Positions 1 through 64,000 of a stretch of DNA of 64,000 nt are shown here, piece after piece; the stretch's first letter is position 1, and every line of letters begins with the position of its first letter. The stretch lies in NCBI RefSeq assembly GCF_004331735.1, contig NZ_SJSO01000013.1, forward strand, positions 62,001 through 126,000, written 5' to 3'. A program made the translations under genes and the position numbers. Below the pieces are notes generated by a model. The model was given only the letters and a program-made list of their open reading frames with translations. It was not told the origin of the DNA and did not search any database. Origin of the DNA: Pedobacter psychrodurus. GTDB taxonomy: Bacteria > Bacteroidota > Bacteroidia > Sphingobacteriales > Sphingobacteriaceae.

Positions 1-627
1 AATACTCTTACTACCGCCAAGGGAGAAACTTATATGGTAATACTACCAGATAAAAGTAAGGTTTGGCTCAATGCAGCTTCAAGTTTAACTTATAATGCAA
101 CTAATTTTAATCAAGGTAAACGCGTGGTCGAGCTTAGAGGTGAAGGTTATTTCGAAGTTGCAAAAGATAGAGCACATCCTTTCGTCGTAAAGACAACAAA
201 ACAAGAGGTTGAAGTATTAGGCACACATTTTAATATCAATTCTTATGTTGATGAACCTACTACTATAACCAGTTTATTGGAAGGTGCTGTGAAGATAACT
301 TCAGGTCAGCTCAAAGAGACTTTGAGGCCAGGCGAGCAATCCATTCTGAAAAATGGAGCGATGCAGATAAGCTTAGCTGACGTTGATGCTGACATTGCCT
401 GGAAAAATGGAGAATTTATTTTTGAGGGGCAAGAATTTAAAAGCCTAATGCGAACCATTGGCAGATGGTATGATGTAATCGTAGTTTATGATTATGAACC
501 AGAAAACCTTCATTTGGGAGGAAAGATTTCAAAATATGAAAGTATACAAGAAGTTTTAGATCTGCTCCAGGGAACTGGTGATGTTAAATTTAAAATAGAA
601 GGAAGGAGGATTAGGGTGATTAAATAA
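1..627 (+). CDS. FecR family anti-sigma factor (5' end outside window)
   Basis: The reading frame is open from base 1, so the start lies upstream and only about 208 C-terminal codons are present. What remains is the periplasmic part of a FecR anti-sigma factor: the FecR core with the signature LPDKSKVWLNAASSL near its beginning, then a C-terminal DUF4974-type segment (FEGQEFKSLMRTIGRWYDV ... GGKISKYESI). In this family the cytoplasmic N-terminus binds an ECF sigma factor and the periplasmic part senses the N-terminal signalling domain of a TonB-dependent transducer. The SusC gene that follows carries an STN domain, which fits such a pairing. The sigma factor gene is presumably just before the window (inference). 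Confidence 0.93.
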   Translation, partial: NTLTTAKGETYMVILPDKSKVWLNAASSLTYNATNFNQGKRVVELRGEGYFEVAKDRAHPFVVKTTKQEVEVLGTHFNINSYVDEPTTITSLLEGAVKITSGQLKETLRPGEQSILKNGAMQISLADVDADIAWKNGEFIFEGQEFKSLMRTIGRWYDVIVVYDYEPENLHLGGKISKYESIQEVLDLLQGTGDVKFKIEGRRIRVIK

Positions 628-656
628 GCTACTTGATCAAAGCCCCTAAGATGTAA

Positions 657-681
657 CCAGGAGTGCTACTAACACTCCTGG
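657..681 (+). other. Perfect hairpin between fecR and susC
   Basis: Arms CCAGGAGTG and CACTCCTGG (9 bp, perfect) close a 7-nt loop. No T-run follows, so it is not a standard terminator. It could be a partial attenuator, an mRNA processing site or an mRNA-stability element separating low anti-sigma expression from high SusC expression (inference). Confidence 0.5.
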
Positions 682-754
682 AGAGATTGGGCAATAAATT
701 AAATTATTAACCACTGCGGCCTGAGTTAAGCGCCAGCATAAACCAACCAACTAA

Positions 755-3700
755 ATGTATAAAAATTTTACCGAATATCTAGGTAATCCGCCTGGTTATG
801 CCTTAAAATTCATATTAATTATGAAAATAACGCTTGCTATTTTTTTTGTAGGAATTTTACAGCTTAGAGCAAATACCTCATTTGCACAGACAATCTCTAT
901 AAATGAAAAAAACATTTCATTGAATAAAATCTTTAAACTAATACGTATTCAAAGTGGTTACGATATCATTTATAATAATGATGTAATAAGCTCGCTGAAA
1001 AATGTCAGTTTAAATGTAAATCGGGTAAGTGTTGCTGAAACACTTCAAAAAGTACTTGCAGATCAGCCATTAAGTTTTACGCTCAAGGATAAGAAAATCA
1101 TGATCCAACGTAAAATAAGTTCAGTAGCTGATCCAATTAAAGAAAACAGATCAATTAGGGCCGATACATTAATTACCGGAACAGTTATCGATGCTAAATC
1201 GAGAACAGGTATTTCTGGAGTTACCATTTCTGTAAATAATTCTCCTATTAGGGTACAAACCGATAAAGAAGGTAATTTTAGTATAGTTGTTCAAGGCAAT
1301 TCAAGTTTGCTATTTAATTACGTAGGTTATGAACCAAAAGTAGTGAAAATAGGAAAGTCGTTAAAATTACAGGTTATTTTAACTGAATTAAACCAAACCA
1401 TGAACGAAGTGGTTGTTACTGGTATTTTCGAAAGAGCGAAAGAAGGATATACTGGTTCAGCTACTACTATTAAAGGCGCTGAATTAAAGCAGTATAGCGC
1501 GAATAATTTAGCTAAAGCACTTCAGGCTATAGATCCAAGTTTTAGGGTAATCGAAAATTTAAAAGCTGGATCAGACCCAAATGTCTTGCCAGATTGGCAA
1601 CTTAGGGGTTCAACAACTGTTCAGGGTACCACAATTACAGGTGCCAATAATGCGGTAGCCTTTAAAGGTGAGTATGCCAGTAACCCAAATCAACCTTTAA
1701 TTATATTAGATGGTTTTGAGTCTACACTTCAGATCATTCTTGATATTCCAATTGAGAGAATTGAAAGTATTACCCTATTAAAGGATGCTGCAGCTAGTGC
1801 AATTTATGGCTCTAAAGCATCTAATGGAGTAGTAGTAATTGAAACTACAAAACCTCTGCCTGGTAAAATTCGCTTCTCTTATAGTGGTAACATTAGCGTG
1901 CAAATGCCTGACTTAAGTGATTACAATTTGGCAAACGCAGCAGAAAAATTAGAGTTCGAAAGATTAGCGGGTGTTTACGAAGATCCTAATCCAGCGCAAG
2001 GTGGTTTACTAAAGGGAAATAGATACGCGGCATTAAAAGCAGATGTAATAAGTGGAGTGAATACCTATTGGCTATCTAAACCTTTACATGTATCTGTACC
2101 AACAAGACACAATTTAACCATGGATGGCGGTACAGAACAATTTCGTTATGGATTAAATTTAGGATTAACCAGCTCTCCCGGTCTGATGAAGGGATCATCT
2201 AGAGAAAGTCAGTCTGCTGCATTGAACATATCTTACAGACTACACAAGTTTCTATTTTCCAATCGGCTTAATGTAATCAATACCAGAGGAGATAATTCGC
2301 CGTATGGGACATTTAGTCAGTATGCCAGCATGAATCCTTATTACCGTGCATATGATGACAATGGAAATGTGATCAAGGTTTTAGACAGGAATGCCCTAGG
2401 GACAGGTACAACTGTGACTAATCCGCTTTATAATTCGACGCTACATCTTAAGGACTATACCAAAGTATTGAACATTATTAATAATATGAGTTTTGAATAC
2501 CGTCCTACGGCTTATATGAGGTTAAGTACTGATTTGGGAATTACCAAAGATATCGGTGAAGCGGATGTTTTTAAACCAGCACAACATACAGACTTTGCTA
2601 CCATTACTGATCCCACAAAAAAAGGAAGTTATGCGCTTACCAAAAGTGACAACCTAAATTATACTTTTAATCTTTCAGCTTCCTACAACAGGCTGTTGGG
2701 AGACGATCATATGACGGGTATTAACTTTCGTTATACGATGAATGAAGGTAAATCAAATAGCTTACAGACTACTGCAACAGGATTTCCAAATGCATTCTTG
2801 GATGATATCCTGATGGGACAACAATTTAACCAGACCATTTCTGGCGCAGAAGGTACGACAAGAAGTATGGGGGTTATTGGTGCATTCAATTATGCTTATA
2901 AAAGCCGATATGCATTTGATTACAATATTCGTATTGATGGCTCTTCCCAATTTGGCAGCGATAATCGTTTTGCTCCTTTCTGGTCTGCGGGTGTAAGGTG
3001 GAATGTATTCAATGAAGAATTTATGAAACAGGTCAAATTTGTGAATAACCTGACCATTCGTGCAACCTATGGTACCACAGGCTCCCAGGGATTTCCGCCA
3101 TATCAATCACTAAAGCTTTATACCTATTCGAATTTAACCGGACGCCCATATATTGCATCCAGTGGGTCAGGAGCTGAATTAATTGGATTGGATAACCCTA
3201 ATCTAAAATGGCAGGACACTAAACAAAGCAATTTGGGCTTGGATTTCTCTCTCGTTAATAATAGAATTTCCTTTCGATTTGATTATTATTCAAAGCATAC
3301 TACCAATCTTGTAACAGATATGACTGTCGCTCCATCTTTGGGATTTTCAAATTATACCAACAATATTGGTTCTCTTGACAATAAAGGATATGAGGTTAAT
3401 CTTAGCGTAATTCCGTATCAGGATATTTCAAAACAGGCTTATTGGACTTTGCGTTTCAATGCGGCCCATAATAGCGACAAATTGACCAATATTAGTAGTG
3501 CACTTAAGGCATTAAATGATATGAATGCAGCTAATATTACAAGCACACCATTACCTCGTTATGTGGAAGGCGAATCTTTAAGCAGAATTTGGGTAGTTCC
3601 TTCATTGGGCATTGATCCCTATACTGGTAAAGAAGTTTTTGTGAAAAGAAATGGCGAGAAGACATACTTATGGAATGCAGTAGATCTAGTTCCAGTTGGC

Positions 3701-4168
3701 AACACCTCTCCTAAGATTAATGGTAACATCAATTCTAATTTCAGCTATAAAGGTTTTGGATTGAATTTGAACTTCAACTATAATTTTGGTGCCCAAATTT
3801 ATAATAGTACGCTGATAGACAAAATTGAAAACGTCAGTTTGTATAATAACGTGGATAGAAGAGCTCTTGATTTGCGTTGGAAAACCTATGGAGATGAAGC
3901 TTTATATAAGGCAATCTCATTAAATGGATCTTCTACACAGGCATCTTCAAGATTTGTAATGGATGCAGATGAATTTCGCTTAAGTTCGGCATCATTATCT
4001 TATCGTTTTCAAGAGCAAACTAGTATGTTAAAAAACTTAAATATGCGTTCTCTTCAGCTCTCCTTTAATATGGAAGATATATTTAGAGTAAGTGGTGTTA
4101 AACAAGAACGTGGAACAGAATATCCGTTTGCCCGCGTATTCAGTTTTTCAGTAAGCAGTACATTCTAA
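755..4168 (+). CDS. SusC/RagA-family TonB-dependent transporter with STN signalling domain
   Basis: An outer-membrane barrel that imports ligand captured by its SusD partner, powered by TonB. A cleavable signal segment ends near NTSFAQ (about residue 45). It is followed by an STN domain (about 48-115, the part that talks to FecR in transducers), a carboxypeptidase-regulatory-like domain (about 138-212), the NEVVVTG stretch typical before the plug, a plug with the SusC signature ITLLKDAAASAIYG, and a long barrel ending in an aromatic residue (Phe). Length 1137 aa is normal. It lies 127 bp after fecR and 18 bp before susD. The STN domain and upstream FecR indicate cell-surface signalling control through an ECF sigma factor. 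The substrate cannot be read from the sequence. Confidence 0.95.
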   Translation: MYKNFTEYLGNPPGYALKFILIMKITLAIFFVGILQLRANTSFAQTISINEKNISLNKIFKLIRIQSGYDIIYNNDVISSLKNVSLNVNRVSVAETLQKVLADQPLSFTLKDKKIMIQRKISSVADPIKENRSIRADTLITGTVIDAKSRTGISGVTISVNNSPIRVQTDKEGNFSIVVQGNSSLLFNYVGYEPKVVKIGKSLKLQVILTELNQTMNEVVVTGIFERAKEGYTGSATTIKGAELKQYSANNLAKALQAIDPSFRVIENLKAGSDPNVLPDWQLRGSTTVQGTTITGANNAVAFKGEYASNPNQPLIILDGFESTLQIILDIPIERIESITLLKDAAASAIYGSKASNGVVVIETTKPLPGKIRFSYSGNISVQMPDLSDYNLANAAEKLEFERLAGVYEDPNPAQGGLLKGNRYAALKADVISGVNTYWLSKPLHVSVPTRHNLTMDGGTEQFRYGLNLGLTSSPGLMKGSSRESQSAALNISYRLHKFLFSNRLNVINTRGDNSPYGTFSQYASMNPYYRAYDDNGNVIKVLDRNALGTGTTVTNPLYNSTLHLKDYTKVLNIINNMSFEYRPTAYMRLSTDLGITKDIGEADVFKPAQHTDFATITDPTKKGSYALTKSDNLNYTFNLSASYNRLLGDDHMTGINFRYTMNEGKSNSLQTTATGFPNAFLDDILMGQQFNQTISGAEGTTRSMGVIGAFNYAYKSRYAFDYNIRIDGSSQFGSDNRFAPFWSAGVRWNVFNEEFMKQVKFVNNLTIRATYGTTGSQGFPPYQSLKLYTYSNLTGRPYIASSGSGAELIGLDNPNLKWQDTKQSNLGLDFSLVNNRISFRFDYYSKHTTNLVTDMTVAPSLGFSNYTNNIGSLDNKGYEVNLSVIPYQDISKQAYWTLRFNAAHNSDKLTNISSALKALNDMNAANITSTPLPRYVEGESLSRIWVVPSLGIDPYTGKEVFVKRNGEKTYLWNAVDLVPVGNTSPKINGNINSNFSYKGFGLNLNFNYNFGAQIYNSTLIDKIENVSLYNNVDRRALDLRWKTYGDEALYKAISLNGSSTQASSRFVMDADEFRLSSASLSYRFQEQTSMLKNLNMRSLQLSFNMEDIFRVSGVKQERGTEYPFARVFSFSVSSTF

Positions 4169-4186
4169 ACACTAATCGATTAAAAT

Positions 4187-5647
4187 ATGAAATCTATTAA
4201 AATAAAAATAATCATATTATTTATGCTTTGCAGTGTAGGGCTGTTAACCTCCTGTAAAAAGTGGCTAGATGTAAAACCTAAAACTGCTGTAAAATCAGAT
4301 GATCTTTTTAGCACTGAATTTGGGTTTGTAGATGCACTTACAGGTGTATATGTGAAAATGGGTGCCCAGACCTTATATGCTAAAAATTTGAGTTATGGCT
4401 TTATCGATGTGCTGGGTCAGCGATATGATAAACCCACTTACAACACCGCCGCATGGTATAATTATAAGAATAATGAAGTGCCAAGTAGTGCCCAGTCTAC
4501 TGTTGGAGGCATTTATAGCAACATGTATAACATCATTGCAAATATTAATAACCTATTGGCGGCTGTTGAAGAACATCCAGATGTGTTAACCACACCAAAA
4601 TATCATAACCTAATTAAGGGAGAAGCAATAGGTTTACGGGCATTTTTACACTTTGAACTTTTAAAAATGTATGGGCCTGTTTACGTAAAAACACCCAATG
4701 GATTAAGCATACCTTACCGTAATACCAATGCTACGGTGGCAACCTCGTTATTACCGGCATCAAAAATTATGGACAATGTAATTGTTGATCTGCTGGAAGC
4801 TGAAAGGCTGCTTAAGGACAGTGATCCGAAGAATTTTGCACAAACTGGCACCGATCCTTTCTTGTATCTGCGGCAGTTTAGAATGAATGTTTATGCGGTA
4901 AAAGCTTTATTAGCCAGAGCTTACCTGTACCGGTCCGCAGATGGTTTACATGCAGACGACAAAAGCCAGGCAATGGTTAGAGCAAATGATGTAATAAACA
5001 GCACCTACTTTAATTTTACTGTAAATAATGCTGATAACAAAATCTTATTCTCAGAGCATATATTAACATTGAATGTGGCTAAGATGACTGACTTGGTATT
5101 TCCAGATTTTGGATCATCACTTGCATTAACCAATCTGTACCTATCCTCAAGCTTGCTCAATACTATTTATGAAAAAAATAGTGGAGGAGCTACTGATTTT
5201 AGGGGAGGAGATAATGCATTTGTAACGGGTTCTGATGTGAAGGTGACTACCAAATATACATGGGGATTAAGTGCTGGTCCTCATAAGGAGTCTGTCCCCT
5301 TGGTTAGGCTTCCTGAAATGTATTATATTTTAGCAGAATGTGATCCTGATCCAGTGAGGAGTGCCTCTTATCTGAATACGGTAAGAAACAACAGGAACAT
5401 ATCGCAGTCGTTTAATCTGGTTCCAGGCACCAATTGGGATTCGATAGAATCTAATGGACAAACCCGCCGCACAAATGAAATCATGAAGGAATATCAGAAA
5501 GAATTTTATGGTGAGGGACAATTATTCTATTACTATAAACGGAAAAACTATAGCACATTTTTAAATTGTCCAGTACTGGGCGGAATGACAGACTTGCAAT
5601 ACGTTTTTCCTGTTCCAGACGATGAAATTACTTACGGTAAAAAATAA
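4187..5647 (+). CDS. RagB/SusD-family nutrient-binding outer-membrane lipoprotein
   Basis: Partner of the preceding SusC: a surface lipoprotein that forms the lid of the transporter and binds ligand. The signal peptide ends in a lipobox (LLTSC, then KKWLDVKP, a common SusD start). The helical SusD fold follows, including the segment GEAIGLRAFLHFELLKMYG that matches the usual 'RaFyyf.L...yG' motif, and the C-terminal 'PVPDDEI' that resembles the family ending. At 486 aa it is of ordinary length. Only 18 bp separate it from susC and 12 bp from the next gene, so one transcript is likely. Confidence 0.94.
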   Translation: MKSIKIKIIILFMLCSVGLLTSCKKWLDVKPKTAVKSDDLFSTEFGFVDALTGVYVKMGAQTLYAKNLSYGFIDVLGQRYDKPTYNTAAWYNYKNNEVPSSAQSTVGGIYSNMYNIIANINNLLAAVEEHPDVLTTPKYHNLIKGEAIGLRAFLHFELLKMYGPVYVKTPNGLSIPYRNTNATVATSLLPASKIMDNVIVDLLEAERLLKDSDPKNFAQTGTDPFLYLRQFRMNVYAVKALLARAYLYRSADGLHADDKSQAMVRANDVINSTYFNFTVNNADNKILFSEHILTLNVAKMTDLVFPDFGSSLALTNLYLSSSLLNTIYEKNSGGATDFRGGDNAFVTGSDVKVTTKYTWGLSAGPHKESVPLVRLPEMYYILAECDPDPVRSASYLNTVRNNRNISQSFNLVPGTNWDSIESNGQTRRTNEIMKEYQKEFYGEGQLFYYYKRKNYSTFLNCPVLGGMTDLQYVFPVPDDEITYGKK

Positions 5648-5659
5648 AGGAGATTAACC

Positions 5660-6352
5660 ATGAAAAAAATATTTTATAGCTTATTGATGACTGCATTATT
5701 TTTTGCCGCTTGCAAAAAGCAGGAGTTGAGCCCTTATGACCAACCTGACGGCATTAATTTTGGTAGTAGTGATGCGCTAAAAACAGTGCTTTTTAGTAGT
5801 CCTGATGATTTTGTAAATGGGAAAGACAGTGTTCTAGTAACTATTAGTGTTACGCCGATGGGGAAAAAAAGAACTGAAAAAACCACCCTATATTTCAATA
5901 AAGTTGCTGATGTAAGTAATATAAATATTGCTGATGTAAAGATATGGAGGGATCCTTTATTGATTGATTATCTGAAAGCTACCTATATCGACACCATTGT
6001 TGTAAGAAGACCAAAAACTCCGAAAGCTTTACATGCATTGAATATTACTTTTGATTTTGGCAAATCGACTAAATTCACAACTGGAGTTACAGAAAATCAG
6101 ACCGTTAGGATTGAAGTAAGTGACAAGTTTGAAGAGCCTTCTTGGTGGTCTTTCTATACTTCACAATTCGGAAGTTTTAGTGACGCAAAATATAGGCTAA
6201 TGTTGAAGGCAACCAGTGATGTGTACTATTATTTTTCAGTTACAAGTGCATTGAATAAATCAAAAGCTGCATTAGCTGCGTACAATGTATCTAATCCAGG
6301 TAAGCCCCTAATGGACGATGCTACTCCTTCAAGACCAATTAGTTTTCCTTAA
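5660..6352 (+). CDS. DUF4843 domain-containing lipoprotein
   Basis: A 230-aa lipoprotein with a short signal peptide and lipobox (FFAAC, then KKQ). Its size, its place straight after susD and its beta-rich sequence fit the DUF4843 family, surface lipoproteins that accompany certain SusC/SusD loci. Their biochemical role is not established; an accessory ligand-binding role is the usual guess. It starts 12 bp after susD and ends 21 bp before the next gene. I assign it by pattern and context rather than by a catalytic motif. Confidence 0.75.
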   Translation: MKKIFYSLLMTALFFAACKKQELSPYDQPDGINFGSSDALKTVLFSSPDDFVNGKDSVLVTISVTPMGKKRTEKTTLYFNKVADVSNINIADVKIWRDPLLIDYLKATYIDTIVVRRPKTPKALHALNITFDFGKSTKFTTGVTENQTVRIEVSDKFEEPSWWSFYTSQFGSFSDAKYRLMLKATSDVYYYFSVTSALNKSKAALAAYNVSNPGKPLMDDATPSRPISFP

Positions 6353-6373
6353 TTATCATCTTAAATAAAAGTT

Positions 6374-7960
6374 ATGAAATCAATAAAATACCTGTTTTCT
6401 ATTTTGTTCACATCTGCACTTTTACTCGGGTGTTATAAAGACAAAGGAAACTATGAATATACTCCTGTAAATAAATTGAAAGACAGCGTTGTTACTACCT
6501 TAGTGGCTCGTATACCAACAAAAGATTCCACTATAGTTGAATATTTACCCCTATTTACTCAAACCATTAATAAAGATGAAAGCAAGCTTTCTTTTGAATG
6601 GCAGAAAAGTAATCCGACTGGACAATGGATTAGCTATAGCAAAGTAAAAACATTAAAATTTTCTGTCAAGGCTGGCTCTCTTGCTGAGAGAGATTTCTTC
6701 AGGCTTATTACTATAGACAACAGTGTTGGAATTAAATATTACAATGACATCATGATAAACTACGTTCAGCCTTTTGTAAAATGCTGGTTCGTTTTGCAAG
6801 ATGATAACAGTAAATCCCTACTAGGAACGGTAGAGAACATGGGCCCCAGTGCATTGGTTTCCGCTGATGCTTATGGAAAAGAAAATGCAGGAGCGGTAAT
6901 TGATGGAAAGCCCAGAGTTTTGATGGTGAATGGGTTATACAACAGCTTTACAAGTACAGGTTCCTGGCCGTTTGCTTCACTATATGTTTTTACAGATCAA
7001 GGTGGTAAGTTCTATAATGCGGGGAATTTAACTCCTTTATTGAACTATACTGGTTTTATGCGGCAATATACTGGAACACCAAATCCAACAAAAGCTTATT
7101 GGTATACTTCTAGAGAAGCTATATTAGATAAGGGAGAATTATGGCAGCAAGGTGGGGCTACAAGGTTTTACATGGCCCCATTGGATGGAACCTTACCTAT
7201 CTTATCCCATAATTTTACGGGAGGAGCTTTCATATATAATGCGATGATTTTGTTTGATGAACTAAATAAGCGGTTTCTTTATTTTAACAATGCCGGTAAT
7301 TCATATAGTTCGTCTAACACCAATCCTGAAAATCCAACAACAGAAAACAGAACTAAAATTACCAATATACCAGTAGCTGGAGCTTACCCTAATAAGTTTA
7401 ACCCAACTGCAATAGGTGGGGATAAAACCTTTCTTTACGGTGGAATGTCTTATGGACTGTTTAATTTTGAGGCTAAAGCGCTCATTGCAACTTACAGCGA
7501 AATCGATGCAAATAAGCTGCATGTTTACGAATTTTCTTCCAATGGGATCCGAACCGGAACAGAAGCAAGCTGCTCAGCATATTGGCCTTGTAACCCTCCG
7601 GGCATATCAACAGCCTCAAAACTCGCAACGAGTTTTGCCTTTCAACGTATCTTGTTTTATTCCAGTGGTAACAAAATATACAAACTTGATTTAAATGCTA
7701 CGCCTGTAAATGCTTCGGTTATTTATCAGCATCCGGATCCAACCGCAACAGTAACTGCTATGCGTTTCCGTACAGAATACAATGGTTTTTCAGATAATGG
7801 TACAATCAATTGGCTAGGCATTGGTGTGATGCGCGCTAATGGAGTAGGTTCATTAGTAGAACTTCATTTAAAAGCTAGTGGAGACTTAGTATCTGGGGAA
7901 ACAGTCCAAGAATATTCAGGATTTAAAAGAATCGTTGATATAGCCTATAACAACAAATAA
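6374..7960 (+). CDS. PKD-like family lipoprotein
   Basis: A 528-aa lipoprotein: the signal peptide ends in a lipobox (LLLGC) followed by YKDKGNYEYTPVN, the characteristic opening of the PKD-like lipoproteins that follow SusD and DUF4843 genes in Bacteroidota. An Ig/PKD-like region occupies roughly residues 40-130. The rest looks like repeated beta structure, possibly propeller-like (inference). It has no recognisable catalytic residues. It is the fourth gene in the fecR-susC-susD-DUF4843 series and is probably a surface-exposed accessory binding protein of that system. The next gene starts 137 bp later and may have its own promoter. Confidence 0.78.
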   Translation: MKSIKYLFSILFTSALLLGCYKDKGNYEYTPVNKLKDSVVTTLVARIPTKDSTIVEYLPLFTQTINKDESKLSFEWQKSNPTGQWISYSKVKTLKFSVKAGSLAERDFFRLITIDNSVGIKYYNDIMINYVQPFVKCWFVLQDDNSKSLLGTVENMGPSALVSADAYGKENAGAVIDGKPRVLMVNGLYNSFTSTGSWPFASLYVFTDQGGKFYNAGNLTPLLNYTGFMRQYTGTPNPTKAYWYTSREAILDKGELWQQGGATRFYMAPLDGTLPILSHNFTGGAFIYNAMILFDELNKRFLYFNNAGNSYSSSNTNPENPTTENRTKITNIPVAGAYPNKFNPTAIGGDKTFLYGGMSYGLFNFEAKALIATYSEIDANKLHVYEFSSNGIRTGTEASCSAYWPCNPPGISTASKLATSFAFQRILFYSSGNKIYKLDLNATPVNASVIYQHPDPTATVTAMRFRTEYNGFSDNGTINWLGIGVMRANGVGSLVELHLKASGDLVSGETVQEYSGFKRIVDIAYNNK

Positions 7961-8097
7961 CAAAGAACACACAAATTAGCCCTTTATTCTATATGTTTTC
8001 CTTAATGCAGTCTAATTTTCTTACTGCGCCAGAAACTGGGATTAGAAGATTGATTTTAGGGTAACTGTGTATTATAAGAACAATTAAAAAAATAAAA

Positions 8098-9111
8098 ATG
8101 AAAAATCTCTTTAAAATTTTATTTCTCTTGAGCCTGATTGGCTCATATGCATACGCACAGAAAAAGCCAGATGATAAGTTTAGTCTTTCAATTGATGTGA
8201 GTAATATTCAGCCACAACCAAGAATAGTCATACTAACTTATTTTTTTGGTGGTGAAAATGGCATGCAAGGCAAAAGTGATAGCGTAATGGTAGAAAATGG
8301 TAAAGTCTTTTTTGAAGGCAGTATTCCTGAGCCCGCAATTGCCGTGATTGGTACTAAGTACTTTGGCCCAACAGGTGTATTTTGTTTAAGTGCAAATAAA
8401 ATTGTAATTAAAGCAGGGACAGACATTACGAAATTGGAGGTGAAAGGCTCACCTTATAATAAAGACTTCCAAGAGCTTTTTGAGACCAAAAATTATACCG
8501 AACCCTTTAAACAATATATCATTACGCACGGAAAAAAATCTGCGCTAAGTTTATATGCCTTAAGAAGCTATTGGCAGTCTAAAGAATCTGGATTAGATTC
8601 CCTATACCAATTGTTAGCTGATGATTTTAAAAAACTTCCCTCCGCATTGATGGTGAAAAAAGATTTAGACTACAAAGCTGACTTATCATTGGGTAAAATA
8701 GCACCAAACTTTGCACAGCCAGATGCCGCAGGTAAGGTAGTCTCTTTAAAATCTTTCAGGGGAAAATATGTTTTTGTTGATTTTTGGGCTAGTTGGTGCC
8801 ACCCATGTCGAGCAGAGAGCCCGTATATCATTAAGGCATACCAAAAATTCAAAGATAAAAACTTTGATATCCTAAGTGTTTCGCTTGATGACAAGGGAGG
8901 TCGTTCTGCCTGGTTAAAAGCAATTAATGATGATAAAGTGGGATCTTGGACACATGTATCTGATTTGAGTGGCTTTAATAGTGAGACTGCGAAAATTTAT
9001 AAAATTAAGGCTATTCCTACAAATTATTTATTAGACCCTGATGGCAAGATCATAGGAAAAGATTTGCGGGGTGAACAACTGGAAAAGAAATTAAATGAAA
9101 TTTTAAAATAG
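8098..9111 (+). CDS. TlpA-family thiol-disulfide oxidoreductase with N-terminal DUF4369-like domain
   Basis: A periplasmic thioredoxin-fold protein of 337 aa. The signal peptide ends near SYAYAQ (about residue 20). Residues 25-120 look like the DUF4369 beta domain often fused to Bacteroidota TlpA proteins. The C-terminal 145 residues are an AhpC/TSA-type thioredoxin domain with the active site WASWCHPC (Cys234 and Cys237) and the cis-proline region KAIPTNYLLD. The family reduces disulfides or thio-ligands in the periplasm. It lies 5 bp before a second thioredoxin-fold gene and downstream of the SusC/SusD set, so the cargo may be a disulfide-containing or thiol-sensitive peptide (inference). 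Confidence 0.9.
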   Translation: MKNLFKILFLLSLIGSYAYAQKKPDDKFSLSIDVSNIQPQPRIVILTYFFGGENGMQGKSDSVMVENGKVFFEGSIPEPAIAVIGTKYFGPTGVFCLSANKIVIKAGTDITKLEVKGSPYNKDFQELFETKNYTEPFKQYIITHGKKSALSLYALRSYWQSKESGLDSLYQLLADDFKKLPSALMVKKDLDYKADLSLGKIAPNFAQPDAAGKVVSLKSFRGKYVFVDFWASWCHPCRAESPYIIKAYQKFKDKNFDILSVSLDDKGGRSAWLKAINDDKVGSWTHVSDLSGFNSETAKIYKIKAIPTNYLLDPDGKIIGKDLRGEQLEKKLNEILK

Positions 9112-9116
9112 AAAAT

Positions 9117-10112
9117 ATGCAATTTATTAAAATATTCAAGCCTTTAACTTTAATCCTTCTGTTATCCGCAATTACCTTATCCAGCACTGCTCAAGAAAAA
9201 ATAATAACGGCTGAAAAAATGCTGCAGCAGGCTTCAGTTAAAGCAAAGAAACAAAAGAAAGACATCTTGATTGAATTTTACGCTTCTTTTAATCCATGGT
9301 CAAAAATATTGCGTGAAAGTTTAGATGACCCTGAAATTAAACGAATTCTTGAAAAGCATTATATCATTTGCCCAATGCAAATCAAGGAGATTTCATTAGC
9401 CACGAGAAAAAGAGAGACCCCAGGAGGAGTTGAAATTTTTGAGCGTTTCGATAATTTTGTAGATACCAGCTACTACAGGGAGACAAGAAAGGTTCCAACA
9501 CTGATTTCATTAGATGCCGTCTTAAAAAAGACTGGGCAGTATACAGGATTTCCTGCGACGGATAAGGAAACGCAAAATTTTGTCGATATGCTAAGGCTAA
9601 CTTTAGAGGAGAAAGCGGTGGTGAAAGCAAAGATGATGGCTACCTATAGGGAATTAGGCCCTCCTAACGCGAAGGATATCATGGAAAGGGCAATGGAGGA
9701 GGCCAAGAGGGACCACAAAAAGATTTTCCTTTCCTTTACCGCTTCTTGGTGCCACTGGTGCCATGTGCTAGATACGGCGATCAATCATCCTTTATGCCAA
9801 AAAATATTTAAGGATAAATATGTTTTTGTTCATTTACTTGCCCACGAAGACGATCTTGAGATACACAAGCAGCAACTTGGCGCTTCGGAGCTTTTAGAGC
9901 GTTATCAGGGTAGGAATAGACGAGGTATTCCCTTTTCTGTCATCTTTGATGAAAATGGAAAATATCTTGCAGACTTTAATGGCTTTCCAAGCACAAATTC
10001 CAAATATGCAGCTGAATATAGTGTATTTGAGGAGATGCTGAAAAAAACCGGTGGGATCACTAATGAAGAACTTAAGATTATTAAGCAGGCTTTTTCATTA
10101 GCTAGCCCGTAG
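9117..10112 (+). CDS. Tandem thioredoxin-domain protein, first domain redox-dead
   Basis: A 331-aa exported protein with signal peptide (about 1-25, ending SSTAQ) and two thioredoxin-like halves. The second half has a standard active site, ASWCHWC, with Cys212 and Cys215. The first half has the aligned stretch ASFNPWS, in which Asn59 and Ser62 replace the two cysteines, so it cannot perform disulfide exchange and may instead bind a partner or substrate. Related Bacteroidota proteins are annotated simply as thioredoxin family. It starts 5 bp after the TlpA gene, almost certainly in the same transcript, and closes the redox-linked uptake locus. Confidence 0.85.
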   Translation: MQFIKIFKPLTLILLLSAITLSSTAQEKIITAEKMLQQASVKAKKQKKDILIEFYASFNPWSKILRESLDDPEIKRILEKHYIICPMQIKEISLATRKRETPGGVEIFERFDNFVDTSYYRETRKVPTLISLDAVLKKTGQYTGFPATDKETQNFVDMLRLTLEEKAVVKAKMMATYRELGPPNAKDIMERAMEEAKRDHKKIFLSFTASWCHWCHVLDTAINHPLCQKIFKDKYVFVHLLAHEDDLEIHKQQLGASELLERYQGRNRRGIPFSVIFDENGKYLADFNGFPSTNSKYAAEYSVFEEMLKKTGGITNEELKIIKQAFSLASP

Positions 10113-10339
10113 TGATCGTTCTGCATCATCTTATAGCAAAGGTAGCTTCCATATCCATACTCAACTTGATAAAGTGCTGAATTCCTAGGAAGAAATGAAC
10201 AAGAAAATACATTTGATAATAGCATTGGTTCCACAAACGATTGAGAATAGGCGAGAAATTTAAATACGTAATATAAGGAAATGTTAATTTGCATACGCGG
10301 GAATAGTCAATTTTGGCTGCTCCCGCTTTCTAGTATGCT

Positions 10340-10580
10340 AGGTTTGGCAATGAGCTATAGGGTGAAAGTCCCGAATACATTTTGCAATAGGATGTGTTAG
10401 TCAATAGCAAGGGTGTCGTGTGGGCAACTGCGAATCTGACGGCAAATATGAACCATCTGAGTCGGAACTACATATAAGGCGAGATGATGGAGTGTTGCAA
10501 GACAAACATAGTGTTGTCACGGTAAAGTGGAAGTCTACTCCACCAACTCGGTACTTTCGGTAAGTGCGGTCACCATCCCA
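10340..10580 (+). mobile_element. Group II intron remnant (domain I region, no reverse transcriptase)
   Basis: This non-coding stretch carries wording typical of the 5' structured RNA of bacterial group II introns: AGCTATAGGGTGAAAGTCCC at 10353, AGCAAGGGTGTCG near 10406, GCGAATCTGACGGCAAA near 10430 and GGAACTACATATAAGGCGAG near 10464, in the usual order and spacing. A clear 5' boundary (GTGYG) is missing, and no maturase gene or domain V/VI follows before unrelated sequence begins after about 10580. It is therefore a truncated, immobile scar. The assignment comes from memory of intron consensus sequences; a covariance-model search would settle it. Confidence 0.65.
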
Positions 10581-11273
10581 AAAAACTCTGCCAGTAAACC
10601 AAAAATTTTAGAATATTTTTTGCTCAAAATTCATCCATGGAAAGATGCAATAAGTGCTGATTTTTCTATTAAATTCCAGTTTTTCTATGAGATTTTTTAG
10701 TGAACCATAACATATTCGCCACATTATAAGTATTTAAATATGGTTTTTAAGCGGTTTAAACGGTGTTTTTTGTTTATCTTTATTTTAGCTAATCGATTGA
10801 AAACTCAGCCAGAACTCAGCCAAATTGCCCAATATGACGAATAAAAAACCGCTTTTAAAGCACCAAAGACAACGTTTAAGTAACGCAATTGATGAAATTT
10901 CAAATCCGATATTCTCCACAGTAAACTTAAATCACTGAAAAGCAGTAGTTCAACTGCTTTTCAGTTCGATAACTCTCCCCGTAAATGCCCAGGGAGCCGG
11001 AAATTATCCTCGTCCGGCAAGATGAAAAATCAAAACCTTACCAGTCAAAATCCTGAAAACATTGGGTATTCCAAACGTAAGTCCCAAGGGAAAGTGAAGT
11101 TAAATTTTAGGTATTTCTATCAAAATATGGCTGCATTTTTTTTTAGAAAGTGCTACTCTTTTCCACTTCAAATCTGCTGGCTATGTTGAGTGTCAGCTTA
11201 ATTTTTATGGATTTTTTTATGTTTTTTCAAACGAAAGTGGCCTTACCTTGTTTGATAGTAACAAATAAATCAT
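10581..11273. other. Non-coding stretch with two hairpins, no gene seen
   Basis: No convincing gene is present. A perfect 12-bp hairpin lies at 10935-10964 (CTGAAAAGCAGT, 6-nt loop, ACTGCTTTTCAG), and a 6-bp one at 10996-11018 (GCCGGA/TCCGGC). A 34-codon frame starts at an ATG near 10832 and has no recognisable product. The region lies between the group II intron scar and a signalling gene cluster of different base composition, so it may be debris from past insertions (inference). Confidence 0.45.
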
Positions 11274-11630
11274 ATGGCTAGGATAATTTTATTGGAGGAC
11301 GATACAGATATACGAGAAGTGGTACAATGGATACTGGAATCCGAGAACTATGAGGTTTTTGGTTTTGTGAATGTTGCTGACTTCATGGACCGGGACCTAA
11401 ATCTTGTTCCTGATCTATATATATTAGATGTTATGCTTCCAGATGGCTCAGGCCTGGATGTATGTAGCCATATTCGCAATGAAAGCAGAGATGCCCAGGT
11501 ACCCATCATCATCATGAGTGCCCATGCCAGCCTGGAACAGGTAAGTAGTGGATGCGTGGCTGATGCCTTTATCCAGAAACCATTTGATGTAGATAGCTTG
11601 TTGAAAAAAGTAAATGAACTTGTTAACTAA
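11274..11630 (+). CDS. Single-domain response regulator (receiver only)
   Basis: A 118-aa CheY-like receiver with no output domain. It shows the acidic pocket LLEDDTD near the N-terminus, the phosphoacceptor Asp in LYILDVMLPDGSG (about residue 53), the Ser of IIIMSAH and the conserved Lys in IQKPFD. Such proteins act as phosphotransfer intermediates or bind partners directly. The PAS histidine kinase 180 bp downstream on the same strand is the obvious candidate partner; the orphan kinase at 17823 is another. The ATG follows an AT-rich leader without a strong Shine-Dalgarno sequence, as is common in this phylum. Confidence 0.93.
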   Translation: MARIILLEDDTDIREVVQWILESENYEVFGFVNVADFMDRDLNLVPDLYILDVMLPDGSGLDVCSHIRNESRDAQVPIIIMSAHASLEQVSSGCVADAFIQKPFDVDSLLKKVNELVN

Positions 11631-11810
11631 TGATAGGGAGTCTTCGTTGTCAGTTCAGCAGTTCTGTGCTGAGTTTTGAAATCAGGTCGTGCAATGATTA
11701 TAACAACATGTCACTTAATCAATAGAAAAAATAAAAAATTTCATCAGAGGATTAATCAATGATTTTGATATTATCCTTTAAATAAATGCAACTCCATAAA
11801 GAACAACGAT

Positions 11811-12893
11811 ATGGGAAATGAAAAGCAGAAAATAAGCGCATTGATAGAACTTAACGATGAGCTTGAAAACTATTTCCAGAATACTATAATCCCCCAACTT
11901 TTCGTGGATGCCGATTTTGTGCTGAGAAAATTTACGCCACCGGCCATGAAACAGTTTAGGCTCCGTCCGGATGACATAGGCCGGCCGCTTGCCGAAATAA
12001 AGGACAATTTTCGCTTTCCAAGCATTCTCGAAAATATCCAGCATGTTATTGAGACCGGTGAAATCCTGGAGAAGGAAATCCAGACGACAGACATGAGCTG
12101 GTTTCAGATGAACATCATCCCTTATGTGATGATCAGGGAAAAGAAAACAAATGGGGTGATTATCACATTTGTAGACATTACTTCGCGAATTCGGGAACTA
12201 AAAGATCAGGAAAGCTTAATCCTGGAGCACGAATTACTCCTGGACACGATTTCACATGACATAAAAACTCCATTGACAAGTTTGGGATTAACGATTGAAA
12301 TGCTTAAGAAGATCCCCGAAAAGGGAATGGACAAGTTCCCTGTATTGCTTGAAAAAGTTGAAAATAGCCTTTTTAAAATCAAGGACATCATCATGGACCT
12401 CACAGAGTCGCGCAGGTCTGATCAGCACTATCAGGCGCGGGCAGAACTTCTCGATGTTGAACAGATCCTTGAAGATGTACGGCTAACCCTGGCACCCCAG
12501 ATACTGGAATCCACAGCGAAGATCAGCTGGGAAGTTCAACAGTCCGAGCTCTTTTTCGTCAGGCGTAAGCTTAGGAGTATCCTCTATAATCTCATAGGCA
12601 ATTCCATCAAATACCGCTATAATGGACGCATCCCGGAGATCAAGATCAAAACCTATGTGGATGAGGATTATACCGTATTCACCATTACAGACAATGGCCG
12701 GGGAATTGCAGAATGGGACCAGGAGAAGATTTTCACCAAGTATGAGCGGATTTCAAGAGATGTGGAGGGAACCGGAGTTGGACTTCATCTAGTGAAGGAA
12801 TTTGTATACCTATCGGGCGGTAGGATTGAAGTGGAGAGCAAGTTGGGCAAGGGTACGCAGTTTAAGCTTTACTTTAAAAACCATAACCATTAG
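11811..12893 (+). CDS. PAS domain sensor histidine kinase
   Basis: A soluble 360-aa kinase without membrane segments. Residues about 10-125 form a PAS domain of the type found in CheB/CheR-PAS fusions (NDELENYFQNTIIPQLFVDA, then RKFTPPAMKQFRLRPDDIGRP). The HisKA H-box is LLLDTISHDIKTPLTSLGL (about residues 140-158). The HATPase domain shows N-box NLIGNSIKYR, G1 DNGRGI and G2 GTGVGLHLVKEF. It probably phosphorylates the receiver protein encoded just upstream. G+C content is visibly higher than in the 0-10 kb genes, consistent with a horizontally acquired segment (inference). Confidence 0.93.
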   Translation: MGNEKQKISALIELNDELENYFQNTIIPQLFVDADFVLRKFTPPAMKQFRLRPDDIGRPLAEIKDNFRFPSILENIQHVIETGEILEKEIQTTDMSWFQMNIIPYVMIREKKTNGVIITFVDITSRIRELKDQESLILEHELLLDTISHDIKTPLTSLGLTIEMLKKIPEKGMDKFPVLLEKVENSLFKIKDIIMDLTESRRSDQHYQARAELLDVEQILEDVRLTLAPQILESTAKISWEVQQSELFFVRRKLRSILYNLIGNSIKYRYNGRIPEIKIKTYVDEDYTVFTITDNGRGIAEWDQEKIFTKYERISRDVEGTGVGLHLVKEFVYLSGGRIEVESKLGKGTQFKLYFKNHNH

Positions 12894-13126
12894 TAATGCA
12901 ACTATGCCGCTGTGTTATAATAATTGCCCTTCATAACCTGGGTTTTGATAATTTGATTTGGGTAATTTGGTAATACAGGGCTGGCTTTTTATGGTTGGCG
13001 ATAAAAAAAGCGCACCTTTCGGTCAACAGAAATTTTGATAAGTTTACTAATAGCGAAAATACATAAAAACTCAAAACAATATGCCAAATCTTTGGTTTTA
13101 AGATAGAAATATTAATCCATTTAATT

Positions 13127-13438
13127 ATGAACGACAATTCAAAAACAGTAGTAGCATTATTGGCAGGCCTTGCGGCAGGTGCTGCTTTGGGTATATTATT
13201 TGCACCAGAAAAGGGCGAAGAAACGGTAGACAAGCTATCACGGTCTCTCCGGGATTTAAAGGATAGAGTTGTCGATAAGGCGCAAAGTGAGATTGAAAGC
13301 TTGGGAAGGATTGGCAAGGAATATGCTGACAAAGCTGTCGACACCTTGGGAATTAAAAGGGACGAGGTGAGAGATGAGTTGGTCGCAGTCAAAGAAGACG
13401 CAAAGGACGCCCTAACGGATTCGATCGAAAAAGTATAA
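13127..13438 (+). CDS. YtxH domain-containing protein
   Basis: A 103-aa protein with an N-terminal glycine/alanine-rich membrane segment (VVALLAGLAAGAALGILFAP, about residues 8-27) followed directly by EKGEE and a long charged, probably coiled-coil helix. This is the standard YtxH architecture, in which a single membrane anchor carries an amphipathic tail; family members are linked to general stress responses, but the mechanism is unknown. It is monocistronic, with a good terminator 48 bp downstream. It sits among signalling genes, which would suit stress control (inference). The open frame on the opposite strand over the same bases has no protein-like features. Confidence 0.85.
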   Translation: MNDNSKTVVALLAGLAAGAALGILFAPEKGEETVDKLSRSLRDLKDRVVDKAQSEIESLGRIGKEYADKAVDTLGIKRDEVRDELVAVKEDAKDALTDSIEKV

Positions 13439-13485
13439 TGTGGTAATTGCCTGCTCGGTAAATTGAATTACACAAATAAATATAT

Positions 13486-13509
13486 AAAGCGGTTATACCG
13501 CTTTTTTTT
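13486..13509 (+). terminator. Rho-independent terminator after the YtxH gene
   Basis: Perfect 8-bp stem AAAGCGGT / ACCGCTTT around a TAT loop, ending in a run of eight T residues. Confidence 0.85.
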
Positions 13510-13663
13510 GTTTTATTAGCCCGAATTAATAGGCTATAAGGGTTTATTTTGGGTTAATGCTATAGGATATAGTTGGTACTATCACCGACCCTCTACAGGA
13601 TCATGGTGTTAGTAATGATACAGTGGCAAGTCAGCATCAATATCCAGTATCTTTAAACAGGGC

Positions 13664-13698
13664 AAAAAAAAACATCTGCCTTATGGGCAGATGTTTTT
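13664..13698 (-). terminator. Rho-independent terminator of the cold-shock gene
   Basis: A stem of at least 10 bp, AACATCTGCC paired with GGCAGATGTT around a short loop, with A/T-rich flanks that give a long U-run on the minus strand. It lies 24 bp after the stop codon of the cold-shock gene. Confidence 0.85.
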
Positions 13699-13721
13699 AA
13701 CAATGTATGAAGGTTATTATC

Positions 13722-13913
13722 TTATCCTATCTTAACGTTGATTGCGTTCAGGCCTTTTCTGCCCTCTTCTACATCATAGCTTACTGAATCATTCTCACGA
13801 ATGTTGTCCAATAGGCCAGATACGTGTACAAAAAGTTCTGCATCGCCATTAGCTGGTACGATAAATCCAAAACCTTTTGTTTCATTGAAAAATTTTACTG
13901 TTCCTTGTTGCAT
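13722..13913 (-). CDS. Cold-shock protein (CspA family)
   Basis: A 63-aa single cold-shock domain that binds single-stranded RNA and DNA and acts as an RNA chaperone. Both nucleic-acid binding motifs are present: RNP1 as KGFGFI (residues 13-18) and RNP2 as LFVHVS (27-32), with the usual opening QQGTVKFFNETKGFGFI. It is monocistronic, with its own promoter about 20 bp upstream and a strong terminator. The very short leader argues against the long thermosensing 5' UTR of enterobacterial cspA. Family assignment is certain; whether it is cold-induced is unknown. Confidence 0.97.
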   Translation of the reverse strand: MQQGTVKFFNETKGFGFIVPANGDAELFVHVSGLLDNIRENDSVSYDVEEGRKGLNAINVKIG

Positions 13914-13934
13914 TATATTTTATTTAATTATTTT

Positions 13935-13963
13935 CAAATATAACAAAATTATTTGAAAACCAA
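13935..13963 (-). promoter_or_regulatory. Bacteroidota-type sigma-A promoter of the cold-shock gene
   Basis: On the minus strand, TTG lies 18 bp before TATATTTG, matching the phylum's -33 (TTG/TTTG) and -7 (TAnnTTTG) elements. The predicted transcription start leaves a leader of only about 15 nt before the ATG at 13913. Confidence 0.6.
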
Positions 13964-14193
13964 TGAATTATATTGCATGTGATGATTGAAAGATAATCTA
14001 ATGCCATTGTCTCCTGGAGCAAAAATCATAACTATGGTCCGCTTCACCAAAAATAAATTTACTTAGGCCGATTGCAATCGGTTAGATGGGAAGCGGAGCT
14101 TTCTGGTTTTTCACTATAATGTTAGGTTCTGGATGCAGAAATTAAAACATAAGGGCATTTAATCTGTTCTTTTAGTTAAAGCATAAAAAATAT

Positions 14194-14538
14194 ATGAACG
14201 AAGATAAAAGACAAAAAGCCCTTGATCTGATTAAACAGGGACTGGAAACGGTAAGAGACAGGGAATACACTGAAATTGCTGAAATCCCTTCAGATGATCT
14301 CAATCTGTTACAGGTGAAATACAGTTTTGTGCATGACGGCATAGAAGGGATTTTTACCGTAATCGGTCAAAGCCATGAAGAAGAATCTGATACCGGAGAA
14401 GGTTTATTGAAATATTCCTTATTTAGCCAGTTCGATGAAGATTCCGTTCATTATCAGTCAATGACCGCTAAAGAACAGGTTGACAATGATCTGCTCAATG
14501 TTGAAGAATACCTTCACCGGCACATCAATGAGGGATAG
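14194..14538 (+). CDS. Hypothetical protein, acidic, 114 aa
   Basis: I do not recognise this protein. It is 114 aa, strongly acidic, without signal peptide, membrane segment or cysteine. It begins with a probable helix (EDKRQKALDLIKQGLETV), then alternating strand-like stretches (NLLQVKYSFVHDGIEGIFTV) and an acidic helix near the end. The composition and the preceding AT-rich leader look like a real gene. It stands alone between the divergent cold-shock gene and a pair of palindromic repeats. A small intracellular regulator or binding protein is possible, but nothing in the sequence shows it. Confidence 0.6.
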   Translation: MNEDKRQKALDLIKQGLETVRDREYTEIAEIPSDDLNLLQVKYSFVHDGIEGIFTVIGQSHEEESDTGEGLLKYSLFSQFDEDSVHYQSMTAKEQVDNDLLNVEEYLHRHINEG

Positions 14539-14549
14539 AAGCATAAGTG

Positions 14550-14698
14550 TTGTCAGTCTGAGCCTGTCGAAGACTTTTACTAGTTGAAAGCAAAAAAATA
14601 TTTGTCCTTCGACAGGCTCAGGATGACAATATTTTTTTTGCTTTCTCCTTAACTTAATGTCATTGGGCTCTCCGTATGATTCCTTTGGGCAGGATGAC
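14550..14698. repeat. Two adjacent GTCA...TGAC palindromic elements
   Basis: The first element (14550-14629) has inverted arms GAGCCTGTCGAAG and CTTCGACAGGCTC around an AT-rich centre, with TGTCA and TGACA at its edges. The second (14657-14698) runs from GTCATTGGGC to GGATGAC. The same vocabulary recurs near 39133, 51068 and other intergenic sites. Confidence 0.7.
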
Positions 14699-14778
14699 AA
14701 TTCTATAATTTATGAAACAGCCTCATCTTTAATGATAAATTTTGATTTCTGCTAACAGCCTATTGCCCGGCACTCATT

Positions 14779-15234
14779 TCAATTAAAGTGGTATAAAAAC
14801 ACCACATTCCCCGTGTATGCCATTTTTGTCTGCCCCATAATGTCAAGATCAGCCTGGATTACAACTTTTGTTATGCCCCTTAGGTCTGAAATTGAAATCA
14901 GCTTCGCACGGAGCTGGACTTCATCATTGACCCGAACGGGAAGGTTAAACCTAAATTTCTCGATGCCATAGTTAACTTCCATTTTAACATCCCTGATGTC
15001 CGCAATCTGCTTCCACAGATATGGGATAAGCGATAGTGTAAGATATCCATGAGCAATGGTGGAGCCGAATGGGCTATTTAGCGCTTTATCCGCATCCACA
15101 TGTATCCATTGAAAGTCAAGCGTTGCCTCTGCAAATCTGTTGATCTGCTCCTGATCGATCTTATGCCACATAGATTTGCCGATCTGTTTCCCCAGATAGG
15201 CTTTGTATTCTTCAAAACTGTTAATGATAACCAT
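14779..15234 (-). CDS. MaoC-like (R)-specific enoyl hydratase / dehydratase
   Basis: A 151-aa hot-dog-fold protein of the MaoC family, which hydrates trans-2-enoyl thioesters to (R)-3-hydroxyacyl thioesters or the reverse. The hydratase motif is present: the catalytic Asp and His fall in ATLDFQWIHVD (about residues 36-46), followed by the typical GSTIAHGYLTLSL helix. Length is normal for the single-domain form. It lies 178 bp downstream of the FabH-like ketosynthase on the same strand, so the two probably act on related acyl substrates and may share a transcript (inference). G+C is higher than in flanking regions outside the 11-19 kb segment. Confidence 0.9.
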   Translation of the reverse strand: MVIINSFEEYKAYLGKQIGKSMWHKIDQEQINRFAEATLDFQWIHVDADKALNSPFGSTIAHGYLTLSLIPYLWKQIADIRDVKMEVNYGIEKFRFNLPVRVNDEVQLRAKLISISDLRGITKVVIQADLDIMGQTKMAYTGNVVFLYHFN

Positions 15235-15412
15235 AAATATTTGGAATGTTATATATCAAATAGCATACAATATATTACTCAACTTGTTTGCCAGACAGTT
15301 AAATATGCTTTAAATTTTAAGGCTGTCTGAAGCGATCATCCATGCCCAATTGTCCGCTTTAGTCCTGTTAATAACAGATCGCCTAATAAATTTCAATTTT
15401 TAGGGTGTATGA

Positions 15413-16492
15413 TCAGAATCTGTACAGGAAGGCATTGATGTGCATCCCCGCCCCGACTGATGCAAATACTGCAACGTCGCCCTCTTTTACGCTGTAACCC
15501 TTGATTTGCCCATGTAGTACCAGATCCAGTAGCGTAGGTACCGTTGCTACTGAGCTATTGCCAAGCCATGAAACGGTCATTGGTACTAGTCCCTGCGGCA
15601 CACTGTTCCTGCCGTATAGCTTGAACAGATTTCTCATTATTGCAGCATCCATTTTTTCATTAGCCTGGTGCACAAAGATAATGTTGATGTCTTCAAGGGC
15701 CAGACCTGATTTTTCGATCGCTTTCTGGATTACCAATGGCACCTGTACAATAGCGAACTCATATAGCTTTCTGCCGTTCATCTTCATGAAACGATTAGCA
15801 TCGTCTGCTGTAGGATCATTGGTTTTACCCATATACAGGTGGTTACCATGGCCCATTGCAAAAGTCTGTGTTTTGTGGGCCAGGATACCTTTGTTCTGTT
15901 CTGCCTCTTCGCCTGCCTCAAAAATGACCGCGCCCGCACCATCTGCAAAGATCATGCTGTCACGGTCGTGCGCGTCTATGATCCTGCTTAGTGTTTCGGA
16001 GCCGATAACCATTACTCTGCGCGCATCTCCACTCCTGATATAATAGTCTGCCTGTATGGAGCCCTGGACCCAGCCCGGGCATCCAAAAATAATATCGTAT
16101 GCAACACAGTCTGGGTTCATAATGCCTAAGTGCTGTTTAACCTTCGAGGCCAGTGAAGGCAGAAGATCACTTCTGTTTGATCCTGGTTGGATGTCCCCGA
16201 AATTATGGCAGAAGATGATATAATCAAGGGTTTCTTTATCTATTCCCGAATCGTTCAGTGCCATTTGCGCCGCGCGGGCTGCAATGTTGCTACACAGCTC
16301 GTTCTCACCGGCATAGCGCCGCTCCAAAATCCCTGTGATCTGCGAGAACTTATTGATGACCTCAGCATTGGGCTTATCCAAGGGGACCCCGTTCTCAAAA
16401 AAAGTGGCATCCATAAAATATTCACTTCCAATTACTTTTTCGGGTATATAACTACCCGTGCCCCTAATAACAGACCTTGTCGTTTCTTTCAT
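15413..16492 (-). CDS. 3-oxoacyl-ACP synthase III family (FabH-like) ketosynthase
   Basis: A 359-aa thiolase-fold condensing enzyme of the KAS III type, which joins an acyl-CoA or acyl primer to malonyl-ACP by decarboxylative Claisen condensation. The catalytic triad is visible: Cys in IIFGCPGWVQG (about residue 138), His in FVHQANEKMD, and Asn in SWLGNSSVATVP. It is longer than housekeeping FabH (about 320-330 aa), with an extra N-terminal stretch (FFENGVPLDKPNAEVINKF) seen in specialised Bacteroidota homologues, so it more likely makes a secondary or modified acyl product than straight fatty acids (inference). Its neighbours are a MaoC hydratase downstream and a divergent RsbQ-like hydrolase. 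Confidence 0.88.
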   Translation of the reverse strand: MKETTRSVIRGTGSYIPEKVIGSEYFMDATFFENGVPLDKPNAEVINKFSQITGILERRYAGENELCSNIAARAAQMALNDSGIDKETLDYIIFCHNFGDIQPGSNRSDLLPSLASKVKQHLGIMNPDCVAYDIIFGCPGWVQGSIQADYYIRSGDARRVMVIGSETLSRIIDAHDRDSMIFADGAGAVIFEAGEEAEQNKGILAHKTQTFAMGHGNHLYMGKTNDPTADDANRFMKMNGRKLYEFAIVQVPLVIQKAIEKSGLALEDINIIFVHQANEKMDAAIMRNLFKLYGRNSVPQGLVPMTVSWLGNSSVATVPTLLDLVLHGQIKGYSVKEGDVAVFASVGAGMHINAFLYRF

Positions 16493-17010
16493 GGTATAGA
16501 TGCGTAAGCGCTTAAATTTTAGGTTTCAAAAATATTATGAAATGTGATAAAAAAAAATAAAAATTGCAGATTAACCATCTGATCCCTTTTTTCTATAACG
16601 GAAAGCACTGGCAGCGCTTTCTATAATCCATTGGTATATAGTCACAATCGGGAAATCTGTAGAACACTTGCCAGCTGTAGCCGAAATAGTTTCACTGTTA
16701 ACTTTAAGATCAATGCAGAACATGGTTAAGTAGGTACCAGAACACCCGCAAACGGACAACCGGAGACTATACATTAATCTGCACTTTGGCCCGAATTTAA
16801 ATTGGTTATTCATTAACGTGGTATGCTTAACCTGATCGTTTTGACTTCGGTAGCTACCTGATAACCTGGAGATTCCGAATTGGTTGTCCGCTTTGCACAT
16901 TAATCTGTTATTGTAAACTTTTTTCCAAATTCGCTGTTTTACAGATGTTAAGTGTTGATCGAAAAGAAAATTATATAGATTTGTCTGCATTTCTCTTGAC
17001 AAACTATTTT
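16493..17010. other. Divergent intergenic region with inverted motifs, no confident gene
   Basis: This 518-bp region separates the ketosynthase from the divergent RsbQ-like gene. It holds short inverted motifs: CGGACAACC near 16755 against GGTTGTCCG near 16882, and a repeated ACATTAATCTG near 16771 and 16897. A 143-codon frame on the minus strand (16571-17002) is open but reads like non-coding sequence. It probably contains both promoters and perhaps a degenerate repeat. Confidence 0.4.
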
Positions 17011-17802
17011 ATGGATATTTTAAAACGAAACAATGTAAAAGTATTTGGCGAAGGCAATACGACGATGGTATTTGCCCATGGCTATGGATGCGACCAGAAT
17101 GTATGGCAGGATATCATCAATACCTTTGCTACCGGTTACCGGGTAGTCAGCTTTGATTACGTCGGCGCTGGCCTATCTGATCTTTCCGCTTATGATCCCG
17201 CGCGCTACAGCACTCTTGAAGGATATACCCAGGATATCCTGGAGATCTATGAAGCGTTGGGACTGACCGATACAATCCTCGTAGCCCATTCGGTAAGCAG
17301 TATGATCGGTCTTCTGGCAGGTATTAAGCGCCCTGATTATTTCAGGAACATTGTTTTTGTAGGCCCCTCACCCCGTTATCTGAACGATGGTGAATATTTT
17401 GGTGGTTTTGAAAAGGAAGACCTGGATGGCCTGTTCGAGATGATGGACAACAATTACCTTGGATGGTCTAGAGCACTTGCGCCGTCGATTATGGGCAATG
17501 CCGAGCGGCCGGAACTTGGTGAACGCCTGACCAACAGTTTTTGTGCGACCGATCCGGAGATAGCCAAACAGTTTGCCAGGGTGACCTTTTTGTCGGATAA
17601 CCGTGCCGATCTACCCCATTTGACTGTGCCGAGCCTGACCTTGCAATGTAGCAACGATATGATCGCACCGATTGCGGTAGGTGAGTACATGAACCGGAAC
17701 ATGCAGGGCAATACCCTTGTTGTTATGGATGCGACGGGCCACTGTCCTCATATGAGCGCACCTGGGGAAACGATCAAGGCGATCAAAGACTATCTTAACT
17801 AA
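17011..17802 (+). CDS. rsbQ-like: RsbQ-type alpha/beta hydrolase, putative small-molecule receptor/processor
   Basis: A 263-aa alpha/beta hydrolase closely resembling Bacillus RsbQ in wording along its length: FAHGYGCDQNVW, FDYVGAGLSDLSAYD, GPSPRYLND, GHCPHMSAP. The predicted catalytic triad is Ser94 (AHSVSS), Asp216 (CSNDMIAP) and His244 (TGHCPHMS), at almost the same positions as in RsbQ. In Bacillus, RsbQ is needed with the PAS domain of RsbP to sense energy stress, and the family is related to the plant KAI2/D14 hormone receptors. I chose ATG 17011 because it aligns with RsbQ's start (MDILKRNNVKVFGEGN); an upstream ATG at 16945 adds 22 unlikely residues. The next gene, 20 bp downstream, carries an RsbP-like PAS domain. 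Confidence 0.93.
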   Translation: MDILKRNNVKVFGEGNTTMVFAHGYGCDQNVWQDIINTFATGYRVVSFDYVGAGLSDLSAYDPARYSTLEGYTQDILEIYEALGLTDTILVAHSVSSMIGLLAGIKRPDYFRNIVFVGPSPRYLNDGEYFGGFEKEDLDGLFEMMDNNYLGWSRALAPSIMGNAERPELGERLTNSFCATDPEIAKQFARVTFLSDNRADLPHLTVPSLTLQCSNDMIAPIAVGEYMNRNMQGNTLVVMDATGHCPHMSAPGETIKAIKDYLN

Positions 17803-17822
17803 CCACGATAAATCCTAACAGC

Positions 17823-19325
17823 TTGGAGCAATCTACAAACGATGATTTTTTAAGGGCGCTAACCGACCCCGAGCTGCTGTATGAGAATGCGCCCTGCGGC
17901 TATCTTTCCTTTGCTGCAGATGGCAAGATCGTGAAGGTTAACCAAACCCTGATCTCCTGGCTGGGATTTTTCAGAGCAGAAGTGGTGGATAAACTGACCT
18001 TCAAAGACCTGGTATCAAAGGGTGGAAAAATCTATTATGAGATGTTTTATATGCCGCTATTGCGCATGCAGCCTATGGTGAACGAAATCAACTTTGATTT
18101 TATCAGGAAGGATGGTTCAGCCTTCCCTGCGCTGATCAATTCCAGTGTATTCCACAACTCGGAGGGCAAGGTAGTGGCGGTGAATGCAACTGTATACAAC
18201 ATTACCGACCGCAAAAAATACGAGAAAGAACTATTGGATGCCAAAAAACAGGCCGATTCCGAACGTAGCAAATTTGAACTGCTTGCAGACTTTACACCGG
18301 AAATAATCTTTACTGCGGAGCCCGATGGGGAGATCAGTTATGTCAACCGGCGTTTCACCTCTTTCTTTGGCCTGCCCGCAGGAGGGTTTAAAACCCGGGA
18401 TGTGCTCAGCAAAGTCCATGCGCAGGATCAGTTTAAGTTAATCAGAAACTGGACTGCTGCTGTAATGGCAAAAGTGGACTTTCAGATGGAAATCAGGCTG
18501 CAGACACTAAATAGTGAATCCCACTGGCATATGGTACGTGCCCTTCCCATCATCTCCGCCACCGGAAATGTAGAGAAATGGATGGGTTCCTGCACGGACA
18601 TCAATCAACATATCAAAGCGATCCAGCACCTGGATGAGTTTATCACGGTGGCCAGCCATGAACTGAAAACACCCATTACCAGTTTAAACGCCTCGCTGCA
18701 ACTGATGGAAAGGATGGTGGAGGTGCAAGGTAATGCCAAGCTATCCACACTCATGTCTCAGGCTAACCGGAGCGTGCAGAAGGTGCGCCACCTGGTTGAA
18801 GACCTGTTGCATACCGGGAGCATCAAAGAAGGGCAAATTTCCTTACAGAAAAAAGTGTTCAGCATATCTGACTGGTTGGCTGGGAGCTGCGGACATGTTA
18901 AGCTTGAGGAAAAATTCAACTTGCATATCGCCCCATCAGGGATTATTTTTGTAGAGGGCGATGAGCAAAGAATCGATCAGGTTTTAGTGAATTTTGTGAA
19001 CAATGCGATGAAATATGCACCAGGTTCTACTGATATCTATATTTCCGCTGAAATCCTGGGTGAAAGGGTAAAAATTTCTGTTCGGGATCTGGGGCAGGGT
19101 ATTCCTGCCGATAAGCTTCCCTATCTGTTTGACCGCTATTACCGGGTCGATTATACAGGCGGCAGTGCCTCCGGACTCGGACTTGGGCTGTACATCTGTT
19201 CAGAAATTATCAGGCGGCACGGCGGGGAGATCGGTGTAGATAGCCATCTTGGGGAAGGCAGTACCTTTTGGTTCACTTTGCCACTTTTTAAACCTGATCT
19301 TGAATATCAGCGTAACATGAACTGA
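17823..19325 (+). CDS. RsbP-type PAS / PAS / histidine kinase fusion
   Basis: A soluble 500-aa kinase. The first PAS domain (about 20-135) resembles the PAS of RsbP, with ENAPCGYLSF, the MFYMPLLRMQP segment and KDGSAFPALINSSVF. A second PAS/PAC domain spans about 150-265. The HisKA domain follows, with H279 in VASHELKTPITSLN, then a HATPase with N-box NFVNNAMKYAP, DLGQGIP and GLGLGLYICSEI. In Bacillus RsbP the PAS is joined to a PP2C phosphatase; here the output is a histidine kinase. The start codon is TTG at 17823, since no in-frame ATG precedes the PAS domain. It sits 20 bp after the RsbQ-like gene, so co-expression is near certain. No cognate regulator follows; the receiver at 11274 is one candidate. 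Confidence 0.92.
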   Translation: MEQSTNDDFLRALTDPELLYENAPCGYLSFAADGKIVKVNQTLISWLGFFRAEVVDKLTFKDLVSKGGKIYYEMFYMPLLRMQPMVNEINFDFIRKDGSAFPALINSSVFHNSEGKVVAVNATVYNITDRKKYEKELLDAKKQADSERSKFELLADFTPEIIFTAEPDGEISYVNRRFTSFFGLPAGGFKTRDVLSKVHAQDQFKLIRNWTAAVMAKVDFQMEIRLQTLNSESHWHMVRALPIISATGNVEKWMGSCTDINQHIKAIQHLDEFITVASHELKTPITSLNASLQLMERMVEVQGNAKLSTLMSQANRSVQKVRHLVEDLLHTGSIKEGQISLQKKVFSISDWLAGSCGHVKLEEKFNLHIAPSGIIFVEGDEQRIDQVLVNFVNNAMKYAPGSTDIYISAEILGERVKISVRDLGQGIPADKLPYLFDRYYRVDYTGGSASGLGLGLYICSEIIRRHGGEIGVDSHLGEGSTFWFTLPLFKPDLEYQRNMN

Positions 19326-22092
<2,767 letters not shown>

Positions 22093-22120
22093 TCTGAGGG
22101 TACAAAACTATTTTCATCAA

Positions 22121-22147
22121 GGCATCGCAAATCGCGATGCCTTTTTT
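22121..22147 (+). terminator. katG: Rho-independent terminator of katG
   Basis: Perfect 8-bp stem GGCATCGC / GCGATGCC with loop AAATC, followed by six T residues, 28 bp after the katG stop codon. Confidence 0.9.
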
Positions 22148-22839
22148 AGTATAGGGCAAGTATAGGACAATTTGGAAGCCTATCAGTTCGAACGGGGTTG
22201 GTTCGGGGTTAGTTCGGACTTCAGACAGCGTTGTGACAATTGTATCCGAACAAACTCCGTTTTGAAATTGTATAAACTGCTGCTTAATAGCTTAAATGTC
22301 TTTTCAGGAAATTGTCTTTTGCCTTGGGAGGGTTTGAGAATGGTAGTTTGAGCGGCTTCTATTTTTCTTGAATAACCCAAATACAAAAAAATATTAAAGA
22401 TTTTTTTTATTTATTAAAAACAAATCTCAATCTTATTTGTCTTTTATTTTCATTAGTTTGTTTGGTTTAGTTTTATTGGTGGATGCTAATAAGACAAAAT
22501 AATTGGCCTCATAGAAATATGGGGCTTTCTCGTTTATTTACGGCAATAGTCCATTACACCACAATTGGAAATAGCAATGCTGATAAAAGTTATTGATCAG
22601 AAAACTGATGTCCTTTCTTTTGAAAAAAACTAAAATTTTTTACCCAATTCTTAAAAATAGACTTAAGTAGGTGAGGGATAATGAATTTCAGCTAAGCTGT
22701 TTTTTATTTATCCAAAATATTTATCCAAAAATTTTAGTGCCTGTAAAAGTAATCATACTGTAATCGGATTTGTACGATCGAGTATTTCTAATTACCAAAA
22801 TAATATTCTTGATTTTGTGATAAAATATTTAATATTGAT
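22148..22839. other. Long non-coding stretch before the polyuronate locus
   Basis: No gene is supported. 22170-22215 contains a degenerate reiteration of GGTTCGG-like units (GGTTGGTTCGGGGTTAGTTCGG). A hairpin with 8-bp arms GCCTCATA/TATGGGGC (one G-T pair) around a GAAA loop sits at 22506-22525 and is followed by TTTCTCGTTT, resembling a terminator, although no gene precedes it; a small RNA ending there is possible (inference). The rest is AT-rich without visible structure. Confidence 0.4.
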
Positions 22840-22859
22840 TTGATAAATCGTTTTATCAA
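22840..22859. promoter_or_regulatory. Palindromic operator candidate (distal)
   Basis: Perfect 8-bp arms TTGATAAA / TTTATCAA around TCGT. It shares the core GATAAA(T/A)CGTTTTA with a second site 204 bp downstream. Central-CG palindromes of this type are typical of LacI-family operators, and a LacI-family gene lies in the same locus at 33835. Confidence 0.55.
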
Positions 22860-23044
22860 CAACCGAATATGAAGATGAGCTTAGGTACATTTACTCGCCA
22901 TGGTGCGGTATATGTCTGTGTAGTTTATTTGCGTGTAGTTTTTAACTTTTCTAAAAATACGATCTCCCATCACGCAATTGCTTTTAACTCAAAGCCTTCA
23001 GATTAGAAATGATTATTTGCTGTCGATTGTTTTTATTGAATAAT

Positions 23045-23061
23045 CGATAAAACGTTTTAGC
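23045..23061. promoter_or_regulatory. Palindromic operator candidate (proximal to susC)
   Basis: A perfect 12-bp palindrome TAAAACGTTTTA at 23048-23059 within CGATAAAACGTTTTAGC, 57 bp before the susC start codon. It has the same core as the site at 22840. It is a likely target of the LacI-family regulator encoded at 33835 (inference). Confidence 0.6.
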
Positions 23062-23115
23062 TATTAGCAGTTGAATTATATATTATTAACTAACCATTTA
23101 CTAAACCTAAAACCG

Positions 23116-26100
23116 ATGAAAATCAATCTACTAAAGATTTCAGGGCTTTCCGTGCTTTTTTTGCTCAATAGCCCTGCTTTTTCAATGAATCCGGTTGCTG
23201 AAAAATCCGAGGGGTTTTCCGAGCTAAATATGCCTTTAATGCATATTCAAAACCGAAAAGTAATTACAGGAACCGTATTAGATGAAAAAAACATGCCTAT
23301 TCCAGGAGTTGGCATCAAAAACATTTCTTCAGGTAAAACTGCTGTAACTGATGAAGCTGGTAAATTCAGCATTGAAGCCAATCCGAATGACGTGATCCGT
23401 TTTTCTTATATAGGCTATCAAAATAAAGATGTTACAGTAGGCAACGAAGCTAACATTAGCGTTAAAATGACACCTGCCGAAGCCAATAAGTTAGATGAAA
23501 TAGTGGTAATTGGTTATGGATCGGTGAAAAAAACAGACCTTACGGGTTCTGTTGGTGTGGTAAAAGCCAGCGAACTACAAGAACGTCCGTCCTCATCGCT
23601 AAACCAGGCACTTGCGGGCCGTATCTCCGGCGTACAGGTAAACACCAACTCCGGTAGGCCCGGCGGTCAAACGAATATTAAAATCCGTGGATTTAGCTCA
23701 ATCAATACCAGTAACAACCCGCTTTATGTGGTAGATGGTGTGGCTTTGCCAGTGGGGTCGCAAACGCAGAATAGTAATGCTATCGATTACATTAACCCCA
23801 GCGATATTGCTTCGGTAGAGGTGTTAAAAGATGCTTCTTCAACGGCCATATATGGTGCAAGGGGTGCAAACGGGGTAATTTTAATCACCACCAAAAAAGG
23901 AACAGCAAATACCCAACGCATTACTTATGATGCTGATTTTGGTGTAAATACATTGGCAGCACACCACGTTAAGATGCTTGATGCCTTCGAGTATGTTAAA
24001 GTGCAGGATCTGGCCTACGAGAATATTAAAGTTTACGATCCGGTAGGATGGGCAGCAGGAAATTATGCATCCACACCCGTTCCAAAAGCAGCCAGAATTG
24101 CTTTACCTCAGTTTTTCAATAGCAATGGAAATCCATTATACAACACCGATTGGTTAAAGGAATCTACACAGAACAAACTTTCGCAAAATCACCAGCTGGG
24201 TTTTACAGGTGGAAATGAAAATAGTACCTATGGCGTTTTTGCAGGTTATCGAGATGACCAGGGACTTTTGCTAAACTCTTATTTAAAACGTTATTCGGGC
24301 AGATTCAATTTCGATAGTAAAATTAAATCCTGGTTAAAAGTAGGCGGTAATTTGAGTTACAATAACCAGGATGAAAACATAGTTGATCAGGGAACAGGCG
24401 GTTTAAATTCTGTCCGCATGATTACTGAAGCATTTCCTTTTTTACCAATTAAACTGGCAGATGGTAAATGGGGCGATAATAAATTGATTCCATGGGCCGA
24501 AGGTGGCTCTAACCCGGTGCACATCTTAACGGATCAAAAATATGGCATGATCACTCAAACTGCCTTGGGAAGCATTTACTCTACCATTAGTTTTAACAAA
24601 GACCTGGAGTTCCGTACCCAGTTAGGTGCCAATATTGTGAGCCGTAACATTAATGAGTATAATGCCAAACAATTATATGGTATATCTGATGGACAGAATG
24701 GAACAGCCAACGTAACCAATGATAGGGAAACCTTCTGGTCATTAGAAAACTATTTAACCTATAACAAACGTTTTGCCGAATCGCATGCCATTAATGCGTT
24801 ATTGGGTATTTCTTGGCAGGCCACCAATTTCTTTAGCAATACCAGCCATGCCGAGAATTTTGTAACCGATTTTTACGGGAACAATAATATGGGTTCTGGA
24901 AGTAAATCGATTACGGTTGGTTCTAGCCGTAACAGATCCGCTTTTAACTCTTATTTTGGAAGATTAAACTATGCTTTTAAGGATAAATACCTGGTTACTT
25001 TTACAGGTAGGGTGGATGGATCATCCAAATTTGGAGATAACCATAAATTTGCATTTTTCCCTTCAGCGGCACTGGCTTGGAAAGCTTCAGATGAAGATTT
25101 TCTTAAAGGAAACAAAACCATTTCTAATTTGAAATTAAGAACCAGTTATGGTTTAAGTGGTAATTCGGAACTTCCTGCTTACCAATCTTTAGCTACATTG
25201 GTTAATAACGCTGCCATTATTAATGATAGTAGGGTAACTGGTATAGGTATAGGCCGTTTGGCAAATCCAGATTTGGTTTGGGAAAAAACAGCACAATATG
25301 ATGCTGGTTTAGAGTTAGGCTTATTTAATAACCGGATTAATTTAGAGGCCGATCTTTATTACAGAAAAACAACCGATATGTTATTGGATGCACCTGTACC
25401 ACGTACCACAGGATACTCGGTGATCAGGAAAAATATAGGGTCTATGCAGAATAAAGGTTTAGATTTAGGTATCAATACGGTAAACGTACAAACTGATAAT
25501 TTTACCTGGAAAACCAGTTTTAACATCTCCCTAAATCGTAACAAAGTACTTTCTTTGGCCACTCCTGATGATATTTTTGGTGTGGGTAATCCGAATTTTA
25601 CCAATCAAACTGGTATTATCAGAGTTGGTGAGCCTGTGGGTTCATTCTGGGGGCTCGTACGTTTAGGAACCTGGAGCGAGGCCGAAAGGGCAGAAGCAGC
25701 TAAATATGTAAGTTATCGTGGTGGTAAAACTTTACTTCCGGGCGATATTAAATATTTGGATGTAAACGGTGATCATGCCATTACAGATGCCGACCGTCAG
25801 ATTATTGGTAATGGAACGCCAAAAGGCTGGGGATCATTTGGCAACTCGTTCCGCTATAAAAACTTAGAGCTGATTGTAGAACTTCAATATTCTTATGGTA
25901 ATGATGTGTTGAATATGACCCATCACTCGGGTGAAGACAGACAGGTACAGGCCAATAGTTTTGCCAGCGTATTAAATGCCTGGACCCCTCAAAACCAGAA
26001 TACACCGATTGCTGCAATCAGGGATCAATCTGCCGGATATGTAACCAATGTAGATACCCACTGGTTAGAAGACGGTTCTTTCATCCGTGGAAAAAACCTT

Positions 26101-26316
26101 TTACTCGGTTATACTTTTGATAAAACACTTGTTGAAAAATTACGCTTAAGCAAACTCCGCGTTTACGCGTCTGTTCAGAATTTCTTCCTGGCCACCAAGT
26201 ACACGGGTAATGATCCTGAGGTAACTACTTATGGAAATGCATTTGCGCAGGGACAAACATTTTTCGATTATCCAAAGCCAACTACTTTCATGGTAGGCTT
26301 AAACATTGGATTATAA
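23116..26316 (+). CDS. SusC/RagA-family TonB-linked outer-membrane transporter
   Basis: A 1066-aa barrel transporter with signal peptide (MKINLLKISGLSVLFLLNSP), a carboxypeptidase-regulatory-like domain (VITGTVLDEKNMPIPGVGIK onward), the LDEIVVIGYGSVKKTDLTGSV TonB-box region, a plug with PLYVVDGVALPVG and VEVLKDASSTAIYGARGANG, and a C-terminal barrel. It lacks an STN domain, so unlike the first SusC it is not a FecR-type transducer and is better explained by control from the LacI-family protein of this locus. I chose ATG 23116 because it begins a proper signal peptide; the frame also extends to a TTG at 23071. The susD partner follows after 26 bp. Confidence 0.95.
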   Translation: MKINLLKISGLSVLFLLNSPAFSMNPVAEKSEGFSELNMPLMHIQNRKVITGTVLDEKNMPIPGVGIKNISSGKTAVTDEAGKFSIEANPNDVIRFSYIGYQNKDVTVGNEANISVKMTPAEANKLDEIVVIGYGSVKKTDLTGSVGVVKASELQERPSSSLNQALAGRISGVQVNTNSGRPGGQTNIKIRGFSSINTSNNPLYVVDGVALPVGSQTQNSNAIDYINPSDIASVEVLKDASSTAIYGARGANGVILITTKKGTANTQRITYDADFGVNTLAAHHVKMLDAFEYVKVQDLAYENIKVYDPVGWAAGNYASTPVPKAARIALPQFFNSNGNPLYNTDWLKESTQNKLSQNHQLGFTGGNENSTYGVFAGYRDDQGLLLNSYLKRYSGRFNFDSKIKSWLKVGGNLSYNNQDENIVDQGTGGLNSVRMITEAFPFLPIKLADGKWGDNKLIPWAEGGSNPVHILTDQKYGMITQTALGSIYSTISFNKDLEFRTQLGANIVSRNINEYNAKQLYGISDGQNGTANVTNDRETFWSLENYLTYNKRFAESHAINALLGISWQATNFFSNTSHAENFVTDFYGNNNMGSGSKSITVGSSRNRSAFNSYFGRLNYAFKDKYLVTFTGRVDGSSKFGDNHKFAFFPSAALAWKASDEDFLKGNKTISNLKLRTSYGLSGNSELPAYQSLATLVNNAAIINDSRVTGIGIGRLANPDLVWEKTAQYDAGLELGLFNNRINLEADLYYRKTTDMLLDAPVPRTTGYSVIRKNIGSMQNKGLDLGINTVNVQTDNFTWKTSFNISLNRNKVLSLATPDDIFGVGNPNFTNQTGIIRVGEPVGSFWGLVRLGTWSEAERAEAAKYVSYRGGKTLLPGDIKYLDVNGDHAITDADRQIIGNGTPKGWGSFGNSFRYKNLELIVELQYSYGNDVLNMTHHSGEDRQVQANSFASVLNAWTPQNQNTPIAAIRDQSAGYVTNVDTHWLEDGSFIRGKNLLLGYTFDKTLVEKLRLSKLRVYASVQNFFLATKYTGNDPEVTTYGNAFAQGQTFFDYPKPTTFMVGLNIGL

Positions 26317-26342
26317 ATATTAACTAAAGAAAGGATATCAAA

Positions 26343-27899
26343 ATGAAAATAAATATAAAAAATATCGCTGCTTTGTTGTTGCTAAGCGGTGCTATAATCG
26401 GGAACTCGGGATGTAAGAAGTTTTTAGATGAAACAGATCCCACCAATCTTTCGCCCAATAGTTTTTATACTTTACCAGAACATGCAGAAGCAGGTATTGC
26501 CGCTGTTTATGCAGAGATCAGGTTTATTGGAAACGGTGCTGGTATTTACTCCAACAACTGGCAGATGCTTGATGCACCAACCGGGATACAATCTACCGAA
26601 ACAGCACAGAACTCCGATCTGAACAATTTGTATTCGTTAATCTATGACGGAACAAACCTGCACGTTAACCAAACCTGGAACGGATTTTATAAAGTAATTG
26701 CGCAAACCAACCTGGTGTTGGATAAAGTTCCGGGCATTAACCCGATGGATAATGCACAGAAAAAAAGGATTTTAGGCGAGGCTGCTTTCATCAGGGCCTG
26801 GGCTTATTTCTACCTGGTACGTTTATGGGGCGATGTGCCTTTGATTACAAAACCCATTACCAGCCCTAACGATCCTAATTTTTCTCCTTCCCGTACGCCA
26901 CAAGAACAGGTTTACAAACTGATTGTTGATGATCTGGTTGCTGCAGAAGCGGCTGGTTTGCCTTTTATGGATGCAAGTGGACGTGTTTCTACAGCAGCAA
27001 TTAAATCAGAACTGGCAAAAGTATATTTAACCATGGCCGGACAACCCCTTAACAAAGGAGCTGCATATTATAAATTAGCTGCAGATAAGGCCAAAGAGGT
27101 AATCGATTATTCAACCGGGAATCCGGCAACACTTGGTTTGTTTCCAAGTTATGGAGCCCTGCACGATGCGAAGAATGATAATAAAATGGAGCATTTATTC
27201 GGAATCCAGTACAATGATGCTGCCGGTTCCGGTAACCCTTTACAGTCGTCGTACCTACCATTGCACCAGCCCTTGGTTTCTAAAATTGATGGAATTGGAA
27301 CTTCTATTCCAACCGCTAGTTTTTATGGCTCGTATGAGGCAGGAGATTTAAGGGCTAAAAACAGAGAAGGTTATTTCTTTACCGATTATTATACCGATGG
27401 ATTTAAAATGCCGCTGGTTAACCGTGGTAAACCTTATGTTTTCAAACACTTTGATCTGATTGCAAATGGAACACTGGGGGTAGAAGGCACCAGCAGGAGC
27501 GACCTGAATATTCCACAGATCCGTTATGCCGAAACATTACTGATTTATGCCGAAGCACAAAACAGGGCAGATGGTAGTCCGAATGTTGCTGCCTATGCTG
27601 CGGTAAATACCGTGCGAAAAAGAGCTCAATTGACTGATCTTGCAGGTTTGAGCCAAACACAGTTTGAAGAAGCTGTATGGAGAGAACGCTGGCACGAGCT
27701 ATGTTACGAAGGCATTAGCTGGTTTGATATGGTGAGGTTGCGTAAAGTGTACAACGAAACCACTAATGGTTTTGATAATTTTGTTGGCCACATTAATAAA
27801 AGTGTAAACCAACCTTTGCAAACCAAACATTTATTGTTTCCGATTCCTACTTCAGAAATCAAAAATAACCCTAACCTGACACCAAATCCAGGTTATTAA
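26343..27899 (+). CDS. RagB/SusD-family nutrient-binding lipoprotein
   Basis: A 518-aa surface lipoprotein with lipobox (IGNSGC, then KKFLDETDPT, a typical SusD opening). The SusD helical core includes RILGEAAFIRAWAYFYLVRLWGDVP-type wording, the C-terminal segment ERWHELCYEGISWFDMVRL and the family ending PIPTSEIKNNPNLTPNPGY. It binds oligosaccharide for the SusC encoded 26 bp upstream. A strong terminator 18 bp downstream closes this two-gene unit, separating it from the second susC/susD pair. Confidence 0.95.
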   Translation: MKINIKNIAALLLLSGAIIGNSGCKKFLDETDPTNLSPNSFYTLPEHAEAGIAAVYAEIRFIGNGAGIYSNNWQMLDAPTGIQSTETAQNSDLNNLYSLIYDGTNLHVNQTWNGFYKVIAQTNLVLDKVPGINPMDNAQKKRILGEAAFIRAWAYFYLVRLWGDVPLITKPITSPNDPNFSPSRTPQEQVYKLIVDDLVAAEAAGLPFMDASGRVSTAAIKSELAKVYLTMAGQPLNKGAAYYKLAADKAKEVIDYSTGNPATLGLFPSYGALHDAKNDNKMEHLFGIQYNDAAGSGNPLQSSYLPLHQPLVSKIDGIGTSIPTASFYGSYEAGDLRAKNREGYFFTDYYTDGFKMPLVNRGKPYVFKHFDLIANGTLGVEGTSRSDLNIPQIRYAETLLIYAEAQNRADGSPNVAAYAAVNTVRKRAQLTDLAGLSQTQFEEAVWRERWHELCYEGISWFDMVRLRKVYNETTNGFDNFVGHINKSVNQPLQTKHLLFPIPTSEIKNNPNLTPNPGY

Positions 27900-27917
27900 A
27901 CTGAAAATTTCAATAAG

Positions 27918-27957
27918 AAAATGGTGCCGAAAATATTTTCAGGCACCATTTTTTTGT
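27918..27957 (+). terminator. Rho-independent terminator after susD
   Basis: 11-bp perfect stem AAAATGGTGCC / GGCACCATTTT around a 13-nt loop, followed by a T-rich tract. Confidence 0.88.
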
Positions 27958-27981
27958 TTAGAGGGGTTTAATGAACGTTTC

Positions 27982-28064
27982 GTCATTCTCGCGCAGGCGG
28001 GAATCTTAAAGCTTATTGCATTACGATTCCCAATCAACCCGATAGCTTTCGGGTTGGGAATGAC
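27982..28064. repeat. GTCATTC...GAATGAC element, copy A
   Basis: Runs from GTCATTCTCGCGCAGGCGGG to GGGTTGGGAATGAC. Read on the minus strand it matches the element at 36076-36142 over most of its length; the main difference is an extra internal hairpin (CCCGATAGC/GCTTTCGGG, loosely paired) in this copy. A half-length relative (CCTTCGACTCCGCTCAAGAT) lies at 28201. Confidence 0.8.
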
Positions 28065-28656
28065 GATTCCACGCAATAAATAATCCCGTAGGATAACAAA
28101 CGTGTAGGCATTCCGTGTGCTGAGCGCCTCCGTAGCTAACTATTAAGAATACGCTAATAAGATATTTGTGCTCATCTGTGGTTAAATACACAAAAAAGAT
28201 CCTTCGACTCCGCTCAAGATGACAGACGATTGAGTGTTTTGTAATCTCTGAGCTTCCGTGGCTAATTACTAAAAAACACACTAATAAGATCTGTTTTTAT
28301 CTGTTCCATCTGTGGTTAATGAAGCCAATGAAGTATAAACCCGAAATTAATTACATCGTTGTAAATCCAATCTGATGCAGATTTTGGGCTTATTCGGATT
28401 ATAGTTTTTTACATCTCGCACCACAGATTTTTATATTAGATAAAATAAGTCTAACCAAATCATCTATGTTCAAGAGTCAACCAATATACCCACATGCCGG
28501 TATTATTCATTTTTTCTCTGGCTAATATTTCTTTCAATTTCAGCAGCCAATTTGCCATTTAACTTATTGTGATCTGAAGTTTTACAGATAAGCATTTGGC
28601 AGGTTCTTATCATGATAAGGGTCATTTAACAGATAATCATTAACTAAAATATAAAT
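28065..28656. other. Intergenic region between the two susC/susD units
   Basis: No gene is supported. Apart from the repeat fragment near 28201, the one distinct structure is the perfect 14-bp palindrome CTTATCATGATAAG at 28606-28619, 37 bp before the next susC start, which could be an operator. It differs from the CG-centred sites upstream of the first susC. Confidence 0.4.
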
Positions 28657-31600
28657 ATGAGTAAAATTTACAACCAAAGAGGAGTATTGCTATACCTTAA
28701 GCGCATCGGTGCGGGTAAAGCAAAAATTTTAGCGGTTTTGCTTCTGGCGCTGTTCGGGAGTTTTAGCGCTTTTGCCCAAACCGCCATTGTGGGTACCATT
28801 AAAGATAACAAAGGCATAACACTTCCAGGTGTAAGTGTAAGGATAAAAAATACGTCGGTTGGCACCTTAACCGATGCTGCGGGTAAGTATATCATAAAAG
28901 CTCCCGATGGCAATCAAACATTAATTTTCACCTTTATCGGCTTTACTACGCAAGAAGTTGCCCTAAATGGTCGTACCACCATTAATATTACGATGGATGA
29001 CGGTGCGCAAGGCCTTAACGATGTCGTGGTAATTGGCTATGGAACTGCACAGAAAAAAGATGTTACCGGTGCTGTTTCGAGCATTAAAGCTGCGCAATTG
29101 GAAAACGAAAATCCAAATAGTGTTACCGATATCCTTCGTGGTAACATCCCAGGCTTAAGTGTTGGTTTTAACAATAGTGCTAAAGGTGGAGGAGATCTGC
29201 TTGTGCGCGGAAAAACTACGCTTACAGGTACTACAACACCGTTGATTGTGTTAGATGGGGTTATTTTTATCGGTCAGCTGTCTGATATTAACCCTAACGA
29301 TATCGAATCGGTCGATGTGCTTAAGGACGCCAGTTCACTTGCGGTTTACGGTGCTAAAGCGGCAACAGGTGTGGTAGCCATTACCACTAAAAAAGGAAAA
29401 AGCGGCGCGCCAACCATTACGGTAAATACAAACTTTGGGATGGCTACCCTGGCTCAAGATCAACCTGTGTATGATGGCCCGGGTTTTCTAAACTGGCGTG
29501 CCGATGTACAGCGCAGTGGGGGGGTAAATCCACCTTACATCTACAATGATCCAAATAATTTACCGGAAGGAGTAACGCTTACCCAGTGGTTAAATGGGCA
29601 AACCACCACCAACCCAACTGATCTTTGGTTAAGCCGTCTTGGTCTTTTGGCTAACGAGAAGGCCAATTATCTTGCAGGAAAAACAACAGATTGGTACGAT
29701 ATGCTTTTTGTTACCGGACAACGCCAGGATCATACCCTAAGCCTTAGCGGGAAAAAAGAGGAGGTTTCCTATTACATGTCCTTAGGCTACCTTAAAAATG
29801 AAAGCATTATTGCAGGTGGAGGTTTCAGTACTTTCCGTACCCGGTTAAACCTGGAAGGAAAAGCGGCTAAGTTTTTAACCCTTGGCATGAATCTGCAATT
29901 TGCCGATCGTGATGAGGGTGCTATTGAAGCGCAGTTCTCGCAACTGCCAGATTTATCTCCTTACGGCGATTTTTATAATGCAGACGGTTCTTTAAGAAGG
30001 ATCCCTACCGATGATAATGGCCTCAATGCCCGTAATCCTTTTCTTGACCGAACTTATAATTCGAGGTTGCAAAAACAAAGCACTTTATTCGGTAGTCTTT
30101 ATGCCAAAGTGCAATTGCCTTTTGGTATTACTTATCAAGCTAATTTTAGTCCGGGTTTAGATCAGTACCGCACCTTTAATCACCAATCTTCTAAAAATCC
30201 AAATGTAACCATACCGGGTGGTTCGGCATCGAGGGCCCAGGAAACCAGGTACAACTGGCAGCTGGATAACCTTTTAAAATGGAACCGAACTATAGCAACA
30301 GATCATAACATTGATGTAACGCTATTGGTTAATGCCGAAAAATACTCTACGTGGTACACCTTTGCAAGTAATGAGGGCTTTGCCCCAACCGATGTATTGG
30401 GTTTTCATAACATTCAAAGCGGTAACAAACCTACCGTAAGCAGCGATGATAAAGTATATACAGGAGATGCACTATTGGCCAGGGTAAATTATTCATACAA
30501 AGGCAGGTATGCTTTAACGGGCTCTGTCCGTAGAGATGGATACTCTGCTTTTGGAGCCTCAAAAAAACGTGCTAATTTTCCAGCAGCAGCAGTGGCCTGG
30601 ACAGTAAGTGAAGAAAGCTTTTTGAAATCGGTTAAATGGATCGACTTTTTAAAACTGCGCTTATCTTATGGTATCAATGGAAATAGAGAAATCAGGGATG
30701 TTAACAACGTAATTGATCCTTATGTTGCTATCCAGACTTTAACCGGAGGTAAGTATCAATCGGTTAGCGGCAGTGGTACACCAGGAGAGGTAAATACGGT
30801 TGTAAACAGCTCGCGTTTGGGCAATCCAAACCTGGAGTGGGAAAAGACAAAGTCATTAAATCTTGGTTTGGATTTTGGATTTTTGAACAATAGAATCAAC
30901 GGATCTATTGAACTTTATGATAAGAAAACATCAGATCTTTTAATCGGTCAGTCTTTATCATCCGTATCGGGTTATGCAAATGTTATTGCCAATTTAGGCC
31001 GTGTAAATAACAGGGGTTTTGAGTTGAGTATCACCAGTAAAAACTTTACTGGCGGAAATATCACTTGGAGCACTTCTGCAAACCTTTCACTTAACCGCAA
31101 TAAAATTGTTGGCCTGGCCACACCAAATGATGATCCGGGTAACGGATGGTTTATCGGTAAAGACATCGATGTAATTTGGGAGTATAAAATTTTAGGGGTA
31201 TGGCAGGAAAATGAAGTAGCAGAAGCTAATAAATTTAACAAAGGAATTAAACCGGGCGATTTTAAATTATTGGATGTAGATGGGAATTATGTTTACAACG
31301 ATCTGGATAAACAGTTTATAGGCTACAAAAGTCCAAGGTTCAATTGGTCGTTCCGCAACGATTTTAATATCTATAAAAATTTCGATTTTTCATTCCAGTT
31401 CATATCAAGCTGGGGCCAGCTTAGGGCCGATAACCAAACCAAAAACCAGCCAGGAAGTGTAGGCTTTGGGCGATCGAGCTCTTATGTTGTATCTTATTGG
31501 ACACCAGGTAATCCTATTAATGATTATGCCCGCCTAAACTCGGGTTTAAGTGGGGTAAGTTTTAATGCTTATCGTAAAAGCTCGTTCATAAGGTTAAATA

Positions 31601-31800
31601 CCATTGCGCTTGCTTACAGCCTGCCAAAAGATTTTCTGGGCAAACTCAGGGTACAGAACGCAAAAATATATGCCAATGTAAGTAATGCAGGTGTATATGC
31701 GCCAAACTGGAACCAATGGGACCCGCAAACTGCAGATAATAACGGAAATCCTGTTCCAACACCAAGAGTTTACACTTTCGGACTGAATGTTACCCTTTAA
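28657..31800 (+). CDS. SusC/RagA-family TonB-linked outer-membrane transporter
   Basis: A 1047-aa transporter, second SusC of the polyuronate locus. The N-terminus has a long cytoplasmic-side stretch before the hydrophobic signal core (AVLLLALFGSFSAFAQ). A regulatory-like domain (VGTIKDNKGITLPGVSVRIK), NDVVVIGYGTAQKKDVTGAV, a plug with TPLIVLDGVIF and VDVLKDASSLAVYGAKAATG, and the barrel follow. It has no STN domain. It starts 757 bp after the first pair's susD, beyond a terminator, and is followed after only 3 bp by its susD. The difference in sequence from the first SusC suggests a different chain length or polymer type (inference). Confidence 0.95.
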   Translation: MSKIYNQRGVLLYLKRIGAGKAKILAVLLLALFGSFSAFAQTAIVGTIKDNKGITLPGVSVRIKNTSVGTLTDAAGKYIIKAPDGNQTLIFTFIGFTTQEVALNGRTTINITMDDGAQGLNDVVVIGYGTAQKKDVTGAVSSIKAAQLENENPNSVTDILRGNIPGLSVGFNNSAKGGGDLLVRGKTTLTGTTTPLIVLDGVIFIGQLSDINPNDIESVDVLKDASSLAVYGAKAATGVVAITTKKGKSGAPTITVNTNFGMATLAQDQPVYDGPGFLNWRADVQRSGGVNPPYIYNDPNNLPEGVTLTQWLNGQTTTNPTDLWLSRLGLLANEKANYLAGKTTDWYDMLFVTGQRQDHTLSLSGKKEEVSYYMSLGYLKNESIIAGGGFSTFRTRLNLEGKAAKFLTLGMNLQFADRDEGAIEAQFSQLPDLSPYGDFYNADGSLRRIPTDDNGLNARNPFLDRTYNSRLQKQSTLFGSLYAKVQLPFGITYQANFSPGLDQYRTFNHQSSKNPNVTIPGGSASRAQETRYNWQLDNLLKWNRTIATDHNIDVTLLVNAEKYSTWYTFASNEGFAPTDVLGFHNIQSGNKPTVSSDDKVYTGDALLARVNYSYKGRYALTGSVRRDGYSAFGASKKRANFPAAAVAWTVSEESFLKSVKWIDFLKLRLSYGINGNREIRDVNNVIDPYVAIQTLTGGKYQSVSGSGTPGEVNTVVNSSRLGNPNLEWEKTKSLNLGLDFGFLNNRINGSIELYDKKTSDLLIGQSLSSVSGYANVIANLGRVNNRGFELSITSKNFTGGNITWSTSANLSLNRNKIVGLATPNDDPGNGWFIGKDIDVIWEYKILGVWQENEVAEANKFNKGIKPGDFKLLDVDGNYVYNDLDKQFIGYKSPRFNWSFRNDFNIYKNFDFSFQFISSWGQLRADNQTKNQPGSVGFGRSSSYVVSYWTPGNPINDYARLNSGLSGVSFNAYRKSSFIRLNTIALAYSLPKDFLGKLRVQNAKIYANVSNAGVYAPNWNQWDPQTADNNGNPVPTPRVYTFGLNVTL

Positions 31801-31803
31801 AAA

Positions 31804-33693
31804 ATGACGAAGATGAATATCACATATAAAAAAATAATTCCGTTTGTGGCCCTGGCTGTTCTATTATCAGCAAATGGATGTAAAAAATCAAATCTCGATT
31901 CAGAATTATTATCACAATTAGAACCTCAAACAGCTTTAACTGGTGTAGCGGCTATGAAAGCGGCTATAGCAGGTATTGGAGCCAATGTGAGGAGAGAATT
32001 TACTGGCGATATGGCACCGATTGTTACCGAATCTATATTCTCTGAAGTGGCTGTAGATGGAACAACCGATAAAACTACACAGGCTCAGGATATGGATACC
32101 CGGGTAACACCAGATGCCAATCTGGACAATCCTGATTTTAACAGAATCGGTTTTTACTGGACCGAAGGTTTTAGAGGGGTACGCATGGCCAATACCGTTA
32201 TTACTTACATTGGTAATGTAACCTTTAAAGATGAGGCCGAAAAAAATGCAATTCTTGGCGCTGCATATTTCTATCGTGCTTTTTACTATTATCGTCTGGT
32301 TCATCAATTTGGCGATGTTCCTTTAAATTTAAAAGACATTACCTCACCAAAACTTGATTATTTCTCCACCAAGCGCGAGGTGATATTGAAAAAAATGCAG
32401 GAAGATCTGCTATTTGCCGAAAAATGGGTAAAGGATAATGTAGATCGCGGGGATGTAACCAAAGGTGCCTGCAGCCATCTGCTTACCAAAGTTAATCTTG
32501 CTTTGGGCGATTTTGATGCAGCCATCACCTCAGCCAACAATGTAATCAACAGTGGAACATATAGTTTAATGCGAAACCGTTTTGGCAGTACCGCCGGAGA
32601 TGCAAGTAAAAATGTGGTGTGGGATTTGCACCGGATGGATAATAAGGCCATTGCAGCTAACCGCGAAGCGCTTTTCTTAACCATTGATCGGGAAACCCTC
32701 GCTGGTGCCACCGAACTTGGATCGCAGGTCATGCGTAATTGTGTGCCAGCCTGGCATTTTGCCAATTTAAAAACCCCATCTGGTATTACACAGGCCATTG
32801 TTGATGGCGTTAATGTCGAAATACCACTAACCCTGATGTATGGAAGGGGAATTGGACGTTACCGTGGTACATCTTATAGCACTAAAAACATCTGGACAGA
32901 TAATACCGATTACCGCCATGCACCAGGCATGTGGATGAACATGACCGATCTGGTGTATAACAACCCTGCACTTAAATCATCCACTAACCCGTCTGAAAAG
33001 GCATTGTATGGCAAACCATTGGTTGATGTGACCCCAGCTAATGTAAATAACATGTTTCTGAATAAAGGTTTAGATACCATCCGCCATTTTTTCGGCTGGC
33101 CACACTATAAAACTTTTATTAATTCTACAAATGCACTTGCGGTTGATAAATATTGGACGCCGCCAAGAGGAACCAATACCGACTGGTATATCTTCCGTTT
33201 GGCCGAAACCTATCTGTTACGGGCAGAAGCTTACTATTGGAAAGGCAACCTCGCTTTGGCCATGGCCGATTTAAACCAGGTGCGTTCGCGGGCTAATGCA
33301 GCTTTGCTAACCGATGCTTCGGCAATTACCATCGGAACAATATTAGACGAAAGAGCAAGAGAGCTGTATTATGAGGAGCCACGAAAAACTGAGCTTACCC
33401 GCATTGCCTATATCTTTGCAACAACAGGAAAGCCGGCTTATAATGGGAAAACCTATACCCTTGCCTCATTTTCTGATAATAATTTCTTTTACGACAGGAT
33501 TATCGAAAAGAACGATTTTTACCGTAATAAAGTACCAACTGTATTGGGCGTAAACTTCAGGATTTCTCCATACCACGTGCTTTGGCCAGTTCCGGCAGCG
33601 GCGCAGCGTTTTAATACAGAAGGCCGTATCAATCAAAATAAGGGGTACACAGGTTACGAAAACAATGTTCCGGCATTGGATAAAATTCCATAG
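31804..33693 (+). CDS. RagB/SusD-family nutrient-binding lipoprotein (long)
   Basis: A 629-aa lipoprotein, longer than the usual 480-580 aa. The signal peptide ends in a lipobox (LLSANGC, then KKSN). SusD-type features are AAYFYRAFYYYRLVHQFGDVP and the region RLAETYLLRAEAYYWKGN, and the C-terminal 'LWPVPAAA' resembles the conserved 'PIP' ending. The start may be ATG 31804 or the in-frame ATG 31813; the first lies 3 bp after the susC stop and implies translational coupling. It forms a transporter pair with the preceding SusC. Confidence 0.92.
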   Translation: MTKMNITYKKIIPFVALAVLLSANGCKKSNLDSELLSQLEPQTALTGVAAMKAAIAGIGANVRREFTGDMAPIVTESIFSEVAVDGTTDKTTQAQDMDTRVTPDANLDNPDFNRIGFYWTEGFRGVRMANTVITYIGNVTFKDEAEKNAILGAAYFYRAFYYYRLVHQFGDVPLNLKDITSPKLDYFSTKREVILKKMQEDLLFAEKWVKDNVDRGDVTKGACSHLLTKVNLALGDFDAAITSANNVINSGTYSLMRNRFGSTAGDASKNVVWDLHRMDNKAIAANREALFLTIDRETLAGATELGSQVMRNCVPAWHFANLKTPSGITQAIVDGVNVEIPLTLMYGRGIGRYRGTSYSTKNIWTDNTDYRHAPGMWMNMTDLVYNNPALKSSTNPSEKALYGKPLVDVTPANVNNMFLNKGLDTIRHFFGWPHYKTFINSTNALAVDKYWTPPRGTNTDWYIFRLAETYLLRAEAYYWKGNLALAMADLNQVRSRANAALLTDASAITIGTILDERARELYYEEPRKTELTRIAYIFATTGKPAYNGKTYTLASFSDNNFFYDRIIEKNDFYRNKVPTVLGVNFRISPYHVLWPVPAAAQRFNTEGRINQNKGYTGYENNVPALDKIP

Positions 33694-33713
33694 ATAGTTA
33701 ATTGTTTAGCGGG

Positions 33714-33749
33714 TTAGGGGTTAGTTATGTATTAAACGCTAACCCCTAA
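33714..33749. repeat. Inverted repeat after susD
   Basis: Arms TTAGGGGTTAG and CTAACCCCTAA (11 bp, perfect) separated by 14 nt, between susD and the LacI-family gene. It may act as a weak terminator, as T residues follow (CCTTT), or be an AACCCCTAA-type dispersed repeat. Confidence 0.55.
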
Positions 33750-33834
33750 TCCCTAACCTTTAAAAAGTTTACGAAATACTAAACGCCACACGCTATCCGC
33801 TCACCTCATTGTAACGCTTAAACATCCTTTACCT

Positions 33835-34866
33835 ATGGAAAATAAACCTGTTACATTAAAATTAATTGCAAAAGAATTAAAGCTGTCTATTTCTACCGTT
33901 TCCAAATCGTTAAAAGATTATCCACGGATTAAAGAAAGTACAAAGTTGCGGGTAAAAGAACTCGCCGCCAGATTAAATTTTACGCCCGATATTTCTGCGC
34001 TAAGGCTTAGGGACCGTAAATCGAGGATTATTGGTATTATACTGCCAAATCTTTCCGACCATTTCTTTACGCGTAGCATTTATGGCATGGAACAGTTGGC
34101 CACAACAAACGGTTACAATATTATTATCAGCCAATCACACGATAATTTTGAAATGGAGGTAACTGCTGCGGCTACGCTCTTAGGATCGAGGGTAGATGGG
34201 TTAATTGTAGCCATTTCCAAACATACTTCCGATTTCGCCCACCTCGATCAATTCGAGAAAATTGGGATTCCAGTAGTTTATTATACCCGTAATCCAAGTT
34301 TTAACCTTAACTGCCATAAAGTTTTAGGCAATACACATCAGGGGTGTTACATGGCCACCGAATACCTGATTAACCGCGGGCATAAAAGAGTGGCTTACCT
34401 CGGCGGACCAAAAATGGTAAATTTTAGTCATGATCGCTTCTCTGGATACATTAATGCACTTAAGGATAACGATATCTCTTTTAATGCTAACCACGTGGCC
34501 TATACCGATTTTGATGATGAAAATACCCTGGTAGCCATTAAAAACCTTTTTAGCGATCCTGAAAACGGACCTACAGCTTTAGTGGCCTTTAAAGAGAAGT
34601 TATTGTTCGATACGATTAAATTTTTGCGTTCAGTTGAACATCCTTATGCTAAAAAACTCGAATGTATCGGTTTCGGTAACGATCCAATTATTACTTATCT
34701 CAGTGCTCCGCCAATTGCATCGATCGAAGAAAACCCTGAGGCCTTAGGCGAACAGGCTGTAATGTTGTTGGTTAAACTCATTAATGGTGATATTGAAGCC
34801 AGGGATTATAAAAAAGTAATTGTGAACTGTAGTTTAAAAATCCACGAATCTTACGCCCTGTTATAA
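33835..34866 (+). CDS. LacI-family transcriptional regulator
   Basis: A 343-aa sugar-responsive DNA-binding protein. Residues 5-55 form the LacI helix-turn-helix plus hinge helix (TLKLIAKELKLSISTVSKSL, then IKESTKLRVKELAARLNF). The rest is a periplasmic-binding-protein-like effector domain (IIGIILPNLSDHFFTRSIYG, GHKRVAYLGGP, LECIGFGNDPI). It is encoded between the second susC/susD pair and the PL14-like lyase, so it probably controls this locus in response to a uronate or its metabolite (inference). The two matching palindromes at 22840 and 23045 are candidate operators; LacI proteins often use paired sites. Confidence 0.94.
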   Translation: MENKPVTLKLIAKELKLSISTVSKSLKDYPRIKESTKLRVKELAARLNFTPDISALRLRDRKSRIIGIILPNLSDHFFTRSIYGMEQLATTNGYNIIISQSHDNFEMEVTAAATLLGSRVDGLIVAISKHTSDFAHLDQFEKIGIPVVYYTRNPSFNLNCHKVLGNTHQGCYMATEYLINRGHKRVAYLGGPKMVNFSHDRFSGYINALKDNDISFNANHVAYTDFDDENTLVAIKNLFSDPENGPTALVAFKEKLLFDTIKFLRSVEHPYAKKLECIGFGNDPIITYLSAPPIASIEENPEALGEQAVMLLVKLINGDIEARDYKKVIVNCSLKIHESYALL

Positions 34867-35042
34867 AATAAGGTTTGCCAATATATTAATCGCAAATATT
34901 TCAATCGTTGTAACATCCGTTAAATCGCATTTAGCTGTTTTTAAGGTAGTTGATGTCTGTTTGAGATTACATTTTTGATTAGGTTAGCGTATCAGATCAA
35001 GCTAACCAAAAGAATAAAAAACGGCTACTAAATTAAATCAGT

Positions 35043-35067
35043 AATACACTATCAAGGATAGTGTATT
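35043..35067. promoter_or_regulatory. Perfect inverted repeat before the PL14-like gene
   Basis: 11-bp arms AATACACTATC / GATAGTGTATT around AAG, 53 bp before the start codon. Its position suits an operator or a 5' UTR hairpin. It is unlike the CG-centred palindromes at 22840 and 23045. Confidence 0.5.
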
Positions 35068-35119
35068 GCACCTCATTCAAAAAATCACTAACCAAATTTA
35101 AATCTAAACTAAAATTAAC

Positions 35120-35995
35120 ATGAGTCAGAAAATGAATTCAATGCACTTTATTGCATCAGTGGTACTTGTACTTTCCCTTAGCCTTTACGGTTGTCAGAAA
35201 GACAAAGTAGCAGAACCAATCTTAGAAAACATTGAGGTTGTAGAGCAATCAACTGCCAAAGCCACTACAGAGGCTATTCCAAGTAGTATCAATACCGGTT
35301 TTACCCATGCCGATGGCACATACACCTATGACGAGGCCAGTGCCGATTTAGGTGGTGCAACCTTAACAGGCTGGAACGAAAGCAGGGCCTATATTTCGGG
35401 TAATTGGGCCAGGGCTACCCTTGCACCTAATTCTGTTTCAAATGGTTTAATCGCTGGCGCCGATATATCAGACGGTTCGGCATACGAGGCAACCTTTAAA
35501 GTACGTTTCCATAGTCAGTTCGATTGGAGCCGGGGCGGTAAAGTTGGCTTCGGGTTCCTGATCGGAGAAGGTAATACCGGATGCGATATTGCCAGCGACG
35601 GTAACGGTGGAAGCTTGCGTTTAATGTGGTACAATACCGGTAGCCGTGTGTTTTTTCAGCCTTACGTTTACCACAGAGATATGGCTGGTCCTTGCGGCGA
35701 TACCTTCGGCAAGTCGTACCCTTCATCAGGCAGCCTGGTTAAAGGCGATACTTACACGGTTCATTTATATGTGAAAAGCAATACCGGATCGACTAAAAAT
35801 GGTCAGGTACAGGTAATCATCAATGGAACAACCGTATTGGATCAAGCTATCCGTTGGACGACCAACGATGCACAACGTTTGATTAAAAGGTTATCATTTC
35901 ACAATTTTAGAGGTGGAAAAGATGTTGCAGTATGGGGCTCTAGCCAAACCAGCTACATTTATTTCGATGATCTTGTTGTGAACAAAATTCAATAG
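35120..35995 (+). CDS. PL14-like polysaccharide lyase lipoprotein (putative alginate lyase)
   Basis: A 291-aa secreted lipoprotein: the signal peptide ends at LYGC (about residue 25), then a flexible Thr/Ala/Glu-rich linker and a single beta-jelly-roll domain from about residue 60. Wording such as FDWSRGGKVGFGFLIGEG, GGSLRLMWY, GQVQVIINGTTVLDQ and SYIYFDDLVV follows the layout of PL14 family beta-jelly-roll lyases that act on alginate or glucuronan. I assign the family by pattern and by neighbourhood: a LacI regulator, two SusC/SusD pairs and a PL6 lyase. An alternative is a non-catalytic jelly-roll binding protein. It has its own upstream region with a perfect inverted repeat. Confidence 0.7.
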   Translation: MSQKMNSMHFIASVVLVLSLSLYGCQKDKVAEPILENIEVVEQSTAKATTEAIPSSINTGFTHADGTYTYDEASADLGGATLTGWNESRAYISGNWARATLAPNSVSNGLIAGADISDGSAYEATFKVRFHSQFDWSRGGKVGFGFLIGEGNTGCDIASDGNGGSLRLMWYNTGSRVFFQPYVYHRDMAGPCGDTFGKSYPSSGSLVKGDTYTVHLYVKSNTGSTKNGQVQVIINGTTVLDQAIRWTTNDAQRLIKRLSFHNFRGGKDVAVWGSSQTSYIYFDDLVVNKIQ

Positions 35996-36075
35996 GTCAT
36001 TATAATTGATTAAAGAAGAGATTGTATTTAAAGTAGTTTGACTAATTTAATTGCGGAATAATATTTCGATGGTTC

Positions 36076-36142
36076 GTCATTCCCAACTTGATTGGGAATC
36101 ATAATGCATTAGCTTTAAGATTCCCGCATGCGCGAGAATGAC
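36076..36142. repeat. GTCATTC...GAATGAC element, copy B
   Basis: Begins GTCATTCCCAACTTG and ends GCGCGAGAATGAC. It is the reverse-orientation relative of the element at 27982-28064, sharing the blocks TTGATTGGGAATC, TAATGCA and AGCTTTAAGATTCCCGC. Confidence 0.8.
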
Positions 36143-36212
36143 GACAATGCCAGAATAAATCTGCTTTAATTCTTGTACATAACTTTCGGTACAATCTCTT
36201 TTTTGTTAAATG

Positions 36213-37379
36213 TTATTTCCTTATTACTTCAGCCTTAACATTCTTAAAACGGTTCTCTCCAATAGTATTGTCAAAAGGAGCAACACTTTGCATTACTGGT
36301 GAAGGATACCTTTTGGTATCAAATTTTCCTGTCCAATTGGCATCTTTGCTATCGCCAACCAATATTCCAGTAGTGGCGTTAGCTATTGTATTATCTTTTA
36401 TCATACAATTGCTCGCCGCGATATAAAAGCCAACTTCTTCCTTTCCTTTCGCCATGCCATACATTAACCTAATGGCCGTTTGGATACCAACAATTTTATT
36501 TTTGATCACTGTGTGCCCGGTTCCATTAATTCTGATAGCACCCGTACCTCCTTTAAATGTATTATCGGTAATTACACAATCATGTCCACCACGCATCACC
36601 AACTCTCCATCGTTATCTTCGAAATAATTGTTCAGGTATTTATTGCCGCTGCTTTTATTGCTAATCACTTCGTTTTCGCCATTACAACGGATAAACCTGT
36701 TTTTGCGTACAGTACTTTCCGGACGCTGATTTCCCAATAATACCGGATCTTGACCTATTTGTACACACTCACCACCATTACCATTTTGCCAGCTCACTTT
36801 CACTTTATCACTAAAAATATTGTTTTCAATCAACGTAAATTTAGGATAAGATTCTTTGGTGATTTTAACCTGCACATCCTGGTTATCTACATTTGCTATG
36901 AAACTACAGCCTTGAACAATATTGTTGCTACCATTTCCTGATACGACAACTAAAGGCGTAAACTGCGATTTAACCTGGTTTGCAGAAAAATTACAGTCTG
37001 ATATCCTGCAATTATTGGTCTTATTTAACTCAATCAATATACCCGTTTTACTCAATACACCATTTTTGAAATTAATCCCATTTATAAAAATATAATCTCC
37101 TGAAATTTTAAAAACTGGTTTAGTAATACTCCCTGAAAAAGTAACCAATCCCGATTTTTCTGCACGGATAATAATCGGTTTGGCCAAAGTACCCTTCGAG
37201 CTGATGACTATCGCCCAATCGGTATAATTTCCACTTTTGATCTCTACCTCATCACCTGCAACCAAAATAGATTCAATTGCCTTAAATTCTTGTTCGGTGC
37301 CGATATGGTAAACTTTGGCTGAGATTTTCTGGACGAAAACAAGAAGAAGGAAAATATAGATTACGTTTTTTTGGATCAT
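36213..37379 (-). CDS. PL6-family polysaccharide lyase (alginate lyase / chondroitinase B type)
   Basis: A 388-aa secreted parallel beta-helix lyase, cleaving alginate or dermatan sulfate by beta-elimination. The signal peptide is MIQKNVIYIFLLLVFVQKIS; I chose ATG 37379 because it starts this peptide, while the frame continues to 37439. The PL6 catalytic layout is visible: Ca-binding region GNGGECVQIGQ, catalytic Lys in ENEVISNKSSGN, and catalytic Arg in DGELVMRGGHDCV (RGG rather than the more usual RHG). Repeated 'N..I.DN.F' rungs mark the beta-helix. It lies convergent to the PL14-like gene. The locus context favours alginate over dermatan, since no sulfatase is present (inference). Confidence 0.88.
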   Translation of the reverse strand: MIQKNVIYIFLLLVFVQKISAKVYHIGTEQEFKAIESILVAGDEVEIKSGNYTDWAIVISSKGTLAKPIIIRAEKSGLVTFSGSITKPVFKISGDYIFINGINFKNGVLSKTGILIELNKTNNCRISDCNFSANQVKSQFTPLVVVSGNGSNNIVQGCSFIANVDNQDVQVKITKESYPKFTLIENNIFSDKVKVSWQNGNGGECVQIGQDPVLLGNQRPESTVRKNRFIRCNGENEVISNKSSGNKYLNNYFEDNDGELVMRGGHDCVITDNTFKGGTGAIRINGTGHTVIKNKIVGIQTAIRLMYGMAKGKEEVGFYIAASNCMIKDNTIANATTGILVGDSKDANWTGKFDTKRYPSPVMQSVAPFDNTIGENRFKNVKAEVIRK

Positions 37380-37648
37380 TTTAACAGCTATTAAATGTTT
37401 ATCAAACATACAAAAGCGAAGGGGTGATATCATACTCACAAAAGGTTTTTAGTAGTAATTTTACAGCCTTTAATCTGTGTATCGGCAGATTTTATGTTAA
37501 TAGTTAAATTGAGTTTAAAAAAATAAAAGGTACGAAAGGGCTTTTTTAATTTATTAGGCTTATTTTTGCGGCAAATTATTGAACCACACGGGAGATTAAT
37601 TAATGCCTGTGAACCTCGACAATCATTAGAAAAACTAATATTTTATCA

Positions 37649-38146
37649 ATGACAAACGACAAAAAAGAAATATTCGAAAGCGTAGCACAACGTTTAAAAA
37701 TTGAAGGTTTTAATGTAGTAAACCGCGATGAAACCCGCCCATGGGGTGGTTTCTTTGTAATAGATGAAGCCCAGGCGCAACAATTTGCAGATACTTATTT
37801 TGATGGATTAAATGTTGAAGACCTTAAAATAGGCGGTAAATTAAGCCCAAAAATTTTAATCGTTGCCCCAAACACACGTCTTTCGTGGCAATACCACCAC
37901 CGTAGAGCTGAAATCTGGCAAGTGGTAACTGGTACGGTTGGCATCAAAACCAGCCAAACTGATGAAGAAGGTGAAGTGAAAAAATACGCTCCAAAAGACC
38001 AGATTAAATTACAACAAGGCGAACGCCACCGTTTAATTGGTTTAGAAGATTGGGGTGTTGTAGCAGAAATATGGCAACATACCGATGCTTCAAACCCATC
38101 AGATGAAAGCGATATCGTACGTGTTCAAGACGATTTCGGTAGATAA
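37649..38146 (+). CDS. Cupin protein, mannose-6-phosphate isomerase type II-like
   Basis: A 165-aa single-cupin protein related to the isomerase domain of type II phosphomannose isomerases. It shows the opening RPWGGFFVID, a metal-binding set in WQYHHRRAEIWQVVTGTVGI, and the second cupin motif ERHRLIGLEDWGVVAEIWQ. The family interconverts sugar phosphates such as mannose-6-P and fructose-6-P in the cytoplasm. It stands alone: divergent from the PL6 gene and followed by its own terminator. A TATTTTTG sequence at 37561-37568 fits a -7 box. A link to uronate or mannose metabolism is possible but not shown. Confidence 0.82.
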   Translation: MTNDKKEIFESVAQRLKIEGFNVVNRDETRPWGGFFVIDEAQAQQFADTYFDGLNVEDLKIGGKLSPKILIVAPNTRLSWQYHHRRAEIWQVVTGTVGIKTSQTDEEGEVKKYAPKDQIKLQQGERHRLIGLEDWGVVAEIWQHTDASNPSDESDIVRVQDDFGR

Positions 38147-38165
38147 TAAAATAATTTTAAAAATG

Positions 38166-38200
38166 GAATCCTGTTCTATACCTTTGAACAGGATTCTTTT
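38166..38200 (+). terminator. Rho-independent terminator of the cupin gene
   Basis: Perfect 11-bp stem GAATCCTGTTC / GAACAGGATTC around a 9-nt loop, followed by TTTT. Confidence 0.85.
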
Positions 38201-38289
38201 GGTCTAAACGCTTAATCCAGAGTAGTTTTTACACAAGATGAAAAACTAAACGCCCTCAAAATACGTTTATATAGCATACACACGCATAC

Positions 38290-39018
38290 ATGATTATCTT
38301 CATTTTTTTTCTTTGCCATTGGTTTTTATCCCTGTTTAGTCAAACCTTTTTTCTTCACCGTTACTCATCACACAAGATGTTTAAAATGGAGCTTTTTTGG
38401 GAACGGTTTTTCTATCTGGTATTGCTGATTTCGCAAGGCTCATCATTTTTAAACCCCAGGGCTTACGCCATTCTACACCGGATGCACCACGCTTATAGCG
38501 ATACGGAGAAAGATCCACACTCTCCGCATTTTTTTAAGGATGTTTTCGGGATGATGATTGCAACGAAGAACATGTATATGGATTATTTACAATTTAAAAT
38601 ACAGCCAGAACCAGCTTTCCAGGGTAATTATCCCGAATGGCCGATTGTTGATAAAATTGGAAATTCATGGGCTTGGAGAATTGCATGTGGACTGTTTTAT
38701 ATTGGTTTTTATGTGGCTTTTGCCAACCACTGGTGGCTATTTATCTTATTACCGATCCACTTTTTAATGGGCCCATTACATGGGGCAATTGTGAACTGGT
38801 GTGGGCATAAATACGGCTATTCTAACCATGATAATGATGATCATAGTAAAAACTCACTTCCCTGGGATTTCTTGTTAATGGGCGAGCTTTTTCAGAATAA
38901 CCACCACAAAAAACCAAACAGTCCGAACTTTGCTACCAAATGGTGGGAATTTGATCCAACCTATCCGGTAATGAAAGTGTTGCACTGGATGCGTATTATT
39001 AAGATCAGAAAGGTTTAA
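38290..39018 (+). CDS. Fatty acid desaturase (acyl-CoA / acyl-lipid desaturase family)
   Basis: A 242-aa integral membrane di-iron desaturase that puts a double bond in an acyl chain. The three histidine boxes are visible: HRYSSH (about residue 23), HRMHHAYSD (about 62-70) and QNNHHKKPN (about 203-211), with hydrophobic spans between. It is short for the family but complete in motifs. It lies upstream of, and on the same strand as, a cluster of lipid-modifying genes from 39553 on. The 534-bp gap full of palindromic repeats suggests separate transcription, though it could supply the unsaturated chains that CFA-type methyltransferases need (inference). Confidence 0.9.
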
Positions 39019-39131
39019 AAGGTAAAGCTGAAAGACTAAAGCTCAAAGACTAAATTGCTAACTCGCCAGCAGCAATTGTCTAGCCACTCAGACCGGGATG
39101 CATTAAAATCACTGAATTAACCTGCATAATT

Positions 39132-39468
39132 TGTCATCCTGAGCCTGTCGAAGGACTAGCACGAGTCCTATTTGATGAATTTTTGCATCTAGATTTCTGT
39201 TTCTTGCACAGTTCTACATTATCTAAACCTGACAGCAGTGAAAATCCTTTTTGTTTGCAGTAACCTTGAATATGCTGTCATGCTGAGGCACGAAGCATCC
39301 GTTTCATATGCTGCAGATGCTTCGTGCCTCAGCACACCAGCAGCTCAAAAAGATTGAAGCAGGACTTCGGGAACCGACACGAACAGGAACCTGCTTTTCT
39401 AAAAAAAAAAACGTACTGAAAATGCGGAATATAATCTGCGTTTTGTCACTCTGAGCGGAGTCGAAGCG
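39132..39468. repeat. Cluster of palindromic intergenic elements
   Basis: Three pieces. TGTCATCCTGAGCCTGTCGAAGG at 39132 is half of a GTCA-type element. A long hairpin at 39281-39334 has perfect 19-bp arms (TGCTGAGGCACGAAGCATC and its complement) around a 16-nt loop. GTCACTCTGAGCGGAGTCGAAG at 39445 is another half element. Together they fill most of 39019-39552, where no gene is seen. Confidence 0.75.
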
Positions 39469-39552
39469 TTACTCAGGATTTTATAATAAAATCCCTTTTG
39501 CCTATCTTACCGTATATAGGGCAATCTGTTTTTTATAATTAATTTCCATACT

Positions 39553-39882
39553 ATGATCAACTTTCTCAAAATTGTTTTTTCTGCACTACTTGTTTTTATG
39601 TGTTACAAGGTTATTACTACATCATTAGAGAGCAACCTATTCGATCAATGGGATTTTCTGGGTAGCATTCCTTGGATGCGCGCCACATTGTGGGATTTTT
39701 ATGCTAACATCTTCATTATCACCCTTTGGATGTTTTATAAAGAAAAAAGCATTATTCTTAAAATCTCTATTACCATTTTGTTCGTATGTTTAGGTAGCAT
39801 AGCAACTTTGGCTTATGTTTTAGTGCATTTATTCAAACTAAAAGAAGGCGAAGGTGTTAAAGAATTACTTATTAAGGCATAG
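39553..39882 (+). CDS. DUF1475-like small membrane protein
   Basis: A 109-aa protein with three predicted membrane spans (about 5-22, 50-66 and 70-93). The central stretch GSIPWMRATLWDFYANIF matches the conserved core of DUF1475, a family of unknown function. It is the first gene of the lipid-modification cluster and lies 92 bp before the DUF1295 gene. A role as a small accessory membrane subunit is only a guess from position. Confidence 0.7.
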   Translation: MINFLKIVFSALLVFMCYKVITTSLESNLFDQWDFLGSIPWMRATLWDFYANIFIITLWMFYKEKSIILKISITILFVCLGSIATLAYVLVHLFKLKEGEGVKELLIKA

Positions 39883-39974
39883 GGTGTAGGATTGAGGGTG
39901 TAGGGTGTTGTGCTTTGAAGTTAATAGCTAAGCTAATAGGCTTTTGGCCTTAAACCCCTTTTACCTTATACCTT

Positions 39975-40787
39975 ATGCCTCGAACCGAACATCTACTTTT
40001 TATCGCCCTCATCTCTTTAATTGCCTGCTGTTTAATTATGACCATGGTTTGGCTCTGGGCAAAGAAAATCAAAAACGCTGGTGTGGTTGATGTTTTTTGG
40101 GCATTGAATTTTCCCGTGATTACGTTGATTACTTTTTTCCTGTCGGATGGGTTTGAACCCCGAAAAATTTTAATTTGTGGTATGTTTTTACTAGCCGAAT
40201 TGAGATTGGGTATTCATCTTTGGCAGCGCGTTATTGGTCATTTAGATGAGGAGGAGGGAAGATACGAGCAGCTCCGTAAAGAGTGGGGTGAAAAAGCCGA
40301 TCGGAATTTCTTTGTGTTTTTTCAATTTCAGGCGATATCTAATGTTATCCTGGCAGTTCCATTTTTTATTATTACAGCCAATCCTTCACAGGCAATTTCT
40401 AGTTTAGAATATATTGGTGCTGCAGTTTGGGTAATTGCGTTCTTTGGCGAAATGATTGCCGACAGGCAGCTTGCAGCATTTAAAAAAGATCCCAGTAACA
40501 AAGGCAAGGTATGCGATACCGGATTATGGTACTACAGCCGTCATCCAAACTATTTTTTCGAATGGTTAACGTGGATGGCTTATTTCATTTTCGCCCTGGC
40601 CTCACCTTGGGGTGTCCTGGCCATCATCAGTCCTGCTATTATTTTGTATTTATTAACCAAGGTTACCGGCGTTCCGAACAATGAAGAGCAAAACTTAAGG
40701 AGCAAACCTGTAGCTTATAAAAAATACCAACAAACAACGAGTTCATTTTTTCCATGGGGGAAAAAGGATGGAAAAGGGAAAATGTAA
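39975..40787 (+). CDS. DUF1295 / steroid 5-alpha-reductase-like membrane protein
   Basis: A 270-aa polytopic membrane protein of the DUF1295 family (related to 3-oxo-5-alpha-steroid 4-dehydrogenases and isoprenylcysteine methyltransferases). The C-terminal signature is present: DTGLWYYSRHPNYFFEWLTW, followed by two further hydrophobic spans. Family members reduce double bonds in, or bind, lipid substrates using NADPH or SAM-like cofactors; the substrate here is unknown. In other bacteria DUF1295 genes occur with CFA-type methyltransferases, DUF1365 and COG2907 oxidoreductases, exactly as here. Confidence 0.85.
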   Translation: MPRTEHLLFIALISLIACCLIMTMVWLWAKKIKNAGVVDVFWALNFPVITLITFFLSDGFEPRKILICGMFLLAELRLGIHLWQRVIGHLDEEEGRYEQLRKEWGEKADRNFFVFFQFQAISNVILAVPFFIITANPSQAISSLEYIGAAVWVIAFFGEMIADRQLAAFKKDPSNKGKVCDTGLWYYSRHPNYFFEWLTWMAYFIFALASPWGVLAIISPAIILYLLTKVTGVPNNEEQNLRSKPVAYKKYQQTTSSFFPWGKKDGKGKM

Positions 40788-40897
40788 GATGGACGAAGGA
40801 CCATGCAATTCGCAAATCCATCATCAGCTTTACATCGTAAATCAACCATTTTCCACCATACACATTGTTCCATTAACCATCTTACATTTTCCATATC

Positions 40898-41926
40898 ATG
40901 TGGTACGATAAACTTTTAGAAAACGATAAACTTCCTGATACGGCATTGCGTATTGGCATTAGAAAATTATGCAAACAACGCTTGGATGATGAAACGCTGG
41001 GCAACGAAGAATTACAGCAGGAAAAATTTATGGATCTGGTGGCAGAGCTGAAGCAATCGCCTATAGCTGTAAATACTGCCGATGCCAACGAACAGCATTA
41101 TGAATTACCTACCGCATTTTTTCAGTATTGCCTTGGCAAAAACTTAAAATACAGTAGTGGCTATTGGAAACCCGGTGTTAAGGATATTGATACTTCGGAG
41201 GATGATATGCTGGCTTTAACCTGCAAAAGGGCTGACTTACAAAATGGCCAGAATGTTTTAGAACTGGGCTGTGGCTGGGGTTCGCTTTCGCTTTATATGT
41301 CGGCAAAGTTCCCTGAGAGTAGTTTTACAGTAGTATCTAATTCTGCTACGCAGAAAATTTTTATTGATGATACGGCAAAGCAGCGTGGAATACAGAACTT
41401 AACCGTTTTAACTGCCGATATGAATACATTTACCATTGCAGATACATTTGATCGGGTAGTATCGGTAGAAATGTTTGAGCACATGCGCAACTATAAATTC
41501 CTTTTAAACAAAGTTGCTTCCTTTATGAAACCTGATGGCAAGTTATTCGTTCACATATTTACGCATAAAAGCTTAGCCTACAAATTTGAGGTGATCGACG
41601 AAACCGACTGGATGAGCAAATACTTTTTTACCGGAGGCATTATGCCATCCAATCACCTGTTTTTTTACTTCAACGACGATCTCAAAATCGACAAACATTG
41701 GGTAGTTAACGGAACCAATTACGGTAAAACATCTGAAGCCTGGTTAAGTAATATGGACAAGCATAAAAAAGAAATTATGCCTATTTTAGAAAGTACCTAC
41801 GGTAAAGATCAGGCTGTGAAATGGTGGGTTTATTGGAGGTTATTCTACATGTCGTGCGCCGAACTATTCAATTACAATAAAGGAAATGAATGGATGGTGT
41901 GCCATTATTTGTTTAATAAGGTTTAA
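40898..41926 (+). CDS. CFA-synthase-like SAM-dependent methyltransferase (first copy)
   Basis: A 342-aa class I methyltransferase of the cyclopropane-fatty-acid-synthase group. The SAM site is LELGCGWGSLSLYM (about residues 121-134), with VVSVEMFEHMRNY further on, and the lipid-enzyme feature YSSGYW occurs before the SAM domain. It lacks the extra N-terminal domain present in the second copy at 44220 and has a different N-terminus (MWYDKLLENDKLPD), so it likely methylates a different position or substrate of a membrane lipid acyl chain (inference). It lies between DUF1295 and the FAD oxidoreductase genes. Confidence 0.87.
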   Translation: MWYDKLLENDKLPDTALRIGIRKLCKQRLDDETLGNEELQQEKFMDLVAELKQSPIAVNTADANEQHYELPTAFFQYCLGKNLKYSSGYWKPGVKDIDTSEDDMLALTCKRADLQNGQNVLELGCGWGSLSLYMSAKFPESSFTVVSNSATQKIFIDDTAKQRGIQNLTVLTADMNTFTIADTFDRVVSVEMFEHMRNYKFLLNKVASFMKPDGKLFVHIFTHKSLAYKFEVIDETDWMSKYFFTGGIMPSNHLFFYFNDDLKIDKHWVVNGTNYGKTSEAWLSNMDKHKKEIMPILESTYGKDQAVKWWVYWRLFYMSCAELFNYNKGNEWMVCHYLFNKV

Positions 41927-41934
41927 CCCAGTGC

Positions 41935-41993
41935 GTCACCCTGAACTTGATTCAGGGTCTTTCTAACAGATGCTGAAATAAATTCAGCATGAC
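41935..41993. repeat. GTCA...TGAC element with two hairpins
   Basis: Starts GTCACCCTGAACTTGATTCA and ends CAGCATGAC. It contains two small hairpins, CCCTGAA/TTCAGGG and GCTGAA/TTCAGC. It fills the gap between the methyltransferase and the oxidoreductase. Confidence 0.75.
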
Positions 41994-42013
41994 GTTAATT
42001 CAAATCTATCAAA

Positions 42014-43258
42014 ATGCAAAAAATCGCCATTACCGGCTCAGGAATAGCAGGTATGGGTTGTGCCCATAAACTGCAACATAAATATGATATTACACTTTTC
42101 GAAGAAGCCGATTATATTGGCGGACATACCAACACGATAACGCTCGAAGAGGATGGAAAACCCATTTATCTGGATAGTGGTTTTATGGTTTTTAACTACC
42201 AAACCTATCCAAACTTGACCGAAATGTTTGCAGAAATCGATGCGCCTGTAATTAAAACAGATATGTCTTTCAGTGTTCAGTTTCTGCCTAAAAAGTTAGA
42301 ATATAGCGGTTCGAGTTTAAACCATTTATTTGCGCAGCGAAAAAATCTGTTTAACATTTCGTACCTGAAAATGCTCATGCAGATTAACCGTTTCAACAAA
42401 CAAAGTATCGAGATTTTGGATAAACCAGAATATCAGGATTATTCTATTGGAAGGTTTTTTGAAACATTTGGTTACAGCGAAGATATGCTTTGGCAGTACC
42501 TGATTCCGATGAGTGCTGCGGTTTGGAGTGCGCCAATGGAACAGATTCTGGATTTCCCTGCCGTTACCTTGATTCGTTTCTTTAAAAATCATGGTTTTTT
42601 GGGCTTAGATACCCAACATCAGTGGTATACCCTGCAAAATGGTAGTCAGGCTTACCGCGAAAAACTAATTGCACCTTTCCGCGATAAGATTAAAATTAAC
42701 AATAAGATTATTTCAGTAAAACGATTAGAAAACGGTAAAGTCGAAGTCAAAAACGACAAAGGCGAAATATTCGAGTTCGATAAGGTAATTATGGCTACTC
42801 ATGCCGATCAGACTTTCGAAATTGTAAAAGACAAAACCAGGCTCGAAACCGAACTGCTTTCTAAATTTAAATATCAGCTGAATAAAGCTGTTGTACATAC
42901 CGATGAAAAACAGATGCCTGAAGCCAGGTTGGCCTGGAGCAGCTGGAATTACCGCGTAGAAAAACAGGGCGACCAGTTATTGCCGAGTACCATTTATTGG
43001 ATGAATAACTTGCAGGGGGTTTCTAAAAAACGAAATTACTTTGTTTCCATTAACCCGACCGGAACTTTAAATCCTGAAACGATAGTTAAGGAAATCGATT
43101 ACCATCACCCTTTGTTCGATGTTTCGGCCATGCAGGCACAAGAACAATTACATAAGTTAAACGAAACAGGGCCTATATATTACTGTGGCAGCTATTTTAA
43201 ATATGGTTTCCATGAAGATGCATACAAAAGTGCCGTTGATTTGTGCATAGAGCTATAA
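42014..43258 (+). CDS. FAD-dependent oxidoreductase, COG2907 type (lipid-associated)
   Basis: A 414-aa flavoprotein with an N-terminal dinucleotide-binding fold (ITGSGIAGMGCAHKL, then the acidic strand end FEEADYIGGHTNT) and an amine-oxidase-like C-terminal FAD contact (YYCGSYFKYGFHEDAYKSA). COG2907 proteins recur with DUF1365 and CFA-type methyltransferases. In Rhodobacter, lipid-desaturating proteins of this sort of neighbourhood take part in furan fatty acid formation from methylated acyl chains. A desaturation or oxidation step on a methylated phospholipid acyl chain is therefore the best guess (inference); the substrate is not shown by sequence. Confidence 0.87.
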   Translation: MQKIAITGSGIAGMGCAHKLQHKYDITLFEEADYIGGHTNTITLEEDGKPIYLDSGFMVFNYQTYPNLTEMFAEIDAPVIKTDMSFSVQFLPKKLEYSGSSLNHLFAQRKNLFNISYLKMLMQINRFNKQSIEILDKPEYQDYSIGRFFETFGYSEDMLWQYLIPMSAAVWSAPMEQILDFPAVTLIRFFKNHGFLGLDTQHQWYTLQNGSQAYREKLIAPFRDKIKINNKIISVKRLENGKVEVKNDKGEIFEFDKVIMATHADQTFEIVKDKTRLETELLSKFKYQLNKAVVHTDEKQMPEARLAWSSWNYRVEKQGDQLLPSTIYWMNNLQGVSKKRNYFVSINPTGTLNPETIVKEIDYHHPLFDVSAMQAQEQLHKLNETGPIYYCGSYFKYGFHEDAYKSAVDLCIEL

Positions 43259-43266
43259 ATCATTTC

Positions 43267-43347
43267 GTCATCTCGACTGAAGCGCAGCGAAATGGAGAGA
43301 TCTGCTAGTTAGATTTCTCGACTGTGTTGCACTTCGCTCGAAATGAC
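43267..43347. repeat. GTCA...TGAC element with CGCTCGAAATGAC end
   Basis: Begins GTCATCTCGACTGAAGCGCA and ends TTCGCTCGAAATGAC. Partly inverted halves carry CTCGACTG and AAGCGCAGCGAAAT-type words. Same general architecture as the other intergenic elements. Confidence 0.7.
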
Positions 43348-43396
43348 GAACTCAAAATGGAGACATGAACTATAAATTTTGTAAATTGTAATATTA

Positions 43397-44209
43397 ATGC
43401 AAATCAACTCAAACATATATACTGCAAAAGTGATGCACCATCGCCTGGCTCCAAAAAAACATTCTTTTTGGTACAGGGTGTATATGTTCTATATCGATCT
43501 GGATGAATTGGAGCTACTTGCAAAAAAACTACGATGGTTTAGCCATAATAAATTTAACCTCTTTTCTTTTCGGGATGCCGAGCACCTTCAATTACCGAAA
43601 GATAATCCCGATCAAACTAAAAATACCCGCCAGCATTTAGAAGATTACCTAAAAGAAAATGGAGTAGACGGTGCCGAACTGAAAATAAAATTGCTTACCA
43701 ACCTTAATGTTTTGGGCTATAACTTTAATCCGGTTTCGTTTTATTATTGTTTCGATCAACAAGACAACCCAGTTTGTTGCGTGGCCGAAATTAGTAATAC
43801 CTATCGCGAAATGAAACTTTTTTTCTTCGGAAAAGACGAATTGCAAGGCGATACCTTCAAAAAAATAACCACAAAATATTTTTATGTTTCGCCATTTATA
43901 GATCATGATGATACATTCGATTTTAAATTAAAAATACCGACTAATACACTCGATATTAAAATTGATGATCTGGATAAAAATGGTAATCTGTTTTTTATCA
44001 GTACCTTAAAAGGAGAGAAAAAAGCGTTAACCAACAGCAATATGCTGAAGTATTTTTTCTCCATACCGCTAATTCCTTTGCAGATAATGGGCATGATTCA
44101 TTGGCAGGCTTTTAAACTTTGGATAAAAAAAATACCTTTTCACCCAAAATCCAAAAACCCTGAACTGCAACGCAACGTATATAAACCCTATAAACCACAA
44201 ATAAAATAG
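43397..44209 (+). CDS. DUF1365 domain-containing protein
   Basis: A 270-aa protein of the DUF1365 (COG3496) family, recognisable from the opening KVMHHRLAPKKHSFWYRVYM, the block LLTNLNVLGYNFNPVSFYYCFD, and YFYVSPFIDHDDTFDF. The function is not established. The family sits between COG2907 oxidoreductase and CFA synthase genes in many proteobacteria, as here, and is thought to act in modification of membrane lipids, in some species under singlet-oxygen stress control. It ends 10 bp before the second CFA-type gene, so the two are co-transcribed. Confidence 0.88.
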   Translation: MQINSNIYTAKVMHHRLAPKKHSFWYRVYMFYIDLDELELLAKKLRWFSHNKFNLFSFRDAEHLQLPKDNPDQTKNTRQHLEDYLKENGVDGAELKIKLLTNLNVLGYNFNPVSFYYCFDQQDNPVCCVAEISNTYREMKLFFFGKDELQGDTFKKITTKYFYVSPFIDHDDTFDFKLKIPTNTLDIKIDDLDKNGNLFFISTLKGEKKALTNSNMLKYFFSIPLIPLQIMGMIHWQAFKLWIKKIPFHPKSKNPELQRNVYKPYKPQIK

Positions 44210-44219
44210 ATTAAAGATT

Positions 44220-45458
44220 ATGAATACGCTTGCCGCTACCAAAACATCTACCGGTTTTTATGAAAGAGTAGTGCTTAATGCACTTTCTAAAATGACTCTG
44301 GGTAAACTAGAACTATCACTGCCCAACGGACAAACGTTGGTTTTTGGTAATGGTGAACATAAAATTGAAGCGAATATCCAGGTAAACCATCCCGATTTTT
44401 TTAAATCGATAGCACTTTATGGCGATATCGGTTTTGGAGAGGGCTATACCGCTGGTTTGTGGGATACAACAAATATTACTAATGTAATTAAATGGGTAAT
44501 CCTGAATATCGAAAATGCCCCCTCTATTACTGGTAGCAAAGTAAAATCTGTTGCACTGAATATTTTTAAGTGGGTAAATAAAATTTATCACGTGCGTAGG
44601 GCGAATACCCTGGCCGGATCACAAAAAAATATTTCAGCGCACTACGATCTCAATAATGATTTTTTCGCTACTTTTCTCGATAAAACAATGACTTATTCGA
44701 GTGGTTACTTTTCTCCGGAGAACTTAAGTTTAGAAGAATCTCAATATGCCAAGTACGATCGATTGGCGAAACAGTTAAAGATAAAACCCACCGACCACGT
44801 TTTGGAAATTGGAAGCGGATGGGGCGGCAACGCAATTTTTTTAGCCAAAAATTACGGCTGCAAAGTTACCTCGGTTACCATTTCGAAAGAACAACAGAAA
44901 CTAGCGCTAGAAAGAGTAGCGGCTGAGGGATTGGCCGATAAGGTTGCTATCATTATTCAGGATTACCGTAAAATTGAAGGCACTTTTGATAAGATTGTTT
45001 CCATCGAAATGCTCGAAGCCGTTGGTCACCAATACCTGGAAACCTATTTCGAAAAATGCCAGGAGTTATTAAAACCCGATGGGATTTTTGCCTTTCAGGT
45101 AATTACCTCGCCCGATAGCAGGTATGATAAATTGAGAAACGGTGTAGATTGGATTCAGAAGCACATCTTCCCCGGGTCACTTTTGCCTTCGGTAGCGGCA
45201 ATAAATAAGGCGATAAATGAAACTGGTGATTTAACGCTTGTTGATTTAAAGGATATGGGCTTAGATTATGCCCGAACATTACATTTATGGTTTATCGAAT
45301 TTAATAAGAACCTCGATAAGGTTAAGGCATTAGGCTTTGATGCGACCTTTATCCGCAAGTGGAATTATTATTTAAATTATTGTGAGGCAGCCTTTGCCAT
45401 GCGGAATATTAATGTAATGCAGATGGTTTATTCAAGGCCTAACAATATTTCGAGGTAA
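44220..45458 (+). CDS. Cyclopropane-fatty-acyl-phospholipid synthase family protein (second copy)
   Basis: A 412-aa enzyme with the full CFA synthase layout: an N-terminal lipid-recognition domain (about 1-125), the motif SAHYDLNNDFFATFLDKTMTYSSGYF-type block, SAM site LEIGSGWGGNAIFLA, VSIEMLEAVGHQY, the loop around FPGSLLPS, and a C-terminal YYLNYCEAAF. CFA synthases transfer a methylene (or, in variants, a methyl) from SAM to a double bond in a membrane phospholipid. Whether it makes cyclopropane or methyl-branched chains cannot be told by eye. Last gene of the lipid-modification cluster, 10 bp after DUF1365. Confidence 0.92.
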   Translation: MNTLAATKTSTGFYERVVLNALSKMTLGKLELSLPNGQTLVFGNGEHKIEANIQVNHPDFFKSIALYGDIGFGEGYTAGLWDTTNITNVIKWVILNIENAPSITGSKVKSVALNIFKWVNKIYHVRRANTLAGSQKNISAHYDLNNDFFATFLDKTMTYSSGYFSPENLSLEESQYAKYDRLAKQLKIKPTDHVLEIGSGWGGNAIFLAKNYGCKVTSVTISKEQQKLALERVAAEGLADKVAIIIQDYRKIEGTFDKIVSIEMLEAVGHQYLETYFEKCQELLKPDGIFAFQVITSPDSRYDKLRNGVDWIQKHIFPGSLLPSVAAINKAINETGDLTLVDLKDMGLDYARTLHLWFIEFNKNLDKVKALGFDATFIRKWNYYLNYCEAAFAMRNINVMQMVYSRPNNISR

Positions 45459-45655
45459 TTGTGTAATGTAAGCGGTAAGGTGGATGATGGGAAAATTCCA
45501 TCATCCATTATCCATTTTACATTTTCCATGTTTTCTTTCACCGATAATTCCATGTCGTTTGCCGACTAATTAAAAGCGTTGGAGTGAAAAGTATAGGTTA
45601 TAATTGTAACAAAATGCAATTTGCGTAGACTAATTACAAAAGACTAACTCTTAAC

Positions 45656-48106
45656 ATGAAAAAACTTTTACTACTTACCTTCATCCTTGGATTATTTTTT
45701 ACCGCACAGGCCCAGTTTACTGGTGGTGGCTTTGGTGGAGGACCAAAAAAATCTACTGTTACCGGACGTATTACTGCCACTATACTCGATTCACTTACTA
45801 AAAAACCAATTGATTACGCAACTATATCGTTGGTAAATACGAAGGATAATAAATCTGTTAATGGTGGTGTAACCGATGAAAAGGGAAAATTAACTTTACA
45901 AAATGTATCGCCTGATTCATATAAACTAATGATCGGTTTTATGGGCTACAAAACAAAATCTGTTTTGGTTACCACAACGCCATCAAAACCTGATAATAAT
46001 ATGGGTACAATCTATATTTCATCAAGTGAAAATACTTTGGCCGATGTGCAGGTTCAGGGAACAAAAGCGGTTATCGAAAATAAAATCGATAGAATGGTTT
46101 ATAACGCCGAAGCTGATGGTACAAACGCTGGTGGCGATGCAACTGATGTAATGCGTAAGGTACCTATGTTATCGGTAGATGTTGATGGAAATGTTCAGTT
46201 ACGTGGTGGTGCCGTTCGTGTATTAATTAACGGTAAACCATCTGGTACTATGGCCAGCAGCGTTGCCGATGCACTAAAAATGATTCCTGCAGAGCAAATT
46301 AAAAGTGTGGAGGTAATTACCAGTCCATCTGCAAAGTATGACGCAGAAGGTTCGGGCGGTATCATCAATATCATTACCAAAAAATCGAATGCGCAAGGTG
46401 TAAGTGGTACGGTAAATGCATCTGCAGGTACACGTCAAAACAATGGTGCATTTAACCTAACTGCAAAAACGGGTCGTTTAAGTGTAAATGCAAGTTTGGG
46501 TACAAACTTAGCGTATGCTCAAGATTCGAGAGTTTTGTTTGAAAATAGTACCCGTACTGATACCATTGGCAAAACAACGATAACCAATATCATGCAGGAT
46601 GGAGTTTCTAAATGGAGCCGTAAAGGGTATAATGGCAGTTTTGGTGTTGATTATGATTTTAATGCCTATAATAACGTAAGCTCCAATATAAAATACAATA
46701 ACTTTTCAAACGGTGGTCCTGGAAGTGCAGATTATGTTTTAAATGGGGTGCCATTTAAAAACATCAGTGATATGGATATGGGCTTTAATAACTTCGACTG
46801 GAATGTAGACTATAAGCATACCACTAAAAAAGAAGGAGAAGAATTCACGATTTCTGGCCAATTATCATCAGGAAGAAATACAACAGATTTTCAAAACGAA
46901 ATTATTGGAAGTTCATTTCCTGCTGTAAATAATAACAATACAGGTAAAAATCAAGAATACACTATACAAACAGACTACACTTATCCATTTAGCAAATCGA
47001 CCATTTTAGAGGTAGGTGCAAAGGGGATTTTTAGAAACATCAATAGTGAATTTTCTAATAATGCAAACCAGGATTTTGAATACAAGCAGGATGTAGCCTC
47101 TGCATATGGGGTAATCAGCTTTAAATTGAGTAAAAAATTAAACTTTAAAGGTGGGCTAAGGTCAGAATATACCAGTATCGATTTCAATACTGTTAACCCG
47201 GGCATCCAGAAAAACAACTATTTCAACATATTTCCAAGCGCCATCATTTCGCAAACACTTAAAGGTAATGCAACTTTGAAATTAAGCTACAACCGTAGGG
47301 TACAAAGACCGAGTTTAGCTTATTTAAACCCTTTCCGTAATGAGAGCGATCAGTTTAATATCAGACAAGGAGAACCAACATTAAGTCCTGAGTTAAGTGA
47401 TAACCTTGAACTTGGTTATTCAACCTTTATTAAAGGATCTGTGATCAATGCATCAGTATTTTACCGTCGCACAGGTGGAGTAATTGAAAGTTCTATAACT
47501 CCATTAAAAGAGAATGGGTTTGAGAAAACATTATCTACTTATATTAATGTGGGGGTAGCACAAACTTATGGTGCGAACGTTTTTGCCTCATACAATCCAA
47601 AACCAAAATGGACTTTAATGACTAACCTTGGTGTTAATACCTACGAGGTAAGCAATACACAAACAGGTTTAAGTACAGGTACCTTTTTAAACTATAATAT
47701 ATTTGGCCGTTCTGCATACGGATTTGGTAAAGGTTACAATTTCGAGTTGTTTGGTGTGGTAAACTCGCCAAGAAGAACTTATCAGGGTAAAACAGATGCA
47801 ATGGTATTTTACGGTGCATCATTCAAGAAAGATATCTTAAACAAAAAAGGCTCAATAGGTATCAATACCTTAAATCCATTTACCCGCGATTTGCATATTA
47901 AAACTGTAAATAACTCTGTTACTACACTTGGAAATAAAACAAGTACGCTCTACCAAAGTACCAATATCTATTATCCATTGCGTTCTTTTGGAGTTAACTT
48001 TAGTTACTCATTCGGTAAACTTAAATTTACAGAAAAGAAAAAGATCAAAAACGACGATGTTAAACAAGATCAACAACAAGGCGGTATGGGCGGCGTTCAA
48101 CAATAA
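45656..48106 (+). CDS. TonB-dependent receptor, outer-membrane beta-barrel family
   Basis: An 816-aa outer-membrane receptor distinct from the SusC type. It has a signal peptide (LLLLTFILGLFFTAQAQ), a carboxypeptidase-regulatory-like domain (VTGRITATILDSLTKKPIDY onward, about 35-120), a plug-like region (LADVQVQGTKAVIENKIDRM and VEVITSPSAKYDAEGSGGIIN), and a barrel of the OMP_b-brl_3 group. The C-terminus is an unusual Gln/Gly-rich tail (DDVKQDQQQGGMGGVQQ). No SusD partner follows, so its ligand is probably not handled by a surface lipoprotein. Monocistronic, with a terminator. Confidence 0.9.
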   Translation: MKKLLLLTFILGLFFTAQAQFTGGGFGGGPKKSTVTGRITATILDSLTKKPIDYATISLVNTKDNKSVNGGVTDEKGKLTLQNVSPDSYKLMIGFMGYKTKSVLVTTTPSKPDNNMGTIYISSSENTLADVQVQGTKAVIENKIDRMVYNAEADGTNAGGDATDVMRKVPMLSVDVDGNVQLRGGAVRVLINGKPSGTMASSVADALKMIPAEQIKSVEVITSPSAKYDAEGSGGIINIITKKSNAQGVSGTVNASAGTRQNNGAFNLTAKTGRLSVNASLGTNLAYAQDSRVLFENSTRTDTIGKTTITNIMQDGVSKWSRKGYNGSFGVDYDFNAYNNVSSNIKYNNFSNGGPGSADYVLNGVPFKNISDMDMGFNNFDWNVDYKHTTKKEGEEFTISGQLSSGRNTTDFQNEIIGSSFPAVNNNNTGKNQEYTIQTDYTYPFSKSTILEVGAKGIFRNINSEFSNNANQDFEYKQDVASAYGVISFKLSKKLNFKGGLRSEYTSIDFNTVNPGIQKNNYFNIFPSAIISQTLKGNATLKLSYNRRVQRPSLAYLNPFRNESDQFNIRQGEPTLSPELSDNLELGYSTFIKGSVINASVFYRRTGGVIESSITPLKENGFEKTLSTYINVGVAQTYGANVFASYNPKPKWTLMTNLGVNTYEVSNTQTGLSTGTFLNYNIFGRSAYGFGKGYNFELFGVVNSPRRTYQGKTDAMVFYGASFKKDILNKKGSIGINTLNPFTRDLHIKTVNNSVTTLGNKTSTLYQSTNIYYPLRSFGVNFSYSFGKLKFTEKKKIKNDDVKQDQQQGGMGGVQQ

Positions 48107-48131
48107 AACCCAATCTAAATATACAGTTCAG

Positions 48132-48161
48132 GCCTCTCGATCAAAATCGGGAGGCTTTTTT
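48132..48161 (+). terminator. Rho-independent terminator of the TonB receptor gene
   Basis: 10-bp stem GCCTCTCGAT / ATCGGGAGGC (one G-T pair) around CAAA, followed by seven T residues. It could also serve the convergent toxin gene. Confidence 0.85.
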
Positions 48162-48176
48162 AGTTCTAAAATTTAA

Positions 48177-48467
48177 TTAAATATTTAGGGGCTCTTGCAG
48201 ATTATTCCAGAAAAATAATATATGGATGGAATTATTGGTGACGCGATAAAAAACTGAAGTCTGTTTTGTAATCAGACCAATCCTAACATTTACCTCGAAT
48301 GAGGATTCTTTAAACATATAAGGTTGTTCCGAAATTAATTTTATTGTTTTTTCCGTTTTTTTGATAAATTTATCAGCAACATTACCCCCAAACTTCTGTT
48401 GTATGAAAAGATAAACCGAGGTAATTGTTTCTTTTGCCCTTTTAGTATAAAAAATACTTAAAGCCAT
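48177..48467 (-). CDS. ParE/RelE-family toxin
   Basis: A 96-aa protein of the ParE/RelE superfamily of type II toxins. The typical pattern is visible: SIFYTKRAKETITSVYLFIQ at the N-terminus, the central ADKFIKKTEKTIKLISEQPYMF, then RIGLITKQTSVFYRV and IHILFFWNNLQEP, as in ParE-like toxins. Such toxins inhibit gyrase (ParE) or cleave ribosome-bound mRNA (RelE); which applies here is unclear. The start codon overlaps the antitoxin stop by one base (TAATG), so translation is coupled, with the antitoxin made first. Confidence 0.87.
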   Translation of the reverse strand: MALSIFYTKRAKETITSVYLFIQQKFGGNVADKFIKKTEKTIKLISEQPYMFKESSFEVNVRIGLITKQTSVFYRVTNNSIHILFFWNNLQEPLNI

Positions 48468-48670
48468 TAATTGCCTAACATTTCCTTTATACCGGTATAT
48501 GGTGTTAGATCACCCGAATCGGCCTGTTGCAAAGATTCTTTAACGCCCTTTATTACTGCTTTGGGTATCACCTCACTTTTTTGTTCAAAAGTGATTTTCA
48601 TAACTTTCATAACTGCTTTCAAAGCAGTCAGCTGTTCTTTATTCTCAGGGTAAACAATCAAAGCATCCAT
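48467..48670 (-). CDS. DUF2683-like antitoxin
   Basis: A 67-aa protein starting MDALIVYPENKEQLTALKAV, the usual opening of the DUF2683 proteins found before RelE/ParE toxins in Bacteroidota. The N-terminal half predicts a strand and helices, and the C-terminal half (GVKESLQQADSGDLTPYTGI) is the likely toxin-neutralising tail. An in-frame ATG two codons upstream (48676) is the alternative start. Overlapping by one base with the toxin gene, it completes a standard antitoxin-toxin operon, which would be expected to repress itself. Confidence 0.82.
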   Translation of the reverse strand: MDALIVYPENKEQLTALKAVMKVMKITFEQKSEVIPKAVIKGVKESLQQADSGDLTPYTGIKEMLGN

Positions 48671-48775
48671 ACTCAAAATTAAAGATAATTATTGCCATTA
48701 ACAATAAAGCTTTGTCATTCTCCAATTAATAAAAAAAAATCTCTTTACAGTGGAAATGAAAAGCAACATTTTTTT

Positions 48776-50410
48776 CTAAGTTTTCTTGATCCGCTTTAAA
48801 ATCATCAAACTCAGTGGATTGAAAGAATATCCACTAATATTGTTTTGAAGCATTACAACCGATTGATCATAAAAAAGAGGGACAACCGGAGCATAGTCCA
48901 TTACCATCTGATCCATTTTCCGATACAGTTCAAAGCGTTTTTCATTATCGGTTTCGTAATAGCTTTTCTCGAACAACTGATCGAATTCTTTATTGTAAAA
49001 AGCAGTATAATTTGGCCCATAAGGGACTTTATTTTTTGAATAAAACATAGAAAGGAAATTCTCGCCATCGCCATAATCGGCCAACCAGGAACCACGGAAA
49101 AAGTTAACATTGTTTTTCGACATTAAATCCCTAAGGCTAGCACTTGGGCTTACATCAATTTTAGCTTTAATGCCTACCGCCGTAAGCTCTCCCTGGATAA
49201 ATTCGATCAGATCTTTATAAGTTGTGGTTGTATTTAAGGTTATTTCTCCCATGCCTTTCCCTTCTGGGAAACCAGCTTCCGTTAAAAGTTTAGCAGCAAG
49301 TTTTGGGTTATAGGCATATCCCTGAACGGCCAGGCTATCAAAACCAGGCATGCCTTTAGGAATAAAACCAGAGGTTGCCGCTATGCCAATGCCATTTCTT
49401 AAGTATTTGATTAATCGATCACGGTCTATAGCATAATTAATAGCCTGCCTGATTTTTTTTAAGCGCAATGGCGATTTCTTCACAATCGAAAGATTGGTGT
49501 CAACCAATATACCAACATACTCTGTACACAGGTATGGGCTTTTGGTTAGCGTGAATTTTCCTTTGTATTTCGAGGTCATCTTTCCGCTTTTAGTCAGGAT
49601 ATCATCGCGGTAACTGCCGTCTACATTATAGTAAAAATCCAGATCCTTTTTCAGGAAACTCATAAAACCACTTTGTTTATCGGTAATGAAGCTGGCTTTT
49701 ACGGCATCAAGATAGGGTAGTGCTATTCCTTTGACATCTTTTTCGAAATAATGATCATTTTTTAAAAGCACCAATATTTCGCCTTCTTTCCAATATTTAA
49801 ATTTAAATGGGCCAGTACCAACGGGATGACTTCTGAAATCTTTACCATAATGTTCTACAACCTCCTTGGGTACAACAGAGCAATATTGGGTAGTGAGCAA
49901 ACTCATAAAGGGCGGGAAAGGACGCACCAGCTTGATCTGAAAAGTAGAATCGTTTAATGCAATAAAATTATGTTTATCCTTCACTTTGTCGCTAAAAATC
50001 CACCCACCTGATGAGGCTACTTTTGGATCAATTAAGCGATAAAAACTATATGCAAAATCACTAGCAGTTACTTTGCGCCCTTTACCGTTCTTAAATATAG
50101 GATCGTCATGGAAGTAAACATCCGTACGCAGGTTAAAAGTGTAGGTTAATGCATCTTCCGAAACCTGCCAGCTTTTGGCTATACAGGGAAGTGTTTGCAA
50201 GGATGAATCGATCTGTACCAAACCATTAAAAATCTGGTTGGTCATCCAGATGGCATTCTGGTTCCGTGCAAAGGCTGGATCAATGGAGGTTAAACCCTGA
50301 TCAAGATTAATATTGAAGACTTTTTTGTCTTGATGATTAGCATTCTCCTTACAAGAAAAGAATAAGCTTACACAAAAAAACCAAAATATATAATTAAATG
50401 AGCCTCGCAT
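48776..50410 (-). CDS. Peptide-binding ABC transporter lipoprotein (SBP_bac_5 family)
   Basis: A 544-aa substrate-binding lipoprotein of the DppA/OppA family that delivers peptides to an inner-membrane ABC transporter. The signal peptide ends in a lipobox (VSLFFSC, then KENAN). The family core follows: LDQGLTSIDPAFARNQNAIW, IAKSWQVSEDALTYTFNLR, KVTASDFAYSFYRLIDP, VGTGPFKFKYWKEGEILVL and INYAIDRDRLIKYL. I chose ATG 50410, which begins the signal peptide; the frame is open further to 50593 but that part reads like the antisense of the divergent gene. No permease or ATPase gene is nearby, so it is an orphan component. Confidence 0.9.
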   Translation of the reverse strand: MRGSFNYIFWFFCVSLFFSCKENANHQDKKVFNINLDQGLTSIDPAFARNQNAIWMTNQIFNGLVQIDSSLQTLPCIAKSWQVSEDALTYTFNLRTDVYFHDDPIFKNGKGRKVTASDFAYSFYRLIDPKVASSGGWIFSDKVKDKHNFIALNDSTFQIKLVRPFPPFMSLLTTQYCSVVPKEVVEHYGKDFRSHPVGTGPFKFKYWKEGEILVLLKNDHYFEKDVKGIALPYLDAVKASFITDKQSGFMSFLKKDLDFYYNVDGSYRDDILTKSGKMTSKYKGKFTLTKSPYLCTEYVGILVDTNLSIVKKSPLRLKKIRQAINYAIDRDRLIKYLRNGIGIAATSGFIPKGMPGFDSLAVQGYAYNPKLAAKLLTEAGFPEGKGMGEITLNTTTTYKDLIEFIQGELTAVGIKAKIDVSPSASLRDLMSKNNVNFFRGSWLADYGDGENFLSMFYSKNKVPYGPNYTAFYNKEFDQLFEKSYYETDNEKRFELYRKMDQMVMDYAPVVPLFYDQSVVMLQNNISGYSFNPLSLMILKRIKKT

Positions 50411-50456
50411 GCGATCAGGAATGTTATTTTTGCACAAATTAATAAATTTAATGCAG

Positions 50457-50909
50457 ATGTCTTTTTTAAACGATTTATTTATTGGCCTCGATGCTGCTAA
50501 ACAAGAAGAATTACAGGAACGTTTAGATCTAGTAGAACACAAGATTAAATTTATGGATAAAATGCCCGTAGCCTGCCTGGATACGAGCAACAATCCGGCT
50601 TATTTTTTATCAGAAGAAATTTCGCTGGCAGGCGGAATGATAGAGACTGACATACTTAGCGCTGTATTTATTATTTATTATCAGCCCGGGAAAACTTTAA
50701 CCGATTTAATGAGAGAAGTGCCTACGGCATTAAATACCGAATGGCAAGCTGTGCAAAATAATCGCATCATTTTATTGAATGATGATGTAGACCGCGAAAG
50801 GACTGCCGAAAATGCTATTTCGCTTATAGAAGATATTGCCGAAATGTTACACCCTGGTTCTTTTATCTTCGGCCACGAAGGTGATAAATGGATCAGGTTT
50901 GGGGCATAG
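50457..50909 (+). CDS. Short TroA-like (metal/cobalamin-binding-protein-like) cytoplasmic protein
   Basis: A 150-aa protein without signal peptide. KIKFMDKMPVACLD at the beginning and EWQAVQNNRIILLNDDVDRERTAENAISLIEDIAEMLHPGSF-type wording at the end resemble the C-terminal half of helical-backbone metal and siderophore/cobalamin binding proteins (TroA superfamily), but the family's first lobe and export signal are missing. It may have been repurposed inside the cell, or be a decayed fragment that is still open. ATG 50457 was chosen; ATG 50451 is two codons upstream. It diverges from the peptide-binding gene with 46 bp between starts, with a TATTTTTG -7-like box at 50425. Confidence 0.6.
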   Translation: MSFLNDLFIGLDAAKQEELQERLDLVEHKIKFMDKMPVACLDTSNNPAYFLSEEISLAGGMIETDILSAVFIIYYQPGKTLTDLMREVPTALNTEWQAVQNNRIILLNDDVDRERTAENAISLIEDIAEMLHPGSFIFGHEGDKWIRFGA

Positions 50910-51041
50910 GTAATGTGAGATTTGAGACATTAGATAAGAGATGTAAGACGGATAAAAAAACGAAAATTCAATGCTCGCACCCATTTTCAAACGAGCGCAT
51001 AGATAGCATACGATTTTATCTTTAGAAAGATGATCTATTCA

Positions 51042-51173
51042 AGAGGCTGTATCATAAATATAGAATTGTCATCCTGAGCCTGTCGAAGGACCTGTTTAAA
51101 TATCTCGAAAGGCGTTTCGACAAGCTCAACGTGACAAATTCGAATGGAATTACAACTTTTGATACAGCCTCTT
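51042..51173. repeat. Nested palindromic element
   Basis: Outer perfect 14-bp arms AAGAGGCTGTATCA (51042-51055) and TGATACAGCCTCTT (51160-51173) enclose an inner GTCA...TGAC element (51068-51135) with GAGCCTGTCGAAGG and CGTTTCGACAAGCTC halves. The outer right arm ends 8 bp before the stop codon of the sigma-54 regulator. Confidence 0.75.
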
Positions 51174-51181
51174 AGCCGAAT

Positions 51182-52519
51182 CTAAATCTCCTTTATCTGG
51201 TATTCTTCTATTTTACGGTAAAGTGTAGTTAAGCCGATTCCCAAAAGTCGCGAGGTTTCTGTTTTATTCCCTTTAGTGTGGATGAGTACTTTTTGGATGT
51301 GCTGTTTTTCCATCTGTTGTAGATTATAATCGTTTTCTATCGGTGCAAATTCAAAAAATTCAGGAGGTAAGGCAGTAGCGCTTAAAGTATCACCATCTGA
51401 CAGGATTACCAAACGTTCTATCACATTTTTAAGTTCCCGAATATTTCCTTTCCAGCTATGATTGCCCAATATTGATAATATTTTATCATCCATTTTTGGT
51501 GCTGATCGGTTTACCTTATCGGCAAATTCTTTCAGGTAATGTTTTGCTAATGCAGGTATGTCTGTTTTGCGCTCGCGTAGCGGCGGTAAAGTGATGGTAA
51601 AGACTGAAAGCCGATAATAGAGATCGGATCGGAATTTTCCAGATGAGGCATCAGCTTTTAAATCTTTATTTGTGGCGGCTAAAATCCGAACGTTTACTTG
51701 CTGTGTTTGGGTATCGCCCACTTTGATAAAAGTTTGGCTTTCGAGTACGCGCAATAATTTCGCCTGTAAATCGAGGTTCATCTCACCGATTTCATCCAGT
51801 AACAATGTGCCACCGTTGGCCTCTTCCAATAGTCCTTTTTTATCTTTATTGGCACCTGTAAAAGCCCCCGCTTTGTATCCGAATAATTCGCTTTCCAGTA
51901 AATCAGGACTAAAACCGCTGCAATTTAAGGCAACAAAAGGTTTTGCAGCCCTTGGGCTTTCGTAATGAATAGATTGAGCGAAAACTTCTTTTCCTGTCCC
52001 TGTTTCGCCTAATAACAAAACAGTAGTATCGGTTGCGCTTACTTTTTTAGCCAGATCAATCGCTTCCATTAAGGACTTTGATTGACCAATAATGGTTTCG
52101 AAACTGTGTTTTTTAGCGATTTTGTTTTCCAGGTCTGAAACCCTGCGTTGCAGATTTGATTTATCCATGGCCTTGTACAAAAGCGGAATAATCTTATCGT
52201 TATCATCGCCTTTTACGAGATAATCAAATGCCCCGTTTTTAATAGCCAGAACGCCATCGGCAATGGTGCCGTAAGCGGTAAGGTTTATAATTTCGACATA
52301 AGATTTTATGGCTTTAATATCCTTAACCAGCGCAACTCCATTAACATCAGGAAGTTTTACATCACTAATTACAATACTTACATCGTTATTTTTAAGCAAT
52401 TTAAGGCCTTCTTTTCCAGTATTGGCCTGTAAGGTTTTAAAACCCTCTAATTCTATAATCCTGGAAAGTAAACTGCAGATTTTCTTTTCATCATCGATGA
52501 TGAGGACCGTCCCATTCAT
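51182..52519 (-). CDS. Sigma-54-dependent response regulator (NtrC family)
   Basis: A 445-aa activator that opens promoters used by sigma-54 RNA polymerase. The receiver domain (about 1-120) has the phosphoacceptor in VISDVKLPDVNG. The AAA+ domain (about 143-375) has Walker A LLLGETGTGKE, the sigma-54-contacting GAFTGA loop (ELFGYKAGAFTGAN), Walker B GGTLLLDEIGEM and the arginine-finger region RSDLYYRLSVF. The C-terminal Fis-type helix-turn-helix is IQKVLIHTKGNKTETSRLLGIG-type. All parts look intact. No histidine kinase is adjacent, so its partner and target genes lie elsewhere or are the flanking operons (unknown). Confidence 0.95.
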   Translation of the reverse strand: MNGTVLIIDDEKKICSLLSRIIELEGFKTLQANTGKEGLKLLKNNDVSIVISDVKLPDVNGVALVKDIKAIKSYVEIINLTAYGTIADGVLAIKNGAFDYLVKGDDNDKIIPLLYKAMDKSNLQRRVSDLENKIAKKHSFETIIGQSKSLMEAIDLAKKVSATDTTVLLLGETGTGKEVFAQSIHYESPRAAKPFVALNCSGFSPDLLESELFGYKAGAFTGANKDKKGLLEEANGGTLLLDEIGEMNLDLQAKLLRVLESQTFIKVGDTQTQQVNVRILAATNKDLKADASSGKFRSDLYYRLSVFTITLPPLRERKTDIPALAKHYLKEFADKVNRSAPKMDDKILSILGNHSWKGNIRELKNVIERLVILSDGDTLSATALPPEFFEFAPIENDYNLQQMEKQHIQKVLIHTKGNKTETSRLLGIGLTTLYRKIEEYQIKEI

Positions 52520-52723
52520 AGGTTAAATTTATGCTGCAATATTAAGTATAAAAATGCCGAAAGATGATGAGGTGGATAAAATAAACGGCTTTGGACTTTA
52601 AGATTTGGACTTTAGACTCCAGATTTAGGACTCACAACTCCCAACTTATTTGTACCTTTTTCGTTTCCGAAGCATTAAAGTAAAAGCTTTTTAAGCATAT
52701 TTGGTTTTTGCAAAACAAATTCT

Positions 52724-55192
52724 ATGTTTAAGAGACTAACCGCAATATTCATATTTTGCTTTCCGGCAGTTTTTTGTGCTGCCCAACAAGTACGCCCAGC
52801 CAAATCTTCAGAAATTTATAGAGAGATAAAAACGTTAAAACATCTTCCGAAAGTTTTATACCTGGCTGCTCACCCCGATGATGAGAATACTGGTTTATTA
52901 TCTTGGTTAATTAACGATCAAAATGTAGAAACGGCTTATTTATCACTTACCAGGGGAGATGGCGGACAAAACCTTTTGGGCACTGAACAAGGTGCGGCCT
53001 TAGGCCTGATCAGAACACACGAACTTTTGGAGGCCCGTAGATTAGACGGTGCACAACAATTTTTCACCCGGGCTATTGATTTTGGATTCTCTAAAAACAC
53101 CAACGATACTTTTAAACAGTGGGATGCCGATAGCATTACAGCCGATGTAGTTTGGGTGATCAGAAAATTTAGGCCCGATGTGATTATCTGCCGCTTTCCA
53201 CCGACTGCAGCTGCTGGCCACGGGCAACATGCTGCTTCAGCTGTTGTTGCAGAGAAAGCATTTAAGGCTGCTGCCGATAAAAATATGTTTCCAAACCAGC
53301 TTAAATATGTTTCTGTTTGGCAACCAAAAAGACTATTGTGGAACACTTTTAGATTTGGTTCCGTAAATACCACAGCCGAAAATCAATTAAAGGCAACAGT
53401 TGGTCAATACGATGCTCAATTGGGAATGGGTTATGGTGAGTTAGCGGGATTAAGCAGGAGCTTGCACAAAAGTCAGGGGGCAGGAACACAGTCGGTTGCA
53501 GGTGTACGTTCCGATTATTTTACAAATGTTTTAGGTGATCCAGCCAAAAGAACCTTGTTCGATGGTATAAACCTCAACTGGTCGGAAAAGGGAATTGGCG
53601 ATATTGATGAACTGATCGATATTATTCTGTTATCTTTCAATTATAACCAACCCGATAAGAGCCTGCACGGACTGTTGATGCTGAGAAAGAAAATTGCAGA
53701 ATTGCAGGATGTAGCCTTGAGAAAAGATAAACTCGCTGCTATTGATAATATTATTTTAAGCAGTGTAGGTTTTATGGGCGAGGTGGTAACCAACCAACCT
53801 GAAGCGATTGCTGGCAACAGTTATAATTTCCGTTTAAACTTAATTTCAAGATCGGCTACTCCTATAACTATAGAAAGTGTAAACTGGTTAAACCAAACGG
53901 ATAATTTAAATAGAAAGCTTGCTAACGATTCATTGATTACGATTGAACGTAAGATCCAGATTCCTGCAGATGTGGCACAAACGGAACCTTATTGGTTAGC
54001 GAAGCCCGCAAAAGATGCAGCAACATTCAGTGTAGCTAATGATACTTTAATCGGACTTCCGGAAATGCAATCACCTGTTAATGTGCTATTGTCACTGAAA
54101 ATAGAATCGGAAAAATTTGAAATCAGATTGCCTTTATCTTATAAAAAATTAGATCCGGTTAAAGGTGATGTTGTAGAAGCCTTAAGGATCATCCCCGCAC
54201 TCGATTTAAGTTTTACCGAGCCTGTTTATTTTGCCAAAGAAAAGGAAGCGTTGAACGTAACCCTTCGTTTAAAGGCCAATAAAAACATTAATTATGGTAA
54301 GGTTAGTTTTAAAATCGGTAGTCAGGTGGTAAAAGCTTTCCAAGGCATTAATCTGGCCGAGAATACCATCAATACGATGAATTTCCTTCTCCCAGTTGAA
54401 GATTTAGCCAGAATTAAAACCAGCCAGAATAAACTGGAAGCTGTTTTTTCATCAGAAGCGAATGAATATTCAAAAGGGCAGGTATTAATTCAATATCCTC
54501 ATTTGCCAACCCTACAGTATTTTGTTCCAGCCACAACATGGTTGATAAAAGGAGATGTAAAGGTACTGGCCAAAAAAGTTGGGTATATTGAAGGTGCCGG
54601 AGATCTGATTCCAGAATTTTTACGACAGGCAGGTTTACAGGTTGATGTATTAACGGAAGCAGATATCCTAAACACAGCAAAACTGGCCAGCTACGATGCT
54701 GTGGTAACCGGAGTAAGGGTAATCAATACTGAAAAAAGGATTAAAAACTGGCAAACTGCTTTGCGCAGTTATGTAGAAAACGGTGGCACCATGGTGATGC
54801 AGTACAATACTACACAAGATATGGCCCTACAGGATTTTGGTGTTTATCCATTTAGCATCAGTGGTAAAAGAGTAACCGAAGAAAATGCCGAGGTTAAATT
54901 TTTGAAACCCGAACATAAACTGTTAAACTACCCAAATAAAATTACCGCTGAGGATTTTAAAGGCTGGGTGCAGGAGCGTGGTGCTTATTTCCCTGATAAA
55001 TGGGATGCCAAATACGAACCGCTTTTCGAGATGCACGATACCGATGAAGAGCCACTTCAGGGATCAACACTTTACGCCAACTATGGCAAAGGGAATTTTA
55101 TTTATACGCCTTTAGCCTTTTTTAGGCAATTGCCTGCCGGGAATGTTGGTGCAGCCAGGTTGTTCTTTAACTTTTTATCAGCTGGGAAGTGA
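52724..55192 (+). CDS. PIG-L / LmbE-family deacetylase with C-terminal extension
   Basis: An 822-aa exported protein (signal peptide LTAIFIFCFPAVFCAAQ). The N-terminal 300 residues are a PIG-L zinc deacetylase domain with the zinc motif AAHPDDEN (about residues 46-53), EARRLDGAQQ and a histidine-containing PTAAAGHGQHAAS. PIG-L enzymes remove acetyl groups from N-acetyl sugars. The remaining 500 residues are beta-rich followed by a glutamine-amidotransferase-like (GATase1) domain near the end (YIEGAGDLIPEFLRQAG, YDAVVTGVRV, YVENGGTMVMQYN). It overlaps by one base the small gene that precedes a sodium symporter, suggesting that the released amino sugar is imported (inference). Confidence 0.9.
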   Translation: MFKRLTAIFIFCFPAVFCAAQQVRPAKSSEIYREIKTLKHLPKVLYLAAHPDDENTGLLSWLINDQNVETAYLSLTRGDGGQNLLGTEQGAALGLIRTHELLEARRLDGAQQFFTRAIDFGFSKNTNDTFKQWDADSITADVVWVIRKFRPDVIICRFPPTAAAGHGQHAASAVVAEKAFKAAADKNMFPNQLKYVSVWQPKRLLWNTFRFGSVNTTAENQLKATVGQYDAQLGMGYGELAGLSRSLHKSQGAGTQSVAGVRSDYFTNVLGDPAKRTLFDGINLNWSEKGIGDIDELIDIILLSFNYNQPDKSLHGLLMLRKKIAELQDVALRKDKLAAIDNIILSSVGFMGEVVTNQPEAIAGNSYNFRLNLISRSATPITIESVNWLNQTDNLNRKLANDSLITIERKIQIPADVAQTEPYWLAKPAKDAATFSVANDTLIGLPEMQSPVNVLLSLKIESEKFEIRLPLSYKKLDPVKGDVVEALRIIPALDLSFTEPVYFAKEKEALNVTLRLKANKNINYGKVSFKIGSQVVKAFQGINLAENTINTMNFLLPVEDLARIKTSQNKLEAVFSSEANEYSKGQVLIQYPHLPTLQYFVPATTWLIKGDVKVLAKKVGYIEGAGDLIPEFLRQAGLQVDVLTEADILNTAKLASYDAVVTGVRVINTEKRIKNWQTALRSYVENGGTMVMQYNTTQDMALQDFGVYPFSISGKRVTEENAEVKFLKPEHKLLNYPNKITAEDFKGWVQERGAYFPDKWDAKYEPLFEMHDTDEEPLQGSTLYANYGKGNFIYTPLAFFRQLPAGNVGAARLFFNFLSAGK

Positions 55193-55296
55193 TGAAAAAT
55201 CAACTTAAAAACTGGAATACCTGGTATGTTTTACTGGCTTTGGCACTGTTATTCCAAATTGTATTTTATTACCTGTTTACTAAATTCTGGGCATGA
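55192..55296 (+). CDS. 34-aa single-span membrane peptide
   Basis: An overlooked small gene. Its ATG (55192) shares one base with the deacetylase stop, and its TGA (55294-55296) overlaps the next ATG (55293) in ATGA. The peptide, MKNQLKNWNTWYV followed by LLALALLFQIVFYYLF and a short TKFWA tail, has a basic/polar start and one membrane span, like small transporter subunits. Because both junctions overlap, translation of all three genes is probably coupled. A structural partner of the following symporter is the natural inference. Confidence 0.75.
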   Translation: MKNQLKNWNTWYVLLALALLFQIVFYYLFTKFWA

Positions 55297-56987
55297 GTAA
55301 TATCGATTGGGCAGTACTGATATTTACCTTGCTTGCTGTGGTAACCTATGGTGTTTTTATTGGTCGTGGGCAAAAAAGCAATGCTTCTTATTTAAAGGCC
55401 GATAATAAAATGCCTTGGTACATTGTGCTATTGGGTATTATGGCTACGCAGGCCAGTGCCATCACTTTTTTATCAGCACCTGGGCAGGCTTATACCGATG
55501 GCATGCGCTTCGTGCAGTATTATTTTGGCCTGCCGTTGGCAATGATTGTTATCTGCATTACTTTCATCCCGATTTTTCAAAGGTTGAATGTATATACAGC
55601 TTACGAATACTTGGAGAACCGTTTTGATAAAAAAACAAGGGTTCTAACTTCATTGCTATTTCTGTTTTCGCGGGGACTATCTACTGGGATTAGTATTTAT
55701 GCACCAAGTATCATCCTCTCCAGCGTTTTAAACTGGAATATTTATTTAACTAATATTTTAACAGGTGGGATTCTATTGATTTATACTTATGTTGGTGGCG
55801 CAAAAGCAATTGCGCATACACAGAAACTGCAGTTTTTAATCATTTTAGGAACAATGGCCTTTGCCGGATACCTTTTGGTGCAAAATATGCCTAATGGAAT
55901 CGGATTTAAAGACGCCCTTTACCTGGCAGGAAAATCGGGTAAATTAAATGTGATTACCACCGAATTCGATTGGAAAGATAAATACAACATCTGGAGTGGT
56001 TTAATTGGAGGCTTTTTCCTTGCGCTTTCTTACTTCGGTACAGATCAGAGTCAGGTTGGAAGATACATTACCGCGAAAGACAATACCAATGCTAAAATGG
56101 GATTACTGTTAAACGGTTTGGTTAAAATCCCGATGCAGTTCGCTATCCTGTTAATCGGCGCGCTATTGTTTGCTTTCTTCTCTTTAAAGCCCGCACCTAT
56201 TTATTTTAATGAACGTTCCTACCAATATTTAAAAGAAACTCAGCCCCAACAGGCAGCCAGTTTCGAAAAAGAACACCATGCTTTAGCGCAGAAATTTAAC
56301 CAGCAATCAAAAAATATCCTTGTAGAAAAGGAAAAGCAATCACCATCTCTAAATTCTTCGATAGAGAATTTTAAATCTACCCAGGAACAGGTGAAAGAAC
56401 TGCACGGTAGGGTAGAAGAGGCAATCAACAAGTCGAATTACAATGCGGAGAAAACTGATACTAATTATATCTTTTTATACTTTGTAAAGAATACCCTTCC
56501 GGTTGGTATGATCGGCCTGCTTTTCGCCGTAATCTTTTTGGCCAGTTGGGGGTCTATTTCTGCGGCATTGAACTCATTAGCTGCCTGTTCGTTAAAAGAT
56601 GTACACCTCATTTTTAGTAAAAAAGAAGTAGATGACGAAACTGAACTAAAATATAGCCGTTTGCATACTTTGGCCTGGGGCATTTTTTCAATAGCTGTTG
56701 CCATGTTTGCTACACAGATGGGTTCGCTAATAGAAGCTGTTAATGTACTGGGCTCACTTTTTTATGGACCAATCCTTGGTATTTTTCTGGTGGCATTTTA
56801 TTTTAAAAAGATAAACGGACCAATCGTATTTATTGCTGCAATCTTGTCCGAAATTACTGTTGTCGCTGTATATGAGTTCGATATTGTTTCATTCCTTTGG
56901 CTCAATGTAATCGGCGCAGCAGCAGTAATTATGTTTTCGGTAATTGGTCTCTTGTTTTCAAATCCAAAAACCGTAGCTGACAAATAA
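55293..56987 (+). CDS. Sodium:solute symporter (SSS family)
   Basis: A 564-aa polytopic membrane protein using the sodium gradient to import a solute. SSS hallmarks are visible: the GRGQKSNASYLKADNKMPWY start after the first helix, ITFLSAPGQAYTDGMRF, the family motif region YTYVGGAKAIAHTQKLQF, and FFLALSYFGTDQSQVGRYIT. A charged Gln/Lys/Ser-rich cytoplasmic or periplasmic loop (about 305-385) interrupts the helices. It is encoded third in the deacetylase / small peptide / symporter operon, so the probable substrate is a deacetylated sugar, amino sugar or sialic-acid-like compound (inference). Confidence 0.93.
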   Translation: MSNIDWAVLIFTLLAVVTYGVFIGRGQKSNASYLKADNKMPWYIVLLGIMATQASAITFLSAPGQAYTDGMRFVQYYFGLPLAMIVICITFIPIFQRLNVYTAYEYLENRFDKKTRVLTSLLFLFSRGLSTGISIYAPSIILSSVLNWNIYLTNILTGGILLIYTYVGGAKAIAHTQKLQFLIILGTMAFAGYLLVQNMPNGIGFKDALYLAGKSGKLNVITTEFDWKDKYNIWSGLIGGFFLALSYFGTDQSQVGRYITAKDNTNAKMGLLLNGLVKIPMQFAILLIGALLFAFFSLKPAPIYFNERSYQYLKETQPQQAASFEKEHHALAQKFNQQSKNILVEKEKQSPSLNSSIENFKSTQEQVKELHGRVEEAINKSNYNAEKTDTNYIFLYFVKNTLPVGMIGLLFAVIFLASWGSISAALNSLAACSLKDVHLIFSKKEVDDETELKYSRLHTLAWGIFSIAVAMFATQMGSLIEAVNVLGSLFYGPILGIFLVAFYFKKINGPIVFIAAILSEITVVAVYEFDIVSFLWLNVIGAAAVIMFSVIGLLFSNPKTVADK

Positions 56988-57073
56988 TTCTAATTTTTAC
57001 GCGCAGCAGATATTCGCTTCACGAGCGCAAGCCTAAAATTTAATACCTTTATTTTAAACAAAATAAATTATGT

Positions 57074-57697
57074 ATGAACGAAGCTTGGGTTGATAGGTGG
57101 AATGACAGATATAGTACCGATGAGTTTGCTTATGGCGAACAACCGAATAACTATTTAAAAGAGCAATTGACTCAGCTAGATACCGGAACAATACTTTTCC
57201 CAGCAGAAGGAGAAGGCAGAAATGCTGTTTTTGCAGCTAAGCTCGGTTGGAAGGTCTCAGCCTTCGATATCAGTACTGAGGGAAAGAACAAAGCACTTCA
57301 ACTCGCAGAAAACAATAAAGTTAGCATTAATTATCAGGTTGGCGAGCTTCAGGAGCTGGACTATAAAGCTGAACAGTTTGATGCCATTGCTTTGATTTAT
57401 GCACACTTTCCATCGGCAATTAAATCAGCGTACCACAAAATACTGGGCAATTATTTGCGCAAGGGCGGTTTGGTTATTTTTGAAGCTTTTAGCAAGAAAC
57501 ACCTTGATTATCTTGCCAAGAATGAAAAAGTTGGTGGACCAAAAGAAATTGATATGCTATTTTCGATCGAGGAAATAAAATCTGATTTCGATAATTATGA
57601 GATTATCGTACTAGAAGAAAAAGAAATTGAACTGAATGAAGGCTTGTTTCACAACGGACTGGGCTCGGTAATCAGATTTGTTGGAAGAAAGAAATAA
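57074..57697 (+). CDS. Class I SAM-dependent methyltransferase (TehB-like)
   Basis: A 207-aa soluble Rossmann-fold methyltransferase. The SAM site is [20 protein letters not shown] (G-E-G-x-x-x loop), followed by the acidic end of strand 2 in [12 protein letters not shown] and the post-III region [11 protein letters not shown]. The start [20 protein letters not shown] is typical of the small methyltransferases annotated as tellurite-resistance or thiopurine-like proteins. The substrate cannot be deduced. It stands alone, 86 bp after the symporter gene and not obviously part of that operon. Confidence 0.88.
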
Positions 57698-57842
57698 AGC
57701 AGTTTGATCTATACTTGGAAATAAAATCTAAATCTTAAAAGTGTCACTCCATTTTTTTTCGACACTAGGATTATAGTTTTTATCAACCTAAAGCCATAAA
57801 TTCGTAAAATTAAAAACAACAAAAACATATAAATATAATACT

Positions 57843-58361
57843 ATGAAAACGATGATTAAATCAATCGCTTTGCTATTTACAGCAATTACTATTTCTGTAA
57901 GTGCAATGGCACAAGATGCGCAGCCTAAACCAAGTCCTGCGGCTACAGCAACAGGAAAAGTAAAAGGTGCAACCATTACCATTACCTACAGCAGTCCAGC
58001 TGTTAAAGGACGTAAGATTTGGGGTGGTTTAGAAGCCTTTGATAAAGTATGGCGTGCAGGTGCAAATGAGGCTACTACTTTCGAAACTGATAAAGATATC
58101 GTAGTTGAAGGCAAAGCTTTGGCAGCAGGAAAATACAGCTTCTTTTTAATCCCTAAAGAAAGCGGAACCTGGACAGCTATCTTTAACAAAGAACCAAAAC
58201 AGTGGGGTGCTTACAAATACGAAGAAGCTAAAGATGCTTTACGTGTTGATGTTAAAACCAAAGCATTAAAGGCTACACAAGAACGTTTGGTTTACAAAAT
58301 TACCAAAAGCGGCTTCGCTTTAGAGTGGGATAAAATTTCTGTTCCAGTTAACATTAAATAA
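57843..58361 (+). CDS. DUF2911 domain-containing exported protein
   Basis: A 172-aa protein with a signal peptide (about 1-23, ending SAMAQ) and a single DUF2911 domain, identified by [33 protein letters not shown] and [20 protein letters not shown]. The fold is beta-rich; the function of this family is unknown and it is thought to be periplasmic. A strong terminator lies 19 bp after the stop. No partner genes are evident. Confidence 0.9.
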
Positions 58362-58380
58362 TAAGATAAAATTATTTTAG

Positions 58381-58414
58381 AGCCGTCCCGATTTCACATC
58401 GGGGCGGCTTTTTT
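58381..58414 (+). terminator. Rho-independent terminator of the DUF2911 gene
   Basis: 12-bp stem AGCCGTCCCGAT / ATCGGGGCGGCT (one G-T pair) with loop TTCAC, then a T-run. Confidence 0.9.
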
Positions 58415-58430
58415 ATGCGCTATTTTTGAA

Positions 58431-58690
58431 AATGACTGGCTTGTAATTCTTGGCGGTTTGAAGTCCCGCTTTCCATTACAAGTCCTCGCTGCGCTGTGGG
58501 CTTTTCATTGCAATCGGGTTTAGAACCAAGGGTTTATGTACCCTGCAACCCAACAAATGAAATGCTCCCTCCCTCAATAGCCCCGTTTGCAGCGTTACCC
58601 TGCAGCAACGAGGTACGAGGCAGCGAAGCGTAAAAGCGAAAAACGGGAAGGCACTTCTTATTCTGTACAGGGCTTGCGCTCCAAAATAAA
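58431..58690. repeat. GC-rich intergenic block, probably a dispersed repeat
   Basis: This non-coding block is more GC-rich than its surroundings and contains words such as CTTGTAAT...ATTACAAG (inverted, near 58438 and 58477), CGCTGCGCTGTGGGC and ACCCTGCAACCCAAC. It looks like the long intergenic repeats seen in sphingobacterial genomes, but there is no second copy in the window. No gene is supported here. Confidence 0.4.
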
Positions 58691-58800
58691 AAATCATATT
58701 TTGTTAAAGCTTTTTCTCCCCTTTTGTAAAGAACCTAAAACATAATATCTACTTCATGTTAAAATACTATTTTAGGGCGATTTAAAAACAAACACAAATA

Positions 58801-60885
58801 ATGAAGCTTTCCGTTAAACTACTGGCATTATTGCCCCTCATTTCATTAAACGTTTTAGCACAGCAAAAAGAACAGAATTTTTCTGTTAAAACTGCCAGAC
58901 CTGTAGATCAGGTAAATGTTTTTTTAGGATCTTCAGCAGATCATGGGCAAATGTCGCCAGCGGCATCGGCTCCATTTAGCATGTTGAGCATAGGCCCTCA
59001 AACTTATCCTAAAACGCATACTGGTTACGAATACTTGGCCAAGAAATTTGAAGGCTTTACCCACAACCGTTTCGAAGGAGTAGGCTGTCAGGGTTCGGGT
59101 GGTAACATTTTCATCAAACCGTTTTTAGGTAGTGATCCGGCGAAGTCAGAACTGATCAAGACTTCTGAAAAGGCAAGTCCGGGTTACTATGAAGTTGGTT
59201 TTGAAAATAAAATTAAAGCCAGTTTTACTGTATTGGGTAAAGCCGGGAAGCATACCTACCAATTTCCGAAAGGGGCCAAAGGTTTTTATCTCGATTTGGG
59301 TTATGCTTTTAACGGTGCTTTTGTAGCCGAATCGCACGAGGTAAACGGTAATGCTGTAAGCGGGTGGATTACTTCAAAAACAACCTGTGGAGCGGGTAAA
59401 TATAAATTGTTTTACCATATGGAAATTGACGATAATGTATCGTGGAAAGTAATCGACGATCATAAAATGATTGCCATGCTTAACGGAGAAGTAACTTCGA
59501 TAGGAATTAATATTGCACTTTCTGCTGTAAGTGTCGAAGCGGCAAAAGCTTCTATCAATAAAAATCTGTTCAATGCCGTAAAGGAACAAAGCCAAGCCGA
59601 TTGGAATACAAACCTTTCTAAAATTGCCGTAAATGGCGATCTGGAAAGTGCAAAGCTATTCTACTCACTTTTATACCGTACCATGCAATCGCCTTATGTA
59701 ATTTCTGAGACTGATGGAACATATCGCAATACAAAAGGCGAAATTCAGAAAGATAAAGAAATCCGCTACAACGGATGGGCCATTTGGGATAACTACCGTA
59801 CACAATTGCCTTTGCTATCTTTAATAGAACAGGATAGATATGCCGGAATGATAAGTTCTATTGCCGATCTCTATAACTCCGGCAAAAAAGATTACGCTGG
59901 GCAGAATGAACCTTCTAACACCGTACGTTCTGAACATGCCATTGTAGTTTTGCTCGATGCTTATCGAAAAGGTTATCCGGTAGATTTTAACAAGATTGCC
60001 GATTCGTTAGTGAAAGAAGTAAATGGCCTGGATTATAAATCTCCAGATAAAGCTTTAGAATCGAGTTACGATAACTGGGCACTGGCAGAAATCTTCGAAA
60101 TTTTAAAGAATAAAGAAAAATCAGATTTTTATCACAATAAAGCCTTAGAATACAAGAAATACTGGAATAAAGATTTTAAAGATATGACCAAAAATGATGT
60201 CGACCGCATGCAGGCCCGTGGTTTATACCAGGGTACCATTTGGCAATATCGATGGTTTGTACCTTATGATTTTAAAGGATTAATTGAATTGGACGGAGGA
60301 GAGGAATCTTACCTGGCAAAACTTGATGAATTTTTTGCCCGTGATTTATACAACCATGCCAATGAACCAGATTTGCAGGTTCCATTGATGTATAATGTAA
60401 CCAAGTCTGGTTATAAATCGCAATATTGGATGCATCAACTGGCGGCTGATACGGTAATCCAGAATTATTTTAACGATAACAGCCGAGGAATTGGTAGTTA
60501 CATCGGTAAAATTTACATGAACCAGCCACATGCTTATTTGCGTACAATGGATGATGATGCCGGAGCGATGAGTGCCTGGTATGTATTTGCTGCAAGTGGT
60601 TTTTCTCCTGCCTGTGTAGGGTGGCCAATTTATTATTTAAACGTGCCTTTATTTCCATCGCTAAGTTATAGCCTGCCTAAAGGAAAAACTTTTACCATCG
60701 AAACGGAAAATTTTAGCTTGAAAAACAAATACATCAAGGCGGTGTTCCTCAATGGAAAGCCTTTCAAAAAGAACTATATCACCCAAGAGGATATTAATGC
60801 CGGAGGGGTGTTAAAAATCGTTGCTTCGGGTATCCCAGTTAAAATTTCGGATACGGAAAACTGGATTTCGAATCTTGAAAAATAA
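58801..60885 (+). CDS. GH92-family alpha-mannosidase
   Basis: A 694-aa exported glycoside hydrolase (signal peptide MKLSVKLLALLPLISLNVLA). GH92 enzymes are calcium-dependent exo-alpha-mannosidases acting on glycans such as high-mannose N-glycans. Family features seen are PVDQVNVFLGSSADHGQMSPA at the start, GFTHNRFEGVGCQGSGG, LFYSLLYRTMQSPYVISETDG, the NEPDLQVPLMYN segment and the catalytic-region block DDDAGAMSAWYVFAASGFSP. The usual GN(D/E)D has become MDDDAGAMSAW here, still with acidic residues. It is monocistronic; no SusC/SusD pair is adjacent. Confidence 0.93.
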   Translation: MKLSVKLLALLPLISLNVLAQQKEQNFSVKTARPVDQVNVFLGSSADHGQMSPAASAPFSMLSIGPQTYPKTHTGYEYLAKKFEGFTHNRFEGVGCQGSGGNIFIKPFLGSDPAKSELIKTSEKASPGYYEVGFENKIKASFTVLGKAGKHTYQFPKGAKGFYLDLGYAFNGAFVAESHEVNGNAVSGWITSKTTCGAGKYKLFYHMEIDDNVSWKVIDDHKMIAMLNGEVTSIGINIALSAVSVEAAKASINKNLFNAVKEQSQADWNTNLSKIAVNGDLESAKLFYSLLYRTMQSPYVISETDGTYRNTKGEIQKDKEIRYNGWAIWDNYRTQLPLLSLIEQDRYAGMISSIADLYNSGKKDYAGQNEPSNTVRSEHAIVVLLDAYRKGYPVDFNKIADSLVKEVNGLDYKSPDKALESSYDNWALAEIFEILKNKEKSDFYHNKALEYKKYWNKDFKDMTKNDVDRMQARGLYQGTIWQYRWFVPYDFKGLIELDGGEESYLAKLDEFFARDLYNHANEPDLQVPLMYNVTKSGYKSQYWMHQLAADTVIQNYFNDNSRGIGSYIGKIYMNQPHAYLRTMDDDAGAMSAWYVFAASGFSPACVGWPIYYLNVPLFPSLSYSLPKGKTFTIETENFSLKNKYIKAVFLNGKPFKKNYITQEDINAGGVLKIVASGIPVKISDTENWISNLEK

Positions 60886-60958
60886 TTTTAAAAAAGTGAC
60901 AAAAAATAGCAAACTTATTTCAGGTAATCCTGTTGTTGTAGTATAAATTTCAAGAATC

Positions 60959-61150
60959 ATGGCACCTTTAAAATTAAGCGAAGAACAAAATGCTACATTA
61001 GGCAATAGAAACACATTAGAACAAGTTAACGAACAACCTTTAGCACTTCACCCAGAAGCCTACAAGGTCAAAGGCCCATCTCCGGATAAGATGAAAACGG
61101 TATCATCATCTTTAAGGAATTATGCTCACGGGTTGTACGGGTTGTTGTAA
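60959..61150 (+). CDS. Small hypothetical protein, 63 aa
   Basis: I do not recognise this protein. It has 63 residues, no signal peptide and no membrane span, with two Pro-rich turns (LALHPEAYKVKGPSPDKM) and a C-terminal helix-like stretch (VSSSLRNYAHGLYGLL). A fair terminator 37 bp downstream and a separate leader support it being a real, independently transcribed gene. It sits between the GH92 gene and the RAYT unit. Confidence 0.55.
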   Translation: MAPLKLSEEQNATLGNRNTLEQVNEQPLALHPEAYKVKGPSPDKMKTVSSSLRNYAHGLYGLL

Positions 61151-61187
61151 AACGCCTCCGATAAAATCTCATCATACCAGATTATAT

Positions 61188-61226
61188 AAAGCAGTCAAGA
61201 TTAAAAAACTTGGCTGCTTTTGTTTT
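61188..61226 (+). terminator. Terminator of the 63-aa gene
   Basis: Stem AAAGCAGTCAAG / CTTGGCTGCTTT (one G-T pair) around a 9-nt A-rich loop, followed by TGTTTTG. Confidence 0.7.
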
Positions 61227-61229
61227 GAT

Positions 61230-61262
61230 AAGAAGTCAAGTTTTTAAAACTTGACTTCTTTG
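61230..61262. repeat. REP-like palindrome, left of the transposase
   Basis: Palindrome with arms AAGTCAAGTTT / AAACTTGACTT around TTA. The 33-bp block is identical to 61982-62014 on the other side of the transposase gene. Confidence 0.9.
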
Positions 61263-61266
61263 GCAA

Positions 61267-61926
61267 CTATTCCATTTGATGATTGCATACGTAGAAGTAT
61301 TGGCTTTGAATTTGATGCTGTTTAACAAAATTATTTCTACCATTAAAAAAATCTAAAACTTCTTCTCTTTTCAATATTGTCTTTTTCTCTGAAAGAATTG
61401 TTTGAAAGGATGACCATTTATAATTTTGAAATTCTGTATAAATATTATGTTTTAATGTATTAGCGTGTATATAAATAATTAATTGATATAAATGTACTTC
61501 ATCGCTAATTCTTACCCGTCGAAAAGGATTGACAAATAAAGATCCGGACCTGTTATTTTTCTTATTAAATGCCATAGCATAAGCAATGAAAAAATCTTTC
61601 ATCTGAAATTCCACAGCTTGGTTATAACAGATTTCATTACGCAAATATTTTTTCTGATGTGTTTTTAATAAATCTTCACTCAAAGATCTTAAATAAGATT
61701 TAAGCTCGTTAGAATTAGTACATTTTACTAAAAAATGCGAGTGATTATCCAGGAGGATATACGAATAAGTACTTAAATAACCAGTTGAATATTGAGCGTA
61801 TTTTTGAAGAAAGTATAATTTGTTTTCTTCGTCTTTAAATAATACCGAGCCACTAATGGATTTGCAAATGATATGCATAAAATCATTTTCGACGAAATCT
61901 TCAATATATTTTTCATTTATTGGCAT
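61267..61926 (-). CDS. REP-associated tyrosine transposase (RAYT, Y1/HUH family)
   Basis: A 219-aa single-domain transposase of the IS200/IS605-related RAYT group, which cuts and joins single-stranded DNA at palindromic sites. The HUH-type metal motif is LDNHSHFLVK (His-Ser-His, a polar variant), and the catalytic Tyr is in IIYIHANTLKHNI, followed by YKWSSFQTILS as in relatives. The motif FNKKNNRSGSLFVNPFRRVR matches the family's basic stretch. It is flanked on both sides by identical 33-bp palindromes, as expected if it acts on them. The frame is intact. Whether it still moves palindromes or has been taken over for another task is unknown. Confidence 0.9.
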   Translation of the reverse strand: MPINEKYIEDFVENDFMHIICKSISGSVLFKDEENKLYFLQKYAQYSTGYLSTYSYILLDNHSHFLVKCTNSNELKSYLRSLSEDLLKTHQKKYLRNEICYNQAVEFQMKDFFIAYAMAFNKKNNRSGSLFVNPFRRVRISDEVHLYQLIIYIHANTLKHNIYTEFQNYKWSSFQTILSEKKTILKREEVLDFFNGRNNFVKQHQIQSQYFYVCNHQME

Positions 61927-61981
61927 AAATGAATTTATCGAAATTTCTTTAGAGCGTCAAATTTTTAATAGTTCAATTTGA

Positions 61982-62014
61982 AAGAAGTCAAGTTTTTAAA
62001 ACTTGACTTCTTTG
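61982..62014. repeat. REP-like palindrome, right of the transposase
   Basis: Identical over 33 bp to 61230-61262; with one more base on the left (61981) the arms are 15 bp around TTA. It ends 24 bp before the chosen NUDIX start codon at 62039. Confidence 0.9.
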
Positions 62015-62038
62015 AATACAATGCATACCTTACCCTTT

Positions 62039-62497
62039 ATGAAACAAAGTGCCGGAATATTGCTCTTCAGAAGAAAAGATCAGCAGGTAGAATTTTTTCT
62101 GGTTCATCCTGGAGGGCCGTTCTTCGCTAAAAAAGATCTAGGCTTTTGGACAGTGCCCAAAGGAGAATTAAATGAAGGTGAAGAAGCTTTAGCGGCTGCC
62201 ATCCGCGAATTTAAAGAGGAAACAGGTCAAATCTTAACTGGCGACTTCATTGAATTAACACCCGTTGTACAAAAAGGAGGTAAAAAAGTGTGGTGTTGGG
62301 CGTTAGAAGGAGAACTTGATCCTTCAGTGGTTGTTAGTAATACTTTCGAAATAGAATGGCCGCCCCGATCGGGTAAAAAGCAAAGTTTTGCTGAAATAGA
62401 TAAAGCTGAGTGGTTCGCCTACAGCGATGCTGTTAAATACATCAACGAAAATCAGATCGCCTTACTCGATGAATTAAAATCCAAACTAAGCCGTTAA
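62039..62497 (+). CDS. NUDIX hydrolase
   Basis: A 152-aa pyrophosphohydrolase acting on nucleoside diphosphates linked to other groups. The NUDIX box is GELNEGEEALAAAIREFKEE (G-x5-E-x7-RE-x2-EE), with the start MKQSAGILLFRRK as in close relatives. I chose ATG 62039; ATG 62021 is the in-frame alternative, and the frame runs back to a TTG inside the palindrome, which is improbable. The exact substrate is not shown. It converges with the AlkD-like gene, overlapping its end by 12 bp. Confidence 0.88.
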   Translation: MKQSAGILLFRRKDQQVEFFLVHPGGPFFAKKDLGFWTVPKGELNEGEEALAAAIREFKEETGQILTGDFIELTPVVQKGGKKVWCWALEGELDPSVVVSNTFEIEWPPRSGKKQSFAEIDKAEWFAYSDAVKYINENQIALLDELKSKLSR

Positions 62498-63589
62498 TTC
62501 GAAGTGTGAGATTTCCTTTTCGGCACCATTGATGATCATCGAAATCTGGTGGTCGCCCAAATGAAATTTACGCGTAGTAATCAGCACGAATTTTTGTTTT
62601 CGGATAATGTTTATTGTTGCACCTGCAGGGTAAATACGCTCAGAAATCTTGTACACTTTTTTAGTGTTCTGTCCATTTTGCTTTTTATAGTAAATGGCAT
62701 ATTCCAATCTCACTTTTTGTTCAGAAGGATTTTCATTGAGAATAGAAAACGAAAATTCCAGGCTTTCACCGATTTGGATCCGGGGTGTTAAGATTTTGAA
62801 ATCTTTTAATAAAATCCCTCTGTCATCTAATCCATAATGTTTAAGGATATCGGTATGGCCTTGTTTAAGTAATGTGCGGCTACCATGTTTAATAATAGCA
62901 TCTGTTTCGCTGCCCAGACCCGACCAGTTTTTAGCAACATTTAAAACAACCTGAGGGTGATCTTTGGCAATGTCGTTTAAGCTATTGGCAACACTTCGTC
63001 TTACATATTCAGATGTATCTGTTTTAAGGTTTTCCAGTATTGGTAAAATGGAAGCCGGGTCTTTTTTCAAAAATGGAATGCCCATGGCCTAAGGTAATCG
63101 CGGACGACTGCCTTCGCTGGCGAGCCTTCTCACTTTATGGCTTTCGTGCAACGACCATTGCTGCATTTTTAAAATCATCTTATTTTCGTATTTTAAAATA
63201 AAAGGACGAACGGCAAATTCGCAGCTTACAAACTGCGTAACAAATTCGAGTGCATCAACTGAACCTTCGAAATCATCAATACCATAGGTTTCAATATAAT
63301 CAGGTAGAAACATGTAGGCCAGGCCATCTTCTCCAATGCCCTGGATCCTTAATTGTTCGATTGTTTTTTTAATCAGTGCGATCGTTTGAGGATAATCTTC
63401 TGGTAAAAAATCGTATAATACCTTTGAGGTATGTTTCATCCGTTCTTTCAATTCTTTTGATTCAAATTCGGGTGTGAAAATCTTTTTGATAAATTTCCTT
63501 TTGTCGAAACCCGGAATGGTAACCGCCAGTACATGGGTTAATCTATCATAAAAAGCAGGAGAATATAAATCTTTAAGCAGGCTGGCCAT
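62486..63589 (-). pseudogene. DNA alkylation repair (AlkD-like HEAT-repeat) gene interrupted by an amber codon
   Basis: Two adjacent same-frame pieces on the minus strand form one AlkD-like protein: an N-terminal part (63589-63089, 166 aa, ending SRPRLP) and a C-terminal part beginning AMGIPFLKKDPASILPILEN. Between them is one in-frame TAG at 63089-63091, where relatives have Trp (TGG) in RLPWAM. AlkD proteins are HEAT-like DNA glycosylases removing N3- and N7-alkyl bases. The whole remaining sequence is protein-like (HEAT repeats to about residue 250, then a beta-rich C-terminus), so a single G-to-A change seems recent. It could be a true nonsense mutation, a sequencing error, or readthrough. 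Confidence 0.88.
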
Positions 63590-63763
63590 ATTGCTTGGTA
63601 ATTAAGTATTGGAATATCAAATGTATAATACGTTGCTAATTTACTAAAAATATTAGTATTAAAAAGCGACCACCGTGATAATTATTTTATAGTATCATTT
63701 TTATGTTTGTTTAATAATTTCAGCTTTTTCTTTGGCACATTTGTTTATCATAAAAACAACGAA

Positions 63764-64000
63764 ATGAATCATACAAAAATAGGTTGGATCGGGTTAGGGA
63801 ACATGGGCATCCCGATGGCAGAACAATTGATAAAAGCAGATTATGCAGTTACGGTTTATAACAGGAGCAAGGGCAAGGAAGCTTCGTTGAAAGAAATGGG
63901 TGCATCAATCGCCAAAACACCTAAAGATCTGATTGCAATTACCGATGTAATAATCGTTATGGTTTCTGATGATGCTGCGATAGAACAAATTTTTAAGGGA
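63764..64000 (+). CDS. NAD(P)-dependent oxidoreductase, 3-hydroxyisobutyrate dehydrogenase family (3' end outside window)
   Basis: Only the first 79 codons are in the window. The start IGWIGLGNMGIPMAEQLIKA is the dinucleotide-binding GxGxxG motif of 3-hydroxyisobutyrate dehydrogenase-like enzymes, followed by VYNRSKGKEASLKEMGA and the strand IIVMVSDDAAIEQIF. The family oxidises beta-hydroxyacids, and several members also reduce tartronate semialdehyde or glyoxylate. The ATG is preceded by an AT-rich leader; a TATGTTTG (-7-like) sequence lies at 63702. Confidence 0.9.
   Translation, partial: MNHTKIGWIGLGNMGIPMAEQLIKADYAVTVYNRSKGKEASLKEMGASIAKTPKDLIAITDVIIVMVSDDAAIEQIFKG

Follow-up and report, generated by a model that had tools for sequence, protein, structure and literature searches.

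A Bacteroidota variant of the RsbQ-PAS module on a soluble histidine kinase of Pedobacter psychrodurus

The window analysed here is a stretch of 64,000 nucleotides from the genome of Pedobacter psychrodurus, in which a gene for an alpha/beta hydrolase is followed on the same strand by a gene for a sensor histidine kinase. The open reading frame of the hydrolase extends from an ATG at position 17011 to the stop at 17802, and that of the kinase from a TTG at 17823, 20 bp past the hydrolase stop, to the stop at 19325; checking both frames confirmed the gene coordinates of the initial annotation of this locus. A longer start for the hydrolase, an ATG at 16945, was considered and rejected for lack of homology support. 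The features referred to below are as follows.

11274-11627, plus strand: stand-alone CheY-like receiver, 5.4 kb upstream of the pair (Pfam; similarity to the receiver in genome G123)
17011-17802, plus strand: RsbQ-family alpha/beta hydrolase, 263 amino acids (phmmer, residue alignment, tree)
17290-17292, plus strand: codon of catalytic Ser94, equivalent to RsbQ Ser96 (pairwise alignment)
17656-17658, plus strand: codon of catalytic Asp216, equivalent to RsbQ Asp219 (pairwise alignment)
17740-17742, plus strand: codon of catalytic His244, equivalent to RsbQ His247 (pairwise alignment)
17823-19325, plus strand: soluble sensor kinase PAS1-PAS2-HisKA-HATPase, 500 amino acids (Pfam, motifs, hydropathy)
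17883-18209, plus strand: PAS1, RsbP-type, residues 21-129 (profile match; AlphaFold PAS fold)
18018-18068, plus strand: predicted F-alpha helix of PAS1, residues 66-82 (AlphaFold model and alignment)
18198-18209, plus strand: NITD, the DIT-type linker motif ending PAS1 (sequence pattern)
18285-18602, plus strand: PAS2, an ordinary PAS domain unrelated to RsbP-PAS (Pfam; RsbP-PAS profile without match)
18630-18830, plus strand: HisKA, with phospho-acceptor His279 at 18657-18659 (Pfam; motif)
18957-19286, plus strand: HATPase_c catalytic domain (Pfam)

Among proteins of solved structure the hydrolase matches RsbQ of Bacillus subtilis far better than any other (1wom; phmmer E = 1.7e-96, 326 bits), with an Oleispira protein and the plant receptors KAI2 and D14 next in rank, which bears out its assignment to RsbQ. 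The hydrolase and B. subtilis RsbQ share 54% identity, the catalytic triad Ser94/Asp216/His244 is intact with exactly the residue numbers given before, and of the residues lining the RsbQ cavity V97, F136 and F196 are retained while F27 is replaced by tyrosine (pairwise alignment). In a tree of RsbQ proteins the hydrolase groups with RsbQ from PAS-PAS-histidine kinase modules of the same genus. Plant KAI2 and D14 act as receptors; the hydrolase of the window belongs to the same family (E about 1e-62 to 1e-52) and has the same triad, but its presumed partner is a PAS kinase, whereas the plant partner is an F-box protein. In bacteria, RsbQ is the counterpart by descent of the plant receptors for strigolactones and karrikins.

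The kinase comprises the Pfam domains PAS_9, PAS, HisKA and HATPase_c, its H-box (SHELKTP) and its ATP-binding motifs (DLGQGI and GLGLGL) are intact, and hydropathy analysis found no membrane-spanning segment, as no stretch is hydrophobic enough; the proposal of a soluble protein with HisKA-HATPase output is thereby corroborated. No response regulator gene adjoins the pair. In genome G123 a receiver gene adjoins the corresponding module, and the closest match to its product in the present genome is, by a small margin, the stand-alone receiver at 11274-11627. The same linkage is seen, again by a small margin, in G005, but the correspondence fails in G029 and G039; on sequence similarity the stand-alone receiver may be regarded as a weak candidate for the response regulator of the kinase. 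Divergent from the hydrolase gene, on the minus strand at 14779-16492 of the window, lie genes for a MaoC-type dehydratase and a KAS III-like synthase. Comparison with 12 relatives revealed no conserved neighbours of the module besides the pair itself; neither the upstream KAS III/MaoC genes nor the downstream katG are conserved beside it, and a role of these neighbours in ligand synthesis was therefore dropped.

In order to compare the first PAS domain with RsbP, a profile was built from 27 PAS domains encoded directly after rsbQ in Firmicutes, Acidobacteria, Gemmatimonadota, Chloroflexota, Verrucomicrobia, one cyanobacterium and one proteobacterium, all Bacteroidota being left out. In a search of its own genome PAS1 scored 80.9 bits against 31.1 bits for the next best place, and in a local search with the same profile PAS1 scored 76.4 bits while PAS2 gave no match. 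At seven of nine class positions PAS1 fits the consensus, with C10, L13, the basic residue 53, the aromatic residues 55/56, E72 and P86 kept in the alignment, and the two deviations, L48 to V and Y59 to F, are conservative. On the F-alpha helix, Y71, Y72, F75 and P78 of PAS1 align with F55, C56, Y59 and P62 of RsbP. The AlphaFold model of PAS1 (pLDDT 94.9) has a complete PAS fold with a long F-alpha at residues 66-82, and a further modelled helix, at residues 128-138, comes after the domain. As judged from its sequence, PAS1 is specifically related to RsbP-PAS, and the resemblance claimed at the outset indeed exceeds that of ordinary PAS domains, since matches of at least 64 bits also track rsbQ throughout the 396 genomes described next.

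The absence of conserved adjacency in Bacteroidota had been named beforehand as a possible refutation, and adjacency turned out to be conserved. Among 147 genomes of the genus, RsbQ (E <= 1e-30) is encoded in 64 and PAS1-like domains in 37, at 41 places, 33 of which come immediately after an rsbQ gene of the same orientation, the gap being 11-71 bp. In a sample of 396 Bacteroidota genomes all 21 profile matches of at least 64 bits adjoin rsbQ if a single match at a contig edge is included, and apart from that match no PAS domain of at least 64 bits without an rsbQ neighbour was seen there. The 12 weaker matches in these genomes include none immediately behind rsbQ and one in divergent orientation beside it. 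At locus L253 (G418:C45, match 247121-247393, plus strand) an rsbQ-PAS pair is flanked by another RsbP-like PAS gene, which matches more weakly and is transcribed divergently. A PAS protein is encoded immediately downstream in 18 of 20 RsbQ loci fetched from the phylum sample, and when all loci fetched are taken together, those from a search with a three-row RsbQ alignment included, the next gene codes for an RsbP-PAS protein at 117 of 135 non-redundant RsbQ loci, which represent many phyla. It is one PAS subtype that adjoins rsbQ, in different phyla and with three types of output.

The RsbQ-PAS module was defined by Nadezhdin, Brody and Price in 2011 from 45 adjacent pairs, with a phosphatase as output in Gram-positives, a histidine kinase in Gram-negatives and a diguanylate cyclase (GGDEF) in both (PMC3183031). 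The initial annotation was hence right in stating that hydrolase/PAS pairs with varied outputs are known. As for the two-gene sensing system that it described here, RsbQ, the RsbP-type PAS domain, the kinase output and the adjacency are all supported, but modules with kinase output in Gram-negatives had already been published (PMC3183031). Like these, the pair in the window has rsbQ directly upstream, a HisKA and HATPase_c output and an additional PAS domain, as found in 5 of the 45 proteins described; a coiled-coil was predicted between PAS and output in 36 of the 45, the exceptions including proteins with extra PAS domains (PMC3183031). With B. subtilis RsbQ-RsbP it shares the identical triad, the residues C10, L13, E72 and P86, the aromatic F-alpha positions and the gene order, but it differs in having HisKA-HATPase instead of a PPM phosphatase as output, in the extra PAS2 and in the lack of a demonstrated sigma-B pathway.

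Unlike the modules of 2011, PAS1 of the window has a DIT-type end (NITDRKKYE), belongs to a Bacteroidota subfamily and carries the L48V and Y59F exchanges. In the 2011 set there was no RsbQ-linked PAS domain with a DIT motif, which was described as a difference and not used as a selection criterion (PMC3183031). As counted with a simple purpose-written sequence pattern, DIT-type ends occur in 13 of 13 members of the window subfamily, in 7 of 33 other Bacteroidota and in 0 of 51 sequences from outside Bacteroidota, so that the generalisation holds outside the phylum and fails in the window subfamily. PAS1 is therefore classed as a variant and not as a plain member of the RsbQ-PAS module, and the combination of an RsbP-PAS domain, a DIT linker, a second PAS domain and a kinase makes the architecture a variant in the coupling of module to output, which may differ from that of earlier RsbQ-linked PAS domains lacking such an end. 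In other words, the pair is a Bacteroidota variant of the published module, and its subfamily shows, against the published generalisation (PMC3183031), that an ordinary PAS linker can serve to couple the module to the output. Bacteroidota are not named in the running text of that survey (PMC3183031). As far as the literature could be checked, the earlier statement that ligand and target in Bacteroidota are not known stands.

Taken as a whole, we consider it probable that a two-part input module of RsbQ and PAS drives the histidine kinase via docking, linker and phosphotransfer. A small molecule would be bound or turned over in the Ser-Asp-His pocket of the hydrolase; by analogy with RsbQ and KAI2, butenolide-like compounds may be proposed as a candidate ligand class, the analogy being to a 2024 report on B. 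subtilis RsbQ. If B. subtilis is taken as a guide, the hydrolase would dock on the F-alpha helix of PAS1 and the triad would be required for signalling. The contact would then be relayed via the DIT linker and PAS2 to the HisKA-HATPase core and set its autokinase activity, and the core would pass its phosphoryl group on to an unlinked response regulator. The analogy draws on the observations that B. subtilis RsbQ binds RsbP-PAS, that F55 and Y59 of RsbP are required both for signalling and for RsbQ binding, and that triad mutants of RsbQ are null (PMC3183031). Covariation between the two proteins was computed for 117 RsbQ-PAS pairs, with partners shuffled within 8 or more sequence clades as control. 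Pairs joining the PAS F-alpha and the RsbQ lid account for 29 of the top 200 against 5.7 expected, but the clade shuffles reproduce this figure (mean 27.5); the signal may therefore only reflect shared ancestry, and covariation was dropped as contact evidence. Since the output is a standard histidine kinase, autophosphorylation offers a simple biochemical readout for ligand screening.

Several alternatives have to be weighed against this explanation. That PAS1 is an ordinary PAS domain, its likeness to RsbP being general PAS similarity, had likewise been named beforehand as a possible refutation. It might be suspected from a fold search with the PAS1 model, in which the nearest solved structures were heme and LOV PAS domains of generic type, about 20% identical, and from the DIT ending of PAS1, which is typical of ordinary PAS domains; a sequence search of the PDB found no RsbP-PAS structure for structural comparison. 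However, the 80.9 bits of PAS1 face 31.1 bits for the best other PAS domain in the genome, and such scores occur in the 396 genomes solely beside rsbQ, one contig edge aside, which leaves this alternative highly improbable. Likewise, the hydrolase might be a metabolic or detoxifying esterase merely co-transcribed with a kinase that senses by PAS2 or by PAS1 alone, a possibility favoured by the solitary RsbQ copies common in the genus. We regard it as unlikely, given that RsbQ and one PAS subtype are adjacent across phyla with three output types, that the score threshold of the profile tells PAS domains linked to RsbQ from all others nearly without exception, and that RsbQ binds RsbP-PAS in B. 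subtilis (PMC3183031).

For the B. subtilis proteins two models have been put forward, with the sensor residing in PAS (Model 1) or in the hydrolase (Model 2) (PMC3183031). Applied to the window, the hydrolase would under Model 1 be an enzyme handing its product to a pocket in PAS1 as the true sensor, and not a receptor acting by contact as in Model 2; this deserves serious consideration at somewhat less than even chances. It is at odds with the receptor function of the plant relatives KAI2 and D14, which is general knowledge, with RsbP-PAS having no known ligand and with the occurrence of solitary RsbQ copies without an adjoining PAS domain. In its favour, every RsbQ class that was aligned retains the triad, even where a PAS partner is missing, PAS1 is predicted by its model to be a complete PAS fold, and in B. 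subtilis mutation of the RsbQ triad gives a null phenotype (PMC3183031). Against the preferred reading, docking of the hydrolase on PAS1, stands the second RsbQ of this genome, which lacks a PAS neighbour, so that the partnership of hydrolase and PAS need not be exclusive.

This solitary paralogue (G000:C10:54394-55173, corresponding to locus L061:8386-9222) has 53% identity, and the genome thus encodes one partnered and one solitary RsbQ together with a single RsbP-type PAS domain, which amounts to a natural comparison. Solitary copies (group B) form a clade that branches inside A1/A2 in the RsbQ tree (SH-aLRT 97). An RsbP-PAS neighbour was found at none of 25 solitary loci; at about 11 of these a convergent receiver gene lies alongside, mostly coding for about 250 amino acids, followed by a LytTR regulator. 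Pfam detects only the receiver domain in these proteins, the remainder of which might possibly form an HPt-like tail.

Further lineages depart from the usual pairing to different degrees. In group A3 (13 loci) a single RsbP-PAS domain without DIT resides on a kinase of about 370-396 amino acids, which is the form closest to the published module and no break in the pattern. In group A2 (seven loci: L070:4912-5991, L080:5353-6420, L013, L016, L020, L022 and L024) the RsbQ-module protein is a PAS-PAS-DHp or PAS-DHp protein without HATPase, which carries the motif 'QSHMIRKPLANILGL' at the conserved histidine and stops about 55 residues later. Group C (L065:3524-6801, L066:5986-9272, L067, L068, L123 and L248-L251) is a diverged RsbQ-like clade with 42-45% identity, the triad being kept in the one member aligned. 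At nine of nine group C loci the next gene codes for a kinase of about 820 or about 680 amino acids, the PAS domain of which does not match the RsbP profile (about 0 bits); no Pfam family was found in the N-terminal 165 or so residues of the two tested, and both kinases of 827-828 amino acids that were scanned are hybrid kinases. This RsbQ pairing is one that the text of the 2011 survey does not describe (PMC3183031).

It is conceivable, at close to even chances, that RsbQ in this genus extends beyond the fixed RsbQ-PAS pair to ATPase-less PAS-PAS-DHp proteins acting as phosphoacceptor or scaffold, to a solitary clade derived from paired ones and accompanied by receiver and LytTR proteins, and to a diverged clade with a kinase lacking RsbP-PAS. 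A single type of hydrolase receptor would in that case serve several different relay proteins. Independently of rsbQ, PAS proteins with the same DHp-like helix pair (QSHxxRKPLANIxGL) and without HATPase are encoded at loci L263-L283, and ATPase-less PAS-DHp proteins, whether linked to RsbQ or not, end 52-65 amino acids after the histidine. In some members of the genus this family is large; G094, G035, G072 and G116 each contain about 20 matches, for part of which the absence of the ATPase was confirmed.
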